A stretch of DNA of 64,000 bases from a bacterium (GTDB taxonomy: Bacteria > Patescibacteriota > Gracilibacteria > JAUYGZ01). The position numbers and the translations under genes are program-made. Positions 1 to 64,000 of the stretch are shown here, one piece after another. The stretch's first letter is position 1. Every line of letters starts with the position of its first letter. The DNA lies in contig JAUYGZ010000010.1 in assembly GCA_030690415.1 (NCBI GenBank), forward strand, positions 1 to 64,000, read 5' to 3'. A model generated the notes under the pieces. That model searched no databases. It saw nothing but the letters and a program-made list of their open reading frames with translations, and was not told the DNA's origin.

Positions 1-168
1 CTAATCCCCAATAAAGATAACAGATGAGAGAGACCCCCGGAATGTCCCGCCAAGGCGGGATGCCTTATGAAGAGCAATATGCGACGAGGAACGAGTCGGA
101 TAGTGCCTTCATCCCGTAGAGCGGGACCACTTGGCTAATCCCCAATAATGCTTCGATAGTATACGGAT
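1..168. repeat. Intergenic stretch with short direct repeat and GC hairpins
   Basis: No gene is seen here. A 14-nt direct repeat (CTAATCCCCAATAA) occurs at 1-14 and 135-148. Between the copies lie a hairpin TCCCGCC-AA-GGCGGGA (about 44-59) and a second weaker one, CCCG-N5-CGGG (about 113-125). The outer arms of these two, GTCCCGC and GCGGGAC, can also pair with each other over about 70 nt. This could be a small structured RNA, a terminator region or a dispersed intergenic repeat. The window edge hides any further copies. Confidence 0.35.
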
Positions 169-966
169 TTACTCCCATTTCTCCAACTCTTCCTTCACCC
201 TCGTTTCAACGGCCCCCAAAGCCTCCATGAGAAGGCCTCTTTTAGCCCGATCCGGATTAATTTCACCTCCGAAGTAATCAGACCAGGCTTTTTTCCAGAG
301 TGTGATCCGAGTAGCATACTGCTTATCAATCTCCTTGGCGCGGGTTTTGAGTTCTTGCAAACAAAGCTGAATGGTCATCAGATCCTCATCTCGTTCAGAG
401 TACTGAAAGAGATCTTCCGTCTCAAAAAAACGTAATTCCGAGCTACTCTCTCGCTCTCTCCACCAACATCGAACAAGGGCTTTAAAAACAGATTGCCGAA
501 GTTTCCGTGTCACATTCGCCATTTTCCAAGAGCTCCCAAACTGATCCCGAGCCTCTCCCATCATCTTTTCAAAGGTTTTGTAAGGATGATTGCCCCATTT
601 GTAGCGGGTATTTATCAGGACCGCCTGATGCATCGATTCCATGAGGGCCAAACTCATCCAGAGCGAGATCTGGAAGTTCTCATTCTTAAAATGTGAGTTC
701 AGCAATTTTCTGAAGTCCGCGATACCGGCGTTATTTAATCGGGTCACCTTCACGTACCCTTTTCGGGTTTTGCACTTTTGAAGTATTTTTTCTAGTTCTT
801 CCCGATAGTCCTGATAAGTCTTCCCTGTATCAATAACCTTCCCTGACTTCTCCAATAAAAAGGCTTCAAAGCCTTTGTTCTGCTTGGCGTAGTCTTCAAC
901 CAGGGTTTTCAGTTCAGCCTGATCGAGCGAATCAATGAGCGAGCGGAGATAATTCAGTTTAGGCAT
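169..966 (-). CDS. Hypothetical protein, third gene of the hicBA unit
   Basis: A soluble, charged protein of 265 residues that I do not recognise. It is predicted mostly helical, has no signal peptide or membrane segment, and carries several Trp/Arg-rich patches (around residues 150-180 and 220-235). It starts 6 nt after hicA ends and reads in the same direction, so hicB, hicA and this gene probably share one transcript. Its N-terminal 40 residues (leucine-rich helices followed by a conserved-looking FLLEKSG) recall C-terminal parts of SWIM zinc-finger-associated proteins, but no zinc-binding cysteines are present. Function is unknown; co-transcription with a toxin-antitoxin pair is the only contextual hint. 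Confidence 0.7.
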   Translation of the reverse strand: MPKLNYLRSLIDSLDQAELKTLVEDYAKQNKGFEAFLLEKSGKVIDTGKTYQDYREELEKILQKCKTRKGYVKVTRLNNAGIADFRKLLNSHFKNENFQISLWMSLALMESMHQAVLINTRYKWGNHPYKTFEKMMGEARDQFGSSWKMANVTRKLRQSVFKALVRCWWRERESSSELRFFETEDLFQYSERDEDLMTIQLCLQELKTRAKEIDKQYATRITLWKKAWSDYFGGEINPDRAKRGLLMEALGAVETRVKEELEKWE

Positions 967-972
967 AAAAAA

Positions 973-1194
973 CTAATCCAAGAGACGAATAAACTCTGAT
1001 ATCAGCATTTCAGTGTTTCTAAGCAGCTTTCTTAAAAGCCCCTTCCCGAGCTCCTTATGGTTGGGGATAGTTAAGGCTTTTTTACTCAAATGAAGAAGTC
1101 GAATATGACTTCCCTTTTGTCGAACAACTCTATAGCCGGCCTTTTCAAAAACCTTTATTGCTTGTTGGGCAGATACGATCGGTAATTTTGGCAC
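973..1194 (-). CDS. hicA: HicA-family mRNA interferase toxin
   Basis: A 73-residue protein with the double-stranded-RNA-binding-like fold of HicA toxins. Visible family marks are the N-terminal 'PIVSAQQAIKVFEKAGY' helix, the catalytic-histidine strand KGSHIRL, and the 'TIPNHKELGKGLLRKLLR' segment. HicA cleaves mRNA and is neutralised by HicB. Here the antitoxin gene comes first (10 nt upstream) and a third gene follows 6 nt downstream. The length is slightly over the family norm and all key residues are present, so the toxin looks intact. Confidence 0.9.
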   Translation of the reverse strand: MPKLPIVSAQQAIKVFEKAGYRVVRQKGSHIRLLHLSKKALTIPNHKELGKGLLRKLLRNTEMLISEFIRLLD

Positions 1195-1204
1195 TGAGAA
1201 ACGT

Positions 1205-1453
1205 CTAAAAAGAAACGGAATGAAGAGAGAATTTCTGTGGCTTATAAGTGGTCAATATTTCACGGTTTTCTTTTTCCTCAGCGCATATCTCAATCACTTC
1301 TCGAATATTGGAAAGGGCCTCATCAAGTGTCTTCCCTTGTGAAAAACAGCCTTCGAAAACAGGACATTCAACGATAAAAAAACCATCCTCATCTATTTCA
1401 ACGAGGACAGGAAAAGACTTTCTCTTGAGGTAAGCAGTGGCCCTTTTTATCAT
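1205..1453 (-). CDS. hicB: HicB-family antitoxin
   Basis: An 82-residue protein carrying the partial-RNase-H-fold HicB domain: 'FPVLVEIDEDGFFIVECPVFEGCFSQG' followed by the 'LDEALSNIREVIE' helix. It should bind and inhibit the HicA protein encoded 10 nt downstream. There is no C-terminal ribbon-helix-helix or HTH DNA-binding domain, so it is a short antitoxin and may not autoregulate the operon directly. Antitoxin-first order is one of the two orders found in hic loci. Confidence 0.88.
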   Translation of the reverse strand: MIKRATAYLKRKSFPVLVEIDEDGFFIVECPVFEGCFSQGKTLDEALSNIREVIEICAEEKENREILTTYKPQKFSLHSVSF

Positions 1454-1535
1454 AACAGAATGCTGTTAATAACACCCTAACAATACTCTGAATGGGTCTT
1501 AGTACAAGAGTTTTTTATCTCAATTGAGGCATTCT

Positions 1536-1871
1536 TCAAAACCTTGCCTTCGAATGCTTGAGTAAAAAGTGGCTCAAAATCGTTCGGATAATCACAATAA
1601 CCAATATTTGAAGCAGAGCGGTGAGATCTGAAAGGAAGGCTATCTTCACCAGATCCGCTACGATGAAGAGATCAAGCGCGAGGATGATCCTGTGAGTAAA
1701 ATGACCGCGAAGATCGTGATAGTCTCGATCTTTCAGGGCATAATTTCCTTTCACTTTTGGAGTCCTAAAAAACATCTTCAACATGCTGATCCCCGCGAAC
1801 AGGACAACGACCAGAGCGATCATATCAAAGACCAATGCGACGAGCTCAAAAAATTGGATGATGGATTGCAT
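1536..1871 (-). CDS. DUF1622 family membrane protein
   Basis: An approximately 111-residue protein with three hydrophobic segments (about residues 10-32, 60-80 and 83-103). The central 'RIILALDLFIVADLVKIAF' and 'LVIVIIRTILSHFL' stretches are the usual DUF1622 signature. A longer frame exists from a TTG at 1889, but the ATG at 1871 places the first helix at the usual distance from the N-terminus. It stands alone between a hypothetical gene and hicB. No biochemical role is established for the family. Confidence 0.8.
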   Translation of the reverse strand: MQSIIQFFELVALVFDMIALVVVLFAGISMLKMFFRTPKVKGNYALKDRDYHDLRGHFTHRIILALDLFIVADLVKIAFLSDLTALLQILVIVIIRTILSHFLLKHSKARF

Positions 1872-1950
1872 AGAAAAAAAATATGGCAAGTACCATCATA
1901 GCATAATGGTTTTTCAGATTTGAGAAAGAGCTAAGAAGCAGAAACATGAA

Positions 1951-2727
1951 TTATTTCGATTTCTTGATTCTTCCGCTCGTACTCGTGGATGTTCCAGTAG
2001 GTTTAGGAAGTCTACCACTCGTACCTGGGGTCGAAGCTGCGGGAAGAGAACGCTCTGAAGGCACAGTTGGCTTCTTTGCTTCTAGCTCTGCACGCTTTTT
2101 TTTGAGGACTTGTTTTCGCAGCACCCCAAGAGCTAATTTAGCTGGTTCCTTATTCTCTTCAAGCGCCTTCTTCCATGTCATGGGGCCGGACCAAATCCCA
2201 CCCATGATCTTGGGACGTGCCTTTCTGAGTGCTTTATCTATTCTTTGTTGAGTTAGTTTTCCTATTTCCTCACGAGAAAGTGCTTCCAGAAGAAGTGAGC
2301 GCACATATTGTAGCTTTTTATCGAGTTTCAAAACTGTGGTCAGCGGGTCTAGCTTACGGGAAGCCATCTCATTAAGAGTCGACAGGTGCGCATTAATCAA
2401 ATCGGTATTTTGATGAGGATATGCCTCTTTCAGATCGCTTAGGTCATTTCTGATTTTTTCAAAAAGTTTAACAAGTCCTGAAATCTCTTCAGGCGTTGCG
2501 GTTTCAATAGAGCGATCACATAGAGTTGCGAAAGCACTTTTCATGTCCTCTCTTATTATCTCGATAAACTGAAAAAACTCATCTGTAGGTCTCTCAGGTG
2601 CTTGTTGGCCATTAGTTTCCAGAAACATATCATAACTATCATCAGAATGATGATTTGAGAGAGTGGCTCTTGTCACAATGTCCGGACGAGTGTCAGTCGT
2701 AGAGTGTTGTTTTCCAGTCAGATTCAT
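1951..2727 (-). CDS. Hypothetical protein with disordered C-terminal tail
   Basis: A 258-residue protein that I do not recognise. Residues about 45-190 are predicted helical and coiled-coil-like. Residues about 195-258 are low-complexity Ser/Thr/Pro/Gly/Lys sequence ending in a basic tail. There is no signal peptide or transmembrane segment. A convincing promoter lies just upstream (2759-2786), which supports the ATG at 2727. The architecture (helical core plus acidic or basic disordered tail) is similar in style to the unknown gene at 30996-31571, although I see no clear sequence homology. Confidence 0.65.
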   Translation of the reverse strand: MNLTGKQHSTTDTRPDIVTRATLSNHHSDDSYDMFLETNGQQAPERPTDEFFQFIEIIREDMKSAFATLCDRSIETATPEEISGLVKLFEKIRNDLSDLKEAYPHQNTDLINAHLSTLNEMASRKLDPLTTVLKLDKKLQYVRSLLLEALSREEIGKLTQQRIDKALRKARPKIMGGIWSGPMTWKKALEENKEPAKLALGVLRKQVLKKKRAELEAKKPTVPSERSLPAASTPGTSGRLPKPTGTSTSTSGRIKKSK

Positions 2728-2758
2728 AAAAATCTAATATTATATTTTTTGCGCACCC

Positions 2759-2786
2759 ATTGTATTAAAAAAACCTCAAAAGTCAA
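2759..2786 (-). promoter_or_regulatory. Sigma-70-like promoter for the 258-aa gene
   Basis: On the minus strand, TTGACT (2786-2781) and TACAAT (2764-2759) are separated by 16 nt. Transcription would start near 2752, giving a leader of about 25 nt before the ATG at 2727, with no Shine-Dalgarno sequence. Confidence 0.6.
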
Positions 2787-2937
2787 CACAAAATGTTCAT
2801 ATATTCATAGCATTCATGTCGAAAGACTTCAACAACAAACCGTATTTAATCCTATTAACAAGGCCGGATTCCAATTCTTTTGCTGAAGCCTCGGAAAGCG
2901 ATTAGAGTGAATTCAGGATCATTCTTTATTCCCTCAT

Positions 2938-4245
2938 ATGACCAACGAAAACAACCCTTTCGAGAGTGCGCAGGAGCTGATCAGAAGCGCGGCACATAAG
3001 TTAAACATCGAAAATTCACTGCTTGAGCAGCTTTTAGAGCCCATGCGAATTCTTGAGGTCAATATTCCGGTTCGGATGAATGACGGAACAACACAGGTCT
3101 TCAAAGGGTTCAGATCGCAGCATAACGACGCAAGAGGTCCTATGAAGGGGGGGATTCGATTCCATCCCGGAGTGACACGAGACGAAGTGGTTGCCTTGTC
3201 GATGTGGATGACCATGAAGTGTGCGACGGTAAATATCCCTCTTGGAGGGGCCAAAGGAGGCATTATTGTAAACCCCAAAGAACTTACGGAAGGGGCTATT
3301 GAGAGGCTATCCAGAGGCTATATTCGGGGTATTTACAAATACCTTGGTCCGACTCAGGACGTTCCGGCACCGGATGTATATACGACACCCCAGATTATGG
3401 CCTGGATGCTCGACGAATACGAAGTCCTGGTGGGAGGAAAAGAGCCCGGGATGATTACCGGGAAGCCGCTGGAAGTAGGTGGAGCCGCGGGAAGGGCATC
3501 GGCCACGGCACAGGGTGGATTTTACTGCATCGAAAAGCTCATTGAAAAGATGAAGCTAAATCGGATGGATACCACGGTCGCCATTCAGGGCTTCGGCAAC
3601 GCCGGTTCTATCATGGCCAAGCTTCTTCACGATGCCGGTTATCGTGTCATTGCCGTGAGCGATTCAAAGGGCGGAGTTTTCCGCAGTCAGGGGATTGATC
3701 CTACGAGAGCACTGGATGTGAAAGCCCAGTCAGCCCACCTAGCCTGCTACGAAGAAGGAAAGGTTTGCGATATCAGCAAGATCAAACAGACCAAAGAGTA
3801 CAAGCCGATCAGCAATGACGAAATTCTCGAGTTAGAAGTCGATATTCTTGTCCCGGCAGCTTTGGAAAACGTTATTACCGGAAAGAATGCTAAGAAAATA
3901 AAAGCGAAAGCCATTGTTGAGTTGGCTAATGGCCCGACCACTCCTGATGCTGACAAGGAGCTTGCGAAGAAGGGGATTATTGTGGTTCCGGATATTCTCG
4001 CAAATGCGGGTGGAGTCACCGTGAGCTACTTCGAACAGGTTCAGAACGCCTATAATTACTATTGGGAGGAGGAAGAAACGTTTCAGAAGCTGAAAAAAAT
4101 CATGGACGAGTCCTTCGCGACGGTTTGGGAGACGAAGGAGAAAGAGCAGGTTGATATGAGAACAGCCGCCTATATGGTAGCTATTAAGCGTGTTTCTGAC
4201 GCCATGCGACTCAGGGGGAGAGCGAAACGATTCGTCCAGGACTAG
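2938..4245 (+). CDS. gdhA: Glutamate dehydrogenase (Glu/Leu/Phe/Val family)
   Basis: A full-length 435-residue amino-acid dehydrogenase that interconverts glutamate with 2-oxoglutarate and ammonia. The N-terminal substrate domain contains GPMKGGIRFHP and the catalytic-lysine motif PLGGAKGGI. The C-terminal Rossmann domain has the dinucleotide fingerprint GFGNAG near residue 220. The 'KPLEVGGAAGR' loop and length fit the hexameric NAD(P) glutamate dehydrogenases rather than the shorter leucine or phenylalanine enzymes. The ATG follows 'ATTCCCTCAT' with no Shine-Dalgarno sequence. A weak promoter, TTGCTG-N17-TAGAGT (2880-2908), precedes it. A strong hairpin follows the stop. Confidence 0.93.
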   Translation: MTNENNPFESAQELIRSAAHKLNIENSLLEQLLEPMRILEVNIPVRMNDGTTQVFKGFRSQHNDARGPMKGGIRFHPGVTRDEVVALSMWMTMKCATVNIPLGGAKGGIIVNPKELTEGAIERLSRGYIRGIYKYLGPTQDVPAPDVYTTPQIMAWMLDEYEVLVGGKEPGMITGKPLEVGGAAGRASATAQGGFYCIEKLIEKMKLNRMDTTVAIQGFGNAGSIMAKLLHDAGYRVIAVSDSKGGVFRSQGIDPTRALDVKAQSAHLACYEEGKVCDISKIKQTKEYKPISNDEILELEVDILVPAALENVITGKNAKKIKAKAIVELANGPTTPDADKELAKKGIIVVPDILANAGGVTVSYFEQVQNAYNYYWEEEETFQKLKKIMDESFATVWETKEKEQVDMRTAAYMVAIKRVSDAMRLRGRAKRFVQD

Positions 4246-4255
4246 CCCTCCAGAC

Positions 4256-4310
4256 TTGACATTCAAGGGTATTCCATTAAACTCTTAGCACTTCACTAAG
4301 AGTTTATTTT
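4256..4310 (+). promoter_or_regulatory. Inverted repeat between gdhA and the SUF operon: terminator and/or Rrf2 operator
   Basis: A perfect 10-bp stem AAACTCTTAG (4279-4288) and CTAAGAGTTT (4296-4305), with a 7-nt loop, is followed by ATTTT, so it can act as the gdhA terminator. Just upstream, TTGACA (4256-4261) and TAAACT (4278-4283) with a 16-nt spacer could form the SUF promoter. In that case the inverted repeat would cover the -10 and start site, as expected for an operator of the regulator encoded 6 nt downstream. The sequence does not decide between the two roles. Confidence 0.55.
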
Positions 4311-4315
4311 GCCCT

Positions 4316-4738
4316 ATGCTCAGCGCTTCCAGAAAAGTCGACTACGGGATTATGCTCATGGCGAGCCTGCCTGAAATGGGAGACCAAGATTACCGATCCC
4401 TCAAGGAAATTGCGGATGAACGTCACTTGTCGGCAGGTTTTCTGAGTCAGGTCATGATGCCCTTGAAAAAGGCGGGCCTGGTGCTGGCAAGAGAGGGGGT
4501 ATATGGAGGATATCAGCTCGCGAAACCGAGTACAAAAATTACTCTTTCAGAGATTTACGAGGCTATTGAAGGACCTCTGGCGCTGACAAATTGCCAAAAT
4601 GGAGCCAATAAGTGTGCCTGTGAAAGTGTTTGTTCAACCAAGATGGTTTGGTCAGATCTTCAGACATTAATGAACAATTATTTAGAACAGAGAACATTGG
4701 CCCAGTTTCGGGACCGGTCACTTATTCCCATTTTATGA
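4316..4738 (+). CDS. Rrf2-family Fe-S-responsive transcriptional regulator of the SUF operon
   Basis: A 140-residue winged-helix regulator of the IscR/SufR type. The HTH is in residues about 25-55, with the wing at 'VYGGYQLAKP'. The cluster loop C-x6-C-x-C-x3-C follows at about residues 93-107, which supplies enough cysteines to bind an Fe-S cluster, although the spacing differs from IscR of E. coli. It is the first gene of the operon, and its stop overlaps the sufC start (ATGA). By analogy it should sense Fe-S status and control the operon; a palindrome sits in its upstream region. Confidence 0.9.
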   Translation: MLSASRKVDYGIMLMASLPEMGDQDYRSLKEIADERHLSAGFLSQVMMPLKKAGLVLAREGVYGGYQLAKPSTKITLSEIYEAIEGPLALTNCQNGANKCACESVCSTKMVWSDLQTLMNNYLEQRTLAQFRDRSLIPIL

Positions 4739-5553
4739 AAAAGCCATTACTTCAGATCACAAACCTTCACGTTCAGGTTGAAGACAAAGAAATCATTAAG
4801 GGAATCTCCCTCGATCTTCAGCCCGGCAGGATTACCGCTCTGATGGGCCCTAATGGTTCCGGAAAGAGTACGCTTTCCTATGCTCTCAGTGGACATCCGC
4901 GTTACAAGATCACTCAAGGGAGCATTCTCCTGGACGGAGAAGATATCACTGATTTAGGGCCTGATATCAGGTCTCAGAAAGGACTCTTTCTTTCTTTTCA
5001 GTACCCCCAGAGTATTCCGGGAGTCTCCCTCTCCAACTTTCTTCGTGCAGCCTACAACGCTGTGAAGAAGGAGGAAATACGGGTTTTTGACTTTCAAAAA
5101 ATGCTTCGTGAAAAGGCTGAACAGCTGGATGTGCCAGCGGATTTTTTAAAACGCTTCGTCAACGAGGGATTCTCAGGGGGAGAGAAAAAGAAAGTGGAAA
5201 TCCTTCAGGCCCTTGTCCTGGAGCCAAAGGTCATCATCATGGATGAAACAGATTCGGGTCTGGACGTAGATGCTCTGAAGCTGGTGGCGGAGGGAGCTAG
5301 GAAATTACTGACACCGAATTCGGCGATCCTCTTGATCACCCATTATTCCCACATTCTCAATTATCTTAGCCCTGATGTGGTAACGGTTCTAAAAAAAGGA
5401 GAAATTGTCGCGACCGGTGGAGCCGAATTGGCCCAAGAGATAGAGGCAAAGGGATTTGATGGTTTCGGAGGAATGGAGCAAGACAAACCTAAGAGCAGCT
5501 TGATATCAAGTAAAGAAAAGAAAAAGAAAAGCTTGCTTCAGGTTTTAGATTAA
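4735..5553 (+). CDS. sufC: SUF Fe-S assembly ATPase SufC
   Basis: An ABC-type ATPase of 272 residues that drives Fe-S cluster assembly on the SufB-SufD scaffold. Walker A is GPNGSGKST, the signature is FSGGEKKKVEILQAL, and Walker B is VIIMDETDSGLD, the latter two in the SufC-specific form. The ATG at 4735 overlaps the regulator's TGA; a longer frame from 4630 would overlap that gene by about 100 nt and is unlikely. The C-terminal 20 residues are an unusual Lys/Ser-rich tail beyond the normal SufC end. Confidence 0.96.
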   Translation: MKKPLLQITNLHVQVEDKEIIKGISLDLQPGRITALMGPNGSGKSTLSYALSGHPRYKITQGSILLDGEDITDLGPDIRSQKGLFLSFQYPQSIPGVSLSNFLRAAYNAVKKEEIRVFDFQKMLREKAEQLDVPADFLKRFVNEGFSGGEKKKVEILQALVLEPKVIIMDETDSGLDVDALKLVAEGARKLLTPNSAILLITHYSHILNYLSPDVVTVLKKGEIVATGGAELAQEIEAKGFDGFGGMEQDKPKSSLISSKEKKKKSLLQVLD

Positions 5554-5569
5554 GCCTTTTTCAACCCCA

Positions 5570-6991
5570 ATGGCCACCACCACTGAAGACACACCGATCA
5601 AGGCGTTTCAGGACATCGATCGTTCCCGTTTTGACGACCGGAACGAGGAGCGTTCTGTCAGGCCGGCTCAGCTGGGACTCACTGAAGAAGTCGTTCGGTT
5701 GATTTCTCTCGAAAAGAACGAACCGGATTGGTTGCTCGAAAAACGTCTACAGTCGTTCGAAGCATACCAAAACATGCCAATGCCAAGCTTCGGACCTGCT
5801 CTGGATGGTTTGGATTTGGAGCAGATCTGCTATTACCGAAAAGCCGACGAGCAAGGAAATGCAAAATCATGGGAAGAGGTTCCAGAGGATGTGAAAAGCA
5901 CTTTCGAGAAGCTGGGCATCCCTGAGGCCGAGAGAGCACTGCTCGCGGGAGTGGGAGCACAGTATGAATCCGAAAACGTCTATCATCGCCTCAAGGATGA
6001 GTGGACTGCACTTGGGGTCATCTTCGAAGACATGGATGTGGCGGTTCAACAGTATCCCGAGATTGTTCGGGAATACTTTATGACCCGCTGTGTTCCCATT
6101 CGTGACCACAAGTTTGCGGCTTTGCACGGAGCTGTCTGGAGCGGAGGGACCTTTCTCTACATCCCCAAGGGGGTGGAAGTAACGCTTCCTTTGCAGGCTT
6201 ACTTCAGGATGAACGCTCCCCGTGGAGGGCAGTTTGAACATACTCTGATTATTATCGAAGAAGGCGCGCAAGCCCACTACATTGAAGGCTGTAGCGCTCC
6301 TCAGTATGGGATGAGTTCACTGCATGCCGGATGCGTTGAAGTCTTTGTTAAAAAAGGAGCACGGTTCAGATATTCCTCAGTGGAAAACTGGAGTAAAAAC
6401 ACCTACAACCTCAACACCAAAAGGGCAATCGTGGATGAAGACGGAATCATGGAATGGGTTGGGGGAAATCTCGGATCAGGGGTGACCATGCTCTATCCCT
6501 GCACGATTTTGAAAGGTGATCGATCACGGGCGGATCATCTCTCGATTGCCTTCGCGGGAGAGGGGCAGTATCAGGACACCGGCGCGAAGGTGATTCACAT
6601 GGGGAAGGAAACCAAGTCAAACGTTCTGGCGAAAGGTGTGAGCAAAGATGGTGGCACCTCCAATTATCGGGGCCTTCTCAGAATTTTTCCGCAGGCAACA
6701 AACTCGCAAGCTTCCGTCAACTGTGACAGCCTCATTCTCGATCAACGCTCTATCTCCTGCGCGGATCCCGTGATGGAAATCCATACCGAATCAGCTGAGG
6801 TATCTCACGAAGCTAAAGTCGGCTCCATCGGAGAGGATGAACTGTTCTACCTCATGAGTCGCGGAATTTCCGAACAAAATGCCATGGCTATGATTGTTCA
6901 GGGATTTATAGAGCCGATTGTAAAAGAATTACCACTGGAGTATGCGGTGGAGCTCAATCGTCTGATTGAGTTGGAGATGGAAGGAGCTTAA
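5570..6991 (+). CDS. sufB: SUF scaffold protein SufB
   Basis: A 473-residue SufB, the scaffold subunit on which nascent Fe-S clusters are built with SufC and SufD. The central beta-helix region contains 'GQFEHTLIIIEEGAQAHYIEGCSAP', and the C-terminal part carries the conserved 'SCADPVMEIHTESAEVSHEAKVG' and 'YLMSRGISE' motifs. The length matches the family. The ATG follows a pyrimidine-rich sequence (CCTTTTTCAACCCCA) with no Shine-Dalgarno. sufD begins at the very next base after its stop. Confidence 0.96.
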   Translation: MATTTEDTPIKAFQDIDRSRFDDRNEERSVRPAQLGLTEEVVRLISLEKNEPDWLLEKRLQSFEAYQNMPMPSFGPALDGLDLEQICYYRKADEQGNAKSWEEVPEDVKSTFEKLGIPEAERALLAGVGAQYESENVYHRLKDEWTALGVIFEDMDVAVQQYPEIVREYFMTRCVPIRDHKFAALHGAVWSGGTFLYIPKGVEVTLPLQAYFRMNAPRGGQFEHTLIIIEEGAQAHYIEGCSAPQYGMSSLHAGCVEVFVKKGARFRYSSVENWSKNTYNLNTKRAIVDEDGIMEWVGGNLGSGVTMLYPCTILKGDRSRADHLSIAFAGEGQYQDTGAKVIHMGKETKSNVLAKGVSKDGGTSNYRGLLRIFPQATNSQASVNCDSLILDQRSISCADPVMEIHTESAEVSHEAKVGSIGEDELFYLMSRGISEQNAMAMIVQGFIEPIVKELPLEYAVELNRLIELEMEGA

Positions 6992-8305
6992 ATGACAGCC
7001 GTGTTAACCAATGACATGATCAAGCTATCAACCATAACGATAAATGATATTGATGCTCGAGGGAAGCTCACTCATGAACCCCGTTGGATGCGCCAAGCCC
7101 GGATGAAGGCCTGGCAAGATTTTCAGGCTCTGGAGTATCCCAACTGGAAAAAAACAAAAACACCTTCCATTGATTTGGAAAAGCAGCTCAAGCTGGAGTT
7201 CCCATCAGGAGAGACGAAACCCATCAGGATTGAAAAAAAACCACCGGCTGGTTCATCGGGAAAAATAACACTGAAAGATGGGAGGGTCTGGAGGGTTTCG
7301 CTCAAGCCTGAGCTCGCTTATCAGGGTGTTATTTTTTGCGACATGCAGACTGCGGTGCTCGAGAGGGCTGATCTTTTGGAACAATACTTCAAAGATTCTT
7401 CATGGGGAATTCACGACAAGCTGACCGCTCTTCACAAAGCACTCTGGACCAATGGCTACTTTTTGTTCATTCCAAAAGACCTTCAGGTTGACGAGCCCTT
7501 TCAGGTTCAGGTTATCCAGTCGAGGTTCAGTATCTGTGATCGCAATCTAGTGATCCTCGAGCCTGGGTCATCAGTGCGACTGGAAGAAGTTTTTGAATCA
7601 GATCAGAAAAGCAATGAAGTTCTGGTCTGCGCAAATACCACTCAAATCATCTCGGAGGAAGCCAGTCGACTGGATTATCGCAGTACTCAAAACTGGGGAG
7701 CGCACGTTGCGGACCTGAGTTATCGAAGGATGATGGCTGCTCAGAATGCTCATATCAAATCACTCTTCACCCTCCTGGGTGCAAAAAGTGGCAGGACGGT
7801 TGTTACGGGACTTTCAGCAGCACCGGGAGCAAGTATTGAACACAATGGTATTCTGGGGGGAGGAGATCAACAGCGCTTCAAAATCATCGCGGAGATGGAG
7901 CATTCCGGTAAAAATACGGAGGGGATGATGAAGTACAAGGGGATCCTGAAAGACAAATCCTATTCTTACCTCGACGGGTGTATTCGGGTTGGACAGGATG
8001 CTTCTAAAGCCCATTCACGACTCGAGGAACATACCCTCCTTTTGAGCGAAAAAGCGAGGTGTGACGCGCTTCCGGCTCTCGATATTAAGACCGATGATGT
8101 CCAGGTCTCTCATTCGGCTTCCGTGAGGAAAGCTGATCGGGAAAAGATTTTTTACCTCATGAGCAGGGGGCTATCAGAGGAGCTTGCAACCAACCTTCTT
8201 GTCCAGGGGTTCTTTGAAGATTTGCTCGAGAAGGCACCAAGCCAGAGCTGGTACGAGAGTACGAAGGCATTGATCGAATCAAAACTTTTTGAGACCAAAA
8301 TATGA
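6992..8305 (+). CDS. sufD: SUF scaffold protein SufD
   Basis: A 437-residue SufD, paralogue of SufB and partner in the SufBC2D complex. Shared SufB/SufD features are visible: 'LTALHKALWTNGYFLFIPKDL', 'SRTVVTG' style beta-helix repeats, and the C-terminal 'DDVQVSHSASVRKADREKIFYLMSRGLSEE'. It starts immediately after the sufB stop and overlaps sufS by 4 nt (ATGA), so the operon is translationally coupled. An alternative ATG nine codons in would remove a poorly conserved leader. Confidence 0.94.
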   Translation: MTAVLTNDMIKLSTITINDIDARGKLTHEPRWMRQARMKAWQDFQALEYPNWKKTKTPSIDLEKQLKLEFPSGETKPIRIEKKPPAGSSGKITLKDGRVWRVSLKPELAYQGVIFCDMQTAVLERADLLEQYFKDSSWGIHDKLTALHKALWTNGYFLFIPKDLQVDEPFQVQVIQSRFSICDRNLVILEPGSSVRLEEVFESDQKSNEVLVCANTTQIISEEASRLDYRSTQNWGAHVADLSYRRMMAAQNAHIKSLFTLLGAKSGRTVVTGLSAAPGASIEHNGILGGGDQQRFKIIAEMEHSGKNTEGMMKYKGILKDKSYSYLDGCIRVGQDASKAHSRLEEHTLLLSEKARCDALPALDIKTDDVQVSHSASVRKADREKIFYLMSRGLSEELATNLLVQGFFEDLLEKAPSQSWYESTKALIESKLFETKI

Positions 8306-9525
8306 AAGCTCTTTTTTCAACCGCCGATTTTCCGATTCTCGATCAGAGAGTGTATGGTCATCCTCTGACGTACCTGGATTCCGCGAACACGAGCCTTACT
8401 CCTGATCCGGTTCTTCAGTCGATGGATGAATACTATCGGGAGTACAACGCGAACATCCATCGGGCGGTCTATCCCCTGGGAGAAAAAGCGACTCTGGAGC
8501 ACGAAAACGCAAGAGAGAAACTGCGTCAATTCATCAAAGCAGAAAGTGTTCAGGAAATCATTTTCACCCGCAACGCGACAGAGGGGATCAATCTCGTGGC
8601 GAAAACATGGGGAAAGCAAAATCTCAAACAGGGAGACACGATTCTACTTTCCATCATGGAGCATCACAGCAATATCGTTCCATGGCAAATGCTGGCTCAG
8701 GAAAACGGACTTGAAATTCAATACCTTGGTATCAATCATGAAGGTAGGTTAGATCTTGAAGAGTATAATAGTCTTCTCAAGAATGAGAAAATAAGAATGG
8801 TTGGCGTTACTCATCAGTCAAATGTTTTAGGAACAATCAACCCTGTTAAAGAGATGATTCAGTTGGCTCATGAACAAGGCTCAAAGGTTCTCGTCGACGG
8901 GGCACAGGCCGTTCCTCACATGCCAATCGATGTTCAGTATCTGAGTGCCGACTTTTATGTTTTTACGGGGCACAAGATGTGTGGGCCAACTGGGATTGGA
9001 GTCTTGTACGCGAAGAAAACCTTGCTTGAGGAAATGCCTCCCTTCCTAGGAGGAGGTGAAATGATTCGTACTGTCACGACAGAGGGCAGCACGTGGAATG
9101 ACTTGCCCTACAAATTCGAAGCAGGGACTCCTCATATTTCAGGCGCGATCGGACTGGGGGCGGCAGTTGACTACCTGAATGCCCTGGACATGACGGCTGT
9201 CCAGAGTGCTGAGAAGCGGCTCCTCGACTACGCGCTGAAACAAGTTCAAAACCTCCATGGACTCCGGTTGTACGGCCCCCAGGAATCTGATATGAGAGGC
9301 TCCGCTCTCTCTTTTTCACTCGAAGGAATCCACCCTCATGATATTGCCACATTGTTGGCGGAGCAGGGGATCTGTGTCCGTGCCGGTCATCACTGTGCTC
9401 AGCCTCTCATGCGACATTTAGAAGTCCCGGCAACGGTGAGAGCCAGCCTTGCCTTTTACAACACTCAGGAGGATATTGATCGTCTTCTTACGGGGCTCAA
9501 GTCCGTTCAACAAAAATTTCTATGA
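8302..9525 (+). CDS. sufS: Cysteine desulfurase SufS
   Basis: A group II cysteine desulfurase of 407 residues that provides persulfide sulfur from cysteine. The PLP lysine lies in 'FTGHKMCGPTGIGVLYAKK', upstream contacts are 'NATEGINLVA' and 'VDGAQAVPH', and the catalytic cysteine is in 'RAGHHCAQPLM'. It overlaps sufD and sufU by 4 nt each. The presence of SufU next door suggests the Bacillus-type SufS-SufU sulfur transfer rather than SufE. Confidence 0.96.
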   Translation: MKALFSTADFPILDQRVYGHPLTYLDSANTSLTPDPVLQSMDEYYREYNANIHRAVYPLGEKATLEHENAREKLRQFIKAESVQEIIFTRNATEGINLVAKTWGKQNLKQGDTILLSIMEHHSNIVPWQMLAQENGLEIQYLGINHEGRLDLEEYNSLLKNEKIRMVGVTHQSNVLGTINPVKEMIQLAHEQGSKVLVDGAQAVPHMPIDVQYLSADFYVFTGHKMCGPTGIGVLYAKKTLLEEMPPFLGGGEMIRTVTTEGSTWNDLPYKFEAGTPHISGAIGLGAAVDYLNALDMTAVQSAEKRLLDYALKQVQNLHGLRLYGPQESDMRGSALSFSLEGIHPHDIATLLAEQGICVRAGHHCAQPLMRHLEVPATVRASLAFYNTQEDIDRLLTGLKSVQQKFL

Positions 9526-9908
9526 ACCTCTATCTTGACAATATCATCGATCTCTATAAGCATCCTCTGAATCAGGGTTTCTTAAAAAATCCCAGCGCGA
9601 GTCATCGAGCGTTCAGTCCGCTTTGTGGAGACGACATCACAGTAGACCTTTTCATCGAGTCAAATCGGGTTCAAGACATCAGACACCGTGGGAACGGATG
9701 CGCGATTAGCCAGGCTTCGATTTCTTTGCTGACCGAAGAGGCAAAGGGAAAGTCTCTCGATGAACTCCTTCAGATACCACCTGAGTACATCGTTGAGATG
9801 TTGGGCGTTGAGCTGGGACCGGTTCGCCTCAAATGTGCGCTGCTGAGTTTAGAAGCACTCCACAAAGCGATTCAAAGTTATTATAATAATCACATACATG
9901 GCCATTAA
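9522..9908 (+). CDS. sufU: SufU-type zinc-dependent sulfurtransferase
   Basis: A 128-residue IscU-fold protein. The three cysteines and the aspartate of SufU/IscU proteins are all present: PLCGDD, GNGCAISQAS and RLKCALL. The 18-21-residue insertion expected between the second and third cysteine region of SufU is consistent with 'EEAKGKSLDELLQIPPEYIVEMLG'. It accepts persulfide from SufS. It overlaps the preceding sufS (ATGA) and the following gene by 11 nt. Confidence 0.9.
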   Translation: MNLYLDNIIDLYKHPLNQGFLKNPSASHRAFSPLCGDDITVDLFIESNRVQDIRHRGNGCAISQASISLLTEEAKGKSLDELLQIPPEYIVEMLGVELGPVRLKCALLSLEALHKAIQSYYNNHIHGH

Positions 9909-10479
9909 AAGGAAAACTCTCGTATTCCATAAGGACATGACCGTTGGCGATGCAGTTGCCCTGTTCCCCGACGCGGCTGATATTTTGATGTCATATGGGC
10001 TTCATTGCGTTGGCTGCCATGCGAATTCTTTTGAAACCATAGAAATGGGAGTTATGGGACATGGCTATTCTTCTGATGAGGTCACGGAGCTCATAGACGA
10101 ATTGAACGAAGCCTACAGAGACTTTGATAAGCCAAAAAGGAAATCAAAAGTTGAGACAGCGGACACTGATCTGATGGAGATCAGCCTGACTGCGGTGGCC
10201 GCGAAAAAAATTGAGGACATTATGTCCGATGAAGGATCAGTGGGAAAACTGCTCCGGGTGGAAGTGCGGCGTGTGGGAGATCAGCTGAAATACTCCCTGA
10301 ACTTTATTGACCCTCGCGAAAGCAGCGCTTTTGATAAAGGCTTTTCATTCGCAAAAGACAGAATAAAGGTGGTGGTCGACAAGCGTCACTACGCCGATCT
10401 CAATGGACTTGAGATTGATTACCTAGAAGAAGAACATCGGGCAGGATTCAAAATGAACAATCCGAATGTGCTTAGCTGA
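9898..10479 (+). CDS. DUF1858 domain fused to a cysteine-less A-type Fe-S carrier domain
   Basis: A 193-residue fusion. Residues about 5-75 form a DUF1858 (hybrid-cluster-protein-associated redox) domain with a CVGC pair. Residues about 95-193 follow the A-type carrier (IscA/ErpA/SufA) fold, including 'ISLTAVAAKKIEDIMSDEG', 'LRVEVRRVGDQLKYSLNF' and 'AGFKMNNPN'. All three carrier cysteines are gone: the first position is in VRRVGDQ, and the chain stops four residues after FKMNNP, where CGCG normally follows. It is the last gene of the SUF operon and overlaps sufU by 11 nt. The CVGC pair could have taken over redox or metal binding; that is inference. Confidence 0.85.
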   Translation: MAIKRKTLVFHKDMTVGDAVALFPDAADILMSYGLHCVGCHANSFETIEMGVMGHGYSSDEVTELIDELNEAYRDFDKPKRKSKVETADTDLMEISLTAVAAKKIEDIMSDEGSVGKLLRVEVRRVGDQLKYSLNFIDPRESSAFDKGFSFAKDRIKVVVDKRHYADLNGLEIDYLEEEHRAGFKMNNPNVLS

Positions 10480-10957
10480 CACAGCGATCACAGTGTCCTG
10501 AAATCTGCTTATTCAAGTCGTAAAGAGCGTAAGTCATAAGGGCAAGACTCAGGATCTTGAGCCAGATATTGTAGGTGTTGAAAAACCCGAACCCCACCGA
10601 AAGTCCTAAGACGGAGAGGATCGGCAGCGTGCAAATCGGACAGAATACCGTAAAGGTGCCTACAAGTGCTCCCAATCCGGAAGCGGAGAGGTCTTTTATC
10701 GAAGAGCCTTTCATTCGAATAGTCTCATAAAGACCTATGATGACTATTCCGGCCAGAATGCTTAACGCAATTGAAAAGGTAATATTTGAAGGGTTTAAAC
10801 CTGCTCCGGGAACACACATGTCATCCACCGATCCCGGAAGACGGGACATCATGAGGTACTGAAGGTCAAAAAAGAGAAATGCAAAACCCAGTGCCACGAG
10901 GAGTGACACCGGGTTTTGAAGAACTTTTAGAATGGAGTTATTGTTTTTTATTTTCAT
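10472..10957 (-). CDS. Four-TM membrane protein with CPIC motif, putative DsbA partner
   Basis: A 161-residue protein with four predicted membrane helices (about residues 15-35, 57-78, 90-125 and 128-147). Cysteine pairs lie in FCPICTLP at the third helix and HCDRC at the C-terminus, with a further cysteine in the loop near residue 48. It sits 10 nt downstream of the DsbA-like gene on the same strand. A role as the membrane partner that reoxidises or reduces that protein, analogous to DsbB/VKOR, is plausible but not a recognised family match. Its end overlaps the SUF operon's last gene tail-to-tail by 8 nt. Confidence 0.75.
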   Translation of the reverse strand: MKIKNNNSILKVLQNPVSLLVALGFAFLFFDLQYLMMSRLPGSVDDMCVPGAGLNPSNITFSIALSILAGIVIIGLYETIRMKGSSIKDLSASGLGALVGTFTVFCPICTLPILSVLGLSVGFGFFNTYNIWLKILSLALMTYALYDLNKQISGHCDRCVS

Positions 10958-10967
10958 GGATCTTGAA

Positions 10968-11708
10968 CTAGTTCAAGAGAGCTTCAATTTCTTGCTTGAA
11001 GTTAGTGAAAGGCTGAGCACCGGAGATTTTTTTACTGGTTTCACCATTACTGATAACAAAGCCGGGAGTTCCGGTGATACCCCATGATGCTCCAGCTGCT
11101 TGATCTGCTGCCGCTTCTTTATCGTACTTATCGGAATCGACGCAGGCATCGTACTTGCTTCGATTGAGTCCCAGCTCATCTGCCCACTTCTCTAGTGATT
11201 CCGGACTCAGTGCAGTCTGGTTGGCGAAAATCAAATCATGCATTTCCCAGTATTTATCCTGTTCTCCGGCGCAGTTGGCCGCTTTAGCCCCTGGCAAAGC
11301 ATTGGGATGGAAGGAGAGAGCGAGATCTCGTAATACATATTTCACTTTTCCAGTATCAATATACTCCTTTTTAATCGAAGGGAGGGTTTGGGTAGAGTGT
11401 CTGCCGCAGAAAGGACACTGGTAGTCAGTCCATTCAATGATGGTCACCGGAGCGTCATCATCGCCCATAAAGGGATCATCATCAACCAGCTCATCCAGAC
11501 TCGCCGTAATCGTTGGATTTGCAGGAGCTACAGGGCTTGGAACAGCAGCGGCAGGTGCGTTATTAGCGACCACATTTGCAGCCATTTTTGATCCTCCCAT
11601 CTGCAGACCCAGAAAAAACAAGGACCCACTGACCACGAGGGCCGAAAAGACGATAGCCAAGATCAATCCCTTCTGTGACCCTTGACCTGGTTGGCGGTAT
11701 TCTTCCAT
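10968..11708 (-). CDS. DsbA-family thioredoxin-fold oxidoreductase, membrane-anchored
   Basis: A 246-residue protein with an N-terminal transmembrane anchor (about residues 14-38), an Ala/Pro-rich linker, and a DsbA/BdbD-like thioredoxin domain. The active site is CPFC in 'DYQCPFCGRHS', and the cis-Pro loop is in 'GITGTPGFVI'. It should catalyse disulfide formation in exported proteins at the outer face of the membrane. It is the first gene of a two-gene unit with the CPIC membrane protein and has a good promoter upstream (11739-11766). Confidence 0.92.
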   Translation of the reverse strand: MEEYRQPGQGSQKGLILAIVFSALVVSGSLFFLGLQMGGSKMAANVVANNAPAAAVPSPVAPANPTITASLDELVDDDPFMGDDDAPVTIIEWTDYQCPFCGRHSTQTLPSIKKEYIDTGKVKYVLRDLALSFHPNALPGAKAANCAGEQDKYWEMHDLIFANQTALSPESLEKWADELGLNRSKYDACVDSDKYDKEAAADQAAGASWGITGTPGFVISNGETSKKISGAQPFTNFKQEIEALLN

Positions 11709-11738
11709 AAAGAATATTAAATAAGGTAAAAAAGTATT

Positions 11739-11766
11739 CTTATACTAGCATAAAAATAGTGTTCAA
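11739..11766 (-). promoter_or_regulatory. Sigma-70-like promoter for the dsbA-like gene
   Basis: On the minus strand, TTGAAC (11766-11761) and TATAAG (11744-11739) are separated by 16 nt. The start site would be near 11732, leaving about 25 nt of AT-rich leader before the ATG at 11708. Confidence 0.6.
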
Positions 11767-11793
11767 ACAAAAGGCTTTTCAAGATGGAGCCCA

Positions 11794-12789
11794 TTATTTC
11801 ATGCCCTCCAAACTGATGATATGACCCTTTGAAGCCTTTTCAAGCCGATTAAGCAGGGCTGGGAGGAGTGGATCCTTGGATTTTGGCAATTCCAGGACAA
11901 TTTGCTCGGCTCCAGAGTGATCACAATAATTCAAAAAGTGAAAGATCCTGGCGGCATAGTGTTCTAAATCTGATTCCTCAGGGCTGAGGATTTCATGATG
12001 TCCCGGAAGCGAGGGGTCATCCGAACCCACTAAACCAAGGATAAGAGTAGATTCATCGTGATTCAGATGCTCCTTCATCCACTGTCGCCTCTGTTCACTC
12101 TTTCCAAAAAGGACGGTAAGGTCTCCACTCGGCGCATAGTGCTCCAGGAGCTGCCCGGGGCTTTCAATTCGCTCGCCGGAAGAAGCATCTATGACCCTTT
12201 CTCCGAGCACTTCTTCTAGTTCCTCAGTGCTGACGCATCCTGGACGAAGAAGGCGGATACTCTCTCCTGAGCAATCCACCACAGTGCTTTCGAGTCCCAA
12301 TGGAGTGCTGCCTCCATCAAGAAAAAACACCCCTTTTCCCTCCATCTGCCGTTTCGCGTCTTCAAAGCTTGTGGTACTGGGTTTTCCGCTCAGGTTCGCA
12401 CTCGGCGCGGCAAGGGGCTCCATCAGTTCCTTCAAGAGCTCCTGAGCCATGGGATGGTCTGGTCGACGAACACAGACTGTGGAGAGGCCGGCGGTAACCA
12501 AATCCGAAACCTTCTCTGATTTCCGGAAACATATTGTCAGGGGGCCGGGCCAAAAGTGATTGATCAGAAGCCGCGCGGTTTTGGGAATAATTTCCACCAG
12601 AGCATCCAGTTGTCGATTCTCAGCAATATGCAAAATCAGAGGGTTGTGCTGAGGCCGCCCCTTCACTTCAAAGATTTTTTGAACAGCGTTGTCATTACTT
12701 GCCATGGCACCAAGTCCATAAACCGTTTCAGTTGGGAACACCATGAGTTCACCATTTCGCATTTTTTGAGCCGCTTCAGCAAGAGTCAT
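11794..12789 (-). CDS. tsaC: L-threonylcarbamoyladenylate synthase (Sua5 type)
   Basis: A 331-residue Sua5-type enzyme making threonylcarbamoyl-AMP for t6A37 of ANN-decoding tRNAs. The YrdC domain (about residues 1-195) has the KGRPQHNPL (KxR) and PSANLSG motifs. An interdomain linker with 'SPGQLLEHYAPSG' leads to the C-terminal Sua5 domain (about 215-331). It follows trpA after 16 nt, so it appears to ride on the trp transcript, although it has no role in tryptophan synthesis. The ATG follows a marked pyrimidine tract (CTCATCCTCTCT). Confidence 0.93.
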   Translation of the reverse strand: MTLAEAAQKMRNGELMVFPTETVYGLGAMASNDNAVQKIFEVKGRPQHNPLILHIAENRQLDALVEIIPKTARLLINHFWPGPLTICFRKSEKVSDLVTAGLSTVCVRRPDHPMAQELLKELMEPLAAPSANLSGKPSTTSFEDAKRQMEGKGVFFLDGGSTPLGLESTVVDCSGESIRLLRPGCVSTEELEEVLGERVIDASSGERIESPGQLLEHYAPSGDLTVLFGKSEQRRQWMKEHLNHDESTLILGLVGSDDPSLPGHHEILSPEESDLEHYAARIFHFLNYCDHSGAEQIVLELPKSKDPLLPALLNRLEKASKGHIISLEGMK

Positions 12790-12805
12790 AGAGAGGATGA
12801 GGAGC

Positions 12806-13552
12806 TCAGATCCTAGCAGAATTCAGAGATAAAATAAACCGGCGAACCCTATCTCTGCCACTGGGGCAGCTTTGAGAGAGCTTCAGTATCTTACTTCCTA
12901 TCACGGCTATATCAGCTTTTTTGAGAACAGCTTTCACCTGTTTCTTTGAGGATATCCCAAAGCCTAAAGCGAGTGGAATACGGATATGCTTGCGAACCCG
13001 ACTTAGGTAGTCTCCAGAGTCCGAGTCTAATTCCTTTCGTTCCCCGGTCGTTCTAGTTCCCGTCACGCAGTAGACGAATCCGGACGCGACCTTGCCAATT
13101 CTCTTCAGGCGTTCCTCTGGTGTTATCGATGATATCACCTGAATCGGATGGAGATCATGTTTTTTACAGAGCTTGATGTAGTGATCATATGGTTCTTCAT
13201 CGATCGGGATGTCCGGAATAATCAGTCCATAGGCCCCAACCGCTTTTGCTCTTTCACAAAACTTTTCCAAACCGTAACGAAATGGAATGTTGAAATAAGT
13301 CATGAAAAGAAGAGGGATATGTGTTTTGTGTTTCAATCGAGCCATTAGTTCAAAGCAATCTTCTGGAGTTGTCCCATTTTCCAGCGCCACTTGGTTCGCC
13401 TCCATGATGGTGCGACCATCCGCGACAGGGTCGGAAAAGGGGATTTGGATTTCAATGAAACTCACTCCTGATTTAGCCATGGTAAGGGCCAATTGTTGAG
13501 ATTTTGCAATGGTTGGATAACCGGCGACGATATGGGTCATAAGTTGCTTCAT
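12806..13552 (-). CDS. trpA: Tryptophan synthase alpha subunit
   Basis: A 248-residue TIM-barrel subunit that cleaves indole-3-glycerol phosphate to indole and glyceraldehyde-3-phosphate. The catalytic Glu and Asp are in 'FIEIQIPFSDPVADG', and the phosphate-binding loops 'VTGTRTTGER' and 'LGFGISSKKQ' are present. It overlaps trpB by 4 nt (ATGA), as is usual for this obligate pair. It is slightly shorter than E. coli TrpA, losing mainly the C-terminal helix. Confidence 0.95.
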   Translation of the reverse strand: MKQLMTHIVAGYPTIAKSQQLALTMAKSGVSFIEIQIPFSDPVADGRTIMEANQVALENGTTPEDCFELMARLKHKTHIPLLFMTYFNIPFRYGLEKFCERAKAVGAYGLIIPDIPIDEEPYDHYIKLCKKHDLHPIQVISSITPEERLKRIGKVASGFVYCVTGTRTTGERKELDSDSGDYLSRVRKHIRIPLALGFGISSKKQVKAVLKKADIAVIGSKILKLSQSCPSGRDRVRRFILSLNSARI

Positions 13553-14793
13553 GTGAACTGCTGTAAAAATGCATTAAATCGTTTTTTATCAAAATGTTGA
13601 GTTGTGATAAAAAGATCCTTATCCCCCCTGCCGGAACAGTTGAACACGATGATCTGATCTTTTTTCAGTTTCGGGGCCAGTTTTATGACTTCAACCAAAG
13701 CATGAGTTGATTCCATGGCGGCAAAGATACCTTCTTGTTCCGCCAGCATTTGATAGGCTTCCATGATTTCCGTGTCCAGAGCGAAGTAAGCTTCTATACG
13801 ACCCAAATCTTTCAGGTAAGCGAGTTGCGGACCAACACCTGAATAGTCCAGTCCGGCTGAGATGCTCTGAGTTTCTCCGATCTGGCCATTTGCATCCTGC
13901 AAAAAGTAGGACTTAAATCCTTCCACCACTCCCACTTCTCCTTCCTGAAAGCGTGCCGCGTGATCAAATCGAGACCCCTTGGAATGAATTCCCTTTCCTC
14001 CTGCTTCCACGGCGATCATCTTTACTTCAGGATCATCCAGAAAATCATGGAAGAGTCCCATGGCATTGCTCCCTCCACCAACGCAGGCAACGAGATAGTC
14101 GGGAAGTTTTCCTTCTTGCTTCTTCAGTTGTTCCCGAACCTCAATGCCGATGATCTTTTGGAAAAAAGTATTCATTACGGGATAAGGGTGTGGCCCGCAA
14201 ACCGTTCCCAGGAGATAGTGGGTGTCTAAAGGATTCGAGATCAGATCCCGCAAAGCAGCACTGATGGCGTCACGTAAAATTTGTCCACCCTCTTCCACGG
14301 CAACGACTTTTGCTCCCAATCGTTCCATCCAAAACACATTTGGTCTCTGGCGGTCATAATCTTTCGCGCCCATATAGACCGTGCATTCCATGCCAAACTT
14401 GGCGGCAACTGTTGCCGAAGCTAGGCCATGTTGACCAGCACCTGTCTCAGCAATGATGCGTTTCTTTCCAAGGCGTTTTGCCAGAAGTGCCTGGCCAAGA
14501 CAGTGATTAATCTTGTGGGCACCTGTATGATTCAGACCCTCATTCTTGAGGAAGATCTTTGCCCCACCCAATTTCCGTGTCAGGTTTTCACAGAAGGTCA
14601 AAGGAGTCGGGCGACCGGAATAGTTGGAGTACAGATTTTCCAGTTCCTCCAAAAATTTGTGATCATCAATGGCAGCGTAAAATGCTTTCTCCAGATCCTC
14701 CATGATGGGGATCAGAAGTTCAGGAAGGTAGCGACCTCCATAGAGACCGAAATGGCCTGAGCCATTGAGCAGGTAATGTTTCAAAGAAGTCAT
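13549..14793 (-). CDS. trpB: Tryptophan synthase beta subunit (TrpB1)
   Basis: A 414-residue PLP enzyme that joins indole and serine. The PLP lysine lies in 'HTGAHKINHCLGQ', and the phosphate cup is GGGSNAMG. The allosteric loop around 'AETGAGQHG' and the TrpA-interacting regions are of the TrpB1 class. The ATG at 14793 follows 'CACTCACTCTCTCCTCT', a pure pyrimidine/A context with no Shine-Dalgarno. Its last 4 nt overlap trpA. Confidence 0.96.
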   Translation of the reverse strand: MTSLKHYLLNGSGHFGLYGGRYLPELLIPIMEDLEKAFYAAIDDHKFLEELENLYSNYSGRPTPLTFCENLTRKLGGAKIFLKNEGLNHTGAHKINHCLGQALLAKRLGKKRIIAETGAGQHGLASATVAAKFGMECTVYMGAKDYDRQRPNVFWMERLGAKVVAVEEGGQILRDAISAALRDLISNPLDTHYLLGTVCGPHPYPVMNTFFQKIIGIEVREQLKKQEGKLPDYLVACVGGGSNAMGLFHDFLDDPEVKMIAVEAGGKGIHSKGSRFDHAARFQEGEVGVVEGFKSYFLQDANGQIGETQSISAGLDYSGVGPQLAYLKDLGRIEAYFALDTEIMEAYQMLAEQEGIFAAMESTHALVEVIKLAPKLKKDQIIVFNCSGRGDKDLFITTQHFDKKRFNAFLQQFT

Positions 14794-14831
14794 AGAGGAG
14801 AGAGTGAGTGAGGAAATGAAGATTCATTTCC

Positions 14832-17222
14832 TCACCACCCTTTAACACTTTCAACCAGTTTCTGAATTTTTTTCAAGTCCCTCTTTCCCTTTGTTTCCAC
14901 GCCACTGGCAACATCAAGACCATAAGGTTTGAGCGCTCTAATTGAACGAGCGGCAGTAGTGGGATCAATGCCGCCGGCAAGAAAGTAGGGGAAGTGGATA
15001 TCTTTCAAGAGCTTGTGATCAAGGGCTTCTCCTGAACCTGGTCGCGGCCCATCCAAGATAAGATACTTCACACGGGAGGAAAGTTTCCGGGCTTTCTTGA
15101 GGTCTGAGCTTTTCTGAATGGAAACGCCCTTCACCACAGGAGCATCGATCTTTTTGATGTAACCGGTCGATTCGGCACCGGACAGCTGAACGAAGTCCAA
15201 CTTCAGATTCGTGGCGGCTCCATTGACCTCCCGAAGGGATTGATCTTGAAAGACGCCAAAGACCCGCATACCGGATTTTTTATTTTTGCGAATTTCCTGA
15301 ACAATCTTTTCAGCCAGCTGATACGAAATCATTCGTTCACTTCCGGGAACAAAGTTCAGTCCAATAAAATCAACACCCAGTTTTTGACAGATTCTGGCTT
15401 CGTGGACCGACTGCACTCCACAGACTTTGAGCAGAGGTCTGGCAGGGCCCATCAGTTCCTCCACCTTCTTATGAGGAGTCTTGCTTTTCATGAGTGAAGT
15501 TCCCACGAGAATAGCATCGACCTGTGAGGGGAGCTGTCGGATCTGACTCTTCGAAGCGATTCCACTCTCTGAAACCAGGATTTTATCTTTCGGAATTTTT
15601 TTCGAAAGCTTTTGAGTTGTTTTGAGATCAACCTTGAAGGTATTCAAATCCCGATTATTAATCCCAATAATCTCTGCCCCCGCCGTCAAAACCTTTTGGA
15701 GTTCGGTTTCAGTGTGAATTTCGACAAGACAATCCATGTTAAGACTCTTCGCAGTCGTCAGCAGCATCTGAATCTGTTCTGAGTTCAGAAGACTAGCCAT
15801 GAGTAAGACGGCATCCGCACCATGATATCGTGCCTCAAAAACCTGGTATTCATCAATGATGAAATCCTTACACAGGATGGGAATATGTTGGGTGCTCTGG
15901 CGGGCTTTTTGAAGATTCGAAATCTCTCCCTGAAAGTATTTCTGATCAGTCACCACAGAAAGGGCGCAGACACCAACTTTTTCAAAGTTCTCGGCGAGTT
16001 TCCCGACATCAAACCGTCCTTTTCGGAGCACGCCTTCTTGAGGCGAAGCTTTTTTAATTTCCGCGATCATCCCAATTCCCTGTCGAAGAATGGCGGCTCG
16101 AAAATCTCTTGTCGAAGGTTCAACTTTTTTCTTTAGGCGCTTGAGGGAAAAGCATCGTTTTCGAAGGACAATCTCCTTTTTCTTTTGGCCGACGATTTCA
16201 AGGAGAAGGCTGGGGGTGTGCGAAGCCTGGTGATATCGGATAAACTGTTGGTAAGCATTTCCGGAAGCGACGCATTCTTGAGCCATCTCGTAAGCTTTCC
16301 GCAGATTTGAGGTCACTCCGGCTAATTTCAGAGCGAGCGCGGTATTGACCAGGACGAGGTCAAGATGGCGGGATTGACAGGTTCCTTTAAGAATATCCAG
16401 GGCGATGTGGGTGTTGAAAGCTGGTTTGGATCCTTTGATTTTTTCAAAGTCACAAGAGGCTATACCGAAATGTGAAGGCTTGAGGATAGTGGTTCGAATA
16501 CGACCATGCAGGAGCTCCGTCACATAGGTCTTCCCGCTCAGAGTAACCTCATCCAGTCCATCCTCTCCACAGACCACCATGACTCGTTTTTTCCCGAGGC
16601 GTTTAGCAGTCTCAGCGATGAGGTTCATCAGTCCTCTAAAAGGCGTGCCAATAATCTGGATCTGAGGATTGGTAGGATTTAGGAGGGGCCCGAGGAGATT
16701 AAACACGGTCGGAATTCCCAGCTCTTTTCTCACCCCGGCAAAATGTTTCATGGAGGGGTGGAATTGCGGAGCATACAGAAAGGCCAAACTGGTCTGATCA
16801 GCGATCTGTTCCAGATCACGATGACCCCTTCCAATATCGATTTTCAAATGTTCCAGAAGATCAAAGCTCCCAAAACGTCCTGATGACGCCCTGTTGCCAT
16901 GTTTCGCAATGCGAACACCAAGAGCTGAAAGAATGAAGGCGGAAATGGTGGAGGTATTAATTCTGTCCAGTCCGGATCCTCCCGTTCCGCAGATATCGAT
17001 AGCATCGGGAATATTGACACCATGAGTCATCTTCTGAGCGATTTCTTGGGCAAAGGAAGCCATTTCTTGAGAGCTGATACCTTTTGTGTTGAGGGAGCTC
17101 AGTACAGCTGCCTGCTGAGCCAGAGAAATCTTCCCGGAAATACTCTCATCCAGAAAAAACCGAATTTGTTCAGGGCTGAGCTCTCGGTGGGATTCAAGTG
17201 AGAAGAGAAGATCATGAAGCAT
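14832..17222 (-). CDS. trpDCF: Trifunctional TrpD-TrpC-TrpF fusion
   Basis: A 796-residue fusion of three consecutive pathway enzymes. Residues about 1-335 are anthranilate phosphoribosyltransferase (CGTGGSG and NRASSGRFGS motifs). About 340-590 are indole-3-glycerol-phosphate synthase ('IAEIKKASPQEG', 'LCKDFII', 'GINNRDL', 'LVSESGI'). About 597-796 are phosphoribosylanthranilate isomerase ('LKVCGV', 'VDFIGLNF', 'LDGPRPGSGE', 'LAGGI'). All key catalytic residues look intact. It overlaps trpG by 11 nt upstream. TrpC-TrpF fusions are common, but a D-C-F triple fusion is unusual. Confidence 0.94.
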   Translation of the reverse strand: MLHDLLFSLESHRELSPEQIRFFLDESISGKISLAQQAAVLSSLNTKGISSQEMASFAQEIAQKMTHGVNIPDAIDICGTGGSGLDRINTSTISAFILSALGVRIAKHGNRASSGRFGSFDLLEHLKIDIGRGHRDLEQIADQTSLAFLYAPQFHPSMKHFAGVRKELGIPTVFNLLGPLLNPTNPQIQIIGTPFRGLMNLIAETAKRLGKKRVMVVCGEDGLDEVTLSGKTYVTELLHGRIRTTILKPSHFGIASCDFEKIKGSKPAFNTHIALDILKGTCQSRHLDLVLVNTALALKLAGVTSNLRKAYEMAQECVASGNAYQQFIRYHQASHTPSLLLEIVGQKKKEIVLRKRCFSLKRLKKKVEPSTRDFRAAILRQGIGMIAEIKKASPQEGVLRKGRFDVGKLAENFEKVGVCALSVVTDQKYFQGEISNLQKARQSTQHIPILCKDFIIDEYQVFEARYHGADAVLLMASLLNSEQIQMLLTTAKSLNMDCLVEIHTETELQKVLTAGAEIIGINNRDLNTFKVDLKTTQKLSKKIPKDKILVSESGIASKSQIRQLPSQVDAILVGTSLMKSKTPHKKVEELMGPARPLLKVCGVQSVHEARICQKLGVDFIGLNFVPGSERMISYQLAEKIVQEIRKNKKSGMRVFGVFQDQSLREVNGAATNLKLDFVQLSGAESTGYIKKIDAPVVKGVSIQKSSDLKKARKLSSRVKYLILDGPRPGSGEALDHKLLKDIHFPYFLAGGIDPTTAARSIRALKPYGLDVASGVETKGKRDLKKIQKLVESVKGW

Positions 17223-17796
17223 GAGTGAATGCGTTATGAATACTGTTGGAGATGAGCTTCATCCCATTTTGCCCCTTCATCGTCAGGACTGATTCAGGAT
17301 GAAACTGAACGCCTTCGATGGGAAGACTGGTATGACGAATTGCCATCACCAAGTCATCATACCGTGCCGAAATCTCAAAACAATCCGGAACTTGATCAGC
17401 AACCAAGGAATGATAACGTCCCGCAAGGAAATCTTGATCCAGACCGGAAAAAATCGTCTTTCCATCGTGATGGATTGGAGAAGATTTACCATGGACCGGA
17501 TCAACAAACTTCAAACTCCCCCCAAAATACTCGATCAAAGCCTCATGCCCCAGGCAAACACCGAAAATGGGATACTTATCATGAGTGAGTTCAATCATCT
17601 TCATGAGGTTCCCTGCATTTTTCGGGACAGAAGGGCCGGGTGAAATCACGATGAGGTCAGGATCAACAGTTGTGATGACAGAAGGATCGACGTCATTGCG
17701 GTAAACACTGACGTCACAGCCTTGCTGCTCGATATAATCCACCAGGTTAAAGGTGAAGGAATCAAAGTTGTCGATAACGAGTATTTTTTTGAACAT
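17212..17796 (-). CDS. trpG: Anthranilate synthase component II (glutamine amidotransferase)
   Basis: A 194-residue class I glutamine amidotransferase. The nucleophile is in 'GVCLGHEAL' and the His-Glu of the triad are in 'GVQFHPESVLT'. It supplies ammonia to TrpE. The gene lies 4 nt after trpE and overlaps the TrpDCF start. PabA-type function for folate is possible as well, since the two are indistinguishable by sequence, but the operon position argues for anthranilate synthesis. Confidence 0.94.
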   Translation of the reverse strand: MFKKILVIDNFDSFTFNLVDYIEQQGCDVSVYRNDVDPSVITTVDPDLIVISPGPSVPKNAGNLMKMIELTHDKYPIFGVCLGHEALIEYFGGSLKFVDPVHGKSSPIHHDGKTIFSGLDQDFLAGRYHSLVADQVPDCFEISARYDDLVMAIRHTSLPIEGVQFHPESVLTMKGQNGMKLISNSIHNAFTHAS

Positions 17797-17800
17797 AGAA

Positions 17801-19294
17801 CTAAGAAAAGGTTTCTAGGAAGGCTTTCGCTTTATTCAACACCTCCTGATACTCCTTCGCTGGGTCCGAATCATACACGATGCCGGCCCCGGACTGGTAG
17901 CTGAGTTGCTTATCTTTTATATGAGCGGTTCGAATAATAATTCCGGTGTCTACCTCACCGGAAAAAGTTAGTTGTCCCACCGTGCCTCCATAATAGCCCC
18001 GTCTCTCTATTTCGTGTTTCTCAATCATCCGCATGGCGGCGACTTTTGGAGCGCCCGTCAGGGTGCCGGCATTCAAACACGAGAAGAGGGCATCCAAACC
18101 GATATAGCCCTCTTTCAACTCCCCTCGCAAGTGAGCAACCGTGTGCATTACCCTGGAGTATTTTTCCACGAATCGGTAGTCTGCGATTTGAATCCCCGGT
18201 TTGCAAATACGACTGAGATCATTCCGTCCTAGATCGATGAGCATGTCGAGTTCAGCTCGCTCTTTTTCATTTACAAGGAGTGAAAGCATCTGTTCGTGGT
18301 CATCGACGGGATCAGTTCCTCGTTCAGCGGTTCCCGCAATGGGTCGTAAGTGAACCATCCCATCTTCATATCGAACCATCATTTCCGGAGATGCTCCAAC
18401 GAGCTGTTGGTCACCAAAGTTGTAATAGAAGAGATAGGGAGAGGGATTGGTTTCGCGGTACCGGAGATAGAGAGCAAAAGGATCCCCTGTGAATTCCGCT
18501 TTGAGACAGTTCGAAAGCACTACCTGAAAGAGCTCACCGTCTCTGATGTAATCCTTCGCTTTTAGAACCATCGTCTCGAATTGAATGGGCGATTGGGAAA
18601 AAGAACTCTTGGATATCTGATAGGAGCTCTGCTCGGGTTGAGACTGGTCTATCTGATTCAGCATCTCAGTGACGGTCTCCTGAATAGCCTTCTTTGTTTG
18701 CCGATACATCTTGAGAAATGTTTCCTGTCGAATGTGGTCGAAAAAGACAAAACTGTCATAGAGAAAAAGTGTGAAGTCATTCGTTCCATTCTCTTCAAGC
18801 TGGTCTTCAAGGTCTTCAAAAAGCCGGACGAAGTCATAGCTCATGGCACCATAGAGTCCCATCAAACATTTTTCATCGGTCTTGAACTTCTCCAAAAGCA
18901 CTCGAATTATCTGAGCAATGTTGTGAGTTTTTGAACGTTGACTCTCCTCGATTGCGCGGTTCTGTTTCTTCACCCGACCAAAGACTTGAGTATTCGACAA
19001 TTCGACATCATCACAGATGGCAAAATCATCATTTGTAAACTGTTCGAAATAATGAAGGGACCGCTCATTCAAACCAACAATTTCAAATTGTTCTTCTTTT
19101 CCGATTAGCTTCAGCACTGGGTCAACCCCAATCAGGCTAAACCGACCCGAGAAAAGCGAGACCCGTTTTGACTCCATGAGGAAATGGTACTCGGAATAGG
19201 GATACAGTTTTTGAAACAAGGTATGTGCTTCCTGGTAGGGGGGCTGATAGCTTCCTTCAAGGGTATCGGGCCGAATTGTTGAAAAGTGAATCAT
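17801..19294 (-). CDS. trpE: Anthranilate synthase component I
   Basis: A chorismate-utilising enzyme of about 497 residues with the motifs 'RPIAGTAERG' and 'CLNAGTLTGAPKV'. The N-terminal 'FLMESKRVSLFSGRFSLIG' region corresponds to the LLES tryptophan feedback site, so allosteric inhibition by Trp is likely. A longer frame begins at a GTG (19342), but that start lies inside the attenuator stem. The ATG at 19294 lies 9 nt after the terminator U-tract and is the better choice. It is the first biosynthetic gene of the operon. Confidence 0.94.
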   Translation of the reverse strand: MIHFSTIRPDTLEGSYQPPYQEAHTLFQKLYPYSEYHFLMESKRVSLFSGRFSLIGVDPVLKLIGKEEQFEIVGLNERSLHYFEQFTNDDFAICDDVELSNTQVFGRVKKQNRAIEESQRSKTHNIAQIIRVLLEKFKTDEKCLMGLYGAMSYDFVRLFEDLEDQLEENGTNDFTLFLYDSFVFFDHIRQETFLKMYRQTKKAIQETVTEMLNQIDQSQPEQSSYQISKSSFSQSPIQFETMVLKAKDYIRDGELFQVVLSNCLKAEFTGDPFALYLRYRETNPSPYLFYYNFGDQQLVGASPEMMVRYEDGMVHLRPIAGTAERGTDPVDDHEQMLSLLVNEKERAELDMLIDLGRNDLSRICKPGIQIADYRFVEKYSRVMHTVAHLRGELKEGYIGLDALFSCLNAGTLTGAPKVAAMRMIEKHEIERRGYYGGTVGQLTFSGEVDTGIIIRTAHIKDKQLSYQSGAGIVYDSDPAKEYQEVLNKAKAFLETFS

Positions 19295-19303
19295 TGACAA
19301 TAT

Positions 19304-19329
19304 AAAAAAAACACCTCGGGAGTAAGGTG
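19304..19329 (-). terminator. Rho-independent terminator of the trp attenuator
   Basis: A 6-bp stem CACCTT/GAGGTG (last pair G-U), 6-nt loop ACTCCC and an 8-U tract, located between trpL and the trpE ATG at 19294. The 5' arm is shared with the antiterminator. Confidence 0.88.
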
Positions 19330-19375
19330 AGAGTAAGAACACATTGAACTCATCACCTCATTAGAATGAGTGAGT
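19304..19375 (-). promoter_or_regulatory. trp attenuator (pause, antiterminator and terminator hairpins)
   Basis: Three mutually exclusive structures are visible on the minus-strand RNA. Pause stem 1:2 pairs ACTCA (19375-19371) with TGAGT (19352-19348) and CTCATT (19370-19365) with AATGAG (19362-19357). Antiterminator 2:3 pairs GAGGTGA (19359-19353) plus GAGT (19351-19348) with ACTC (19334-19331) plus TCACCTT (19330-19324): 11 pairs, one bulged U, 13-nt loop. Terminator 3:4 pairs CACCTT (19329-19324) with GAGGTG (19317-19312), followed by eight U. The trpL reading frame with tandem Trp codons ends just before arm 2, exactly as in ribosome-mediated attenuation. Confidence 0.9.
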
Positions 19376-19414
19376 CCACCAGGAGTCGTGAAATGTTGAA
19401 AGCAATGAAATCAT
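19361..19414 (-). CDS. trpL: trp operon leader peptide
   Basis: A 17-codon reading frame, MISLLSTFHDSWWTHSF, with tandem tryptophan codons (TGG TGG, 19381-19376) and a TAA at 19363-19361. Its ATG overlaps the trpR stop codon (ATGA), so translation is probably coupled to trpR. A ribosome stalled on the Trp codons would cover the first arm of the pause hairpin and free arm 2 to form the antiterminator. A ribosome that reaches the stop would block arm 2 and allow the terminator. The geometry matches known trp leaders. Confidence 0.9.
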   Translation of the reverse strand: MISLLSTFHDSWWTHSF

Positions 19415-19674
19415 GATAATACTTTTTTAAATCCGGGAGCACCATACTGTAGTTCACGTGATCCGCGACTGACCGTCCCTATACTGACTTGGAGCTTCTT
19501 TGCGATATCGCGCTGAGAGACCCCTTTCATCAGCATCTTGACGATCTGGAGACGCCGGCCAAGCTCATCAAGCTCTTTTGGAGTCAGAAGATTGTGAAGG
19601 AATTCTTGTGCTGTTTTTTTATCCTGAATTTTGGAAATTGCGGAAGCTAGCTCAGAAAGGAATCGTGTCGACAT
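19411..19674 (-). CDS. trpR: Trp repressor family protein (TrpR/YerC/YecD)
   Basis: An 87-residue all-helical protein. The N-terminal helices contain 'LLTPKELDELGRRLQIVKML', and the HTH 'SQRDIAKKLQVSIGTVSRGSRELQYGAPGF' closely follows the TrpR recognition region. TrpR binds operator DNA with L-tryptophan as corepressor. It is the promoter-proximal gene of the trp transcript and lies directly behind two operator-like repeats, so autogenous repression is very likely. YerC-type relatives have less certain effectors, but the operon context supports tryptophan. Confidence 0.92.
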   Translation of the reverse strand: MSTRFLSELASAISKIQDKKTAQEFLHNLLTPKELDELGRRLQIVKMLMKGVSQRDIAKKLQVSIGTVSRGSRELQYGAPGFKKVLS

Positions 19675-19727
19675 GTATCAGTATAATAGTACATCAGTAT
19701 GATAGTTCACGACTGTATGGTGGTCAA
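19675..19727 (-). promoter_or_regulatory. trp operon promoter with tandem TrpR operator-like repeats
   Basis: On the minus strand, TTGACC (19727-19722) and TATCAT (19704-19699) are 17 nt apart. Two direct repeats of a 17-nt element (plus-strand ATCAGTATRATAGTWCA at 19677-19693 and 19693-19709, period 16) cover the -10, the start site and the leader up to the trpR ATG. The promoter-distal copy, GTACTATTATACTGATAC (19692-19675), is an imperfect palindrome. It matches 13 of 18 positions of the classical TrpR operator GTACTAGTTAACTAGTAC as I recall it. Confidence 0.8.
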
Positions 19728-19853
19728 GTAAAAAAACCTGACACTCTATTCCCTTCAGGAATCCTCAAAGGAGATGGTGAAAAAATGGAGCACATGATAT
19801 AAAGAGAACGAGCAACAAAACGAGCTAAGGCTGATAACACTATTCATTCGACT

Positions 19854-20531
19854 ATGGATTTCACTATTTCCTGTATCGTTCCGGTCTTCAACGAAGCAAA
19901 ACGTGTTGAAAAAGTTTCGACAGTATTAGTTGGTCACCCCTTGATTGACGAGGTGATTGTCATCAACGACGGCTCTTCAGATAATTCCGAGCAGCTGTTA
20001 CAAAAAATAAAAGGCATTAAACTGATTTCATACCAAAAGAACCAGGGTAAGACTCTGGCGATGAAGAGAGGATTTCAGTCCGCAAAAAACGAGCTGATCA
20101 TGACTATTGATTCAGATCTCGTGGGCTTGAGTAAAAAGGCCGTTGGGGAGCTGATTGAGCCGGTTCGAAACGGTTTGGCAGACATCAGTATCAGTCTTCG
20201 AAGCAACAGTCTGCTTCTTTTCAAACTTCTTGGACTGGATTTTGTTTCCGGTGAAAGGGTGTTTCACAAGAAGTTGCTGGGAGATTTGGAAAAACTGACA
20301 TCATTGCCACCATTTGGTCTTGAGTCGTACATGAATCAGTTGATCGTTGAGAAGCAATTGAGAATTAGAGTGGTTCCCTGGAAGACGGTAATTTCCCCCC
20401 GAAAATCTAAAAAATTTGGATGCTTAACGGGTCTGTTAGGGGATATCAAGATGGTTTCTCAAATCATTTCACTGCTAAAACCATGGGGAGTGCTGAGGCA
20501 GATCTGGCAGATGCGCAAGCTTCGGGTCTAG
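19854..20531 (+). CDS. Family 2 glycosyltransferase
   Basis: A 225-residue GT-A-fold glycosyltransferase. The nucleotide-binding start is 'ISCIVPVFNEAKRVEK', followed by 'VIVINDGSSDNS' and the metal-binding DSD in 'LIMTIDSDLVG'. There is no membrane helix, so it is probably a cytoplasmic enzyme transferring a sugar from an NDP-sugar to a lipid or polysaccharide acceptor. The acceptor is unknown. Its 3' end overlaps the convergent family 4 glycosyltransferase by 4 nt. Confidence 0.88.
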   Translation: MDFTISCIVPVFNEAKRVEKVSTVLVGHPLIDEVIVINDGSSDNSEQLLQKIKGIKLISYQKNQGKTLAMKRGFQSAKNELIMTIDSDLVGLSKKAVGELIEPVRNGLADISISLRSNSLLLFKLLGLDFVSGERVFHKKLLGDLEKLTSLPPFGLESYMNQLIVEKQLRIRVVPWKTVISPRKSKKFGCLTGLLGDIKMVSQIISLLKPWGVLRQIWQMRKLRV

Positions 20532-21535
20532 ATGGGGACTAGGGATGCGATAAAATTTTTCACATATGCGGTCCGGGAATATTTCATGGCGCTTTTTCGG
20601 CAGTCGGAACGCTTCAATTTGAGACAATTTTTGGCATTTCTGTTCAGGTTATTACCGAGGTATCCGTCTATGCCGTTGCTAATAATATTATTAGGACCCT
20701 GAACATCATAAGCCGCGACGGGGAGTCCGCAGGCAAGGGCTTCTATCATAGCTAACCCGAAGGTGTCAGTTTTTGAAGGAAAGACTAAAACATCACAGAC
20801 CGAAAGGAGATTTACCAGAGCCTTTCCCTTCTTGTATCCCACGAAAACAGCCTCATGACCAAACTCTTCTTCAAGTTCTTCTTTTTCCGGTCCGTCTCCG
20901 ATGATCAACTTTGTTCCGGGAAGCTTACAATTCAGAAAAGCTCGAAGATTTTTTTCAGGCGAGACCCGACCAAGAAAAACAAAGATAGGATGCTTCAGAG
21001 CCCGCGGAGTTTTCGCCCTTGGATTTCTTTTGAAGAGCTTTAGATCAATGCCCAGGGGGAAGGCAGAAACATTTTTAAAATGATGTTTTTCCAGATTTTT
21101 TTTCATGGAGTCGGTGCTCACGATGGTATTCTGGCTTTTGGAATGAAACCAGCGTAAATAGTTGTAGGTTGGTTTTTTGAGATAGCTGACTCGCACGGCG
21201 ACGTATTCCGGAAGGCGGGTATGATAGGAGCTGGTAAATTTCCAGTGATGAGCGAGACAAATCATCCTTGCCGCGAGGCCGAGCGTGCCTTCAGTAGCGA
21301 TATGAATATAATCCGGCTTGATCCGCGATAACATTTTTTTCATCTTCCATTGAGGTAAAAAGGCCATCCGGATTTCATGATAATAGGGTAGAGGGAAGCT
21401 GGAAAATTGCTCAGGATGAATGATAAAAACCTTGTAGCCTTTTTCCTCCAAACCCTTCTTGGTGAGCATGATGGAGGTGACCACACCGCTGATGTTTTTC
21501 AGCCAGGTATCAGTAAAAATGACAACTTTCTTCAC
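20528..21535 (-). CDS. Family 4 glycosyltransferase
   Basis: A 335-residue GT-B-fold retaining glycosyltransferase. It has the N-terminal 'VVIFTDTWLKNISGVVTSI' acceptor loop, 'FVFLGRVSPEKNLRAFL' opening the C-terminal domain, and the donor motif 'FPSKTDTFGLAMIEALACGLPVAAYDV' (E-x7-E type). The pattern resembles mannosyl- or glucosyl-diacylglycerol and phosphatidylinositol mannosyltransferases. It overlaps the start of the following DedA gene by 4 nt, suggesting a shared role in membrane lipid or envelope synthesis. Confidence 0.88.
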   Translation of the reverse strand: MKKVVIFTDTWLKNISGVVTSIMLTKKGLEEKGYKVFIIHPEQFSSFPLPYYHEIRMAFLPQWKMKKMLSRIKPDYIHIATEGTLGLAARMICLAHHWKFTSSYHTRLPEYVAVRVSYLKKPTYNYLRWFHSKSQNTIVSTDSMKKNLEKHHFKNVSAFPLGIDLKLFKRNPRAKTPRALKHPIFVFLGRVSPEKNLRAFLNCKLPGTKLIIGDGPEKEELEEEFGHEAVFVGYKKGKALVNLLSVCDVLVFPSKTDTFGLAMIEALACGLPVAAYDVQGPNNIISNGIDGYLGNNLNRNAKNCLKLKRSDCRKSAMKYSRTAYVKNFIASLVPI

Positions 21536-22104
21536 AACTTTCTTCTCTTAATGAATAAAAAATAGGCGATCATCAACAACGCAGTGAGTATAACACTGAT
21601 CTTTCCATACAAACCAAAATACCGGCTGATGAGAGTATAGGATTTGCCGAAATAATAACCGAGGAGCATTAGCAGAATGGATTTGAAAATAGTGACCGCG
21701 AAATTCAAAAGAATAAAACGAAAGTATGACATCTTGCTGAGACCGGACGTGACTAAAACCAACATGCCCCAGGGCTGAGTCTTGCCAATTGCCAGGGTTT
21801 TTCCGGCATGATGTTGAAAGTGTACTTCGGTTTTCAGTAATCTTTCCTCGGTGACACCGAGATATCTGCCCCATCGACGAATGAAAGGGCGGCCTCCAAA
21901 ACGCCCAACAGAATAATAAAAGGTATCACCGATAAGATCAGCTATGACCAGCAAAAAATAGGTTTTGAAGGGATCGAAAATGCCGAGAGACCACAGGAAC
22001 CCTCCAATGACGGAAATAATAGGACCTTCAACGACCGCCCAGGGAAAAAGCAAATGGTACTTGTAGGTGGTCAGGAGCTCGATGACATTGTCCGGGGTGA
22101 CCAT
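21532..22104 (-). CDS. DedA/VTT-family membrane protein
   Basis: A protein of about 190 residues with the VTT (SNARE-associated) domain: 'FPWAVVEGPIISVIGGFLWSLG', 'VIADLIGDTFYYSVGRFGG', and the GKTQPWGM segment before the C-terminal helices. DedA proteins act in lipid scrambling or proton-dependent membrane homeostasis. A longer frame from 22197 adds a non-homologous N-terminus that overlaps a tRNA-derived repeat; the ATG at 22104 fits the family start. It sits upstream of, and overlaps, the glycosyltransferase gene. Confidence 0.9.
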   Translation of the reverse strand: MVTPDNVIELLTTYKYHLLFPWAVVEGPIISVIGGFLWSLGIFDPFKTYFLLVIADLIGDTFYYSVGRFGGRPFIRRWGRYLGVTEERLLKTEVHFQHHAGKTLAIGKTQPWGMLVLVTSGLSKMSYFRFILLNFAVTIFKSILLMLLGYYFGKSYTLISRYFGLYGKISVILTALLMIAYFLFIKRRKL

Positions 22105-22151
22105 AAGGGAGATCTTATCCTGGAAAATTATGACACAATAAATAATACGAT

Positions 22152-22165
22152 GTGGAGCACGTGAC
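22152..22165. repeat. 14-nt copy of the tRNA-Gly 3' end
   Basis: GTGGAGCACGTGAC at 22152-22165 is identical to 22232-22245, the acceptor/CCA end of the adjacent tRNA-Gly gene, 80 nt apart. It may be a remnant of a duplicated tRNA gene or of an integration at the tRNA 3' end. Confidence 0.6.
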
Positions 22166-22232
22166 CATCTCCATTCATCGGGGTCGGTGTCCACCATTGC
22201 TCAATCAGTCGCTTCTCTCCCTCTTCGCAAGG

Positions 22233-22307
22233 TGGAGCACGTGACGGGAATCGAACCCGTATCAACAGCTTGGAAGGCTGTGGTAATAGCCATTATACGA
22301 CACGTGC
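22233..22307 (-). tRNA. tRNA-Gly (anticodon UCC)
   Basis: A cloverleaf is complete: acceptor GCACGTG/CACGTGC, anticodon stem ACAGC/GCTGT with loop CTTCCAA (anticodon TCC), and T-arm ACGGG-TTCGATT-CCCGT. The discriminator U and the 3' CCA are encoded. The gene lies 2 nt from the end of the capA-like gene. Confidence 0.95.
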
Positions 22308-22309
22308 AT

Positions 22310-23275
22310 TTACCGCTCGTCGAGTATATCAGTTTCACCTACCCTCGCAAGTCTTGGCTGTCCTTTTTTCAGCTCGATTGGAATCTCCAGAACATCAATT
22401 GTTCCATCCAGGCTGATCGTAATGTCCAAGCCAAGTCCCTTTTGAACGTCCTCCGAGTGGTACTGATCAAAGACAAAGTTCCCTAGCGAGTAATAGATAT
22501 ATTTCCCCTGATACATTTCCGATTCTTGAACAACGTGGGGATGATGGCCGATGATCAAATCCACTCCGGCATCGATCATGCCATGGGCCTTGTCACGCTG
22601 ATGCAGATTCGAACGGGTCTTATACTCAGTTCCCCAATGGATCATGAGGATCACGAAATGGTTCCGCTGCTTCAGTTCAGCCACTTTCTTCTTGGCTTCT
22701 TCCCAGTCCACGGGAAAGGGCTTCAGGACATCCGTGATGCCAATGAAGCCCAGTTTGATGCCGTTCACCTCCGTCTCGTAGAGGTCATGTTCAAACAGAT
22801 TTTTCGGATGCCCTAGGGTAGCGATTCCAACTTCATGCAGAGAACCCAATGTTGACTCCCATCCCCAATAATTCTGATCCCAAGTATGATTATTAGCCAG
22901 GTTCAACAGATTAAAGCCATACTTGTTCAGCAGCCCCTGAACCACATCAGGATCGAAGGCAAACTGAGGAAAGAGATCTGATCGCTTTGGAGCCTTTACA
23001 ACGGGTCCTTCCAAATTCGCTGTGACAAGATCAAATTCATTCACATCAATACCGTCAGGACCAAAGATGACTTCAAAAGGATAATCTTCTCCCTTTTCAC
23101 TCATCAGACGGGCAATATCCCTTCCGAGCATGAGATCTCCAAAAGCCAGCATTCGGACTTCTAAAACGGGCTTCATGAGAAGTTCAAGAGCCTCCTGAAA
23201 GGGAAGCTGGGAGATGACAGCCCAAGAAGAACCACCGACAACGAACGAGAAAAGGAGGCTAAGGAGTGTTTTCAT
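22310..23275 (-). CDS. CapA-family metallophosphatase-like protein
   Basis: A protein of about 321 residues with an N-terminal signal or anchor helix and a CapA/PgsA-type calcineurin-like domain. The domain motifs are GDLMLGRDI, NLEGPV, LANNHTWD, 'MIHWGTEY' and 'IGHHPHVVQ'. CapA relatives take part in poly-gamma-glutamate or capsule handling, but many CPR copies stand alone, as here, without capB or capC. The ATG at 23275 is preferred over an in-frame TTG one codon earlier. It is probably located at the outer membrane face. Confidence 0.88.
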   Translation of the reverse strand: MKTLLSLLFSFVVGGSSWAVISQLPFQEALELLMKPVLEVRMLAFGDLMLGRDIARLMSEKGEDYPFEVIFGPDGIDVNEFDLVTANLEGPVVKAPKRSDLFPQFAFDPDVVQGLLNKYGFNLLNLANNHTWDQNYWGWESTLGSLHEVGIATLGHPKNLFEHDLYETEVNGIKLGFIGITDVLKPFPVDWEEAKKKVAELKQRNHFVILMIHWGTEYKTRSNLHQRDKAHGMIDAGVDLIIGHHPHVVQESEMYQGKYIYYSLGNFVFDQYHSEDVQKGLGLDITISLDGTIDVLEIPIELKKGQPRLARVGETDILDER

Positions 23276-23283
23276 CAAACGCT

Positions 23284-24363
23284 CTACAAGTCTTTAACAA
23301 ACTGATCAAAAATCCAACCGGTATCTTCCGGTCCGGGGCTGGCTTCGGGATGGAACTGCACGGCATAAAATGGTTTTTTCACATGGTAAATCCCTTCGAC
23401 TGTCTGATCATTGAGGTTTTTAAACCAGATCTTAAAATCCCTGGGAAGAGAACGAGGCCTCACCGCGTACCCATGGTTTTGGGAGGTGATATAGCATTTT
23501 TTCGTTTTCAAATCCATGACCGGCTGGTTGAATGATCGATTGCCATACTTCATCTTGTAGGTGGTCGCACCGGCCGCCAAAGCCATGATCTGTGATCCCA
23601 AACAAATTCCAAGGATGGGTTTTTTTTGATGTTCCAGCGCGTATTCCATGTGCTCAATCGTTTTCGTCACCTTCTTGGGGTCTCCAGGACCATTGGCGAA
23701 GACAATCCCGTGAAATTTCTTGAGATCCTTATCTTCAAAAAAATCATAGTTCCAGGGTACTCTGGCGACCGTGATGTCTCGCTTGAGAAGAGAGCGGATG
23801 ATATTCATCTTTACCCCGGTATCCACTAGGACGACCATCTTCTTTCCGGCGGGGTAGATAATGGGGTCGCTGCAGGACACTTCAGCAACCAGATTACGTT
23901 CGTTCGGGTCTTCGACCTTTTCATTTTTGTCGTTCGCTACCGCGACGATCCGTCCCAGCATAGCTCCCTTTTCCCTCAGTTTTTTAGTCAAAGCTCGGGT
24001 ATCGATGCCCGTGATAGCCGGGATTTCCTGTTCATCCAGCCAGCTTCCAAGGCTCTTTTTAGCCGTCCAGTGGGAATAGGTATCACAGTATTCCGTCACG
24101 ATGAGTCCCGACAGATGGATGCGGTCAGATTCAAAGTTTTCAATCACCCCCTGATGCCGGACCATGTCATCCACTCCGTAGTTTCCCTGAAGGGGATAAG
24201 TGAGGACCAGGATCTGACCTTTATAGCTGGGGTCTGTCAAAGACTCCGGATACCCCACCATACCGGTACTAAAGACAACCTCTCCACTTGATTCTTTTAG
24301 CTTTCCAAAGGACTCCCCGATGTATTCCGTGCCGTCCTCGAGGACGAGCTTGAGTTTAAACAT
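23284..24363 (-). CDS. carA: Carbamoyl-phosphate synthase small subunit
   Basis: A 359-residue glutaminase subunit. The N-terminal CPSase domain is 'GEVVFSTGMVGYPESLTDPSYKGQI', and the C-terminal class I amidotransferase has the nucleophile in 'LGICLGSQIM' and the catalytic His/Glu in 'VQFHPEASPGPEDT'. It feeds ammonia to CarB for pyrimidine and arginine synthesis. No carB is within the window, so the large subunit must be elsewhere. It follows rlmH after 19 nt on the same strand. Confidence 0.95.
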   Translation of the reverse strand: MFKLKLVLEDGTEYIGESFGKLKESSGEVVFSTGMVGYPESLTDPSYKGQILVLTYPLQGNYGVDDMVRHQGVIENFESDRIHLSGLIVTEYCDTYSHWTAKKSLGSWLDEQEIPAITGIDTRALTKKLREKGAMLGRIVAVANDKNEKVEDPNERNLVAEVSCSDPIIYPAGKKMVVLVDTGVKMNIIRSLLKRDITVARVPWNYDFFEDKDLKKFHGIVFANGPGDPKKVTKTIEHMEYALEHQKKPILGICLGSQIMALAAGATTYKMKYGNRSFNQPVMDLKTKKCYITSQNHGYAVRPRSLPRDFKIWFKNLNDQTVEGIYHVKKPFYAVQFHPEASPGPEDTGWIFDQFVKDL

Positions 24364-24382
24364 GATTATGGAGTTATCCTTC

Positions 24383-24847
24383 CTATTTATGATACTTCAT
24401 CCCCCGATGCAGAGTAAAGATTCGGTAAATTTGTTCAAGTAAAACGAGTCGAACGATCTGATGATTCATGGTGAGGGGAGAGAGCGAAAGGAGCACATCG
24501 GCTTGTGATTTTACCCGCTCGGAAAGCCCATGAGCGCTTCCGATAACCATGACGAACTTGCCTATGCCCTTATCCTTCAGCTGAGAAAAGTGATCAGCGA
24601 GTTTTTCGGTCGTAAAAGATTTTCCTTTATCATCTAAAACAATCAGGTATTCATCAGCTTGAACTCGACCGAGGATTCGATCAGCTTCCTTATCGAGCAC
24701 CTTGTTGACGTTATCATGGACTTTCTCATCCTTCAGGTATTCCAGTTCCAGTTCACAGAGAGGGGTAAGTCTTTGCGCGAAATCAGCGACCCCTTCTTCC
24801 ATATATCTTCCCTTATTTTTTCCCAGCAGGAGTATTCGGATGCTCAT
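24383..24847 (-). CDS. rlmH: 23S rRNA (pseudouridine1915-N3)-methyltransferase RlmH
   Basis: A 154-residue SPOUT methyltransferase. The trefoil-knot motifs are 'FVMVIGSAHGLSERV' and the C-terminal 'LSLSPLTMNHQIVRLVLLEQIYR', ending with the conserved 'GMKYHK'. It methylates the ribosomal helix 69 pseudouridine. The length matches the family. It overlaps the upstream small membrane protein gene by 4 nt. Confidence 0.95.
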   Translation of the reverse strand: MSIRILLLGKNKGRYMEEGVADFAQRLTPLCELELEYLKDEKVHDNVNKVLDKEADRILGRVQADEYLIVLDDKGKSFTTEKLADHFSQLKDKGIGKFVMVIGSAHGLSERVKSQADVLLSLSPLTMNHQIVRLVLLEQIYRIFTLHRGMKYHK

Positions 24848-25254
24848 AGTGATATCCCCAAATCTATAAAAGCCTTCTTGAAAGCAGTCAAAGCAGTATT
24901 TGCCTGAATAGGGGAAACCTTCACATGAATCTCATGAGCGATACGATTCCTGAGTTTATGTGCTGACCAGACTCCATTATTATCACGAAAAACAGCCCTG
25001 GCCTGCTTCATTTTCTCTCCCATTGTACCGGTATACCCAGCTTGTTTCAGAGCATGATCCAGGAGCTTGTCAGCCTTGAGAACCGCCTGGTCGGGATACT
25101 CGGATCGAAGCTCGAAGATCTCCTGCCAGAATTTTCGAATTTGCTTCGCTTCCTGAGCCGAGATCCTCTGCCTTCGATGAAAAACAACATACAGCCCAAA
25201 GCACAGGATAAGGACGACAAGAATGATGAGAAGAGTGACCGGATTGAAGTGCAT
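24844..25254 (-). CDS. Membrane-anchored small protein with HEPN-like motif
   Basis: A 136-residue protein with one N-terminal transmembrane helix (about residues 6-25) and a cytoplasmic helical domain. The segment 'HKLRNRIAHEI' near residue 105 resembles the R-x4-H motif of HEPN-fold proteins. The domain 'ADKLLDHALKQAGYTGTMGEKMK' is typical of uncharacterised CPR proteins. It overlaps rlmH by 4 nt. The HEPN relation is a suggestion from one motif; an RNase activity is not established. Confidence 0.7.
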   Translation of the reverse strand: MHFNPVTLLIILVVLILCFGLYVVFHRRQRISAQEAKQIRKFWQEIFELRSEYPDQAVLKADKLLDHALKQAGYTGTMGEKMKQARAVFRDNNGVWSAHKLRNRIAHEIHVKVSPIQANTALTAFKKAFIDLGISL

Positions 25255-25270
25255 CGGCTCTAGATAATCT

Positions 25271-25855
25271 TCATGAGGAATGAACGCGGATGTGATCCTG
25301 AATGATGTCAGCCAAAAGGCCCTTTATAGCCTCAGAATTCTGGGCCCCCTTATTCATCATGATTTGACTCTGAACCTTACTCAGGATGCTGGCGGCTTTT
25401 TTCGGACGACTCACGGATTCCATGTGTACATGGAGACCTGAAGATCGAATAAGATGGATATTCCCGAAATCCAAGAGAGATTGTTTGATACCCGCCTGAT
25501 CAATATCGACTGACTCAACCGATTCAAATTCTATCCGACTTGAGCTCTGTTTGAAAAACCCATCCCAAGCGGTGCTAATAATACTCGTATTGGTGACTAG
25601 CCAGGCATCGAGGTACCAGTCCAGAAAGGCATATATGGTGTAAAAGAAGACAATAAGGATCCACGCATAGCAGACGTAGCTGAGCGGACTAAAGAAACCT
25701 GCTATGAAAATTAGGACCAGCAGGGGAAGAATGTAGCCAAAGAGGGCAATTCTGATCATTTGTGAATGGACGGTGATCCAATGTCGGTGAATGGAATACA
25801 CCAGGATTTCGTTCTTTTCCAGGTACCGATCGAAGAGAAGTCGATTGAAGATCAT
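25271..25855 (-). CDS. PH-domain (bPH) membrane protein
   Basis: A protein of about 194 residues with two adjacent transmembrane helices (about residues 33-80) followed by a bacterial PH-like domain ('YLDAWLVTNTSIISTAWDGFF' and 'FESVESVDIDQAGIKQSLLDFGNIHLI'). A minus-strand -10-like TATACT at 25885-25880 would give a start site near 25873, which favours the ATG at 25855 over upstream GTG/ATG codons. The family's role is unclear. Confidence 0.8.
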   Translation of the reverse strand: MIFNRLLFDRYLEKNEILVYSIHRHWITVHSQMIRIALFGYILPLLVLIFIAGFFSPLSYVCYAWILIVFFYTIYAFLDWYLDAWLVTNTSIISTAWDGFFKQSSSRIEFESVESVDIDQAGIKQSLLDFGNIHLIRSSGLHVHMESVSRPKKAASILSKVQSQIMMNKGAQNSEAIKGLLADIIQDHIRVHSS

Positions 25856-25941
25856 TGAGGGTGATATGAGCTTGCAAGAAGTATACTGTCTCCAGCTCAT
25901 TGACGCCACAGTTTCTGAATCGTAGAATGACTTGGCTTTTT

Positions 25942-26026
25942 GCTCAGATGGTGGAATTGGTAGACACGCTAGCCTTAGGAGCTAGTAGCTTCGGCTGTGT
26001 GGGTTCGAGTCCCACTCTGAGCACCA
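25942..26026 (+). tRNA. tRNA-Leu (anticodon UAG)
   Basis: A class II tRNA of 85 nt with acceptor GCTCAGA/TCTGAGC, anticodon stem CTAGC/GCTAG with loop CTTAGGA (TAG), a long variable arm and encoded CCA. It is divergent from the next tRNA-Leu gene. Confidence 0.95.
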
Positions 26027-26072
26027 ATAAAATAACGATATCCGGTTCACGATAACTATAGAGTGTGTTAAA

Positions 26073-26157
26073 TGGTGCCCAAGGTGGGACTCGAACCCAC
26101 AATCCCGAGGGAACGCGATTTTGAGTCGCGCGCGTATACCAATTCCGCCACTTGGGC
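26073..26157 (-). tRNA. tRNA-Leu (anticodon CAA)
   Basis: A class II tRNA of 85 nt with acceptor GCCCAAG/CTTGGGC, anticodon stem CGCGA/TCGCG with loop CTCAAAA (CAA), a long variable arm and encoded CCA. Confidence 0.95.
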
Positions 26158-26182
26158 AAGAGTTCTGCCAAAGGATAGTATA

Positions 26183-27046
26183 TCAGCCTTCACTCACCCT
26201 CAACCCATAAAAATAGTAAGCGGTGTAGACGAGCAAAGGGAGGATGGGAACCCAAATTCCAAGAACAAGGGTTACAACACCAACGAGAAGAGTGGGGCAC
26301 AGGCAGGAAAAGGAGAGCTGATAGAAATAACGGTAAGGAGCTGTTTTCCCGATGAAGAAAAAAATGAGAAGTCCAAAGAAAGAAAAGAAAAACCCGAGGA
26401 CAATGGCCCCGAAAAAAATGTAAAGAAAGCTCATTATGGGCATCATTATCGTAGCCAGGTCAGTCAGCCAATCAATCAGAGCAGGAGATCGTTGAGTGAT
26501 AAAGCCTTCTAAAGAAGCTTTGTCAAAGTTCTCAGGGAGCTGCATTTCAAGATCAGAATACTGCCGTGTCAGAGATTGTTCCCCATCGGTGAACATCAGA
26601 CCATCACGAAAAAAATACAAACCGGCTTCTTGTGCTCTGTGGGTGGCATCCTCTGTGCCAAAGTCGGAAAAATTAAAATAAACTGGAAGGAGCGTTGATG
26701 AAGATCGCTTGTTGTCACTGATGAGCTGTCCTGAAGAGTTGAGTCCAATAAAAAATTTCCAGGATGAGGGGGCGACGGTCAACTGGGAATCCCGATAACT
26801 TCCTGAAAAAACTGGTGTCGTTTCACGGTAGAGTTCATTAAGAAACTCGGGTGTTAAGTTCACCGAGCGAAAAACGAACGAAACAGAGAAGACAGAAATG
26901 AACGCAAAGAGCAGAGACAGGAGGAAAAGAAAACTAACACTTCTCCAGAAGGAAACCTGAACAATGCGACGATAGAAGTCAGCATCTGTGCAGCTGAGCA
27001 GGAGACTTTTCAGCAATGATGGGCTGTATGATGGATCTGTCGACAT
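26183..27046 (-). CDS. DUF1189-like membrane protein
   Basis: A protein of about 287 residues. The N-terminal 'DADFYRRIVQVSFWRSVSFLFLLSLLFAF' matches the typical DUF1189 start. An extracytoplasmic segment (about residues 65-185) is followed by three or four C-terminal membrane helices. An in-frame TTG lies upstream, but the ATG at 27046 is preferred. Its function is unknown. It is 7 nt downstream of the TrmB-like fragment on the same strand, so they may be co-transcribed. Confidence 0.75.
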   Translation of the reverse strand: MSTDPSYSPSLLKSLLLSCTDADFYRRIVQVSFWRSVSFLFLLSLLFAFISVFSVSFVFRSVNLTPEFLNELYRETTPVFSGSYRDSQLTVAPSSWKFFIGLNSSGQLISDNKRSSSTLLPVYFNFSDFGTEDATHRAQEAGLYFFRDGLMFTDGEQSLTRQYSDLEMQLPENFDKASLEGFITQRSPALIDWLTDLATIMMPIMSFLYIFFGAIVLGFFFSFFGLLIFFFIGKTAPYRYFYQLSFSCLCPTLLVGVVTLVLGIWVPILPLLVYTAYYFYGLRVSEG

Positions 27047-27053
27047 AATTAAG

Positions 27054-27500
27054 CTACGCAAGTGACTTTGAATTCCAGGCAAGGTCGTGGATAGTTTTCA
27101 TGGTCTCCACGATGGCCGCATTTTCAATGAGAATCCCAAAGGGGTCGCTGCCCAGATTCATCATGAGCAGTTTATCCTCGTAGAGTGCAATACACGAATA
27201 CATCTGACCCTTTTTTTGAGGGATAAACTTTGTTCTTCGAAATTGTTTCTTATAAAAAGGCTTTAAATAAAGGTAAAATGGAGTTTCATGACAAATTGAA
27301 GAGATAATAATATGTCGTCTGGATAGCTCTTTAATAAAATCATCTATACATTGCTTCCCAAATTTCTCAACCAGATCTTCATGTGTCGCGAACTCTAAGA
27401 TTTCAGTTGAGCTGTCCAGGAGCTTTGAATAAGCCTGCTTGCAGGCTTTTGTCCCCTCGAAGAATGCAATTTTTGGAGCTGAGGTGAGAGGATTCTCCAC
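27054..27500 (-). CDS. TrmB-like regulator effector domain, HTH missing
   Basis: A 148-residue frame starting at a GTG. It resembles the C-terminal effector domain of TrmB-type regulators common in CPR genomes ('KIAFFEGTKACKQAYSKLLDSSTEILEF', with later 'MYSCIALYEDKLLMMNLGSDPFGILIENAAIVETMK'). The frame stays open for roughly 25 codons upstream without an ATG and then hits a stop, and no winged-helix segment is visible. The gene therefore looks truncated at its 5' end or is a stand-alone effector. It is divergent from xfp, which makes a role in regulating central metabolism tempting but unproven. Confidence 0.55.
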   Translation of the reverse strand: MENPLTSAPKIAFFEGTKACKQAYSKLLDSSTEILEFATHEDLVEKFGKQCIDDFIKELSRRHIIISSICHETPFYLYLKPFYKKQFRRTKFIPQKKGQMYSCIALYEDKLLMMNLGSDPFGILIENAAIVETMKTIHDLAWNSKSLA

Positions 27501-27666
27501 TTCCTTGAGCAGCTCTGAAATCGGAACAATATCACTCAGGAGGAATAGCCTGGGTGAGCAGGGCCGGAGGATTTACTGTATGCTGCAAGACGGAGTTTGA
27601 TCAAGCACAATCAATACAAAGCGGATGTGCAGGGTGCTATTCTGAAGCATACTTCATCACCTCATT

Positions 27667-30045
27667 ATGGTTTGGAGCAGGAAATATCCCTCCATCAGAC
27701 AGATTAAGAAATTTGTTGACGCAGCGAACTATCTTTCGGTTGCTCAGGTGTACCTAAAGGACAACGTTCTCTTAAGTGAGAAACTCAAGCCGGAACACAT
27801 CAAAGATCGTCTCCTGGGTCACTGGGGAACGGTCCCGGGCATTACCTTCACCTACGCGTTTTGCAATTACCTGATTAAGAAATATGAGCAAGAGATGCTC
27901 TTTGTCTTGGGACCGGGACACGGTTTTCCGGGACTCCAGTCCTGCTTGTTTCTCGAAAAATCTCTGACCAAGGTTTATCCCAAAAAAATCCCATACAATG
28001 AAAAAGGAATAGAGGAGATCGTGAAAAAATTCAGCTGGCCATATGGATACCCCAGCCACTCCAATCCCGGAGCACCGGGAGTGATCCTCGAAGGGGGAGA
28101 ATTGGGGTATGCTCTTTCAACCTCTTTTGGTTCGGTTCTCGATAATCCTGATTTGATTACGGTCTGTTTGATCGGAGATGGAGAGGCCGAGACGGGGCCA
28201 ACCGCCACAGCCTGGCATGCCAACAAATTCCTGGATCCCAAAACAAATGGAGCGGTACTGCCTATCCTTCATCTCAATGGGTACAAGATATCAGGTCCAA
28301 CTATCTTTGGACGCATGTCGAATAAAGATCTAGAGTCTCTCTTCTCAGGGTATGGATATTATCCCCTCATTGTAGATGGAAGAAAGCTCTATTACCCTAT
28401 GAGAAGAGCGATGGAAAAGGCTTACAAAATGATAAAAGCCATTCAGCGAAAGTCCAGAAAGGAAGGGGTAGGGCCAATTGTTGCTCCAAGATGGCCAATG
28501 ATTATTCTCAAGTCTCCAAAAGGCTGGACCGGCATTAAAAAAATTGGAACCCATATGATTGAAGGCAGCTGCCTCTCTCACCAAGTCCCCGCTAAGGACT
28601 GCAAAGAAAATGAACAAGAACTCGAGCTCGTGGAGAAATGGATGAGGTCCTATCATTTTGACCACCTTTTCTCACCTGAAAAAGGATTTTCGAAGACGAT
28701 CCAAGCCGTTATTCCGGATCAAAAGCTTTGTATGGGTCTCAACAAGCATGCTTTCGGAGGAGAAGTCATGAAAAAGATTATTCTTCCGGATGAGAAAACA
28801 ATGGAGATGAGACTGATCGAGCCGGGTCAGCTCAGTGGGAATTCCATGCACGAAGCAGGTGACTATCTGAAAGAAATTTTTGTTCTCAACCGAAAAAATA
28901 GAAATTTTCGAATTATGTCTCCAGACGAAACCTATTCAAATCGGATTAACGCCGTTTTCCAGGAGACTTCAAGAGCTTTCGTCTGGCCAATGCTACCACA
29001 GGATGAGGATTTGGCACCTGACGGACGAGTCATGGAAATGCTGAGTGAACACACTTTGCAGGGTTTTATGCAGGGCTATGTGCTGACTGGGAGACACGCT
29101 ATTTTTGCTTCATATGAGGCCTTCATTCAGATCGTAGGAAGTATGGTAGATCAGTATGCCAAATTCATAAAAGCATCTACGGAGTATTCCTGGAGAAAGC
29201 CTGTTCCATCTTTGAATTACATGCTATCCAGCTTAGGCTGGAGACAGGATCACAATGGATTTTCTCATCAAAACCCTGGTTTCATTGGAAACATGCTGAT
29301 GAAACATGGAAAATTTGTCTCAGTATATTTCCCTGCCGATGTGAATTCCATGTTGGTGACTATGGAAGACTGCTTCAACGATTTGAATAGGATCAATATC
29401 ATTGTTGCTGGAAAAAACTTCTTACCTCAGTGGAGGACACTTAAGGAAGCCAGACAGCAACAAAAGAAAGGGTTCGGAATTTGGGAGTTCGCGAGCCACA
29501 AAAATCCGGATATTGTGTTCGCTTCAGCGGGGGATTATCCGACTCAAGAAGCTCTTGCTGCCATCAATATGATCCGATTTCTCCTCCCAAAAGTAAAAGT
29601 ACGTTATGTGAATGTATCCGAACTTACTGCCCTCGGGCTTGGTGATGAGAACTATCGCATGACCACGAAGGATTTTGTCGATCATTTCACAAAAGATAAG
29701 CCGATCATCTTTAATTTTCATGGTTACCCATCAGTGATTACGAGAATGTTTTTTGGAAGAAGTTCAGCCAAAAGAGTTACCATCAATGGCTATACCGAAG
29801 AGGGATCCACTACAACACCCTTTGATCTTCAGGTCAGAAATGGAACTTCCCGATATCAGCTCGTCCTTCAGGCCTGTGAAAAATTGCACAAACGAAAAGT
29901 CATTCCCGCGAAAGAGTGTCATGAGTTGAAGAAAAAAATTGAGACGAAACTCAAAGAACATCATGACTATGTTATCGAAAGAGGCATCGATCCTCCTGAG
30001 CTGGCCAACTGGAAATGGGGAGAGTATCCGGCTGAGTTATCATAA
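27667..30045 (+). CDS. xfp: Phosphoketolase (xylulose-5-P/fructose-6-P)
   Basis: A 792-residue thiamine-diphosphate enzyme splitting xylulose-5-phosphate or fructose-6-phosphate to acetyl phosphate. Characteristic segments are 'LLGHWGTVPG', 'VLGPGHGFPG', the ThDP/Mg motif 'LIGDGEAETGPTATAWH', 'GRVMEMLSEH' and 'QDHNGFSHQNPG'. The length is normal. It is followed after 3 nt by acetate kinase, giving a two-step route from pentose phosphates to acetate with ATP. The start ATG follows CATCACCTCATT with no Shine-Dalgarno. Confidence 0.96.
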   Translation: MVWSRKYPSIRQIKKFVDAANYLSVAQVYLKDNVLLSEKLKPEHIKDRLLGHWGTVPGITFTYAFCNYLIKKYEQEMLFVLGPGHGFPGLQSCLFLEKSLTKVYPKKIPYNEKGIEEIVKKFSWPYGYPSHSNPGAPGVILEGGELGYALSTSFGSVLDNPDLITVCLIGDGEAETGPTATAWHANKFLDPKTNGAVLPILHLNGYKISGPTIFGRMSNKDLESLFSGYGYYPLIVDGRKLYYPMRRAMEKAYKMIKAIQRKSRKEGVGPIVAPRWPMIILKSPKGWTGIKKIGTHMIEGSCLSHQVPAKDCKENEQELELVEKWMRSYHFDHLFSPEKGFSKTIQAVIPDQKLCMGLNKHAFGGEVMKKIILPDEKTMEMRLIEPGQLSGNSMHEAGDYLKEIFVLNRKNRNFRIMSPDETYSNRINAVFQETSRAFVWPMLPQDEDLAPDGRVMEMLSEHTLQGFMQGYVLTGRHAIFASYEAFIQIVGSMVDQYAKFIKASTEYSWRKPVPSLNYMLSSLGWRQDHNGFSHQNPGFIGNMLMKHGKFVSVYFPADVNSMLVTMEDCFNDLNRINIIVAGKNFLPQWRTLKEARQQQKKGFGIWEFASHKNPDIVFASAGDYPTQEALAAINMIRFLLPKVKVRYVNVSELTALGLGDENYRMTTKDFVDHFTKDKPIIFNFHGYPSVITRMFFGRSSAKRVTINGYTEEGSTTTPFDLQVRNGTSRYQLVLQACEKLHKRKVIPAKECHELKKKIETKLKEHHDYVIERGIDPPELANWKWGEYPAELS

Positions 30046-30048
30046 AGT

Positions 30049-31122
30049 ATGAATAAAGAGCAGAATCCAATCCATCTGATGGTAAATGCCGGAAGTGCTA
30101 CTCACAAGTACAGCCTTTTTGAGGGATCGAAGAAACGGTTTTCCATCGTGTACGAGAAAGGGCTGAAAAAATCGCTCAAGAATTTTCTTAAGAATCAGGA
30201 AGTCAGAGATATTCTTCAGGACAGAGAAATTGTAGCCATGGCTTTCCGAATCGTTCATGGAGGCTCTCTGTTCATCAAGCCAACCCTTGTGAGCAGATCA
30301 GTTCTGAAGAAACTCAAATCATTAGATCACCTGGCCCCCCTTCACAATCCCCACGCAAGGAAACTCGTTGTGCAATCTGAAAAAATTCTTCCGAAGGCAA
30401 GAAAACTTCTCATTTTCGACACTGCATTTCATGCGACACTTCCGGAAGTAAACTGGCGATATGCGATCCCAAAAAAAATGGCAGATAAAAATCATCTTCG
30501 CCGCTACGGATTTCATGGCATTGTTTGTTCATCTATCGTACGGCAGCTCAAAGAAAAGAAAAAGTTGAAGAAGCGGTTGATTATTTGTCATCTGGGAAGT
30601 GGGTGCAGCGTGACGGCAGTGCTTAATGGACAGAGCATTGATACGAGCATGGGATTCACACCACTGGAAGGACTGGTGATGGGAACAAGAGCAGGGGACA
30701 TTGATCCGGGACTACTCCTCCACCTCGAACAGTCATTGAAGATGAAATCCAGAAAGCTATTTCACCTGCTTAATTTCGAATCAGGGCTCAAGGGACTGGC
30801 GGGGACGAATGATATGAGAGAGATTCTGAAAAAGGAAAAGAAAAGTAAAGATGCTCGATTGGCCCTTGAGATATTTTGCCAAAAAGCCGCGAAAGTCATC
30901 GCGGCTCAGATCGTCAGCTTAGGTGGTATTGATCAGTTGGTCTTTTCCGGAGGGATCGGGGAGAATTCAGCGGTGGTGAGAAAGAAGATCAAGGCTTATT
31001 TAAAACCCCTTACATTACGAGCTTCACTGGGGTCTTTCAAGTCTTCTTCAGTAAACATTCCAACGGTATCATCAGATGAATCCTCTGAAATGAACCGATT
31101 ACTTTTAGCTTTAAAGGGCTGA
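30049..31122 (+). CDS. ackA: Acetate kinase
   Basis: A 357-residue ASKHA-fold kinase converting acetyl phosphate and ADP to acetate and ATP. Visible motifs are VNAGSATHKY (N-terminal substrate Asn), 'FRIVHGG', FDTAFH, 'HLGSGCSVTAV', 'GTRAGDIDP' and 'FSGGIGEN'. It is somewhat shorter than the usual 400 residues and Lys-rich. It is directly coupled to xfp, so it conserves the energy of the phosphoketolase product. The last 127 nt overlap an antisense reading frame. Confidence 0.95.
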   Translation: MNKEQNPIHLMVNAGSATHKYSLFEGSKKRFSIVYEKGLKKSLKNFLKNQEVRDILQDREIVAMAFRIVHGGSLFIKPTLVSRSVLKKLKSLDHLAPLHNPHARKLVVQSEKILPKARKLLIFDTAFHATLPEVNWRYAIPKKMADKNHLRRYGFHGIVCSSIVRQLKEKKKLKKRLIICHLGSGCSVTAVLNGQSIDTSMGFTPLEGLVMGTRAGDIDPGLLLHLEQSLKMKSRKLFHLLNFESGLKGLAGTNDMREILKKEKKSKDARLALEIFCQKAAKVIAAQIVSLGGIDQLVFSGGIGENSAVVRKKIKAYLKPLTLRASLGSFKSSSVNIPTVSSDESSEMNRLLLALKG

Positions 31123-31571
31123 AAAGCATCGAGGTCAGGTTCAGTAGCATCGGGGTCGAGAGAGTCTGTCAGAGCTTTCGCTTCTGCCTCCCTCTGAACC
31201 AGGGACATTGCCTGATGGCACAAAAATTTATCAAGAATACTAATAAGCGACTTTTGATTATTTTTTAATCGGTGTGGACAATCTGAATCATACAGGAGAA
31301 TTATTTCAATCAAGCGTTCAACAATCTGAATAGCATCAATAATATCTAATTTTTCTGAGTTATTCTCGAGATGCTTTTTCAGAAAAGGGACAGATTTATT
31401 GGTGTTGGGATTCTGTGCTAATCGAAAAAGAAGATCTACTGTTAATTTTCGGATCTGTTGTAACTTTTGTGTAAGAGAATCACCGGCTCTCTTCTCAGGG
31501 GGGTGAGGACAACTTTGGGTTTTCTCCTGTGCTTTAAATCTTGAACTTGGAGATGCGGATAATGAAGCCAT
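30996..31571 (-). CDS. Hypothetical protein overlapping ackA antisense
   Basis: A 191-residue protein that I do not recognise. It has a Ser/Pro-rich start, a helical middle (about residues 35-145) and an acidic Asp/Glu/Ser-rich tail. The final 42 residues are encoded antisense to the end of ackA. The helical core has normal amino-acid composition and no signal or membrane segment. The antisense tail may be a read-through extension after loss of an original stop. The gene begins 20 nt downstream of the orphan initiator-tRNA half. Confidence 0.55.
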   Translation of the reverse strand: MASLSASPSSRFKAQEKTQSCPHPPEKRAGDSLTQKLQQIRKLTVDLLFRLAQNPNTNKSVPFLKKHLENNSEKLDIIDAIQIVERLIEIILLYDSDCPHRLKNNQKSLISILDKFLCHQAMSLVQREAEAKALTDSLDPDATEPDLDAFQPFKAKSNRFISEDSSDDTVGMFTEEDLKDPSEARNVRGFK

Positions 31572-31592
31572 AGATTAAGAATAAATCGAAAA

Positions 31593-31642
31593 TGGTTGCG
31601 GGGAGTGGATTCGAACCACTGACCTCCGGGTTATGAGCCCGA
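31593..31642 (-). pseudogene. Orphan 3' half of tRNA-fMet
   Basis: Identical to the anticodon-arm-to-CCA part of the initiator tRNA at 31975-32049, including anticodon CAT. The 5' half is replaced by a 14-nt perfect palindrome TCCGCCGCGGCGGA (31643-31656) and diverged sequence, with no pairing acceptor stem. A faint D-arm-like GAGCATTGG on the minus strand suggests it may once have been a full copy. Confidence 0.8.
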
Positions 31643-31709
31643 TCCGCCGCGGCGGACCAATGCTCAAACCTATGCAAGAAGTGTAGAGTCAAAACATAAG
31701 AATATCAAC

Positions 31710-31949
31710 TTACAAGACTCCTTTTCTTTTCAATTCATCCCTTCCTTTACCAGATTTGAACTCCTTTTCCCTTTTCATAGCTGCTGCACGAGAAGGGAGT
31801 GATTCAAAATAGACGAGCTCCCAATTCTCGTAACGACTGGTCCAATAAGATTCTCCATTATGGTGGCCTTCCACCCTGGAAACAAGGTCAGAAGTGTGTC
31901 CAATGTAAGTTCTTCCTTCATTATTTTTCAAAACGTAAGCCCAAAACAT
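31710..31949 (-). CDS. GIY-YIG nuclease family protein (UPF0213-like)
   Basis: A 79-residue single-domain GIY-YIG protein. The 'WAYVLKNNEGRTYIGHTSDLVSRV' motif contains the paired YVL...YIG and the catalytic Arg, and the C-terminal 'RAAAMKREKEFKSGKGRDELKRKG' is typical of stand-alone small GIY-YIG proteins. These are found singly in many CPR genomes; their activity is not established. It lies inside the interval bounded by the tRNA-fMet duplication. Confidence 0.9.
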   Translation of the reverse strand: MFWAYVLKNNEGRTYIGHTSDLVSRVEGHHNGESYWTSRYENWELVYFESLPSRAAAMKREKEFKSGKGRDELKRKGVL

Positions 31950-31974
31950 ATCCTCTAGTACACACTATTTCGAA

Positions 31975-32049
31975 TGGTTGCGGGGAGTGGATTCGAACCA
32001 CTGACCTCCGGGTTATGAGCCCGACGAGCTGCCACTGCTCTACCCCGCG
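31975..32049 (-). tRNA. Initiator tRNA-fMet (anticodon CAU)
   Basis: The sequence starts CGCGGGG and ends CCCCGC-A-ACCA, leaving the C1-A72 mismatch diagnostic of bacterial initiators. The anticodon stem carries the GGG/CCC pairs (TCGGG-CTCATAA-CCCGG region). CCA is encoded. Confidence 0.95.
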
Positions 32050-32174
32050 AAGGAATTGTAAAGAAAATGAAAGGAAAGATCAACAAATAAGGGCTCAGGA
32101 ACGCCAAAGAGCCATATTCATCGCGGCGGACCATTTCACATTAATAACTTAATCGGCGGTAACTCGCGGAAAGG

Positions 32175-32453
32175 TCAAAGATTCTTGCCGGAAAAGCGCT
32201 CCCAAAAGCTTCGAATCATACGAAGCGTCGGAGCAGCCAGCAGTAAAGCAAGAGCAGGGATAAGAGCATTGATAAGCGGTTGCGGGAGATCAAAACTCCA
32301 TATTACGGCGGCAATGATCAGGTAAGTGATGAGACTCAAAACAACACGCCGAGTCAGGGAAATTTCCCAGGCCTTATCAAGCTCAACCTTGCTATTCCTC
32401 CATTCAATAGCCTTTACTCTTTTTTTTAAAGCTTCTATTTCTTCTCTCGGCAT
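32175..32453 (-). CDS. Small two-TM membrane protein
   Basis: A 92-residue protein beginning with a charged coiled-coil-like helix (residues about 1-30) followed by two transmembrane helices (about 38-55 and 60-76) and a basic end. I do not recognise a family. A longer frame reaches into the tRNA-Leu gene upstream and translates tRNA sequence, so the ATG at 32453 is taken as the start. Confidence 0.65.
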   Translation of the reverse strand: MPREEIEALKKRVKAIEWRNSKVELDKAWEISLTRRVVLSLITYLIIAAVIWSFDLPQPLINALIPALALLLAAPTLRMIRSFWERFSGKNL

Positions 32454-32469
32454 GACGTAGAATAAAAGA

Positions 32470-32555
32470 TGGTGCCCGGGAGAGGACTCGAACCTCCACA
32501 AGCTAGGCTTACACGAACCTGAATCGTGCGCGTCTACCAATTCCGCCACCCGGGC
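32470..32555 (-). tRNA. tRNA-Leu (anticodon CAG)
   Basis: A class II tRNA of 86 nt with acceptor GCCCGGG/CCCGGGC, anticodon stem CACGA/TCGTG with loop TTCAGGT (CAG), a long variable arm and encoded CCA. It is the third leucine tRNA of the window. Confidence 0.95.
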
Positions 32556-32717
32556 AAAAGCTCAGTCTTCTGGCAAAAAATTTTCAATTTTTACCGGAAC
32601 CCTGTTCTCCGCTCCAGATCTTCACACCTCAGCTCTTACGCTCCGAAGCGCATTTGCTCGCAGGTTGTCACCCAGGCAAAAACTCACTGCCGGATCATTA
32701 TAGGGATTTCTCTTTAA

Positions 32718-33527
32718 ATGGGAAGAGAAGATCACTATTATCAAAATACGATTCCGGAAATACTTCCTCACATGAATATCACCCCTATCAAAATCGAACG
32801 AGTTGAAATTAAGCCAAGAGAAGAGTTTTGCACTTGGATCATGGAGGCAATGAGACGAAATAAGGAGAAGATGACTGATGGTGACATACTGATTATCACC
32901 TCGAAAATCATGAGCTATTTCGAAGATCGTGTTGTCGATTTATCTTCAGTTCACCCGAGCATAGAATCCAAAGCAATCGCCCAGAGAATGAATGCCAAAG
33001 AAGAATTGATTCAGCTGGCCATGGATGAAGCAGATGAGATTGTAGCTGAAACACCATGGGTCCTCCTTACGAAAAAGAATGGCATTTATTGTGCTAATGC
33101 GGGAGTTGATACCAGTAATGTTCCCAAAGGATACGCTGTCCTTTGGCCAAAGAATTCTTTTGTCTCCGCACAGAAAATAAGAGACGAACTGATGAAGCTG
33201 AGTCAGCTCAAGAAGCTGGCCGTGATTATCAGCGATTCCAATTGCCAACCCGGACGATCCGGAACAACAGCGGTGGCGATCGGATACTCAGGTATAAAAG
33301 GATGTAAGGACCTGAGGGGGGATGAAGATCTCTTTGGAAACCAGCTTCGATACAGTTCACTCAACATTGTTGATTCGCTCGCGACAGCTGCGAACCTGGT
33401 CATGGGAGAGAGCACGGAATGTTCTCCTCTCGCCATCATTCGAGAATATGATTGGATTCAGGAAGAAGGATCAAAAAACGGCGAGATGCTGATCTCGCCG
33501 TCTGAAGACATGTATCCGTTGGTCTGA
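32718..33527 (+). CDS. CofE-like F420-0:gamma-glutamyl ligase family protein
   Basis: A 269-residue protein of the CofE/FbiB ligase fold. Typical motifs are 'DGDILIITSKIMSYFEDRVVDL', 'GIYCANAGVDTSNVP', 'LAVIISDSNCQPGRSGTTAVAIGYSGI' and 'LATAANLVMGE'. CofE adds glutamate to coenzyme F420-0, but no other F420 gene or F420-dependent enzyme is visible here, so its substrate may differ. An internal ATG at 32772 would remove 18 non-conserved residues. Its 3' end contains the terminator of the convergent gene. Confidence 0.85.
   Translation: MGREDHYYQNTIPEILPHMNITPIKIERVEIKPREEFCTWIMEAMRRNKEKMTDGDILIITSKIMSYFEDRVVDLSSVHPSIESKAIAQRMNAKEELIQLAMDEADEIVAETPWVLLTKKNGIYCANAGVDTSNVPKGYAVLWPKNSFVSAQKIRDELMKLSQLKKLAVIISDSNCQPGRSGTTAVAIGYSGIKGCKDLRGDEDLFGNQLRYSSLNIVDSLATAANLVMGESTECSPLAIIREYDWIQEEGSKNGEMLISPSEDMYPLV
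33473..33501 (-). terminator. Terminator of the minus-strand membrane protein gene, inside the CofE-like coding sequence
   Basis: A perfect 10-bp inverted repeat ACGGCGAGAT-loop-ATCTCGCCGT (33478-33501) is followed on the minus strand by six T (33478-33473). It lies 26-55 nt past the stop of the gene ending at 33528, within the last codons of the convergent gene. Confidence 0.75.
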
Positions 33528-33980
33528 TTACTTTTTCCTTCGTGGCTTCACTTTTTTGATCCGTGGTTTTTTCACCATAGCCTTGTGAGGAGATGAGTGT
33601 GAAGCGGAAACCTTTGCGTTTGCCTTTCTTCTCTTAGAAGCTTCATTGGTTGACTTCTCGAGAGCAGTAGCAATACTCTTCGTTGCTTTGACTTCAGCTA
33701 CCTGAGCCTGGACCTGTTTCATGCTAATGGCATTTTCTTTTCGGGTGTTATACTCTATTCTCATCACCACTTGGAGAATCTCCGCTACCGCCATGAGCAT
33801 CAGGGCGATAAAAATACCTCCAAAGCCGAGAAGAATAAAGTCTGTCGTGGTAATGCCGCTGTAAGTACCGAGAATGGCGCCCAGAGTACCAAAAATGAAA
33901 ACCAGGAATGCTCCGACCTCTAGAACCATGACGGTAATAGAGATGAATTTGAACTCATTTTTGGACAGGTGAGCAGTCAT
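33528..33980 (-). CDS. Hypothetical two-TM protein with basic tail
   Basis: A protein of about 150 residues with two strong transmembrane helices (about residues 12-36 and 47-68), a helical segment, and a very basic Lys/Arg-rich tail from about residue 110 on. The tail suggests binding to nucleic acid or acidic lipid. A longer frame starts at 34046, but the ATG at 33980 gives the more usual short N-terminus. Its stop abuts that of the CofE-like gene, and its terminator lies within that gene. No family recognised. Confidence 0.65.
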   Translation of the reverse strand: MTAHLSKNEFKFISITVMVLEVGAFLVFIFGTLGAILGTYSGITTTDFILLGFGGIFIALMLMAVAEILQVVMRIEYNTRKENAISMKQVQAQVAEVKATKSIATALEKSTNEASKRRKANAKVSASHSSPHKAMVKKPRIKKVKPRRKK

Positions 33981-34090
33981 ACATAGGATGGATAAACATT
34001 CAAAATGAACACCTATAAAGTCTAGTACGCTGAGCAATACAGTCAAAGAACTCCTCTTTCATTTTCTCAAAAATTAGTATGTAGTAGTAG

Positions 34091-34236
34091 AAGGACTATA
34101 AGGAGGGTAAAGACTATAAGGATAATAAAGATAAAGAAGACAATGAATAAAAAACGAAGTGACAAATAATAATTGAAAATTATTACCCCCTCCCATCCTT
34201 ATCATCTTTATCATCCTGATCGTCTTTATAGTCCTT
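34091..34236 (+). repeat. Long imperfect inverted repeat in front of murC
   Basis: A purine-rich arm (34091 to about 34135) starting AAGGACTATAA is complemented by a pyrimidine-rich arm (about 34193-34236) ending TTATAGTCCTT. Additional matches AAAGAC/GTCTTT, AGGAT/ATCCT and AATAAAGATAA against TTATC-ATCTTTAT continue the stem. The 3' arm ends 4 nt before the murC ATG, so the hairpin could hide the start from ribosomes. No U-tract follows. Confidence 0.5.
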
Positions 34237-34240
34237 CCCC

Positions 34241-35539
34241 ATGAAAATCTTTTGTATCGGCATTGGTGGGATTGGATTGTCGGGAGTTGCACAAATTCTC
34301 AAGGCTCAGGGGAATGAAGTGATGGGATCAGATTCCTCTCCTTCAGAGATTACTCAAATTCTGGAGGAAGGAGGAATCTCAGTTTTGAGAGAACATAATG
34401 AACATTCCATTGATTCAAGTGTTGATCTCATCATTTATTCGGAAGCGGTTTCGGAAGACAACCCTGAGCGAAAAAAAGGGATGGAATTGGGGATCAGGGA
34501 AATCAGTTACGCTGAGGCCTTGGGTATGATCTCTCACGACAAGCGAACCATTGCCGTGACAGGTACTCATGGGAAGACAACTGTTACCGGAATGCTTACG
34601 AGCATCCTTCTCGAAGCACAAATGGATCCAAGTATTATTATTGGCTCTAAAATAGATAAATTGGGTGACCGGAATTTCAGAGTTGGCAACTGTGATTTAT
34701 TTCTAGCCGAAGCCTGCGAATATCGAGGGAACTTTCTGCATTTGTCACCGGACATTGTTCTCATCAACAATTTGGAGCCGGACCATTTGGACTATTTTTT
34801 GAACGCCGAAAACTATTACAAGGTCTTTCAGCAGTTCATCGAAAAAATTCCCGAGAAGGGTTATCTCATTATACACCATCGTGACGAATCGAAGTTGGAT
34901 CTCGATAAGGTAAGGGGAAAAGTTATTCGACTCTTCGATGATCTTGGAAATGATTCATTTCAACTGAAGGTTCCGGGCAAACACAATCAGATGAATGCCT
35001 TGTCAGCACAAGCAGTTTCAAGGGTGTTGCAGATTTCCGATGAGGTGATTAAAAAGGGACTTGAAGGTTTTCACGGGACCTGGAGACGTTTCGAGTACAA
35101 GGGGGAGTTGAATGGAGCAAAGTTATATGACGATTATGGTCATCACCCGACCGAAGTGCAGGCAACTATTCAGGGTGCGAGGGAGTTGTATCCGGGAAAA
35201 AAACTCATTGTTATTTTTCAGCCTCATCAGTATTCGAGAACTAGGCAATTGTTTGATGAGTTTAGTCGCTCCTTCACCAATTCTAATGAAGTCTGGATTA
35301 CAGACATTTATAAGGCTCGGGATTCGGATGAAGATATTGCTTCTGTTTCGGCTGAACAGCTGGTTCAGGCTATTTCGAAATATCAGTCGGCTCGTTATGT
35401 TCCTTTCAGCCAGCTCTCATCCGGGATGAAAACGCATGCTGAAGCAAACCATATTTTCTTGGTGATGGGAGCGGGGAGTATTCATGAGGTGTTTAAGGAT
35501 TTGAAATTCTTGGACGCAAGACCTCAATATCGACCTTGA
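34241..35539 (+). CDS. murC: UDP-N-acetylmuramate-L-alanine ligase
   Basis: A 432-residue Mur ligase. The N-terminal 'IFCIGIGGIGLSGVAQIL' is the MurC/Mpl nucleotide-sugar loop, the ATP loop is 'VTGTHGKTTVTGML', and the C-terminal 'YDDYGHHPTEVQATI' is diagnostic of MurC. It adds L-Ala to UDP-MurNAc in peptidoglycan synthesis. Mpl is an alternative but less likely for a CPR cell. The TGA stop lies within the -35 of the next gene's promoter. Confidence 0.93.
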   Translation: MKIFCIGIGGIGLSGVAQILKAQGNEVMGSDSSPSEITQILEEGGISVLREHNEHSIDSSVDLIIYSEAVSEDNPERKKGMELGIREISYAEALGMISHDKRTIAVTGTHGKTTVTGMLTSILLEAQMDPSIIIGSKIDKLGDRNFRVGNCDLFLAEACEYRGNFLHLSPDIVLINNLEPDHLDYFLNAENYYKVFQQFIEKIPEKGYLIIHHRDESKLDLDKVRGKVIRLFDDLGNDSFQLKVPGKHNQMNALSAQAVSRVLQISDEVIKKGLEGFHGTWRRFEYKGELNGAKLYDDYGHHPTEVQATIQGARELYPGKKLIVIFQPHQYSRTRQLFDEFSRSFTNSNEVWITDIYKARDSDEDIASVSAEQLVQAISKYQSARYVPFSQLSSGMKTHAEANHIFLVMGAGSIHEVFKDLKFLDARPQYRP

Positions 35540-35564
35540 CAATTTGCACATATAGCTTTATGTT
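35536..35564 (+). promoter_or_regulatory. Strong sigma-70-like promoter for the retroelement target gene
   Basis: TTGACA (35536-35541), a 17-nt spacer and TATGTT (35559-35564). The -35 overlaps the murC stop codon. The start site would be near 35571, giving a leader of about 28 nt before the ATG at 35599. Confidence 0.7.
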
Positions 35565-35598
35565 GCTAAGCCCTGTCATTACCTAAATTCCCACCATC

Positions 35599-36669
35599 AT
35601 GGAAACCACTACAATAGCCCCAGGCGGCGCACCAAAACCACAAACGGATGCCGAAAGACAACTGGTACAATTACTCGAGGGAGGTCAGGTAAGGACTGAA
35701 TTCGCTCGAGAATTGCTTCAAGGAATGGGTGAAACGCGTGAGGCCGCTCAAGCTGTCATGGCTTCCGTTGAGAGTGAACCTGATAAACGAGTTTCTTTTG
35801 CTGAAGCTGTTAAACTCCTTGATGGTAAACTCGACTTGGAAGCCGCACGAACCGACGCTGTGAAATCACACGGCCGCTGGGGACTTGTGGATGCTCTCGT
35901 AAAAGCCGGCGCAATTAAGGATGCCTCCGAATATGGTGCTCTTTTTGATAAAGCGACCGTCAGCGAAGCTGATCTTAAAAGAGTGAGTGAAATGGCCGAG
36001 CGCGGTGAAAAAGTTCTACCTATCTTTGATTCCGGCGAAATGACTCCCGATGAGTTGTTTGCCGTACTCTTTACCGAAGGCGGAGTTCCTCATTACACGG
36101 ATAGCTACGGTTTCAAAAACTTGGCGAAACTTCGCAGAATCGATCCAAAAGACATCCATGATTTGGCAAACCTTGCTGGCAAATCGTATGACGAACAAGT
36201 GGCCGCATTTAAGGCCGCTTATAAAGAAGCAGACCCTATGGAGCCTACCGGCGCACGCGTACTCTTTACATCAGATAAACGCGAAGTAACACGTACTGGC
36301 ACTTCCGCTACACAGGATATGCAAGCTTTTGCAAAAGGCGAAATGAGCTTCCTTGATCCTAATGCTGATTTCCTTCGTTATCGCGCTCAAATGGGTGCGG
36401 GACTTCGCAAAATTGCGGGCAGACGCGGTAATTTCGACGGCATGACTGACGAAGATTATCGAGCATTTCTGGACAAAGCCTTCGCCTATAAAACCATTGA
36501 TGAATACATGCCCGATCGTGAAAAAATCACACGTTATCCGAACTACGCTTATGAAAACGGCGGCGTCCCCTTCCTCTGCTTCAATGTTAATTATCGTTGG
36601 GTGGTCGTGCACTACTACGATCCTGCTTATGCTGCTGATTTTCTTGGGAGTCGGCTCTCGCTCGGTTAG
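35599..36669 (+). CDS. Diversity-generating retroelement target protein
   Basis: A 356-residue protein. The N-terminal 220 residues are helical, Ala/Glu-rich and without signal peptide or known domain. The C-terminal part ends in a variable region (VR) coded by 36559-36665, with the pattern GGVPFLCFNVNYRWVVVHYY continuing to LGSRLSLG, as in C-type-lectin-fold targets. The nearly identical template (TR) lies about 300 nt downstream, with adenines at the variable positions. The protein likely displays a binding surface that the retroelement diversified. The ligand is unknown. Confidence 0.85.
   Translation: METTTIAPGGAPKPQTDAERQLVQLLEGGQVRTEFARELLQGMGETREAAQAVMASVESEPDKRVSFAEAVKLLDGKLDLEAARTDAVKSHGRWGLVDALVKAGAIKDASEYGALFDKATVSEADLKRVSEMAERGEKVLPIFDSGEMTPDELFAVLFTEGGVPHYTDSYGFKNLAKLRRIDPKDIHDLANLAGKSYDEQVAAFKAAYKEADPMEPTGARVLFTSDKREVTRTGTSATQDMQAFAKGEMSFLDPNADFLRYRAQMGAGLRKIAGRRGNFDGMTDEDYRAFLDKAFAYKTIDEYMPDREKITRYPNYAYENGGVPFLCFNVNYRWVVVHYYDPAYAADFLGSRLSLG
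36559..36665 (+). repeat. DGR variable region (VR)
   Basis: A 107-nt segment at the 3' end of the target gene, aligned without gaps to the template at 36967-37073. About 18 differences fall at template adenines and only four or five at other bases. The 3' end (CTTGGGAGTCGG...TCTCGCTCGG) is conserved and would serve as the initiation of mutagenic homology. Confidence 0.9.
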
Positions 36670-36966
36670 TTTTCTTTCCTGCAAAAACCTTGGTTCCTTA
36701 GCCCCTTGTACCCTTGGCGCGTAGCGCCTCGCGACAAAAAATTTTGAAACTCGACCGTCCATGCATTATACTTGGGCGGTCTTTTGGTAATGCAGTGGCG
36801 GGCACGCCTTCCACTCCCTTTAGGCAATTGAAAATCAGGAAAGATACTACGTGTTCGGAATCTGGTGAAGGTTTCGGTTTCAAAAAGGCTGAATGCTTCC
36901 AAATAAAATTCAGAAGGACGAGTGATCGGCCTTCGGTGACTCCAGATGGATTCTGAACTTACGTAC
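36670..36966 (+). other. Non-coding spacer between target gene and template region
   Basis: No convincing gene is seen; open frames here have no recognisable protein features. A short hairpin GGCGC-GTA-GCGCC (36716-36728) lies about 50 nt after the VR. A small hairpin near the VR end is known to aid target recognition in some DGRs, although usually closer. The segment before the TR (about 36870-36960) may be leader of the template RNA. Confidence 0.5.
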
Positions 36967-37073
36967 GGCGGCGTCCCTAATCTCAACTTCAATCCTAATA
37001 ATCGTAAGGTGAACGTGAACTACTACAATCCTGATAATGCTAATGATAATCTTGGGAGTCGGATCTCGCTCGG
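36967..37073 (+). ncRNA. DGR template region (TR)
   Basis: A 107-nt near-copy of the VR that is rich in AAT/AAC codons (for example AAT CTC AAC TTC AAT versus TTC CTC TGC TTC AAT). It would be transcribed as the template RNA copied with adenine-specific mutagenesis. It is followed within 22 nt by a rho-independent terminator on the same strand, consistent with a discrete RNA. The TR sits between the target gene and avd. Confidence 0.88.
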
Positions 37074-37094
37074 CAGTCTCTTTCTTCACTTTCT

Positions 37095-37118
37095 AGCCCC
37101 GCTCAGCGGGGCTTTTTT
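37095..37118 (+). terminator. Rho-independent terminator of the TR transcript
   Basis: A perfect 8-bp stem AGCCCCGC-TCA-GCGGGGCT followed by a T-run (37113-37118). The T-run overlaps the stop codon of avd on the other strand. Confidence 0.88.
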
Positions 37119-37461
37119 AACTCATTGATTTAATCCAGCCGCCTAGCATTTTTCCGATCTCATTTATGTGACCTTGGAAAAGAGTGTATTTTTTAAGATC
37201 AATGGCTCTGATTTCTTTCATGAGTCGTATGAAGATTTTTAAAGTGTCGAGTTGGAGACTGACTTGATAGAGAACGGTCGTCTTGTTTTCTCGTCTCGAC
37301 TTGCTCGCCCTTATTGTCTGCTCTATAAGGTCGAGTATCAGGTTCTCGCATCGTTGGCCGATTCCGAAACGATCTTTTTTCGGTAAATTACTCGAGCATT
37401 GATAAAAAGCCTTGTAAAGTTCGTATATTTTTTGGAGTATGGGCAGGTCTTCACTCATCAT
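37117..37461 (-). CDS. avd: Avd-like DGR accessory protein (four-helix bundle)
   Basis: A 114-residue helical protein of the Avd/bAvd type. The pattern 'LQKIYELYKAFYQCSSNLPKKDRFGIGQRCENLILDLIE' and the ending 'INEIGKMLGGWIKS' are typical of the accessory variability determinant. Avd binds the reverse transcriptase and template RNA. It is encoded on the strand opposite to target, TR and RT remnant, and its start is 8 nt from the RT start, head to head. That orientation is unusual for a DGR. Confidence 0.85.
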   Translation of the reverse strand: MMSEDLPILQKIYELYKAFYQCSSNLPKKDRFGIGQRCENLILDLIEQTIRASKSRRENKTTVLYQVSLQLDTLKIFIRLMKEIRAIDLKKYTLFQGHINEIGKMLGGWIKSMS

Positions 37462-37469
37462 GATTTTTT

Positions 37470-37966
37470 ATGCAATATGCGGATTTGGTAAGTCCCGAAA
37501 ATATTTTTGTCGCCTTCGACGAGTTTAAACGTGGGAAGCGAAAAAAGGAAGAGTGGATTTTTTGGGATATGTTTGTTTCCCTTATTGCCGCACCATTCGA
37601 ACAAAGACCAAGAAAAGAATGTTGAAAAAACTAAATCAACGAAAAAATGAAATGCAAATGAAGGAAATAACAGCCGAGAGTTTTAATCAAACGTTGCAAA
37701 GTTATCTCGGGCTTTTGAAGCATGCAAACTCACGTCGTGTGGTAAAAAAACTGGAAAGTTTGGCTGGCTTTAAATCTTTGGAAGAAATTGAAGGGCTTTA
37801 TCTGAAGCGGTCCACCATGTCAAAAAAGCATGCATTACTATCCCATCAAGAATTCCGGAATTTCTCTGTGAGAAAAATCAGGATCTCCAGCAAACCCCCT
37901 GGTAGGGACAAAAGCCGCATTTCTTCTCGTCGAACTGTTCCAGTCGTTCAAACTGTAACGACTTAA
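37470..37966 (+). pseudogene. DGR reverse transcriptase with catalytic core deleted
   Basis: The ATG at 37470 opens a frame whose first 28 codons (MQYADLVSPENIFVAFDEFK then RGKRKKEE) match the N-terminus of DGR reverse transcriptases. From 37553, in another frame, follows the RT end: VDFLGYVCFPYCRTIRTKTK then KRMLKKL and 'LQSYLGLLKHANSRRVVKKL'. The entire fingers/palm part with the catalytic aspartates (YxDD box) is missing, about 200 or more residues compared with the family. The junction is out of frame. The C-terminal frame runs on to 37966, antisense to the helicase gene end. Confidence 0.85.
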
Positions 37967-40900
37967 TATTTTTCCAGGTTTCTCCCAGCAGTTTTTCATA
38001 CTGCTGAACCATGGTTGGAGTGAGTTCTACAGTTTTGTTCTGAAAAGTTCCTTCTTCCAGGCCATACTTTTTCACGGTCTCTTTGACGGGATCCAGGAAG
38101 ACCAGCTGACCGCTGGTCACCCGAAGCGAGCGATGCCCCCGTTCGTACAAAAGCTTGTATGCCACCAGTTGTCGCAGATAGTCATCGCAGTCTTGGGATT
38201 CCAAATCACCGCAATTCTCAATCGCCTTGATGTGCTTGTCAGGTTCTCCGGTTTTGTAGTCAATCACCCGTACCATTCCCGTCTTCTGATCCAGCTCCAC
38301 TTTGTCAAACTGTCCTGAAAAAACTATGCCGTCCTGAAGTTTTCGGGATATCTTGCGCTCCAGCTCATAGGGTTTTTCAGCCCCCTGTTCCAACACTTGT
38401 CCATACCAGCGCATCGCGTCTTCAAGCTTGTCTTCACATCCCTTTCGGATAGCCTGGTCGACACCATGCCAATCCAGTTCCTGAAAAAATTGTTCTTCGA
38501 AGTACTTCAGTGGAGGGAGCTGTCCCTCATTCATATAACGGCGGAAACTTTTTTCCAGAGCTTTGTGGACGCACTGCCCATAGATGAGCGCCTGCGTTTT
38601 CGGTTGGGGAGCCTTCAAGAGATTGTGATACAAAAATTCCCGATGGCACTTCAAATACCTGTTCACGGATGAAGGGCTCAGAGAAATATCTTCTACTAGT
38701 CCCTGAAGAGTATCACGGCTGAATTCAACAGGGTCCGGTTGGGGTGATTTCTTCAGCAATTGAATAAGCGTTTCCTCTTCGGATATCGGAGTCGATCTCT
38801 CAGGAGCAAGTCCAAGAGTGTTCAAAAACTGGGAGAAAACCTGTTTGTCCTGCGGCGCAGCCGTGAAGACCAATCGGTCTTTGGCCCTGGTCGCGGCCAC
38901 ATAAAAGAGTCGGTTCTCATCATCGTTGTGCAGTCTTTTTTCCGCTTCCTTATCAGTGATTTTTTCCTGACCGATCAGGAGCTCATGGGGAAGTGGAATC
39001 TTATTCGTTTGCTCTCTCTTCGGCCAGGACTTGTCCTGAATACAGAAGGGGATGAAGACGTGTTTGAATTCCAGCCCCTTGGAGCCATGCGCCGTCAGGA
39101 TGTGCGCTCCTTCCTGCGCGCTCGAGACCATCTCGCCCCGCAAGGCGATGGAGTGTTTTTCCAGTTGATCCAGTGCCAGGACATATCCATCGGCCATAAT
39201 GCCGGGATTGGCCTGATTGGATTTTTTCAGGTTCTCCACAAAACTGCTGATGGATCGCAGCTCACGCAAACGAACGATTTCGTGATTTTCATAGTTCGCC
39301 AAAATATAATCCACCATTCCTGAATCCTGAAGGAAGACCATCATGAGTCCGAAGACGGGATGACTGGAAGCACGATCCACAAGATGTCTGATAGTCCAGG
39401 CGGCTCGATGAAAGCGGTTGGGATTTTTGAAATTCAGCTCGGAACAAATACTCAGCTGGTGGGTTTCCTCTTCCGTGGGAGCCTCATGTTCCCGGGATAT
39501 GACTCGAGGTGGTGACGGAAACCGAAGCAAAAGTTCCGAAAAGAAAGAAGGTTTACCAACGGTCTGGAGCTGAGAATCGCGATGTTCTCTTCCGGAAGCA
39601 GGTTCCCCCAAATCCATCGAAACCTGTGCCTCTTCCAGACGATACTCCTGCGGCATTTTATTCGTTTTCCGCTTGTGCCTGGTGCGATAAGCAGATTTTT
39701 TTTCGCTCACGTAAGCTGCGAAACTCATCAGATCATGATGGTCTAGTTGCCAAAAATCACTCAGCAGGGTTTCGAAGACCAGGAGGTCTTTCTGTTCAAA
39801 ATCCAGATCTCCTACGGCAAGTTTCAGGATTTTCAGAAGTTGCTGGATACGAAACTCTCCGCGAATATCTTCTTTCCCATCAGTTGAATAAGGGATGCCA
39901 GCCTGCAAGAAGGCTTCAATGACATCCTGTGCTTGTTTTCGTGTCCGTACCAGCACGGCAGTATCATTCCACTCTTCCCGATCCAGTTTTTTCATTTCCC
40001 TGACCAAAAAGGTCAGCTCTTCCTCCAGGGTTCCAAAGCGATAGGATTGAACATCTGACTGCCCTACGGACTCCCTGATTGATTTCAGGTCTTTATCCAT
40101 GACCCGTTCCTCGAGGGGAATTTGTCGAATGATTTCCGTAGTTTTCGTCAGGATTTCTGGCGTGGAGCGATAGTTGTGACGCAGGACGATTTTTTTCAAG
40201 GGTGGATAGAGCCCTTCAAAGATTTGAAAATTCCCAACGCTGGCCCCCTGAAACCGATAGATCGACTGATCATCATCTCCAACCACGCAGATATTGGAGC
40301 CGGCTTCGGAGAAGAAAAGTCGTAAGAGCTTGAGCTGAGCTCCATTCGTATCCTGAAACTCATCCACCATGACATATTGAAACTGTTCCTGAACTTTCGC
40401 GAGAAGATCCGGTTCACTTTCCAGTGTTCTTATCGCGAGCAGAATCATATCGTCGTAGTCATAGCGACCACGCTTGTCAAAAACAGGAGTATTCGCGTTT
40501 GGACTCTTTGATTCTTCATAAGCTTCGTAAACCTTCGCGAAAGCCTGAAGACGTTTGAGATGTTTTTCCTCGACCACTTTCCCGTCCGCTTTGAATCGTC
40601 TCAAAAAATCAGAAACGATCTCAGGGGTGATGCCGTCTCTCTTCAGGGTGCTGATATTCGCTTCGATGTCACCACGGTACAGGTAAGGCGCGTTGGGGTT
40701 TCTTATTGCTTTGACATCTCCGAGGTGGTCGATCAGGTATTCGAGCAGATTGATCCGTTCCAGATCGGTCATCTCAATGCGATCGCCTTTCGCAGTGGCC
40801 GCTTCTTCCGAATCGGTAATCAAAGTATTCGCGAATCCATGAAAGGTCTCCACGACCACATCATATCCAGCCGGTCCCATCAGCTTCGCGAGGCGTTCAC

Positions 40901-41111
40901 GCATGGCTTTCACTCCTGCGTTCGTATAGGTCAGGATCAGGATGTTGCTGGGGTAGAGATCTGTTTGCCTCAAAATGTTTGCCGTTCGTACGGAGAGCAG
41001 CTGCGTCTTACCAGTTCCAGGCCCCGCGAGTACCATGAGAGGGCCTTCTATGGAATCAACCGCCTTTTTCTGCTCAGGGTTGAGTTGCTGGTAAAAAGAG
41101 TCAATAGACAT
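37878..41111 (-). CDS. UvrD/PcrA-type helicase with C-terminal PD-(D/E)XK nuclease and Fe-S cysteines
   Basis: A 1077-residue superfamily 1 helicase-nuclease. The helicase motifs are AGPGTGKT, 'VMVDEFQDTN', GDDDQSIYRFQGAS, 'TAHGSKGLEFKHVFIP' and 'LFYVAATRAKDRL'. The C-terminal quarter contains a RecB-like nuclease ('GQFDKVELDQKTGMVRVIDYKTGE'). A cysteine in 'YLKCHREF' plus CGFCPYQGVC at the end would ligate a 4Fe-4S cluster, as in AddB. It probably processes broken DNA ends as a single-chain AddAB/RecBCD substitute. It is the last gene of the minus-strand cluster starting near 45.2 kb. Confidence 0.92.
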   Translation of the reverse strand: MSIDSFYQQLNPEQKKAVDSIEGPLMVLAGPGTGKTQLLSVRTANILRQTDLYPSNILILTYTNAGVKAMRERLAKLMGPAGYDVVVETFHGFANTLITDSEEAATAKGDRIEMTDLERINLLEYLIDHLGDVKAIRNPNAPYLYRGDIEANISTLKRDGITPEIVSDFLRRFKADGKVVEEKHLKRLQAFAKVYEAYEESKSPNANTPVFDKRGRYDYDDMILLAIRTLESEPDLLAKVQEQFQYVMVDEFQDTNGAQLKLLRLFFSEAGSNICVVGDDDQSIYRFQGASVGNFQIFEGLYPPLKKIVLRHNYRSTPEILTKTTEIIRQIPLEERVMDKDLKSIRESVGQSDVQSYRFGTLEEELTFLVREMKKLDREEWNDTAVLVRTRKQAQDVIEAFLQAGIPYSTDGKEDIRGEFRIQQLLKILKLAVGDLDFEQKDLLVFETLLSDFWQLDHHDLMSFAAYVSEKKSAYRTRHKRKTNKMPQEYRLEEAQVSMDLGEPASGREHRDSQLQTVGKPSFFSELLLRFPSPPRVISREHEAPTEEETHQLSICSELNFKNPNRFHRAAWTIRHLVDRASSHPVFGLMMVFLQDSGMVDYILANYENHEIVRLRELRSISSFVENLKKSNQANPGIMADGYVLALDQLEKHSIALRGEMVSSAQEGAHILTAHGSKGLEFKHVFIPFCIQDKSWPKREQTNKIPLPHELLIGQEKITDKEAEKRLHNDDENRLFYVAATRAKDRLVFTAAPQDKQVFSQFLNTLGLAPERSTPISEEETLIQLLKKSPQPDPVEFSRDTLQGLVEDISLSPSSVNRYLKCHREFLYHNLLKAPQPKTQALIYGQCVHKALEKSFRRYMNEGQLPPLKYFEEQFFQELDWHGVDQAIRKGCEDKLEDAMRWYGQVLEQGAEKPYELERKISRKLQDGIVFSGQFDKVELDQKTGMVRVIDYKTGEPDKHIKAIENCGDLESQDCDDYLRQLVAYKLLYERGHRSLRVTSGQLVFLDPVKETVKKYGLEEGTFQNKTVELTPTMVQQYEKLLGETWKNIKSLQFERLEQFDEKKCGFCPYQGVCWRS

Positions 41112-41137
41112 GATGGAAATTCCTTAGGTATGGTTTT

Positions 41138-41168
41138 AATTTGATATCACAATTTGTGATTTCAAATT
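41138..41168. promoter_or_regulatory. 31-nt near-perfect palindrome upstream of the helicase gene
   Basis: Two 15-nt arms, AATTTGATATCACAA and TTGTGATTTCAAATT, around a single central T, with one mismatch. It lies 27 nt upstream of the helicase ATG. It has no U-tract in either direction, so a protein-binding site is more likely than a terminator. Confidence 0.6.
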
Positions 41169-41182
41169 CTGGAGCCAATTTT

Positions 41183-41198
41183 ATTCATGATCATGAAT
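41183..41198. repeat. 16-nt perfect palindrome at the rmuC stop
   Basis: ATTCATGATCATGAAT is self-complementary and ends within the rmuC stop codon. It is 14 nt from the larger palindrome at 41138-41168, so the two may form a composite regulatory region for the downstream helicase. Confidence 0.5.
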
Positions 41199-42307
41199 TA
41201 TGAAAAATTCTCCACGGCCGGTTTTTCCAGCTCCATCACTTCAATGTCACCTCCGATTGTTTTTTCAGAGATCCGATACACATCCTTGTCTATTTTTTTA
41301 AACTCCTGGTAGGACTGATTGTACATGGAGACGGTGGTTCCCAGATGCTGTCCCACTTTTTTCATCTTATCATCAAAGGAGATGATGTGTTTGCCTAGCT
41401 GAATCACATTTTTTTGGATATCCTTAAATCCCTCGGCCATTTTCATCTGATTGAGCCCTTGGAGCACAGTTTGCAAATAAGCTAGGAATGAAGAAGGGGA
41501 GACGATGATCACTTTTTTCGAGAAGGCATATTCAATGAGGTTCTGACTGTTCACCGACACCCCGACAGAGCTGCCAATAAGATTGTGATACACCCCTTCC
41601 GCGGGTACGTACATGAATGCAAACTCCATCGTGTTCTCCTCAGGGCGAACATACTTCGAAGTTTCATCGATCCGTTTTTTTACGTCGTTCCGAAATTCTT
41701 TCTCAAGCTTTTCTCGATTTTGAGAATCTGTTTCCTGCATGATCTGATTGTATTTTTCGAGTGAGAATTTTGAATCGATCGGGATAATCTGATCGTGCAT
41801 GAAGACAACTGCGTCAACCAGTTCCCCATTATTAAATTTATATTGCATCTGGTAAAGGTTCGGCGCCAGAACGGAGCTGAGCATGGATTCCAAAAAATAT
41901 TCGCCGAGCACCCCGCGGTGTTTTGGGTTTTTCAGGATGTTTTCAAGACTCTGCATTTGTTCGGCAAATCCCACGACTCTCTTGTTGGTCGAATCCAGTT
42001 CGGTCAGTTTCTTCGTCACCGACTCAATGAGTTGCGAACTCTCGCTAAACATCTTTTGCTGGCTCTGCGAAAGAGACTTGGTTTGTTCATGAAGTGATTT
42101 ATCTTGTTGAGAAAATTTTTCGAGTAAGGCTCTTTCTTGTGCGGTCAGTTTTTCCGAAAAAGTATTCTTCAAATCATTCATCTGCTGAAAGAGCAGCTTC
42201 GTCGTTTCATCTTCTCCTTGAGGTTTTTGGAGACTCTTCATCTGAATGACGAGATATCCCACGAGTCCGAGAAGAATCAGGACCGCGATGATCAGAATAG
42301 TTTCCAT
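41198..42307 (-). CDS. rmuC: DNA recombination protein RmuC
   Basis: A protein of about 369 residues with an N-terminal transmembrane helix, a long coiled coil (residues about 25-125) and the RmuC domain. Visible motifs include 'KNPKHRGVLGEYFLESMLSSVL', 'IPIDSKFSLEKY', 'MEFAFMYVPAEGVYHNL' and 'KKVIIVSPSSFLAYLQTVLQGL'. RmuC limits inversions at short repeats and has a PD-(D/E)XK-like nuclease fold. An ATG three codons earlier (42316) overlaps the end of the upstream gene; the ATG at 42307 avoids this. It lies between the translin-like and helicase genes. Confidence 0.92.
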   Translation of the reverse strand: METILIIAVLILLGLVGYLVIQMKSLQKPQGEDETTKLLFQQMNDLKNTFSEKLTAQERALLEKFSQQDKSLHEQTKSLSQSQQKMFSESSQLIESVTKKLTELDSTNKRVVGFAEQMQSLENILKNPKHRGVLGEYFLESMLSSVLAPNLYQMQYKFNNGELVDAVVFMHDQIIPIDSKFSLEKYNQIMQETDSQNREKLEKEFRNDVKKRIDETSKYVRPEENTMEFAFMYVPAEGVYHNLIGSSVGVSVNSQNLIEYAFSKKVIIVSPSSFLAYLQTVLQGLNQMKMAEGFKDIQKNVIQLGKHIISFDDKMKKVGQHLGTTVSMYNQSYQEFKKIDKDVYRISEKTIGGDIEVMELEKPAVENFS

Positions 42308-42308
42308 T

Positions 42309-42863
42309 TTAAACATGTTTAAGATTGTACTGAAAAATCATTTCTTCCATCCTTTTCATATTCCGTTCCAGGTCTTCCAGTTTTTTTCGGACAGCCCCGT
42401 TTCGGGTCACAATGATCTGGAGACAGGTCTGGTTCAGCTCTTCCAGATCATCCAGGACCTGCTTCATCTGATCGGGATTCATTCGCGCGAACCGAAGAAG
42501 CTCTCCGCTCATATCACAGAGGCCGCCGATATACGCGTCATGTTGGACCCCCAGTTCTTCTAAGGTTCTCAAGGGTTTCCCCTCGAGATAGTCACCCAAA
42601 AGCACCGCTTCCACAAACTCCTCAGTTCCCACCTGAATTCCTCCTATGCTGTAGAGATAGGGATCCTGTTCGAGAAGTGATCGCAGGTCAGTATACAGGA
42701 CTTCAGCTTTTTTGAGACTGTTCTGAGCCTTTTCACCCTGCTTTTTGAGCAGAAACCCAATGGCCACTTTTGACTCGATTCTCAGCTCATCGCTGAGTTT
42801 CAGACCCTTTCGACGGGACTGTTCAAACTGCTGATACGTGTCTGAGGGAAGGTAAAACTGCAT
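42309..42863 (-). CDS. Translin-like protein
   Basis: A 184-residue all-helical protein. Its middle, with 'GTEEFVEAVLLGDYLEG', 'YIGGLCDMSGELLRFA' and 'LEELNQTCLQIIVTRNGAVRKKLEDL', follows the translin/TRAX pattern, including acidic residues that in TRAX/C3PO contribute to RNase activity. Translins bind single-stranded DNA and RNA as octamers. Prokaryotic homologues are known from archaea and some bacteria. It overlaps or abuts rmuC, in a run of nucleic-acid-processing genes. Confidence 0.75.
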   Translation of the reverse strand: MQFYLPSDTYQQFEQSRRKGLKLSDELRIESKVAIGFLLKKQGEKAQNSLKKAEVLYTDLRSLLEQDPYLYSIGGIQVGTEEFVEAVLLGDYLEGKPLRTLEELGVQHDAYIGGLCDMSGELLRFARMNPDQMKQVLDDLEELNQTCLQIIVTRNGAVRKKLEDLERNMKRMEEMIFQYNLKHV

Positions 42864-42926
42864 AGAGAGATGTATAAAAGCGCCGCAATGATAGCAGAAA
42901 AGAGGGTAAGACTATAGGCCACCATC

Positions 42927-43760
42927 CTAGAGCTGACAGAGCTCATGAGCTTCTCGCAATACCCGTTCCCGTTGGTCCTTGCCCAGCCGAAGCGACGCGA
43001 TGCCTTTTGGAATATCACGACAAAGGATATGTCCCGCGTTCAGCAATTGTCTGATATTGCCCTCGGTAAGCGTGGTCAAACAGGTGATGGGGTGTAAGCC
43101 TACCCGATCAATAATCTGAGCCAGCCCCTCACCGGGAGGATAAGACCAGGAAAGCACATGCAGATTGACACACTTGACATATTTTATGGCCGCGGCACTG
43201 AACTTCGTATTCGTGACCAAACACCCGCGAAACTTCTTCGTCGAATCAGCGTGCGTCTTTTCCCAATGAGCCTGGAGATCCTGCATGCGGGCGGTGACGT
43301 ACAGCGCTGTCTTGATATCACTCTGGGCATTGTGAAAATTATGATATTTGCATTCCATCATCATGACTTCCTGGTCATTCTCGGCAATGACATCCACTTC
43401 ATGCTCTATGCATTTACCGGAAACCATTACTCCTACCTGAACACGGTATCCGAGCATTTCAAAAATGCTGGCAATAAACCGTTCAAAAGGATAGCCACTC
43501 GGCCCCAATCTCATGATGGCTTTCTTGAGATCGTAACGGGCTGCGTAGCTCGGCTTGGTCTCCTTCAGCAGCTCAAAAGCATGATGATAGATCTCAGACG
43601 TTTTCATTCCCTCTTCAAGTTCGCCTTCGATATGGATAAGTACCTTCCTGGCAACCTTATCGGAGGCACCCGCTCTCCTCAGAGAATGAAGCAGTTTTTC
43701 AGGCATGAAATACTCACTGTCGCCGTTCCATTTCAGGACCCTGAAGAGTTTTTTGTTCAT
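42927..43760 (-). CDS. ATP-cone domain fused to an Mrr-like PD-(D/E)XK nuclease
   Basis: A 277-residue fusion. Residues about 1-95 form an ATP-cone, as in NrdR and ribonucleotide reductases ('KLFRVLKWNGDSEYFMPEKLLHSLRRAGAS'). Residues about 100-215 form a restriction-endonuclease-type fold with the catalytic 'EHEVDVIAENDQEVMMMECKYH' (D...ExK). The end (about 215-277) has helix-hairpin-helix-like 'LTTLTEGNIRQLLNAGHILCRDI'. Nucleotide sensing by the cone may gate DNA cleavage. It lies 9 nt after the subtilase gene and 63 nt before the translin-like gene. Confidence 0.82.
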   Translation of the reverse strand: MNKKLFRVLKWNGDSEYFMPEKLLHSLRRAGASDKVARKVLIHIEGELEEGMKTSEIYHHAFELLKETKPSYAARYDLKKAIMRLGPSGYPFERFIASIFEMLGYRVQVGVMVSGKCIEHEVDVIAENDQEVMMMECKYHNFHNAQSDIKTALYVTARMQDLQAHWEKTHADSTKKFRGCLVTNTKFSAAAIKYVKCVNLHVLSWSYPPGEGLAQIIDRVGLHPITCLTTLTEGNIRQLLNAGHILCRDIPKGIASLRLGKDQRERVLREAHELCQL

Positions 43761-43769
43761 TGATCAAAA

Positions 43770-45152
43770 CTAAGGAGCTACTGGGATTCCATATCCGGAA
43801 GCGATATCGTATCCTATTCCCGCTCCGCTGCCATTGGCAGTGGTGATGTCTGTGACGATCGTCCGGAGATAGCTTCGGACAGTACTCGCTGTCCCACCAG
43901 CAGCAGTCCACAACCTGGCTGCCAGGCCGGCGATTGTAGGAGAAGAAAACGAGGTCCCTGAAAGTTTCGAATAACAGCCACCCTTATTGGTAGACTCAAC
44001 CTGAACACCTCCCGCGGAAAATTCAATTTCCCGACTTGAAAGAGTTCCATCATCTCCATCCGTTATTCCTCGAGAGGAAAATGAGGCCACCATAAGATTC
44101 GTATCATGAGCCGCTACGGCAACGACATTTGAATTCGCGGCAGGATAGTCTATTGAACCAGGAGCAGGCCCATCATTGCCTGCCGAAGCGACAAAGAGGG
44201 TATCTGGATGGCGTGCAATGGCATCCCGTATCAGTGAGCTTTCACTATTTCCACCAAAACTCATATTGATAACCTGCGCTCCCTGGCCGGCGACATAATC
44301 AATAGCGGCCGCGATGTCGTCGCCGAAGCACCCACCACCTCCACAAACCTTAATGATCTGCAGGCTTACGGCCGGCGCGACACCAAAAAGCCCTAGACCA
44401 TCTGCTCCGCCGGAGGCGGCAATAATTCCGGATGAATGGGTTCCATGACCAACGCTGTCCTTATCTTCACAGCCATTTTGAATCCCTCTCTTCGTAGCAT
44501 CCTTGCAGAGTGTAATATTCGCCATCAGATCAGGGTGATCTGTATCAATGCCAGTGTCGAGCACCGCGACATTAATTCCAGCACCATTTCCAGCCAGCCC
44601 ACCATTGATCTGAGTCACATTATACTCCCGTTGCTGAGAGGGGAAACAGACGCGACTGGATGGAGGAGGTGTTGTAGCGCCGCACTTACAGTTTGCACAG
44701 GTTTCTCCGACCGGACAGGAAAGTCCAGGTTCTCCACATTTTTCACTCTTCTCAGCAATGCCATTGCCACACACCGGTTTTGCTGCCATCAGTTCTCCAT
44801 CATGATGGGTAAGCTGAAATACGGGAACCTCTTCAACATCGGCAAGGGCCTGGAGTCGGGAGAGAAGAGAAGCCGGTACATGAGCCGTAAAGGTGCCATC
44901 AGGAAATTGATGACGGACATCTAAAGCGAGACCATCGATCTCCTTCTTTTTTGAGGGTTCCTTTATTTTTATACTTACCCGCTTAAAAGTCCCGGTTGAT
45001 GAAGCATCATCAAGTGTCGTCTCACTTCCCCGTTCATTATTCAACAAAGAGGCAGGCCAGGAAGAGCGGCCAAATGAGTACGAGGTTCCCATAACCAAGA
45101 GAACAACAAGTCCTATCATAAGAGCAATGCTCTTGAAATTGAGGTGTTTCAT
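43770..45152 (-). CDS. Secreted subtilisin-like (S8) serine protease
   Basis: A 460-residue protease with an N-terminal signal helix (about residues 8-28) and a propeptide-like region (about 55-120). A short Cys-rich segment beginning CGNGIAEKSEKCGEPG (about 128-157) precedes the S8 catalytic domain. The triad is visible: Asp in AVLDTGID, His in GHGTHSSG, Ser in GTSFSSP. The Cys-rich motif resembles CGNG...C repeats of secreted proteins. It probably acts outside the cell on proteins or peptides. It follows copA by 25 nt on the same strand. Confidence 0.9.
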   Translation of the reverse strand: MKHLNFKSIALMIGLVVLLVMGTSYSFGRSSWPASLLNNERGSETTLDDASSTGTFKRVSIKIKEPSKKKEIDGLALDVRHQFPDGTFTAHVPASLLSRLQALADVEEVPVFQLTHHDGELMAAKPVCGNGIAEKSEKCGEPGLSCPVGETCANCKCGATTPPPSSRVCFPSQQREYNVTQINGGLAGNGAGINVAVLDTGIDTDHPDLMANITLCKDATKRGIQNGCEDKDSVGHGTHSSGIIAASGGADGLGLFGVAPAVSLQIIKVCGGGGCFGDDIAAAIDYVAGQGAQVINMSFGGNSESSLIRDAIARHPDTLFVASAGNDGPAPGSIDYPAANSNVVAVAAHDTNLMVASFSSRGITDGDDGTLSSREIEFSAGGVQVESTNKGGCYSKLSGTSFSSPTIAGLAARLWTAAGGTASTVRSYLRTIVTDITTANGSGAGIGYDIASGYGIPVAP

Positions 45153-45177
45153 AATGATTAATTAAATCGGGTCCACT

Positions 45178-47415
45178 CTACACCCTAAACCTCCTTAACC
45201 TCAACGCATTCAAGACGACACTTACGGAAGAAAAAGACATGGCTACAGCGGACACGATCGGATTCAACAATCCAAAAGCCGCTATTGGAATTCCGACTAT
45301 ATTATAGATAAAGGCCCAAAAGAGATTTTGTTTGATATTGCGGAGCGTTGCTCGCGAGAGTTCAATTGCCTCCACCGCTTTCATTAAGTCGCCTTTCACG
45401 AGCACGATATCTCCCGATTCGATCGCGATATCCGTCCCCGTTCCCATGGCGATACCGATATCAGCCGTGGCTAAGGCAGGGGAGTCATTGATTCCATCAC
45501 CCACCATAGCGACGAATTCTCCTGCCTTCTGAAGCTCCTTGATCTTCTGTACTTTTTGTTCCGGGGAAACCTCAGCCAGGACTTCGTCAATTCCCACCTG
45601 CTTCGCGATCGCCTGGGCGACCTGCTGATTGTCTCCCGTCATCATGACCGGCCTAATCCCTTTCGAGTGAAGGATCTCAATAGCCTTTTTTGAACTCTCC
45701 TTAACCCCATCCTGAACACCAAAATACCCCAAGACCTGTTTTGCGTCACTGACGAGTAGGACCGTTTGACCTTCCGCGTGGAGAGCATCGATACGATTTT
45801 GAACGGATTCCAGATCAATCTTCAGAGACTTCAGATAACTCGTACTTCCGAGAAAATACTCATTTCCATCAAGCTGAGCTTTCACTCCCTTCCCCGTTAC
45901 AGCTGAAAAGTTTTTCACTTCAGCGGCTTGTATTTTTTGTTCAGCGGCATAATCAAGAATACTTTTCGCGAGAGGGTGCTCCGAATGCTGTTCCAACGAG
46001 AGAGCAATTCTCAGCACGTCAGAATCTTTTTGTCCGCTGGTTACCTCAAAAGTTTGAACCTCCGGATGCCCATTCGTGATGGTGCCGGTTTTATCAAAAC
46101 AAATAGTGGTTATCTTGTGAACTTTCTCCAGGCTCTCCGCTTTTTTGATCAAGATTCCCAAGGTGGCGCCCTTTCCGGACCCGACCACAATTGAAATCGG
46201 AGTAGCCAAGCCCAGAGCGCATGGGCAGGCAATGATCAGAACCGTGACCGTAATAATAATGGACTGTGAAAGTCCCACTCCCGCAAAAAACCAGCCCAGG
46301 AAAGTGAGCGTTGAAACAAGAAGCACTGACCAGACAAAATACACCGAAATAATATCGACCAACCTTTGGATCGGAGCCTTGCTCATCTGAGCTTGTTCCA
46401 CCAGCTGGATCATCTGTGCCAGCATGCTTTCTTTTCCAACCTTACGTGCTTCAATCATCATCACGGTATTTCCGTTCACAGTCGCGCCGATGACAGAGTC
46501 TCCCTTCTTTTTATCAACAGGAATACTTTCACCCGTGACCATTGATTCATCGATCGTCACTTCACCTTCAACGATCATGCCATCCACCGGGATCTTCTCT
46601 CCAGGTTTGACGAGCAATACGTCACCCTTCTGGACCTGATCTATCGGAATGTCCTCCGTTTTGTTTTTACCGACTACCTTATGAGCCAGCTTTGCTCCTA
46701 GTTCCAGCAATTTTTTTATGGCCTGACTGGCTCGACCCTTCGCTCTCGCTTCCAGATACCTTCCCAGCATGATGAAGGTTGCAATAATCGACGCGTCCAT
46801 GAAGTACTCCTCCATCACCGAAGTGAAAAGAACATTATAGCTTGAATACAAAAAAGCCGCGCTCACCCCCAGGGCGACAAGGGTATCCATGTTGGGACGA
46901 CCTTTAGAGAGAAAAGAGGGGATACCTCGAACATAAAAATCCCTGCCGGTATAGAGCAGCACTGTAAAGGTGAGCAGAAGCATGACGAACCCTTCATTTC
47001 TGAAATCGAAAAAGAGAGACATTCCGATGAGGAGAACGCTTACAACGATGCCATAAATGACCTTGTTCCTCTTGGATCGAATTTCCTTTTCACTCTCTGA
47101 AGAGGCATGTCCCGAATGATCTTCACCAGCCATGTCATCATGATTCATTCCCTGCATGTCATGTTCCATCTCATGATGATCTATTTCAGATTTATCCACT
47201 CCTATGAGCTGAGCTGTGTACCCTGTCTTTTTCACTTGGGCAATGATATTTTCCGCACTCAGGACATCAGGATCAAACATGACCTCTGCCTTTTGCGTTG
47301 CGAAGTTCACCATCGCATGATGGACCCCTTTCAGTTTTTTAAGGTCTTCTTCAATATGCGTCACGCAGGACGCGCAATCGATATCGGGGATGAGAAACGT
47401 TTTGGTCGTGTGCAT
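45178..47415 (-). CDS. copA: Copper-exporting P1B-type ATPase
   Basis: A 745-residue heavy-metal P-type ATPase. An N-terminal HMA domain with CASC is followed by a His/Met-rich linker of about 35 residues. Then come eight membrane helices with the metal-site motif [11 protein letters not shown], the phosphorylation motif DKTGTIT, the HP motif in 'SEHPLAKSI', and [13 protein letters not shown] plus the conserved C-terminal helices fit Cu(I) export. It is probably the effector of the csoR-led unit. Confidence 0.94.
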
Positions 47416-47424
47416 GTGAAAGGA

Positions 47425-47976
47425 TTAGAGAAAACGAGGAATTGTTTTGCAGTACTGTTGATACGCGGAACGATATTCTTTTTTCATCCAGGGTTCCTCG
47501 ATAAAGGGAAGGAGCAGATACCAAGGAATCATCGCCAATGAAAGCACTGCCGTGAGAAAGGAATTCGAAAGCAGTGAGAGTCCGATCAGAAATGCCATGG
47601 CTCCAACATACTGAGGGTTGCGAGAGAAGCGATAGGGGCCTGACATTCTCAAGGTGCCTTTGAGACCTGAAGTTTGAACGACACTCAGTTTCAAAACGGC
47701 CCACAAGCCAAACACGATGCCTACGATCAACACAATTCCACTTGTAATACGGATGGGGAGAGCCTGAAACAAATTCAAAGTATTTCTGTCAAAATAAGCG
47801 AGGAAGGGGAGAAGGACATGCACGGACGTTGACGCCGGCCATACGATCCAGTACTGCCAGGACTTCTTCTTTGGTGGCGGCCAAATACGATGTTCCGGAA
47901 AAAAATAACTGATCAGAAGAGCGCCCCAACAGAGGAGGACCGCAAATGCGGAGAGATAAAAAAGATAAAGCGTCAT
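47425..47976 (-). CDS. Isoprenylcysteine-carboxyl-methyltransferase-like membrane protein
   Basis: A 183-residue membrane protein with about five helices. The C-terminal ICMT/PEMT signature is 'SGPYRFSRNPQYVGAMAFLIGLSLL' followed by 'EEPWMKKEYRSAYQQYCKTIPRFL'. Such proteins are S-adenosylmethionine-dependent methyltransferases of lipids or small molecules. Relatives are often found next to heavy-metal resistance genes. It lies 9 nt upstream of copA. Confidence 0.85.
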   Translation of the reverse strand: MTLYLFYLSAFAVLLCWGALLISYFFPEHRIWPPPKKKSWQYWIVWPASTSVHVLLPFLAYFDRNTLNLFQALPIRITSGIVLIVGIVFGLWAVLKLSVVQTSGLKGTLRMSGPYRFSRNPQYVGAMAFLIGLSLLSNSFLTAVLSLAMIPWYLLLPFIEEPWMKKEYRSAYQQYCKTIPRFL

Positions 47977-47989
47977 AGGCCATCAAAAA

Positions 47990-48385
47990 CTACATCCGGT
48001 CAATGACCGACTTCAATTTTTCTTCGACGGTTTTAGCGACCGCGCAAAGCGCTTTGTTCCCAATCGAACTCATCAAGGCATTTGGCATCACGGCTGAAAC
48101 AATAGTTTTATTCCCTTTGATGTACACGATAACGTTGCAGGGGAGCAATAATCCAATTTCTTTTTCAGCTTCAAGCGCCTTGGCCGCCATGGCAGGGTTG
48201 CAGGCCCCCAAGATGACATACTCGTCCATATTCTTATTGAGTTTCTCCTTCATCTTTGCCTTTACGTCGATCGTGGTGAGGATGCTGAATCCCTCGTCCT
48301 TGAGGAGCTCCGTCACTTTTTGAACCGCTGCGTCAAAATCGAGATTCACTTCGGCGCTGTATCCATAGGAGGTCTGAGTTTTCAT
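47990..48385 (-). CDS. DUF302 domain protein
   Basis: A protein of about 131 residues with the DUF302 pattern: 'FDAAVQKVTELLKDEGFSILTTIDVKAKMKEKL', 'YVILGACNPAMAAKAL' and 'IGLLLPCNVIVY'. No signal peptide is seen, so it is cytoplasmic. The CNP and PCN cysteines could bind metal or react with thiols. The family frequently sits next to copper and other metal-resistance genes. The ATG at 48385 is preferred over a frame opening at 48409. Confidence 0.88.
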   Translation of the reverse strand: MKTQTSYGYSAEVNLDFDAAVQKVTELLKDEGFSILTTIDVKAKMKEKLNKNMDEYVILGACNPAMAAKALEAEKEIGLLLPCNVIVYIKGNKTIVSAVMPNALMSSIGNKALCAVAKTVEEKLKSVIDRM

Positions 48386-48460
48386 GGGAAGGGATAAGAA
48401 ACGGACCAAATAATGAAAGCGTGGTATTCATTTTTTCATTTTATATTTTGCATTTTTCAT

Positions 48461-49777
48461 TCATTCTCCTTCATCAATATCAACCCAAATCGTCACTTCA
48501 GCTTCAGGTGTACCGGGATCATTTGTTTCGAGAAAAACGGTCCTCTTAAATCGCTCCTTCGGTTCCTCATGAACAGTGGGATCAAAGGTCACCGTGAGAG
48601 TTGTTGAAGAACCGGGTTCAATACTCTTGCTTGCTATCTCGGCACTGGTGCAACTACAACTGGTTGAAATAGTACCAATTATAAGCGGTTCAGTACCGAC
48701 ATTAGAAATCGTAAAAACGGTTTTCTTTATTTCCGTTAAACCCACAATTCCCAGATCCTCGGTTTCCCGATCAAACAAAATCCGTGCACCGGAAGAGAGC
48801 GCTGCTGAATTTTCAGGTGCCCTGATCATTTCATCGGCCGACTTCATCATCCAGGGCACGACGGGTCGATTCTCTTCCATCCAATGAACGATTCCTCCGT
48901 GAAGGCTTTTGACATCGGTATAGCCGAGTACATTCAAAAGCTCGTAGGCTTGTCGACTCCGATTTCCACTGTGACAATAGACGACAATTTCATCACTTTT
49001 TGATATCCCGAGATCAGACAAAGCATTCTGAGAAAGCGATCCAAGCGCAATATGGAGCGCACCTTCGATGACCCCCGTTTCTTCAAGCTCAGCATTTTCC
49101 CGGACATCGATCAGCACGAAATCTTCTTTTCCCTGAATCCTTTTTAAAAGAGTTTCATCGCTGACCTCGTAGGCTTCCATATCAGCATATTCTTCATCAT
49201 CATGATCTTCATCTTCTTCTTCTCCATCTGACATACTATCTGAACCAGCGGGGTGTTTCAGGAGATAATCCGCTTCAGAAAGAACATCTCCGCTGGTCTG
49301 AAGACGAGTGTACTGAACCGCCCCATCAGAGGGGTCAGGATCACTAATGACATCAATGGTTCTCTTAATGGGTCCGGTAGCCGTAGGACCATGGGCCATG
49401 GGATCAAAAACAACCAGCACGGTAAAAGATTCTCCTGGTTTAACAGGGTATGACCAGGTATTGCTTGGATTATTCATGCCAAATGAAGGGGATTCAGTCC
49501 CATTGGGAAGTTTAATTGAGGCAGTAGTACACATGCAAGAAGTCGAAGCCCCTTTCAGGAGTATTTCCGAAGCTCCTTCATTCTTGAGGGTAAACGTGTG
49601 TTCCACGGTTCCTCCTGCGATATTGATGTCGCCCCAGTCAAATTCAAAAGACCCATTCACAGAAGAAAAGGCTGGAGCAATATCGGAGGGGGGCGGGGAG
49701 CTCGTGAACCAGGAACAAGCACTCAGTGAAAAGAGAAGAAGGAATGAGCCGAGAAGAAGGAAGAGCTTTTTGGCCAT
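48461..49777 (-). CDS. Lipoprotein: DUF1573 - rhodanese - DUF1573
   Basis: A 438-residue exported lipoprotein (lipobox LSAC at residue 21). Residues about 40-165 are a DUF1573 immunoglobulin-like domain with a CMC pair. An acidic linker with a run of Asp/Glu follows (about 180-200). Residues about 205-310 are a rhodanese domain with the catalytic loop VVYCHSGNRS. Residues about 325-435 are a second DUF1573 domain with a CSC pair. The CxC pairs and the rhodanese cysteine suggest copper or persulfide chemistry at the cell surface. It is the fourth gene of the csoR unit. Confidence 0.9.
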   Translation of the reverse strand: MAKKLFLLLGSFLLLFSLSACSWFTSSPPPSDIAPAFSSVNGSFEFDWGDINIAGGTVEHTFTLKNEGASEILLKGASTSCMCTTASIKLPNGTESPSFGMNNPSNTWSYPVKPGESFTVLVVFDPMAHGPTATGPIKRTIDVISDPDPSDGAVQYTRLQTSGDVLSEADYLLKHPAGSDSMSDGEEEDEDHDDEEYADMEAYEVSDETLLKRIQGKEDFVLIDVRENAELEETGVIEGALHIALGSLSQNALSDLGISKSDEIVVYCHSGNRSRQAYELLNVLGYTDVKSLHGGIVHWMEENRPVVPWMMKSADEMIRAPENSAALSSGARILFDRETEDLGIVGLTEIKKTVFTISNVGTEPLIIGTISTSCSCTSAEIASKSIEPGSSTTLTVTFDPTVHEEPKERFKRTVFLETNDPGTPEAEVTIWVDIDEGE

Positions 49778-49823
49778 AAAAATTCAGATAAGGGAAAGAG
49801 GTTCAAGAGAAACAATGTCAAAT

Positions 49824-50150
49824 CTAAGAAGCCTCTCCGGGAAGGATATATTCTCGCATTTCTTTAATCATATCATCACGATCCATCATCATACCGTTCT
49901 CACCCCACCCCATCCCTTTATATGAGCTGCCGGGGTGAGGCCAACCGGACCCGAAGGTGAAAGCACTGGTGAGAAGCATTCCGACAACACCGATAATCAA
50001 AGACCAGGTAACCAGCTTCTTGAGTTCAGTCGGCTTGAGCCTGGAAGCCCAAAGAACGAATAGAATTGCGCCGACGAGAGTGATCGCGACAAAGACATGG
50101 TGGAGATGCCATCCGAAGGCAAGTCCATAGGACGAGTAGCCAGTCATCAT
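49824..50150 (-). CDS. Small two-TM membrane protein with Met-rich C-terminus
   Basis: A 108-residue protein with two transmembrane helices (about residues 16-34 and 45-66), His residues near the first helix (FGWHLHHVF) and a Met/Gly/Trp-rich segment near residues 78-95. No family recognised. Met and His residues at the membrane surface fit a copper-handling context. It is co-directional between the DUF5676-like gene and the lipoprotein gene. Confidence 0.7.
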   Translation of the reverse strand: MMTGYSSYGLAFGWHLHHVFVAITLVGAILFVLWASRLKPTELKKLVTWSLIIGVVGMLLTSAFTFGSGWPHPGSSYKGMGWGENGMMMDRDDMIKEMREYILPGEAS

Positions 50151-50171
50151 GGGAAAAGAATTGAAAATATA

Positions 50172-50414
50172 CTAAGTAATACGATTATACACCCATGCGA
50201 CGAGAACACCCGAAACATAACTCCAGAGAGCCGCTTCAATCATTCCTCCGATAACACCAAGCACCGTCAGGTCAGCCAAAACATGAAACTGGGCCATGAG
50301 GTCCCAAGCTTCCGTATAATAGCCTGCCATGGCCAAGAGGGCCATTATGAGCATACCCAGGGCACCGAAAACAGCCAGGCTGAGGCCGAAGGCGTTTACA
50401 TTGAGTGTCTTCAT
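50172..50414 (-). CDS. DUF5676-like small membrane protein
   Basis: An 80-residue two-helix membrane protein. The start 'LNVNAFGLSLAVFGALGMLIMALL' and end 'GGMIEAALWSYVSGVLVAWVYNRI' follow the DUF5676 pattern. The role is unknown; homologues are often near copper or mercury genes. It lies 21 nt after csoR. Confidence 0.75.
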   Translation of the reverse strand: MKTLNVNAFGLSLAVFGALGMLIMALLAMAGYYTEAWDLMAQFHVLADLTVLGVIGGMIEAALWSYVSGVLVAWVYNRIT

Positions 50415-50435
50415 ATAAATAAGATAAAAAAATAA

Positions 50436-50711
50436 TTACCGACTAGAGAGTTCACAGGTTCTGACAATTTCCCGAATAAACTTTTCCCGTTTCTCCTTGT
50501 TAGGAGAATTCAAATGTTCCGCACCGCAAGTATTCAGATGACTTTCGAGAATGAGAGGGGTGACCCCCTTCAAGGCTCCTTGCAGAGCAAGAACCTGCGT
50601 GATGACATCCGAGCAATACTTGCCTTCCTCTATCATCTTAATAATGCCATCGATCTGACCTTTTGCCCGCTTGAGACGGACCAGGGTTTTTTTCTTAAAG
50701 GGATCAATCAT
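50436..50711 (-). CDS. csoR: CsoR-family copper-sensing repressor
   Basis: A 91-residue all-helical repressor with no HTH. The Cu(I) ligands are all present: Cys in 'GKYCSDVITQV', and His and Cys in 'ESHLNTCG' (H-x3-C). CsoR leaves DNA when Cu(I) binds. The gene heads the minus-strand copper unit, and its own promoter carries a dyad (TACC-N7-GGTA) that also occurs before the secreted-protein gene at 51431. FrmR/RcnR relatives differ at these ligands, so copper is the best effector. Confidence 0.93.
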   Translation of the reverse strand: MIDPFKKKTLVRLKRAKGQIDGIIKMIEEGKYCSDVITQVLALQGALKGVTPLILESHLNTCGAEHLNSPNKEKREKFIREIVRTCELSSR

Positions 50712-50730
50712 GATGTTGAAAATTCATATA

Positions 50731-50768
50731 ACCTATACCCAGTATAGGTATATAAAAGACGAGGTCAA
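50731..50768 (-). promoter_or_regulatory. csoR promoter with overlapping CsoR-type operator
   Basis: On the minus strand, TTGACC (50768-50763) and TATACT (50746-50741) are 16 nt apart. A perfect dyad ACCTATAC-N3-GTATAGGT (50731-50749) covers the -10. Within it lies TACC-N7-GGTA (50736-50750), shared with the site at 51385-51399. Confidence 0.78.
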
Positions 50769-50847
50769 GGGAATGATTCAATTTGCGTGATAGGGGAGGA
50801 AAAGGCTAGAGTGGAGGTGAACAGATATCATTCTTAAGTTTATTACC

Positions 50848-51297
50848 ATGAAAAAAACTATAGCCACGCTCCTTCTTGTTCTAAGCCCTCTCTTATTGGC
50901 CGGATGTGAGGATGAGCAGACCACGCAGGAAAGTGATCAGGCCGCCCCCAGCGGAACCGTGAAGACAGAGGAAATAGAGCCCGGAGCAGAAGCCACCACG
51001 GAAACTGCTACGAAAGTGGAAGTCAGAGAGATCACCATGACCGCCAAGAAATTTGAATTCACCCCCGATACCATCACCGCAAAAAAGGGCGAAAAACTTC
51101 GTCTCGAAATCACGGCCACTGATGTGGCTCACGGTTTTGCCATCTCGGAATTCAATATCAATCAACCAATTGACCCTGGAAAGACAACGATCGTTGAGTT
51201 CATTCCCGACAAAGCGGGAGAGTTTGACTTTTCCTGTTCAGTCTTTTGTGGAGGAGGCCATGGGGGAATGCGGGGAAAGCTTGTGGTGGAAGAATAA
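50848..51297 (+). CDS. CuA-type cupredoxin lipoprotein
   Basis: A 149-residue lipoprotein (lipobox LAGC at residue 20) with a Glu/Thr-rich linker and a C-terminal cupredoxin domain. The copper motif C-x3-C-x3-H-x2-M (CSVFCGGGHGGM) plus an upstream His in 'DVAHGFAI' matches the binuclear CuA site of cytochrome oxidase subunit II and nitrous-oxide reductase. No oxidase gene is nearby, so it may be a copper buffer or electron carrier outside the membrane. It is divergent from csoR. Confidence 0.9.
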   Translation: MKKTIATLLLVLSPLLLAGCEDEQTTQESDQAAPSGTVKTEEIEPGAEATTETATKVEVREITMTAKKFEFTPDTITAKKGEKLRLEITATDVAHGFAISEFNINQPIDPGKTTIVEFIPDKAGEFDFSCSVFCGGGHGGMRGKLVVEE

Positions 51298-51376
51298 AAC
51301 AATAAAATCTATATCAGTCAATATCAGAGTCTTCGGCGAAGATCGATTCTATGGTAGTATTGCAAGAACAAAGAGC

Positions 51377-51403
51377 TTGACTTTTACCCCCTAGGGGTAT
51401 TAT
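51377..51403 (+). promoter_or_regulatory. Promoter with CsoR-type operator between -35 and -10
   Basis: TTGACT (51377-51382) is followed by the dyad TACCCC-CTA-GGGGTA (51385-51399) and TATTAT (51398-51403), a 15-nt spacer; TATCCT (51401-51406), an 18-nt spacer, is an alternative -10. The dyad fills the spacer and contains TACC-N7-GGTA, as at the csoR promoter. Confidence 0.75.
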
Positions 51404-51430
51404 CCTGATAACAGTCTCATTCATCACCTT

Positions 51431-51835
51431 ATGAGAGCCAACAAACTCATAGCATTTATTCTCAGCACGGTCTACCTGACGGCATTCCTTTGCTTCAGCT
51501 ATATGCCCGTGAGTTTCGCGATGGGGGAGATGGAAGAGATGAGTAGTCCTCCTTGTCACGGTCTTACTCAAATGCTTGAGCAGGAGAAGGAACAGAAGCA
51601 ATCCGATCAAAAGACCTGTGATGTGTGTCAATTATCCGAAGAGGTATTGGGGACCCAGCAGTATCAAACGATGAGCTTTCCGGAGCTTTTGATCCTTTCG
51701 AGTTTAGCCATCATCCCTTCTTCAGCCCTGCGCGAAGAACTGTTGGTCAGAGAATATATCAATTTTCCATATCCAAAATATGACCTCACCAATCCTTTCC
51801 TGGAGCATCACAAATTCATCGTGATGCGAAATTGA
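51431..51835 (+). CDS. Secreted small protein under CsoR-type control
   Basis: A 134-residue protein with an N-terminal signal helix (about residues 6-30). After it come Met/Glu-rich sequence (MGEMEEMSS), a PPCHG motif and CDVC near residues 63-66. The C-terminal half is hydrophobic-aromatic. The Cys, His and Met residues could bind copper. No family was recognised, although some DUF2946-type exported proteins have a similar plan. The operator in its promoter is the main argument for a copper role. Confidence 0.72.
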   Translation: MRANKLIAFILSTVYLTAFLCFSYMPVSFAMGEMEEMSSPPCHGLTQMLEQEKEQKQSDQKTCDVCQLSEEVLGTQQYQTMSFPELLILSSLAIIPSSALREELLVREYINFPYPKYDLTNPFLEHHKFIVMRN

Positions 51836-51914
51836 AGGTCCCCATAACATCGTTTTGAAGCACAGAAGTATTTTCTTGTGTCTTTTTCTTATTCCATTTC
51901 TTTAATTTTATATT

Positions 51915-52121
51915 ATGAAAACTTTTATTATTACCGCGCTCGTTATCGTGAGCCTTTTTACTCTCACAGCCTGCAGCGGAGAAGCATCTATCCCCATGAC
52001 AGACAAAGAAAAGGCCGAAAGCCATGGCATGTCTCTTCAGGAATACAAAGAGATGAAAGATGCCTCTGCTCGTATGGGTATGGATATAGATGACCACATG
52101 AAAATGATGGGGGGAGAATAA
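51915..52121 (+). CDS. Small Met/His-containing lipoprotein
   Basis: A 68-residue lipoprotein (lipobox LTAC at about residue 20). The mature part is short, with 'ESHGMSLQEYKEMK' and the C-terminal cluster 'DDHMKMMGGE'. The Met and His spacing suggests a Cu(I)-binding peptide that may pass copper to the CusB-like adaptor encoded 6 nt downstream, as CusF does, but it has no CusF domain. It is probably co-transcribed with cusBA. Confidence 0.72.
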   Translation: MKTFIITALVIVSLFTLTACSGEASIPMTDKEKAESHGMSLQEYKEMKDASARMGMDIDDHMKMMGGE

Positions 52122-52127
52122 TTCTTT

Positions 52128-54296
52128 ATGCTATTTATTATGAAATCAACAGCACACAAGATATGGCAGGAGATCCGGAAGAAGGCGCTTATGAAATGGC
52201 AAATCAGCCAGAGAAAGATGACGACCAAGTGGTCTGTCTTGAAACAGCTCATGCTCAGCAAAGCGTGGACGAGCAAAAAATTTCTCAGCATAAGCGCCGG
52301 TTCTCTCGTGATCCTGATCATATCCTCAATACTCCTGACCGGAGTACTTACCCGCGAAGCAGCGGCGGAAGAGCAGGCTTCCGAAAAAGGAACACAAACA
52401 GAAACACAGACGCAGGAAGTCTCACCCAGGACCATCCATCCGGAGCTTCAGGAGGATGAAAGTAGCCGTATCATTCTGGGGACAGTGCTTTCCAATGAAA
52501 CCGCGAATATCTATCCCAGAAGAGATGGGATCGTCGAGGATATCCTCGTCGATATCGGAGATCAGGTTGAAAAAAATCAGGTATTGGCAGTCCTTCTTCC
52601 TCCGGGAGTTGAGGGCGAAAGTGAAGCCATGATCGCCGAAAAAAGAGCCGAAGTAGGAGAAGCGGCCGCCGAGTTTAAAAACTCACGGTTGGTCGCGACA
52701 GCCATGATTGGGCAGGAAGAACAGGAACTGGAAGAGAAAAAAGTCGCTTTGGAAAATGCTTTACTCAATAGAATAGCCATTCTTGATAAAAGTGAGACGA
52801 TCGCGGAAACAACCCGTGAAAATGAAAACGCCAACGCTGATAAAGCTCTCCAGGAAATTGAGGTCACAAAAGCCAGGATCCAGCTTCTGGAACAAGGTCT
52901 GGCGGAAGCGGGTGTCGTGAAAGAAAACTCATTGGAGCAGGAACGCTTCGAAATACTTCAAAAAACCGATCAGGCGGCATCAGCCGTTTCAGCCGCGCGT
53001 CTGGCAGTGGAAAGAGCATTACTCGGTGAAGGGGGACGAAGGAACAATCAGTACATTGCTCAGGAAGACGTCCCGGGCAATATCGGGGTCTTCAACTCCA
53101 CCGCGAAGTACGAACTGATATCCGATCTCAACAGCCTAACCCTTCGGGAAAAAGCTCTGTTCCAAATGGGTGATGAGGAAAAGAGGGATCAGATCCCCGC
53201 GATTCTCAATGAAGCAAGCCACCTCCTGGGTAAGGCACAACTCGTTCTCAACGCCACAACTCCAGGTTCGAACCAGGAACAAAGCGATGTCAATGATCTG
53301 GTCAGCATGGTTAACATGCAGCAGGCGGAGCTTCTGGAGGCGAAGGAGATGTTTGAAGACGCGATCAATGGTTATACACTGCTGGGGAGTGAAGAGTCTG
53401 AAAAAATAACGGAACTCAAAAATTCCATCAATGAAGCCAGAGAAGAGTTGAAAACGACAGAAGAAAACTACCGCGTGATGCGATCGCAAAAGAAAATGAA
53501 TATCGATACAGCGATTAAAGAGCTGGGAGAGACCAAAGCTTTCCAGGATTCAGAAATCGCGATGCTCCGGCAACAGCTCGAAGTGGCTGACAAAAAACTC
53601 GGGCTCATCAGGGCAACGCAGCTGAAAATGGTTGAGCAGGATCGGAGTAGGCTTGGCGTGCAGAGCGCGATGCTTCAAAAAGAAATTGCCAGGAGCGGAA
53701 ATACCAAAATTCTTTCGCCCTTTTCAGGCATCGTTTCCAAACGGTTCCTCGTGGTTGGAGAATCAACCGGCCCTGGAATGTCAGCGTTTGAACTGGTGGA
53801 CGTACAGACCAGTCTTGGAGAAAAGGCGAAACGGGAGGTTCAGTTTGGACTTCCGGAGGCTCTGATTGGAACGCTCAAGATCGGTGACAATATTGCGTTT
53901 TTCATTCAGGGAAATGAGAAAGAAATCTTCACCGCTGAAGTTTCACGAATGAGTCCCCAGGTGGATCTCGAAACCCACACGGTAACCGTTCGGGCAAAAC
54001 TTCCCGATGAGCTCAATATCCCCCACAATACCAGCGTCAGGATTCGTATTGCTCCGGAAGAGGTGCTTCCCATGTACAAAGTCCTCTCGACAGCCATTAC
54101 ACGGGAAGATGAGAAAAATTATCTCTGGATTCTCGATCCAGGGACATCCATGCCGGTACGGATCGAAGTGAATGTTGTATCGGAAGACGGCGAGTACGCT
54201 GAGGTATCGGGAGCGATAAGCATCGAGACAGAGATAGTCCTGGATCCTCCCGATAGCTTTATTCCGGAGGCTGCTAACCCCCTGAATCATGATTAA
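52128..54296 (+). CDS. CusB-like RND periplasmic adaptor, enlarged
   Basis: A 722-residue membrane-fusion protein, far longer than E. coli CusB (about 400). A membrane helix at about residues 50-70 is followed by a biotinyl-lipoyl part ('ANIYPRRDGIVEDILVDIGDQVEKNQVLAVL'). A very long coiled-coil hairpin (about 160-510) leads to the return lipoyl strand 'ILSPFSGIVSKRFLVVGES', and beta-barrel and membrane-proximal domains end the chain. It links the CusA-like pump to an exit path. It overlaps cusA by 8 nt. The ATG at 52128 is taken; another ATG lies four codons on. Confidence 0.88.
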   Translation: MLFIMKSTAHKIWQEIRKKALMKWQISQRKMTTKWSVLKQLMLSKAWTSKKFLSISAGSLVILIISSILLTGVLTREAAAEEQASEKGTQTETQTQEVSPRTIHPELQEDESSRIILGTVLSNETANIYPRRDGIVEDILVDIGDQVEKNQVLAVLLPPGVEGESEAMIAEKRAEVGEAAAEFKNSRLVATAMIGQEEQELEEKKVALENALLNRIAILDKSETIAETTRENENANADKALQEIEVTKARIQLLEQGLAEAGVVKENSLEQERFEILQKTDQAASAVSAARLAVERALLGEGGRRNNQYIAQEDVPGNIGVFNSTAKYELISDLNSLTLREKALFQMGDEEKRDQIPAILNEASHLLGKAQLVLNATTPGSNQEQSDVNDLVSMVNMQQAELLEAKEMFEDAINGYTLLGSEESEKITELKNSINEAREELKTTEENYRVMRSQKKMNIDTAIKELGETKAFQDSEIAMLRQQLEVADKKLGLIRATQLKMVEQDRSRLGVQSAMLQKEIARSGNTKILSPFSGIVSKRFLVVGESTGPGMSAFELVDVQTSLGEKAKREVQFGLPEALIGTLKIGDNIAFFIQGNEKEIFTAEVSRMSPQVDLETHTVTVRAKLPDELNIPHNTSVRIRIAPEEVLPMYKVLSTAITREDEKNYLWILDPGTSMPVRIEVNVVSEDGEYAEVSGAISIETEIVLDPPDSFIPEAANPLNHD

Positions 54297-57200
54297 TGCG
54301 CTCATCAAAAAATCGCTCGACAATCGTGTTTTGATGCTCATTCTCTTTCTGGCCATATCGGTTTTGGGAGTAATAGCTCTCTACAAGACACCGGTCGATG
54401 CCTTGCCGGATCTTTCTGAAAACCAGGTGGTCATCATGACCATGTGGATGGGGCAGACACCGAAGAATGTTGAAGACCAAATAACTTACCCCTTAACGGT
54501 TTCCATGCAGGGATTGCCGGGGGTAAAAGACATTCGGGCAATGTCTCAATTGGGACTGTCTATGGTCACGGTGATCTTTGAAGACAGCGTGGACTTCTAT
54601 TTCGCGAGAGACAGAGTTTCTGAGCGCTTGAGCCTGGCCAGAACCCAGCTGCCTCCCGGGGTAAACCCAGTCCTGGGGCCTGATGCGACGGGTCTGGGAC
54701 AGGTCTTTATGTATACGCTCGAAAGCGATCGCCACAGCCTGACGGAGCTTCGCTCGATGCAGGATTTTCAGGTTCAGTACGCGTTGCAAAGTATTCCAGG
54801 GGTGGCCGAAGTCGCCGCGGTGGGAGGGTATGTGAAAAGCTATCAGATCATTCTCGATCCAATCAAACTGAATCAATTCCAGGTGAGCATTCAGTCGGTG
54901 ATGAATGCGATTCGCATGGGAAATGGAAATGTATCGGGAAAAGTCATTGATACCGGCAATCAGGAAATCGCCATTCAGGGGCTTGGATTTTTCACGGGGC
55001 CGAAGGATATCGGGTACACGGTTCTGAAAAAAAGAACCGATGGTATTTCGCTCACGATCAATGACGTGGGGGAAGTTCGCGAGTCTGGTGCCTTCAGAAG
55101 ATCGATACTTGCCGACGAGACCGGTGAAAAAGTCGGTGGGGTGGTCGTAATGAGATATGGGGGAAATCCACTTCAGGTGATCGCGGGGGTCAAAGAAAAA
55201 ATTCAGGAATTGGAAAAAACACTTCCGGAGGGGGTCACTATTAAACCTTTCTATGACCGCACTCCCCTTATTCAGGCCGCGATCGAAACGGTTACCGAGG
55301 TTCGGACTCAGGAACTGATCATTACCACGATCGTCCTGGGGCTTTTCCTCTGGCATTTCGGCTCCACCATCATCACGGCGATAGCTCTTGTGATAGGCTT
55401 GCTCATGACCTTTCTCTTCATGTACGTGTTTGGACTGCAGTCCAATATCATGAGCCTTGGGGGGATAACGGTCGCCATCGGGACCATGGTGGACTCTGCC
55501 ATTGTGATCAGCGAAAACGCATACCAGAAGCTCTGCAAACACAAGCCAAAAAACTTCGGGGAGCGATTTCGACTCATCAAAGAATCCACACTGGAGGTGG
55601 GGTCTCCGGTCGTATTCGCGATCTTTATCATCATTCTTTCTTTTGTTCCGATCTTCGCGCTGGAAGGGATGGAAGGAAAGCTCTTCACTCCATTGGCCTC
55701 CACAAATGCTTTCGCCATGCTCTCAGCCCTTATCGCGGCCCTCTTTCTGGTGCCAACACTCTGTCTGTATTTTTTGCGAGGTCGACTCAGGACCGACGAT
55801 GAAATTCCGATCGTCAGATGGCTCCAGAAATACTACCAGCCGATCTTATTGAAGGCGCTCAAGCACAGAAAAATGACGCTTGCCTTGACGGGAGGACTGC
55901 TTGCCGTGGGATTGATCATGGGGAGCCGAATCGGTTCGGAATTCATGCCACCTCTCAATGAAGGCTCGATCATGTATATGCCAATGACCGTGCCGGATGT
56001 TTCGGAAAAGCGGGCACGGGAGCTTCTGATCACGACCAACAAAATCATCTCGGAAATTCCTGAAGTGGAGCAAGTGGTGGGGAAATCAGGACGAGCCCTT
56101 AGCGCTACAGACCCTGCTCCTCTCGCCATGTTCGAGACCTTTATTACCCTGAAGCCAAGGGAGCAGTGGAGGGATGGCATGACAAAGGAGAAGATTATTG
56201 GTCAAATGAATAAGGCAATTAAGATAGATAAACTCTGGAATGGATTCACCCAGCCGATCATTGGAAGGATTGATATGTTATCCACCGGAATTCGATCCCA
56301 GGTGGGGGTTAAAATTTTCGGAGATGACCCCGTTAAGCTGGAAGAGCTGGCCATAAAGACCGAAGAACTGATGGGGAATGTTCCCGGAGCCAGCGGAGTC
56401 GCTGCTATCCGCACGACCGGTCTTCGGTACCTGGATATTCATCTTCGGGATGACCTGATGGCTCAATACGGCATACCAAAAGCTGAGGCTCTTATGCTTA
56501 TTTCAGCGGGAATCGGTGGAGAGGTGGTTTCCACCACGATCGAAGGGCGGGAGCGGTATGGCATAGAGATACGGCTCAAGCAGGAATTCCGACAAGACGT
56601 GGAAGACATTGAGTCTCTTCCCATCATGGGAATGAGTGAAAGCCAGGTCTTACTGGGGAATATCGCTGATGTTCGGTTGGTCGATGGGCCGGCTGTTATC
56701 AGCAGTGAGAATGGTGTCATTCTATCCGCGGTCCAGATGAATGTTGAGGGAAGAGACCTGGTGTCTTTTGTTGAAGAAGGGAAGCAGCACCTAGAAAAAA
56801 ACCTGGAATTGCCTTCCGGATACCGGGTGGAGTGGTCAGGACAGTATGAAAATCAGCTGCGGGCCAAGCAGCGGCTTTCCTGGATTGTGCCAACCGTCAT
56901 TTTCGTGATCTTTGTGATTCTCTTTATCGTTTACAAAGACCTGGGATTGGTCTCCATCGTGATGCTCAGTATACCCTTAAGTCTGGTGGGGGGGCTCATC
57001 ACGCTGTTTTTTGCTGACTTTAATTTTTCTGTGGCGGTATGGGTGGGATTCATTTCGCTCTTCGGGAACGCGGTTGAAACCGGAGTCGTTATCGTGGTCT
57101 ATCTCGAAAATGCCTTTCGGACCCGTTTTGGTCTCCCCTTGGTTGAAGGTGAGATAGACTCCGATTCCAAATACAGTAAACCGCAACCTATCACGAGGGA

Positions 57201-57438
57201 GGGGATTTTAGAAGCCGTGTTGGAGGGGGCAACGAAACGACTTCGCCCTATTCTCATGACGGCCTTTACCTCCGTGCTGGGAATGATCCCTATGCTGACC
57301 ACGAGAGGGGTTGGAGCAGAAGTTCAAAAACCACTGGCTTTCGTAGTGGTGGGAGGGCTGACGACATCAGTGATTTTGACACTGATTCTCCTTCCGGTCT
57401 TATTCTCATATTTGAGAGAACGGATGGTTGAGGCTTAG
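54289..57438 (+). CDS. CusA/CzcA-type heavy-metal RND efflux pump
   Basis: A 1049-residue RND transporter of the HME class. It has twelve membrane helices and two large periplasmic loops. Marks include 'NQVVIMTMWMGQTPKNVEDQITYPL', the proton-relay Asp in 'IGTMVDSAIVISENAYQ', 'DPAPLAMFETFITLKPREQW' and 'RIDMLSTGIRSQVGVKI'. Methionines near the CusA Cu(I) site positions support copper or silver as substrate. It overlaps the adaptor gene. No outer-membrane CusC-like gene is in the window. Confidence 0.94.
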   Translation: MINALIKKSLDNRVLMLILFLAISVLGVIALYKTPVDALPDLSENQVVIMTMWMGQTPKNVEDQITYPLTVSMQGLPGVKDIRAMSQLGLSMVTVIFEDSVDFYFARDRVSERLSLARTQLPPGVNPVLGPDATGLGQVFMYTLESDRHSLTELRSMQDFQVQYALQSIPGVAEVAAVGGYVKSYQIILDPIKLNQFQVSIQSVMNAIRMGNGNVSGKVIDTGNQEIAIQGLGFFTGPKDIGYTVLKKRTDGISLTINDVGEVRESGAFRRSILADETGEKVGGVVVMRYGGNPLQVIAGVKEKIQELEKTLPEGVTIKPFYDRTPLIQAAIETVTEVRTQELIITTIVLGLFLWHFGSTIITAIALVIGLLMTFLFMYVFGLQSNIMSLGGITVAIGTMVDSAIVISENAYQKLCKHKPKNFGERFRLIKESTLEVGSPVVFAIFIIILSFVPIFALEGMEGKLFTPLASTNAFAMLSALIAALFLVPTLCLYFLRGRLRTDDEIPIVRWLQKYYQPILLKALKHRKMTLALTGGLLAVGLIMGSRIGSEFMPPLNEGSIMYMPMTVPDVSEKRARELLITTNKIISEIPEVEQVVGKSGRALSATDPAPLAMFETFITLKPREQWRDGMTKEKIIGQMNKAIKIDKLWNGFTQPIIGRIDMLSTGIRSQVGVKIFGDDPVKLEELAIKTEELMGNVPGASGVAAIRTTGLRYLDIHLRDDLMAQYGIPKAEALMLISAGIGGEVVSTTIEGRERYGIEIRLKQEFRQDVEDIESLPIMGMSESQVLLGNIADVRLVDGPAVISSENGVILSAVQMNVEGRDLVSFVEEGKQHLEKNLELPSGYRVEWSGQYENQLRAKQRLSWIVPTVIFVIFVILFIVYKDLGLVSIVMLSIPLSLVGGLITLFFADFNFSVAVWVGFISLFGNAVETGVVIVVYLENAFRTRFGLPLVEGEIDSDSKYSKPQPITREGILEAVLEGATKRLRPILMTAFTSVLGMIPMLTTRGVGAEVQKPLAFVVVGGLTTSVILTLILLPVLFSYLRERMVEA

Positions 57439-57444
57439 ATTTGT

Positions 57445-58137
57445 TCAGTTCTGTGAAAGGCGGGGGGCCGCGGAATTTCGATTTCTCACGGTGTCAATCC
57501 ACACGGCCAGACGAAGCCCAATCACCAATAGGGTAAAGATCATTTCCAAGAGACTCAAAGGAGGGAGGAATGGATCAGGTGTTTGAAACCATTTGGTCCA
57601 TTCCCCGTACTTCAGCAGCGCGAAGTGTGCCGCGACCAAAATTAAAACCAGATATCCCAATCTTAATAAGCGTCTCCACAGCAGAGCCCCAAGTTCCATG
57701 CGCGCCCACCGGTTTGAAATCAAAGCCATAAAGCACAATACCAACAGTGCCAAAAGTCCGAACATGACGGAGAGAAAATGTCCGCTAAACCATTCTGGAT
57801 AAGTAAATCTCCCGGAGAGAAAAAAGAATGACACGATGACATGCACGATCGCAAAGGCAAAGCCGGCCAAACCCAGGTGTTTTCGGTACACGATTTTGCT
57901 GTCCAGGAAGTTCCAAAAATAACACAGGCCGCTTAAAGCCAGAGAAAGTCCGATGAGTACGAGCGATGTCGTCGCGAAAGCCTTATTGGCAATGAAAAAA
58001 TCGTAATTTCCACGGCGGACGAAGAGGTAAAGACTGCTGAAAAAAAAGATACCCAGGCTCAAGAGAATAGTATTGAACCAAAGCCGAAACTCAGAATGCT
58101 CCAGGGACGTGGTTGCAGTCGTGTTTGATGTTGCCAT
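57445..58137 (-). CDS. Ferric-reductase-like transmembrane protein
   Basis: A 230-residue membrane protein with six helices. Two pairs of histidines suitable for heme b lie in 'YRKHLGLAGFAFAIVHVIVS' and 'GYLVLILVAAHFALLKYGEW', as in the ferric reductase-like transmembrane domain (MsrQ/YedZ type). No flavin domain or MsrP partner is encoded beside it. It could pass electrons across the membrane for metal reduction or repair of oxidised proteins. Its end faces cusA with 6 nt between stops. Confidence 0.85.
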   Translation of the reverse strand: MATSNTTATTSLEHSEFRLWFNTILLSLGIFFFSSLYLFVRRGNYDFFIANKAFATTSLVLIGLSLALSGLCYFWNFLDSKIVYRKHLGLAGFAFAIVHVIVSFFFLSGRFTYPEWFSGHFLSVMFGLLALLVLCFMALISNRWARMELGALLWRRLLRLGYLVLILVAAHFALLKYGEWTKWFQTPDPFLPPLSLLEMIFTLLVIGLRLAVWIDTVRNRNSAAPRLSQN

Positions 58138-58179
58138 AGTCTATGGTGGTGACGTATTCATTTTAGCAAATATCCGTCT

Positions 58180-59385
58180 TTATTCATACCGGAGCGCCTG
58201 CGCCGGCTCCATCTTCGCAGCCGACCGGGCCGGCAGCAGACCTGAAACAATTCCTGTAATAAAGGTGATGACGAGTATCACCAGGAGCCCAAAGAAATCC
58301 AGGGCCGCAAATGAAAAGAGTCCGCCGACACCAAGGCTTTCCGAAATAACTCCAATGAGATAGGCAACAAAAACACCAAACACAATCCCGATAACACCAC
58401 CAACCAGTCCAATCATTCCCGATTCGATGAGGAAGAGCGTGAGGATAGCGTCACTGTTGGCACCGATGGCTTTCATGACTCCGATTTGTTTTGTCCGCTC
58501 CAGCACGGAGGTGTACATGGTATTCATGATTCCTACCGCTCCCACGACGAGGGAGATGAGGGCGATGATAATCAGAACCAGCTCGACCACTTGGAGGACG
58601 CTCCCTACTATGCGTGAGGCCTTGTCAGGCGTGAGCACGGCAAAGTCCTCAACTTCATTTTGCTTCGAAAGTTGATATCGAACTTGCTTGGCGACCAGGT
58701 CAACATCAGCGCCATCTTCCACTTTCAGCATAGCGGAACGGACACTCCCACGAGCTCCGGATATATTTTGAAAGAGCTCAAGAGAAACATCGATGGCATT
58801 ATCATCCTGCTGGTTGCCGATTTCAGACAAGATACCGACCACGGTCATCCGTTTGGATTTCACGGTGATGACGTCGCCAACTCGTATGGGATTTTGAAAA
58901 AGTATACTTGCCGTCAAATATCCCACAATAATTTCGTTCACGCTGTCGTCTCGAGGCCATCGGCCTTCCAAAAGCTTGACGCCTTGAGAAGCGTCGAAAA
59001 CCTCGATCATCTCTTTCCAGGGAGCCGCCTGAACCATCACTGACTTGGTTTCACCCTGATGTTCGACATTGAATGCTTCCGCTTCCGCGGGAACAGAAAA
59101 CTTCACCCCATCGATATGGGTCAGATCACGAATGTCCTGTTCCTTAAATTTCTGATTCCCGAGAAGGCCAGCGAAGGGATTCGTTTCTTTCCCCGGAAAA
59201 ATAATGATCAGGTTGGAGCCAAATTGGGTGATTTGCTGGCTCACCGCGCTTTGGATCCCACTGCTGAGGGCAAGGATGATCACGACCAGCATGATACCGA
59301 TCACGATCCCCAGAATGGTCAGCCACCCTCTGATAGGGCGGTGACGGATCCCTTTCAGCGTTAAAAGAAAAAAATGCTTCAGCAT
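58180..59385 (-). CDS. MacB-type ABC transporter permease
   Basis: A 401-residue permease with an N-terminal helix, an extracytoplasmic MacB_PCD domain (about residues 45-245) and a three-helix FtsX domain ('VELVLIIIALISLVVGAVGIMNTMYTSVLERTKQIGVMKAIGA'). It ends with the conserved 'LLPARSAAKMEPAQALRYE'. MacB-type systems use mechanotransmission to export peptides, antibiotics or lipoproteins. It lies 8 nt after the ATPase gene and forms a three-gene unit with the adaptor. Confidence 0.93.
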   Translation of the reverse strand: MLKHFFLLTLKGIRHRPIRGWLTILGIVIGIMLVVIILALSSGIQSAVSQQITQFGSNLIIIFPGKETNPFAGLLGNQKFKEQDIRDLTHIDGVKFSVPAEAEAFNVEHQGETKSVMVQAAPWKEMIEVFDASQGVKLLEGRWPRDDSVNEIIVGYLTASILFQNPIRVGDVITVKSKRMTVVGILSEIGNQQDDNAIDVSLELFQNISGARGSVRSAMLKVEDGADVDLVAKQVRYQLSKQNEVEDFAVLTPDKASRIVGSVLQVVELVLIIIALISLVVGAVGIMNTMYTSVLERTKQIGVMKAIGANSDAILTLFLIESGMIGLVGGVIGIVFGVFVAYLIGVISESLGVGGLFSFAALDFFGLLVILVITFITGIVSGLLPARSAAKMEPAQALRYE

Positions 59386-59393
59386 GAAAATAA

Positions 59394-60125
59394 TCAGGCT
59401 ATATAAACTCTTCCGTTTTTGAGCTGGTGTTTGATAATCAGACCGTCCTTCAAAATGATGACCTTATCCGCTCTTTTTGCGATGGAAGCATCATGGGTGA
59501 CGATAATCAGGGTTTTCTTTTTCATCTTATTCAGATCAATCAGCATATCCAAAATTCGATGGCCTGTCTCCGAGTCCAGATTTCCCGTCGGTTCATCTCC
59601 AATGATGATGTCAGGATCATTAGACAGAGCTCTCATCAGAGCAACCCTCTGTTGTTCCCCTCCGGAAAGCTCGAAGGGCCTGTGGTGCATGCGTTCTCCC
59701 AAACCGATGCTTTTTGACTGTTCGGATATCTGAGCCTCATCAATTTTTTTTCTAGCAAAAATCAAGGGGAGAGTCACGTTTTCAAATGCACTGAGCCAAG
59801 GGATCAGATTGTACTGCTGAAACACAAAGCCAAATACCTTAGACCGGAGATCAGCCCTTTGATCATCGCTCATGTGGGCGACATCGTGGCCCTTCAAGAA
59901 AATCTTCCCGCTTGTCTGCAGATCCAGCAGACCAATCATATTCAGGAGCGTGCTTTTCCCCGAACCACTTGCCCCCACGATGGCCAAAAAATCACCCTCA
60001 AAAATTTCCAAATCAACGCCCCGAAGCACATCAGTGGTCACTGTTCCCATCTGAAAAGATTTTTTGAGATTCTGTATCCGGAGAAGTGCAGTTGGATTTC
60101 TTGTCCCGGGGATCGTTTTTTTCAT
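59394..60125 (-). CDS. MacB/LolD-type ABC transporter ATP-binding protein
   Basis: A 243-residue ABC ATPase. Walker A is GASGSGKST, Q-loop 'FVFQQYNLIPWLSAFENV', signature LSGGEQQRVALMRAL, Walker B 'IIIGDEPTGNLD', H-loop 'IVTHD'. The N-terminal 'ALLRIQNLKKSFQMGTVTTDVLRGVD' is typical of the MacB/LolD class. The ATG at 60125 is preferred over an in-frame TTG at 60149 that would overlap the adaptor gene. It pairs with the FtsX-type permease downstream. Confidence 0.94.
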   Translation of the reverse strand: MKKTIPGTRNPTALLRIQNLKKSFQMGTVTTDVLRGVDLEIFEGDFLAIVGASGSGKSTLLNMIGLLDLQTSGKIFLKGHDVAHMSDDQRADLRSKVFGFVFQQYNLIPWLSAFENVTLPLIFARKKIDEAQISEQSKSIGLGERMHHRPFELSGGEQQRVALMRALSNDPDIIIGDEPTGNLDSETGHRILDMLIDLNKMKKKTLIIVTHDASIAKRADKVIILKDGLIIKHQLKNGRVYIA

Positions 60126-60129
60126 AAGA

Positions 60130-62019
60130 CTAGTCTGAAGAAATTGCAATCTCCTGACCTTCTTCCAGGCCGCTGATCACTTCTACTGATTCCCCATTGC
60201 TGACTCCCGTTTGAATTTCAATTTCTTTGAGCTGCCCGTTTTCCAGCACAGAGGTAAAGTTCCCGTCTTCTCTTGTCGTAACCGCGAGCTCAGGAATGAT
60301 CAGCACGTTGTCTCGTGAGGAGATCACGATACTCAGGTCGGCACTCATGCCGGCACGAACAGTGCTTTCCTGAGTATCGACTGAGGCATTAAGTCGATAG
60401 TATCGGTCCTCATCTTTCAACACCTCAAGAGGTTCTATGAAAAGAACTTTTCCCTCAAACTCCAGATTAGGAAAGGCATCAATGCTGATCCGAACCTCTG
60501 GCTCAAGCTGCTCATTAATGCGTCCGATCTCTAGTTCAGAAATATCTGCCTGAATCTGAAACTGAGTCGAAGTCAGGGAAATGGCAGATGTTCCTGGATT
60601 AAACAATTCCCCCTTTTCAAACCATATTTTGACCACCTGAAGGGAGTCGAGGGGAGACAGGAGCGTAGATTTTCTGATGTTTTCCTGGACTTGTTCAACC
60701 TGAGCCTGCACTCCGGCCAGATCGGCTTCCGCCTGTTGGATGAGGGCTTGCTGGACCAGCTGGTTGGCTTCCGCTTGCTTGATAATGGATTCCTGAGAGT
60801 TGATCTGGGCCTCCGCCTGTTGCACGCTGGAAGCCTGCGCTGAGAGTTTTTCGGGGAGGGTGTCGGCTTGCTTCAGATATAATTCATCCTTGGCGATTGC
60901 CAGAGTATTCGAGGCTAGATTCACCTGAGTCTGTGCGGAGTCGATAAGAGAGGTACCGATATTCTTCTGATTTTGCAGAGCGTCATAATCTGAGGTGACC
61001 TGGGAAACGACCTGTTCTATCTGGGCTTGGGCACTGGTGATGGAAATCTTAAACGTTGTGAGCTGAGCATCCGTCAGAGATTGGTTGATGCTTTTCAGAT
61101 CAAGACCACTGTTCACGACAGTGAGAACCTGTCGAAGAAAATCACGTGTTTTCTCCAAAAGGGTCTTGGCCGCCTCCAGATGGTGCAAGGTTTCTTCTTC
61201 AGAAATATCTCCGGAAACAGCATTAACCAAAGCGACCAGATCTTCCGAGCTTTGCAGGACAATGGAGCAGGAGAGTTGAGCAGGCGATTCTTCGACGACC
61301 CCTGAAATTTGAAACCGACAGGTTTTCTCAGCGGGATAGCGGATGGGATAAATGATGTCCTGAAGATCATGGCTGAGGATTCCAGAAACCGTGACGGAAG
61401 CCTGTTGGACCGTGTCCACGCTCTTACGAATGAGCGATGTGAGGTTTTGTTCCACTTTATCCTGAGTATTTTTCAGTTCCTTCCGCAGGTCCTCGAGGTT
61501 CTGTTCAGCGTTTGAGACATGAGTCTGCGCAATCTGAATTTCTTCTTCACGGGTACCTTTTCCCATTTCCGAGAGCACGGAAGACTCTCGTTCAAGAGCG
61601 GAACGGTATCGTTCCAAATCGCTTCTGGCGACATCAGTAGCAGATTCTGCCTGAGTAGACTGGGCGCGGGCGCTCTGAATATTTGCTTTAGCCTTTTGAA
61701 GCTGAGCCTGCGTTTCTCGGAGTTGAAGTTCAAAATCAGTTGTCTGTATCTTCATAAGAGGTTCGCCGGAATTGAGGATTTGGCCCTCCCGGACATATAT
61801 CTCTTCTACAAAGCCACTGAAGGGGAATCCCAGGTCAATTTCCTGCTCTGGCACGAGCTCACCCCTGGCTTTCACCAGCTCATCCAGATGACCTCTTTCC
61901 ACCGTGAACGTGAGAAGCTTCAGGTCCTCAGGTTGAATGTACTTCTGGTAGATCCACAAGGAGATAATGCCTACCCCTAGGACAACGATTGCGATGAGAT
62001 ACGTCGAGGTTTTTAGCAT
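60130..62019 (-). CDS. MacA-like membrane-fusion protein, enlarged
   Basis: A protein of about 629 residues with an N-terminal membrane helix (about residues 4-22) and a lipoyl half ('IDLGFPFSGFVEEIYVREGQILNSGEPLMKI'). A long, partly Gln/Ala-rich coiled-coil region (about 75-420) is interrupted by a small Cys-containing domain. The second lipoyl half is 'STLLSPLDSLQVVKIWFEKGELFNPG', and beta-barrel domains follow. Usual MacA is near 370 residues. A minus-strand TATAAT at 62047-62042 overlaps an upstream ATG, so the ATG at 62019 is the likely start. Confidence 0.88.
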   Translation of the reverse strand: MLKTSTYLIAIVVLGVGIISLWIYQKYIQPEDLKLLTFTVERGHLDELVKARGELVPEQEIDLGFPFSGFVEEIYVREGQILNSGEPLMKIQTTDFELQLRETQAQLQKAKANIQSARAQSTQAESATDVARSDLERYRSALERESSVLSEMGKGTREEEIQIAQTHVSNAEQNLEDLRKELKNTQDKVEQNLTSLIRKSVDTVQQASVTVSGILSHDLQDIIYPIRYPAEKTCRFQISGVVEESPAQLSCSIVLQSSEDLVALVNAVSGDISEEETLHHLEAAKTLLEKTRDFLRQVLTVVNSGLDLKSINQSLTDAQLTTFKISITSAQAQIEQVVSQVTSDYDALQNQKNIGTSLIDSAQTQVNLASNTLAIAKDELYLKQADTLPEKLSAQASSVQQAEAQINSQESIIKQAEANQLVQQALIQQAEADLAGVQAQVEQVQENIRKSTLLSPLDSLQVVKIWFEKGELFNPGTSAISLTSTQFQIQADISELEIGRINEQLEPEVRISIDAFPNLEFEGKVLFIEPLEVLKDEDRYYRLNASVDTQESTVRAGMSADLSIVISSRDNVLIIPELAVTTREDGNFTSVLENGQLKEIEIQTGVSNGESVEVISGLEEGQEIAISSD

Positions 62020-62041
62020 GATAAAGAGAAAATATCTCTCC

Positions 62042-62047
62042 ATTATA
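62042..62047 (-). promoter_or_regulatory. -10 element of the MacAB-like unit
   Basis: A consensus TATAAT on the minus strand. A weak -35 (TGGATT, 17 nt upstream) may accompany it. The start site near 62035 leaves a leader of about 16 nt before the ATG at 62019. Confidence 0.5.
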
Positions 62048-62110
62048 GCACTTGTAGGGGCGTAAATCCATATTGGAAAGCTGAAAAAAACATGATCATC
62101 AACCGAATCC

Positions 62111-62138
62111 TTGAATTTGTCTCAAGCAAGGGGATAAT
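62111..62138 (+). promoter_or_regulatory. Promoter of vanW giving a nearly leaderless mRNA
   Basis: TTGAAT (62111-62116), a 16-nt spacer and GATAAT (62133-62138). The ATG at 62145 is 7 nt after the -10, so transcription would begin at or next to the start codon. Confidence 0.55.
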
Positions 62139-62144
62139 GGTCGT

Positions 62145-63851
62145 ATGACCAACAGAAACACCACCCTTGTCGTCATTGCCTTAGCCATTCTTGTCTCCCT
62201 CACGGGAGGAGGCCTCTATAGCCTTGAGCTCGAGAGAAAGCTTCCTGAAAATACCTTTTTCAACCAAGCCCTCCTAGGGAATTTGAATCGGGAAGAGGCA
62301 TTACCCCTCATTCAGGAGGAAATAAGCCATTTAAGGCAGATGAAGTATCATCTTATGAGTACGGTAGGTCCTTCTCATACATTTACCCCGGAAGAGCTTG
62401 GTATTCAATATCATCCGGAAGAAACGCTCCAGCTCATTTTTCACAATACTGGTTGGTTGGCCAGTCTTGTCCGGTTTCAGGCAAGTGCTCAGGGGACAGA
62501 GGAAATGCAGCACCGCGTTGTCGTGAGTTTCGATGAAGAGCAACTTGAGCAGACACTGGGCGCCGCTCTCTTTCGGCAGGAAAAAGACGCTCTTGACGCA
62601 CGGATTGAATGGAAGGATGGCGAGTGGGGGATGTCCTCATCTTCTGAAGGGGTCATGCTCAAAGAAGGAGAAAAGGAACGTTTGATGCTGACGATTCAAG
62701 AGACGAGTCATGGCCCTTTTCAGATGAGCCACTTCCTCTTGGTAGATTACACTTCGATTGATCCCCGATTCACCGAAAACGAACTTCAACCCCTATTCCA
62801 AAAAGTACAGATGGTAAGCGAAGCACCCATCCAGCTTCAGTTTGATCGGGAGGAGTGGGCCTTAAGTTTCGCAGATAGCCCTGAGTGGTTCTTGATCAAC
62901 CCCGCTGATCAAGTGGTCCGGCTCAATACCGACTTTGCTCAGCACAGAATAGTGGAATTCACAGAAACGCATAACATTCCACCCGGACAGGTAACGATTA
63001 CCAGCGTTCAGGATGAGGTTTCGGAGTATGATGGGAAGTCCTTTAAGAGGGCGGTATACGAAGGAGATTTCCAAAAGGGGAGAAAGGCGAATCAGGAAAA
63101 AATGCTCGAGCAGCTCAATAGTTTTTTTGAAAATCCGGGACTCGAAAGAAGCATAGTCGTGGAATGGAAAATGCTCGAGCCGAACATTATCTCCCAAGTC
63201 GAAGGCTACCAATTTCCTCAGCGTCTCAGCACCGGCATGTCCAGCTTTCGCTATGGCAATCATCCCAACCGGGTTAAAAACATCAAGATTAGTCTGGGGA
63301 GTTTCAAAGGGGTTATCGTCGAACCGGGGGAAGAATTTTCTTTCAACCGCATTACCGGATGGGTGACTCCGCAAAAGGGCTACACAAAAACCCAGATTAT
63401 TAACGAAGGCAAAGTAGAAGATGGTATTGGGGGAGGAGTTTGTCAAAGTTCCAGCACGGTATACCGATCGATCCTGAATGCCGGATTACCCGTGACGGAA
63501 AGACGTAATCACACCCTGGATGTGATCTATTATCATGAATTTGGATACGGACTTGATGCTACCGTGTATACGGATTCGCGGGCTGACCTCAAGTTTGTCA
63601 ACGATTTTCCCGGGCCTATCCTGATCAATACCTACACGGATGACGCTCAAACACTTGCCGTGGTTGATTTTTACGGAATAACAGATCATCGCGCGGTTGA
63701 ACTCACCATGAGGATCAATAAATACCTGCTCAAGGTGTGGGACTGGAAAATCACCTGGCCGGATCGTGAAGAGATTCGACAGGTGAGGAGCCAGTACCAG
63801 GAGGAAAAGAAGAATGAAGAGGAGAAGGAAACCAATCCCTTAGAAGCCTAG
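62145..63851 (+). CDS. VanW-family protein
   Basis: A 568-residue protein with an N-terminal membrane anchor (about residues 7-27), two peptidoglycan-binding-like (YoaR type) repeats in residues about 40-340, and a C-terminal VanW domain. The domain shows 'VEPGEEFSFNRITGWVTPQKGYT', 'GIGGGVCQSSSTVYRSILNAGLPVTERRNH' and 'GLDATVYTDSRADLKFVNDF'. VanW domains occur in vancomycin-resistance clusters and in many Gram-positive and CPR envelope proteins, but the biochemical role is unknown. It ends with a Glu/Lys-rich tail. Confidence 0.92.
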   Translation: MTNRNTTLVVIALAILVSLTGGGLYSLELERKLPENTFFNQALLGNLNREEALPLIQEEISHLRQMKYHLMSTVGPSHTFTPEELGIQYHPEETLQLIFHNTGWLASLVRFQASAQGTEEMQHRVVVSFDEEQLEQTLGAALFRQEKDALDARIEWKDGEWGMSSSSEGVMLKEGEKERLMLTIQETSHGPFQMSHFLLVDYTSIDPRFTENELQPLFQKVQMVSEAPIQLQFDREEWALSFADSPEWFLINPADQVVRLNTDFAQHRIVEFTETHNIPPGQVTITSVQDEVSEYDGKSFKRAVYEGDFQKGRKANQEKMLEQLNSFFENPGLERSIVVEWKMLEPNIISQVEGYQFPQRLSTGMSSFRYGNHPNRVKNIKISLGSFKGVIVEPGEEFSFNRITGWVTPQKGYTKTQIINEGKVEDGIGGGVCQSSSTVYRSILNAGLPVTERRNHTLDVIYYHEFGYGLDATVYTDSRADLKFVNDFPGPILINTYTDDAQTLAVVDFYGITDHRAVELTMRINKYLLKVWDWKITWPDREEIRQVRSQYQEEKKNEEEKETNPLEA

Positions 63852-63852
63852 T

Positions 63853-64000
63853 ATGAAAAGTCACTCCCGTTTTCTTGAGCTTGATGTCTGGCGCGGACTG
63901 GCAATCATCGGGATGATTGTTTTTCATTTTGCCTTTCTTCTGAATTATCTTTCTCTCGTGGTCATCAATACCGGAGTGGGAGGATTGCATCTTCTTGCAC
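63853..64000 (+). CDS. Membrane acyltransferase (DUF1624/HGSNAT-like), 5' part
   Basis: The first 49 codons of a gene cut by the window end. The start 'RFLELDVWRGLAIIGMIVFHFAFLLNY' is the usual N-terminus of DUF1624/heparan-alpha-glucosaminide N-acetyltransferase-type multi-pass proteins, with the first membrane helix visible. It begins 1 nt after the vanW stop, so the two are co-transcribed. The substrate is not predictable. Confidence 0.8.
   Translation, partial: MKSHSRFLELDVWRGLAIIGMIVFHFAFLLNYLSLVVINTGVGGLHLLA

Follow-up and report, generated by a model that had tools for sequence, protein, structure and literature searches.

Deletion of the reverse transcriptase core in a Patescibacteria diversity-generating retroelement and repeat-associated frame changes in its relatives

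What becomes of a diversity-generating retroelement (DGR) when its reverse transcriptase (RT) gene is broken and the rest of the cassette is kept? The question is raised by a chromosomal DGR at positions 35599–37966 of the window, the 64,000-nucleotide stretch analyzed here, from a Peregrinibacteria-like Patescibacteria genome (G000) that is 98.8% complete in 30 contigs. The first-pass annotation offered three accounts of this locus: an element frozen after diversification, a second RT working in trans, and a population in which some cells carry the full gene. The first is the best supported of the three. Very probably, adenine-directed mutagenic retrohoming first diversified the target of this DGR, and one frame-breaking internal deletion of about 703 bp then removed RT function.

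Cassette layout and the remnants of the reverse transcriptase

The target gene (35599–36669, forward strand) is an ORF of 356 aa with the variable repeat (VR) at its C-terminus, and the VR (36557–36665, forward) ends 4 bp short of the end of the ORF. The template repeat (TR; 36965–37073, forward) lies 0.3 kb downstream of the target gene and matches the VR without gaps over 109 bp; of the 22 mismatches, 18 fall opposite TR adenines and the other 4 at non-A positions. Exactly one TR and one VR are present in the genome. An intrinsic-terminator-like hairpin with an 8-bp stem and a T tail follows the 3′ side of the TR (37095–37113, forward), and the DGR accessory gene avd is encoded on the reverse strand (37117–37461). 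Its conserved 114-aa product matches bAvd in Pfam (E=2.4e-24) and Avd in PHROG (E=3e-29), as expected of a locus of DGR origin; avd occurs once in the genome, and comparison with the avd of L021, the closest relative found, gives dN of 0.11 with saturated dS. The ORF, the TR/VR match, the hairpin and the bAvd match thus bear out the description of target, VR, TR, terminator and avd as intact. The target protein is homologous to the targets of L021 (34% identity) and of a second relative, L022 (29%), and has neither a Pfam nor a PDB match. The structure model in which a C-type-lectin fold around the VR was sought rests on a three-sequence alignment and is of poor confidence (pLDDT 42.5), too low for the fold to be read from it.

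The RT gene is divergent from avd, with the two start codons 8 bp apart (37461–37470); in relatives such as L002 the 5′ ends of avd and RT overlap. From 37470 the RT reads MQYADLVSPENIFVAFDEFKRGKRKKEE, an N-terminal remnant of 28 residues (37470–37552, forward) with 74% identity to residues 1–31 of the L021 RT, and after a change of frame the C-terminal sequence VDFLGYVCFPYCRTIRTKTKKRM... is encountered. This second remnant (37553–37801, forward), about 83 residues long, matches the L021 RT and a PHROG reverse transcriptase profile (E=2.5e-15). It belongs to a 137-aa ORF in which RT homology stops near 37801 and which runs on to 37966. This ORF shares its tail (37878–37966) with the 3′ end of a UvrD-like helicase gene (37878–41111) that runs toward it.

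The nature of the lesion is defined by comparison with L021 (JACPLZ010000017.1), a Peregrinibacteria MAG with an intact RT ORF and an avd that is 82% identical. By blastn, window positions 36659–37552 align with positions 3382–4266 of the L021 reverse complement at 80% identity, and 37553–37731 with positions 4970–5148 at 71%. Between these blocks 703 L021 bases are absent across a single clean junction at 37552/37553 (forward), which alters the frame; with a reference only about 80% identical, neither the length of the deletion nor its ancestral ends can be given exactly. A tblastn search of the whole genome with the L021 RT recovered two pieces only, residues 1–31 and 257–342, the latter at 59% identity, and residues 32–256, YxDD included, have no counterpart there. 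Two claims made from sequence alone, that the N-terminal 28 residues and a C-terminal part are fused out of frame and that the catalytic core with the YxDD palm is gone, are therefore upheld. The palm motifs expected of an active DGR, GxPxGNxTSQ and YxDD, are missing from this genome, and PF00078 found no match in it but did match in control genomes.

Deletion, freezing and the age of the loss

Since no repeat is found at the deletion ends, the deletion would have arisen by illegitimate recombination: there is no in-register direct repeat across the breakpoints, and within 40 bp the longest string shared by the corresponding L021 neighborhoods is 6 bp. The same observation bears on whether the junction is a false join made by the assembler inside the RT gene. 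Only a single assembly represents this locus, which leaves room for such an error; however, with a longest shared string of 6 bp, out of register, repeat collapse cannot account for the join, the contig is free of Ns at the junction, and both of its sides match the same relative, L021, in order. Any assembler would, moreover, have needed reads carrying the junction. We consider an artefact highly improbable, and the assembly collapse raised in the first-pass annotation is not borne out.

Equally improbable is an RT supplied in trans by another element, a plasmid or a phage. TR, avd and VR are all intact and could be used by a compatible enzyme, but DGR RTs act with their own Avd and their own TR RNA. 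The genome search revealed no RT of any kind beyond the two remnants, and no other avd, TR or VR was detected in the 98.8% of the genome that is covered (1.2% may be missing). Two genomes of the same family, G001 and G002, likewise contain no RT of the DGR kind and no avd.

In the reconstituted Bordetella phage BPP-1 system the RT, Avd and TR are all required, and a DGR whose RT carries a mutated active site is inactive (PMC12875486). The proposed sequence of events begins with a chromosomal DGR whose target would have been varied through mutagenic retrohoming directed at adenines, after which a single internal deletion would have removed the palm and broken the frame. Without a palm no cDNA would be made, and so the target is probably now frozen at the current VR. 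If so, the locus is a natural RT-null control in which the VR should stop changing opposite TR adenines.

How long ago the RT was lost can be gauged from what is left of it. The C-terminal remnant has kept each of the 13 columns in which the other RTs (76 sequences) reach 84% conservation or more, its mean identity to these 76 RTs is 0.400 compared with 0.411 for L021, and a relative-rate test, which replaced dN/dS dating under relaxed selection because dS is near saturation, showed no acceleration. The preserved columns and the near-equal identity indicate that the loss is apparently recent rather than old. The mismatches between TR and VR could point the other way. Four of 78 non-A positions differ, the second highest value among 73 loci, and this rate would be consistent with a freeze of longer standing than the remnant indicates. 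L021, with its RT intact, has 3 such mismatches, and all 4 in the window lie within the first 30 bp of the VR, a segment that replacement may not reach. In our assessment of these sequence comparisons the remnant test appears to outweigh the mismatch rate, and inactivation that is both recent and irreversible is the best reading of the locus.

A recent loss would also fit a mixed population, in which some cells keep the full RT and the assembler followed the deletion path. MAG assemblies are population composites, and other Patescibacteria DGR RTs occur both on-frame and off-frame. An intact allele may coexist with the deleted one, a point against the favored account. The deleted part, however, has no second copy or fragment in the 30 contigs, and we regard a mixed population as unlikely, though less so than a false join or an enzyme in trans.

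State of the reverse transcriptase across Patescibacteria DGRs

The wider incidence of RT breakage was surveyed with avd as bait, a choice blind to RT state. The best 80 avd loci among genome contigs, all from MAG or draft assemblies of many projects, were scanned with an RT profile, and percentages describe these best 80 matches. The RT runs off the contig end in 3 loci (L053, L069, L074) and is split or frame-broken in 21. A slippage-prone repeat, mostly (GA)n but also (CA)n or a G-run, is found in the RT gene in 18 of the 21 broken loci, in one of which (L095) it occurs together with a stop codon. Most repeats sit at profile position ~170, just upstream of GxPxGNxTSQ. RTs that are off-frame with a repeat near this motif include the window's relative L022, which carries (CA)13, as well as L028, L033, L050, L051, L052, L055, L057, L061, L063, L064, L071, L083, L086, L089 and L100. 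The frame is open despite a repeat in five loci (L027, L039, L078, L097 and L098). L027, L039 and L078, together with L113, are on-frame with the repeat just upstream of the motif; the L027 and L039 repeats are translated as RERERE, in a loop modeled with low confidence although the model as a whole is good (mean pLDDT 83). The same is seen in a second set of 380 Patescibacteria genomes, possibly overlapping with the first set: a search for (GA)8 with the motif after it hit 12 of them and the reversed control hit none; the matches include L113, on-frame, and L108, L116 and L253, off-frame.

The repeats are concentrated in RT genes. Long tracts, defined as dinucleotides of at least 7 units or G/C runs of at least 9, number 22 per 85.9 kb of RT genes versus 5 per 1,099 kb of flanks, a ~56-fold enrichment (p=5e-21) with the flank counts treating bases as independent. 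None occur in 80 viral-contig RTs with a similar motif (89.1 kb), and viral contigs showed no (GA)n preceding the RT motif. A tree of 83 RTs requires no fewer than 15 changes of the repeat character, which has therefore often been gained and lost. Off-frame and intact-RT loci are alike in the share of TR/VR mismatches at non-adenine positions (3.7% versus 3.9%; per-locus rates, p=0.52), which argues that the off-frame RTs worked until very recently. Off-frame and on-frame loci number 18 and 5, a ratio compatible with the 2:1 that random frames would give (p=0.28). As to changes in repeat length, L118 (G295) and L050 do not differ and probably represent a single genome, and among the family relatives of G190 there is only one off-frame homologue, 75% identical. 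Programmed ribosomal frameshifting in the split RTs was considered and ruled out: the frame changes at long dinucleotide or G tracts that vary in unit and length, and there is no conserved slippery heptamer.

Other lesions and repeats were observed in these loci. Repeats elsewhere in DGR RTs comprise (TG)n at L004:1118–1140, where the RT is split, a G-run at L003:2003–2010, beyond which the RT is missing, G8 in the L036 RT, and G10 near the start of the L097 RT. Long repeats also lie near avd or elsewhere in the flanks (L094:1438, L041:5758, L052:15580, L034:8845), and avd or the targets might perhaps be switched too. RTs are broken as well by an in-frame stop (L045, L095), an internal deletion (L060) and a tail frameshift (L091), and in L006 the part joining the N- and C-terminal halves is disrupted. 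In L008, L009 and L019, which are of the same class, the RT pieces share one frame with single stops between them, and the avd genes of L008 and L019 have one internal TGA each; instead of decay, these stops may mark codons where TGA means glycine (table 25).

Taken across genomes, rather than within one population, the pattern looks like phase variation of the Patescibacteria DGR RT by repeat slippage. Switching off of the RT is apparently common in these elements, reversible elsewhere through SSR slippage and irreversible in the window. On a wider reading, DGR hypermutation would be a switchable trait of Patescibacteria: the RT gene would repeatedly gain slippage-prone repeats, mostly in a single loop just ahead of GxPxGNxTSQ, that flip its frame, lineages would by turns diversify a target and hold on to one variant, and the window would show where that pressure to silence the RT becomes irreversible. 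We judge this proposition to be evenly balanced. The remnants in the window contain no slippage-prone repeat, and so a link between its deletion and the switching pattern is something we only infer. In the titles and abstracts searched, a scope outside which most subscription journals fall, there was no report of DGR phase variation or of SSR, slipped-strand or frameshift switching, and at that level RT phase variation as an on/off switch for targeted hypermutation looks undescribed. The apparently phase-variable RT of the relatives is a more valuable lead than the window itself. If true, it would constitute a heritable on/off switch for targeted hypermutation and might explain how a target variant worth keeping escapes destruction and how a DGR can survive periods in the off state. 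Surveys that require a full-length RT ORF could then miss part of the DGRs, since 21 of the 80 loci surveyed would be taken for broken ones.

Relation to known systems

The locus in the window is an ordinary inactivation of a known kind, here through an internal deletion. The novelty implied at first pass was overstated: the DiGReF study of 2012 already reported inactivated RTs with intact VR and TR in Ruminococcus gnavus, Acaryochloris marina and Bacteroides sp. 9_1_42FAA (PMC3521204). As in the window, the RT gene is broken in those cases, TR, VR and target are kept, and inactivation was judged recent; in contrast, their lesions are a nonsense mutation, an insertion element or a frameshift rather than an internal palm deletion, and their VR mutations are A-only whereas the window has 4 non-A mismatches (PMC3521204).

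The DGR of L021 shares the order target, TR, avd on the opposite strand and RT, but its RT is intact and its similarity to the window ends at the DGR. The BPP-1 type DGR likewise has the same list of parts (TR, VR, Avd and RT) and adenine-directed changes; the window differs from it in being chromosomal, in carrying avd on the opposite strand and in the destruction of its RT. Known phase-variable contingency loci mostly switch surface or restriction genes. It is the relatives, not the window, that resemble these loci, with (GA)n, (CA)n and G-runs setting the RT frame, and they differ from them in that the switched gene is a mutator enzyme.
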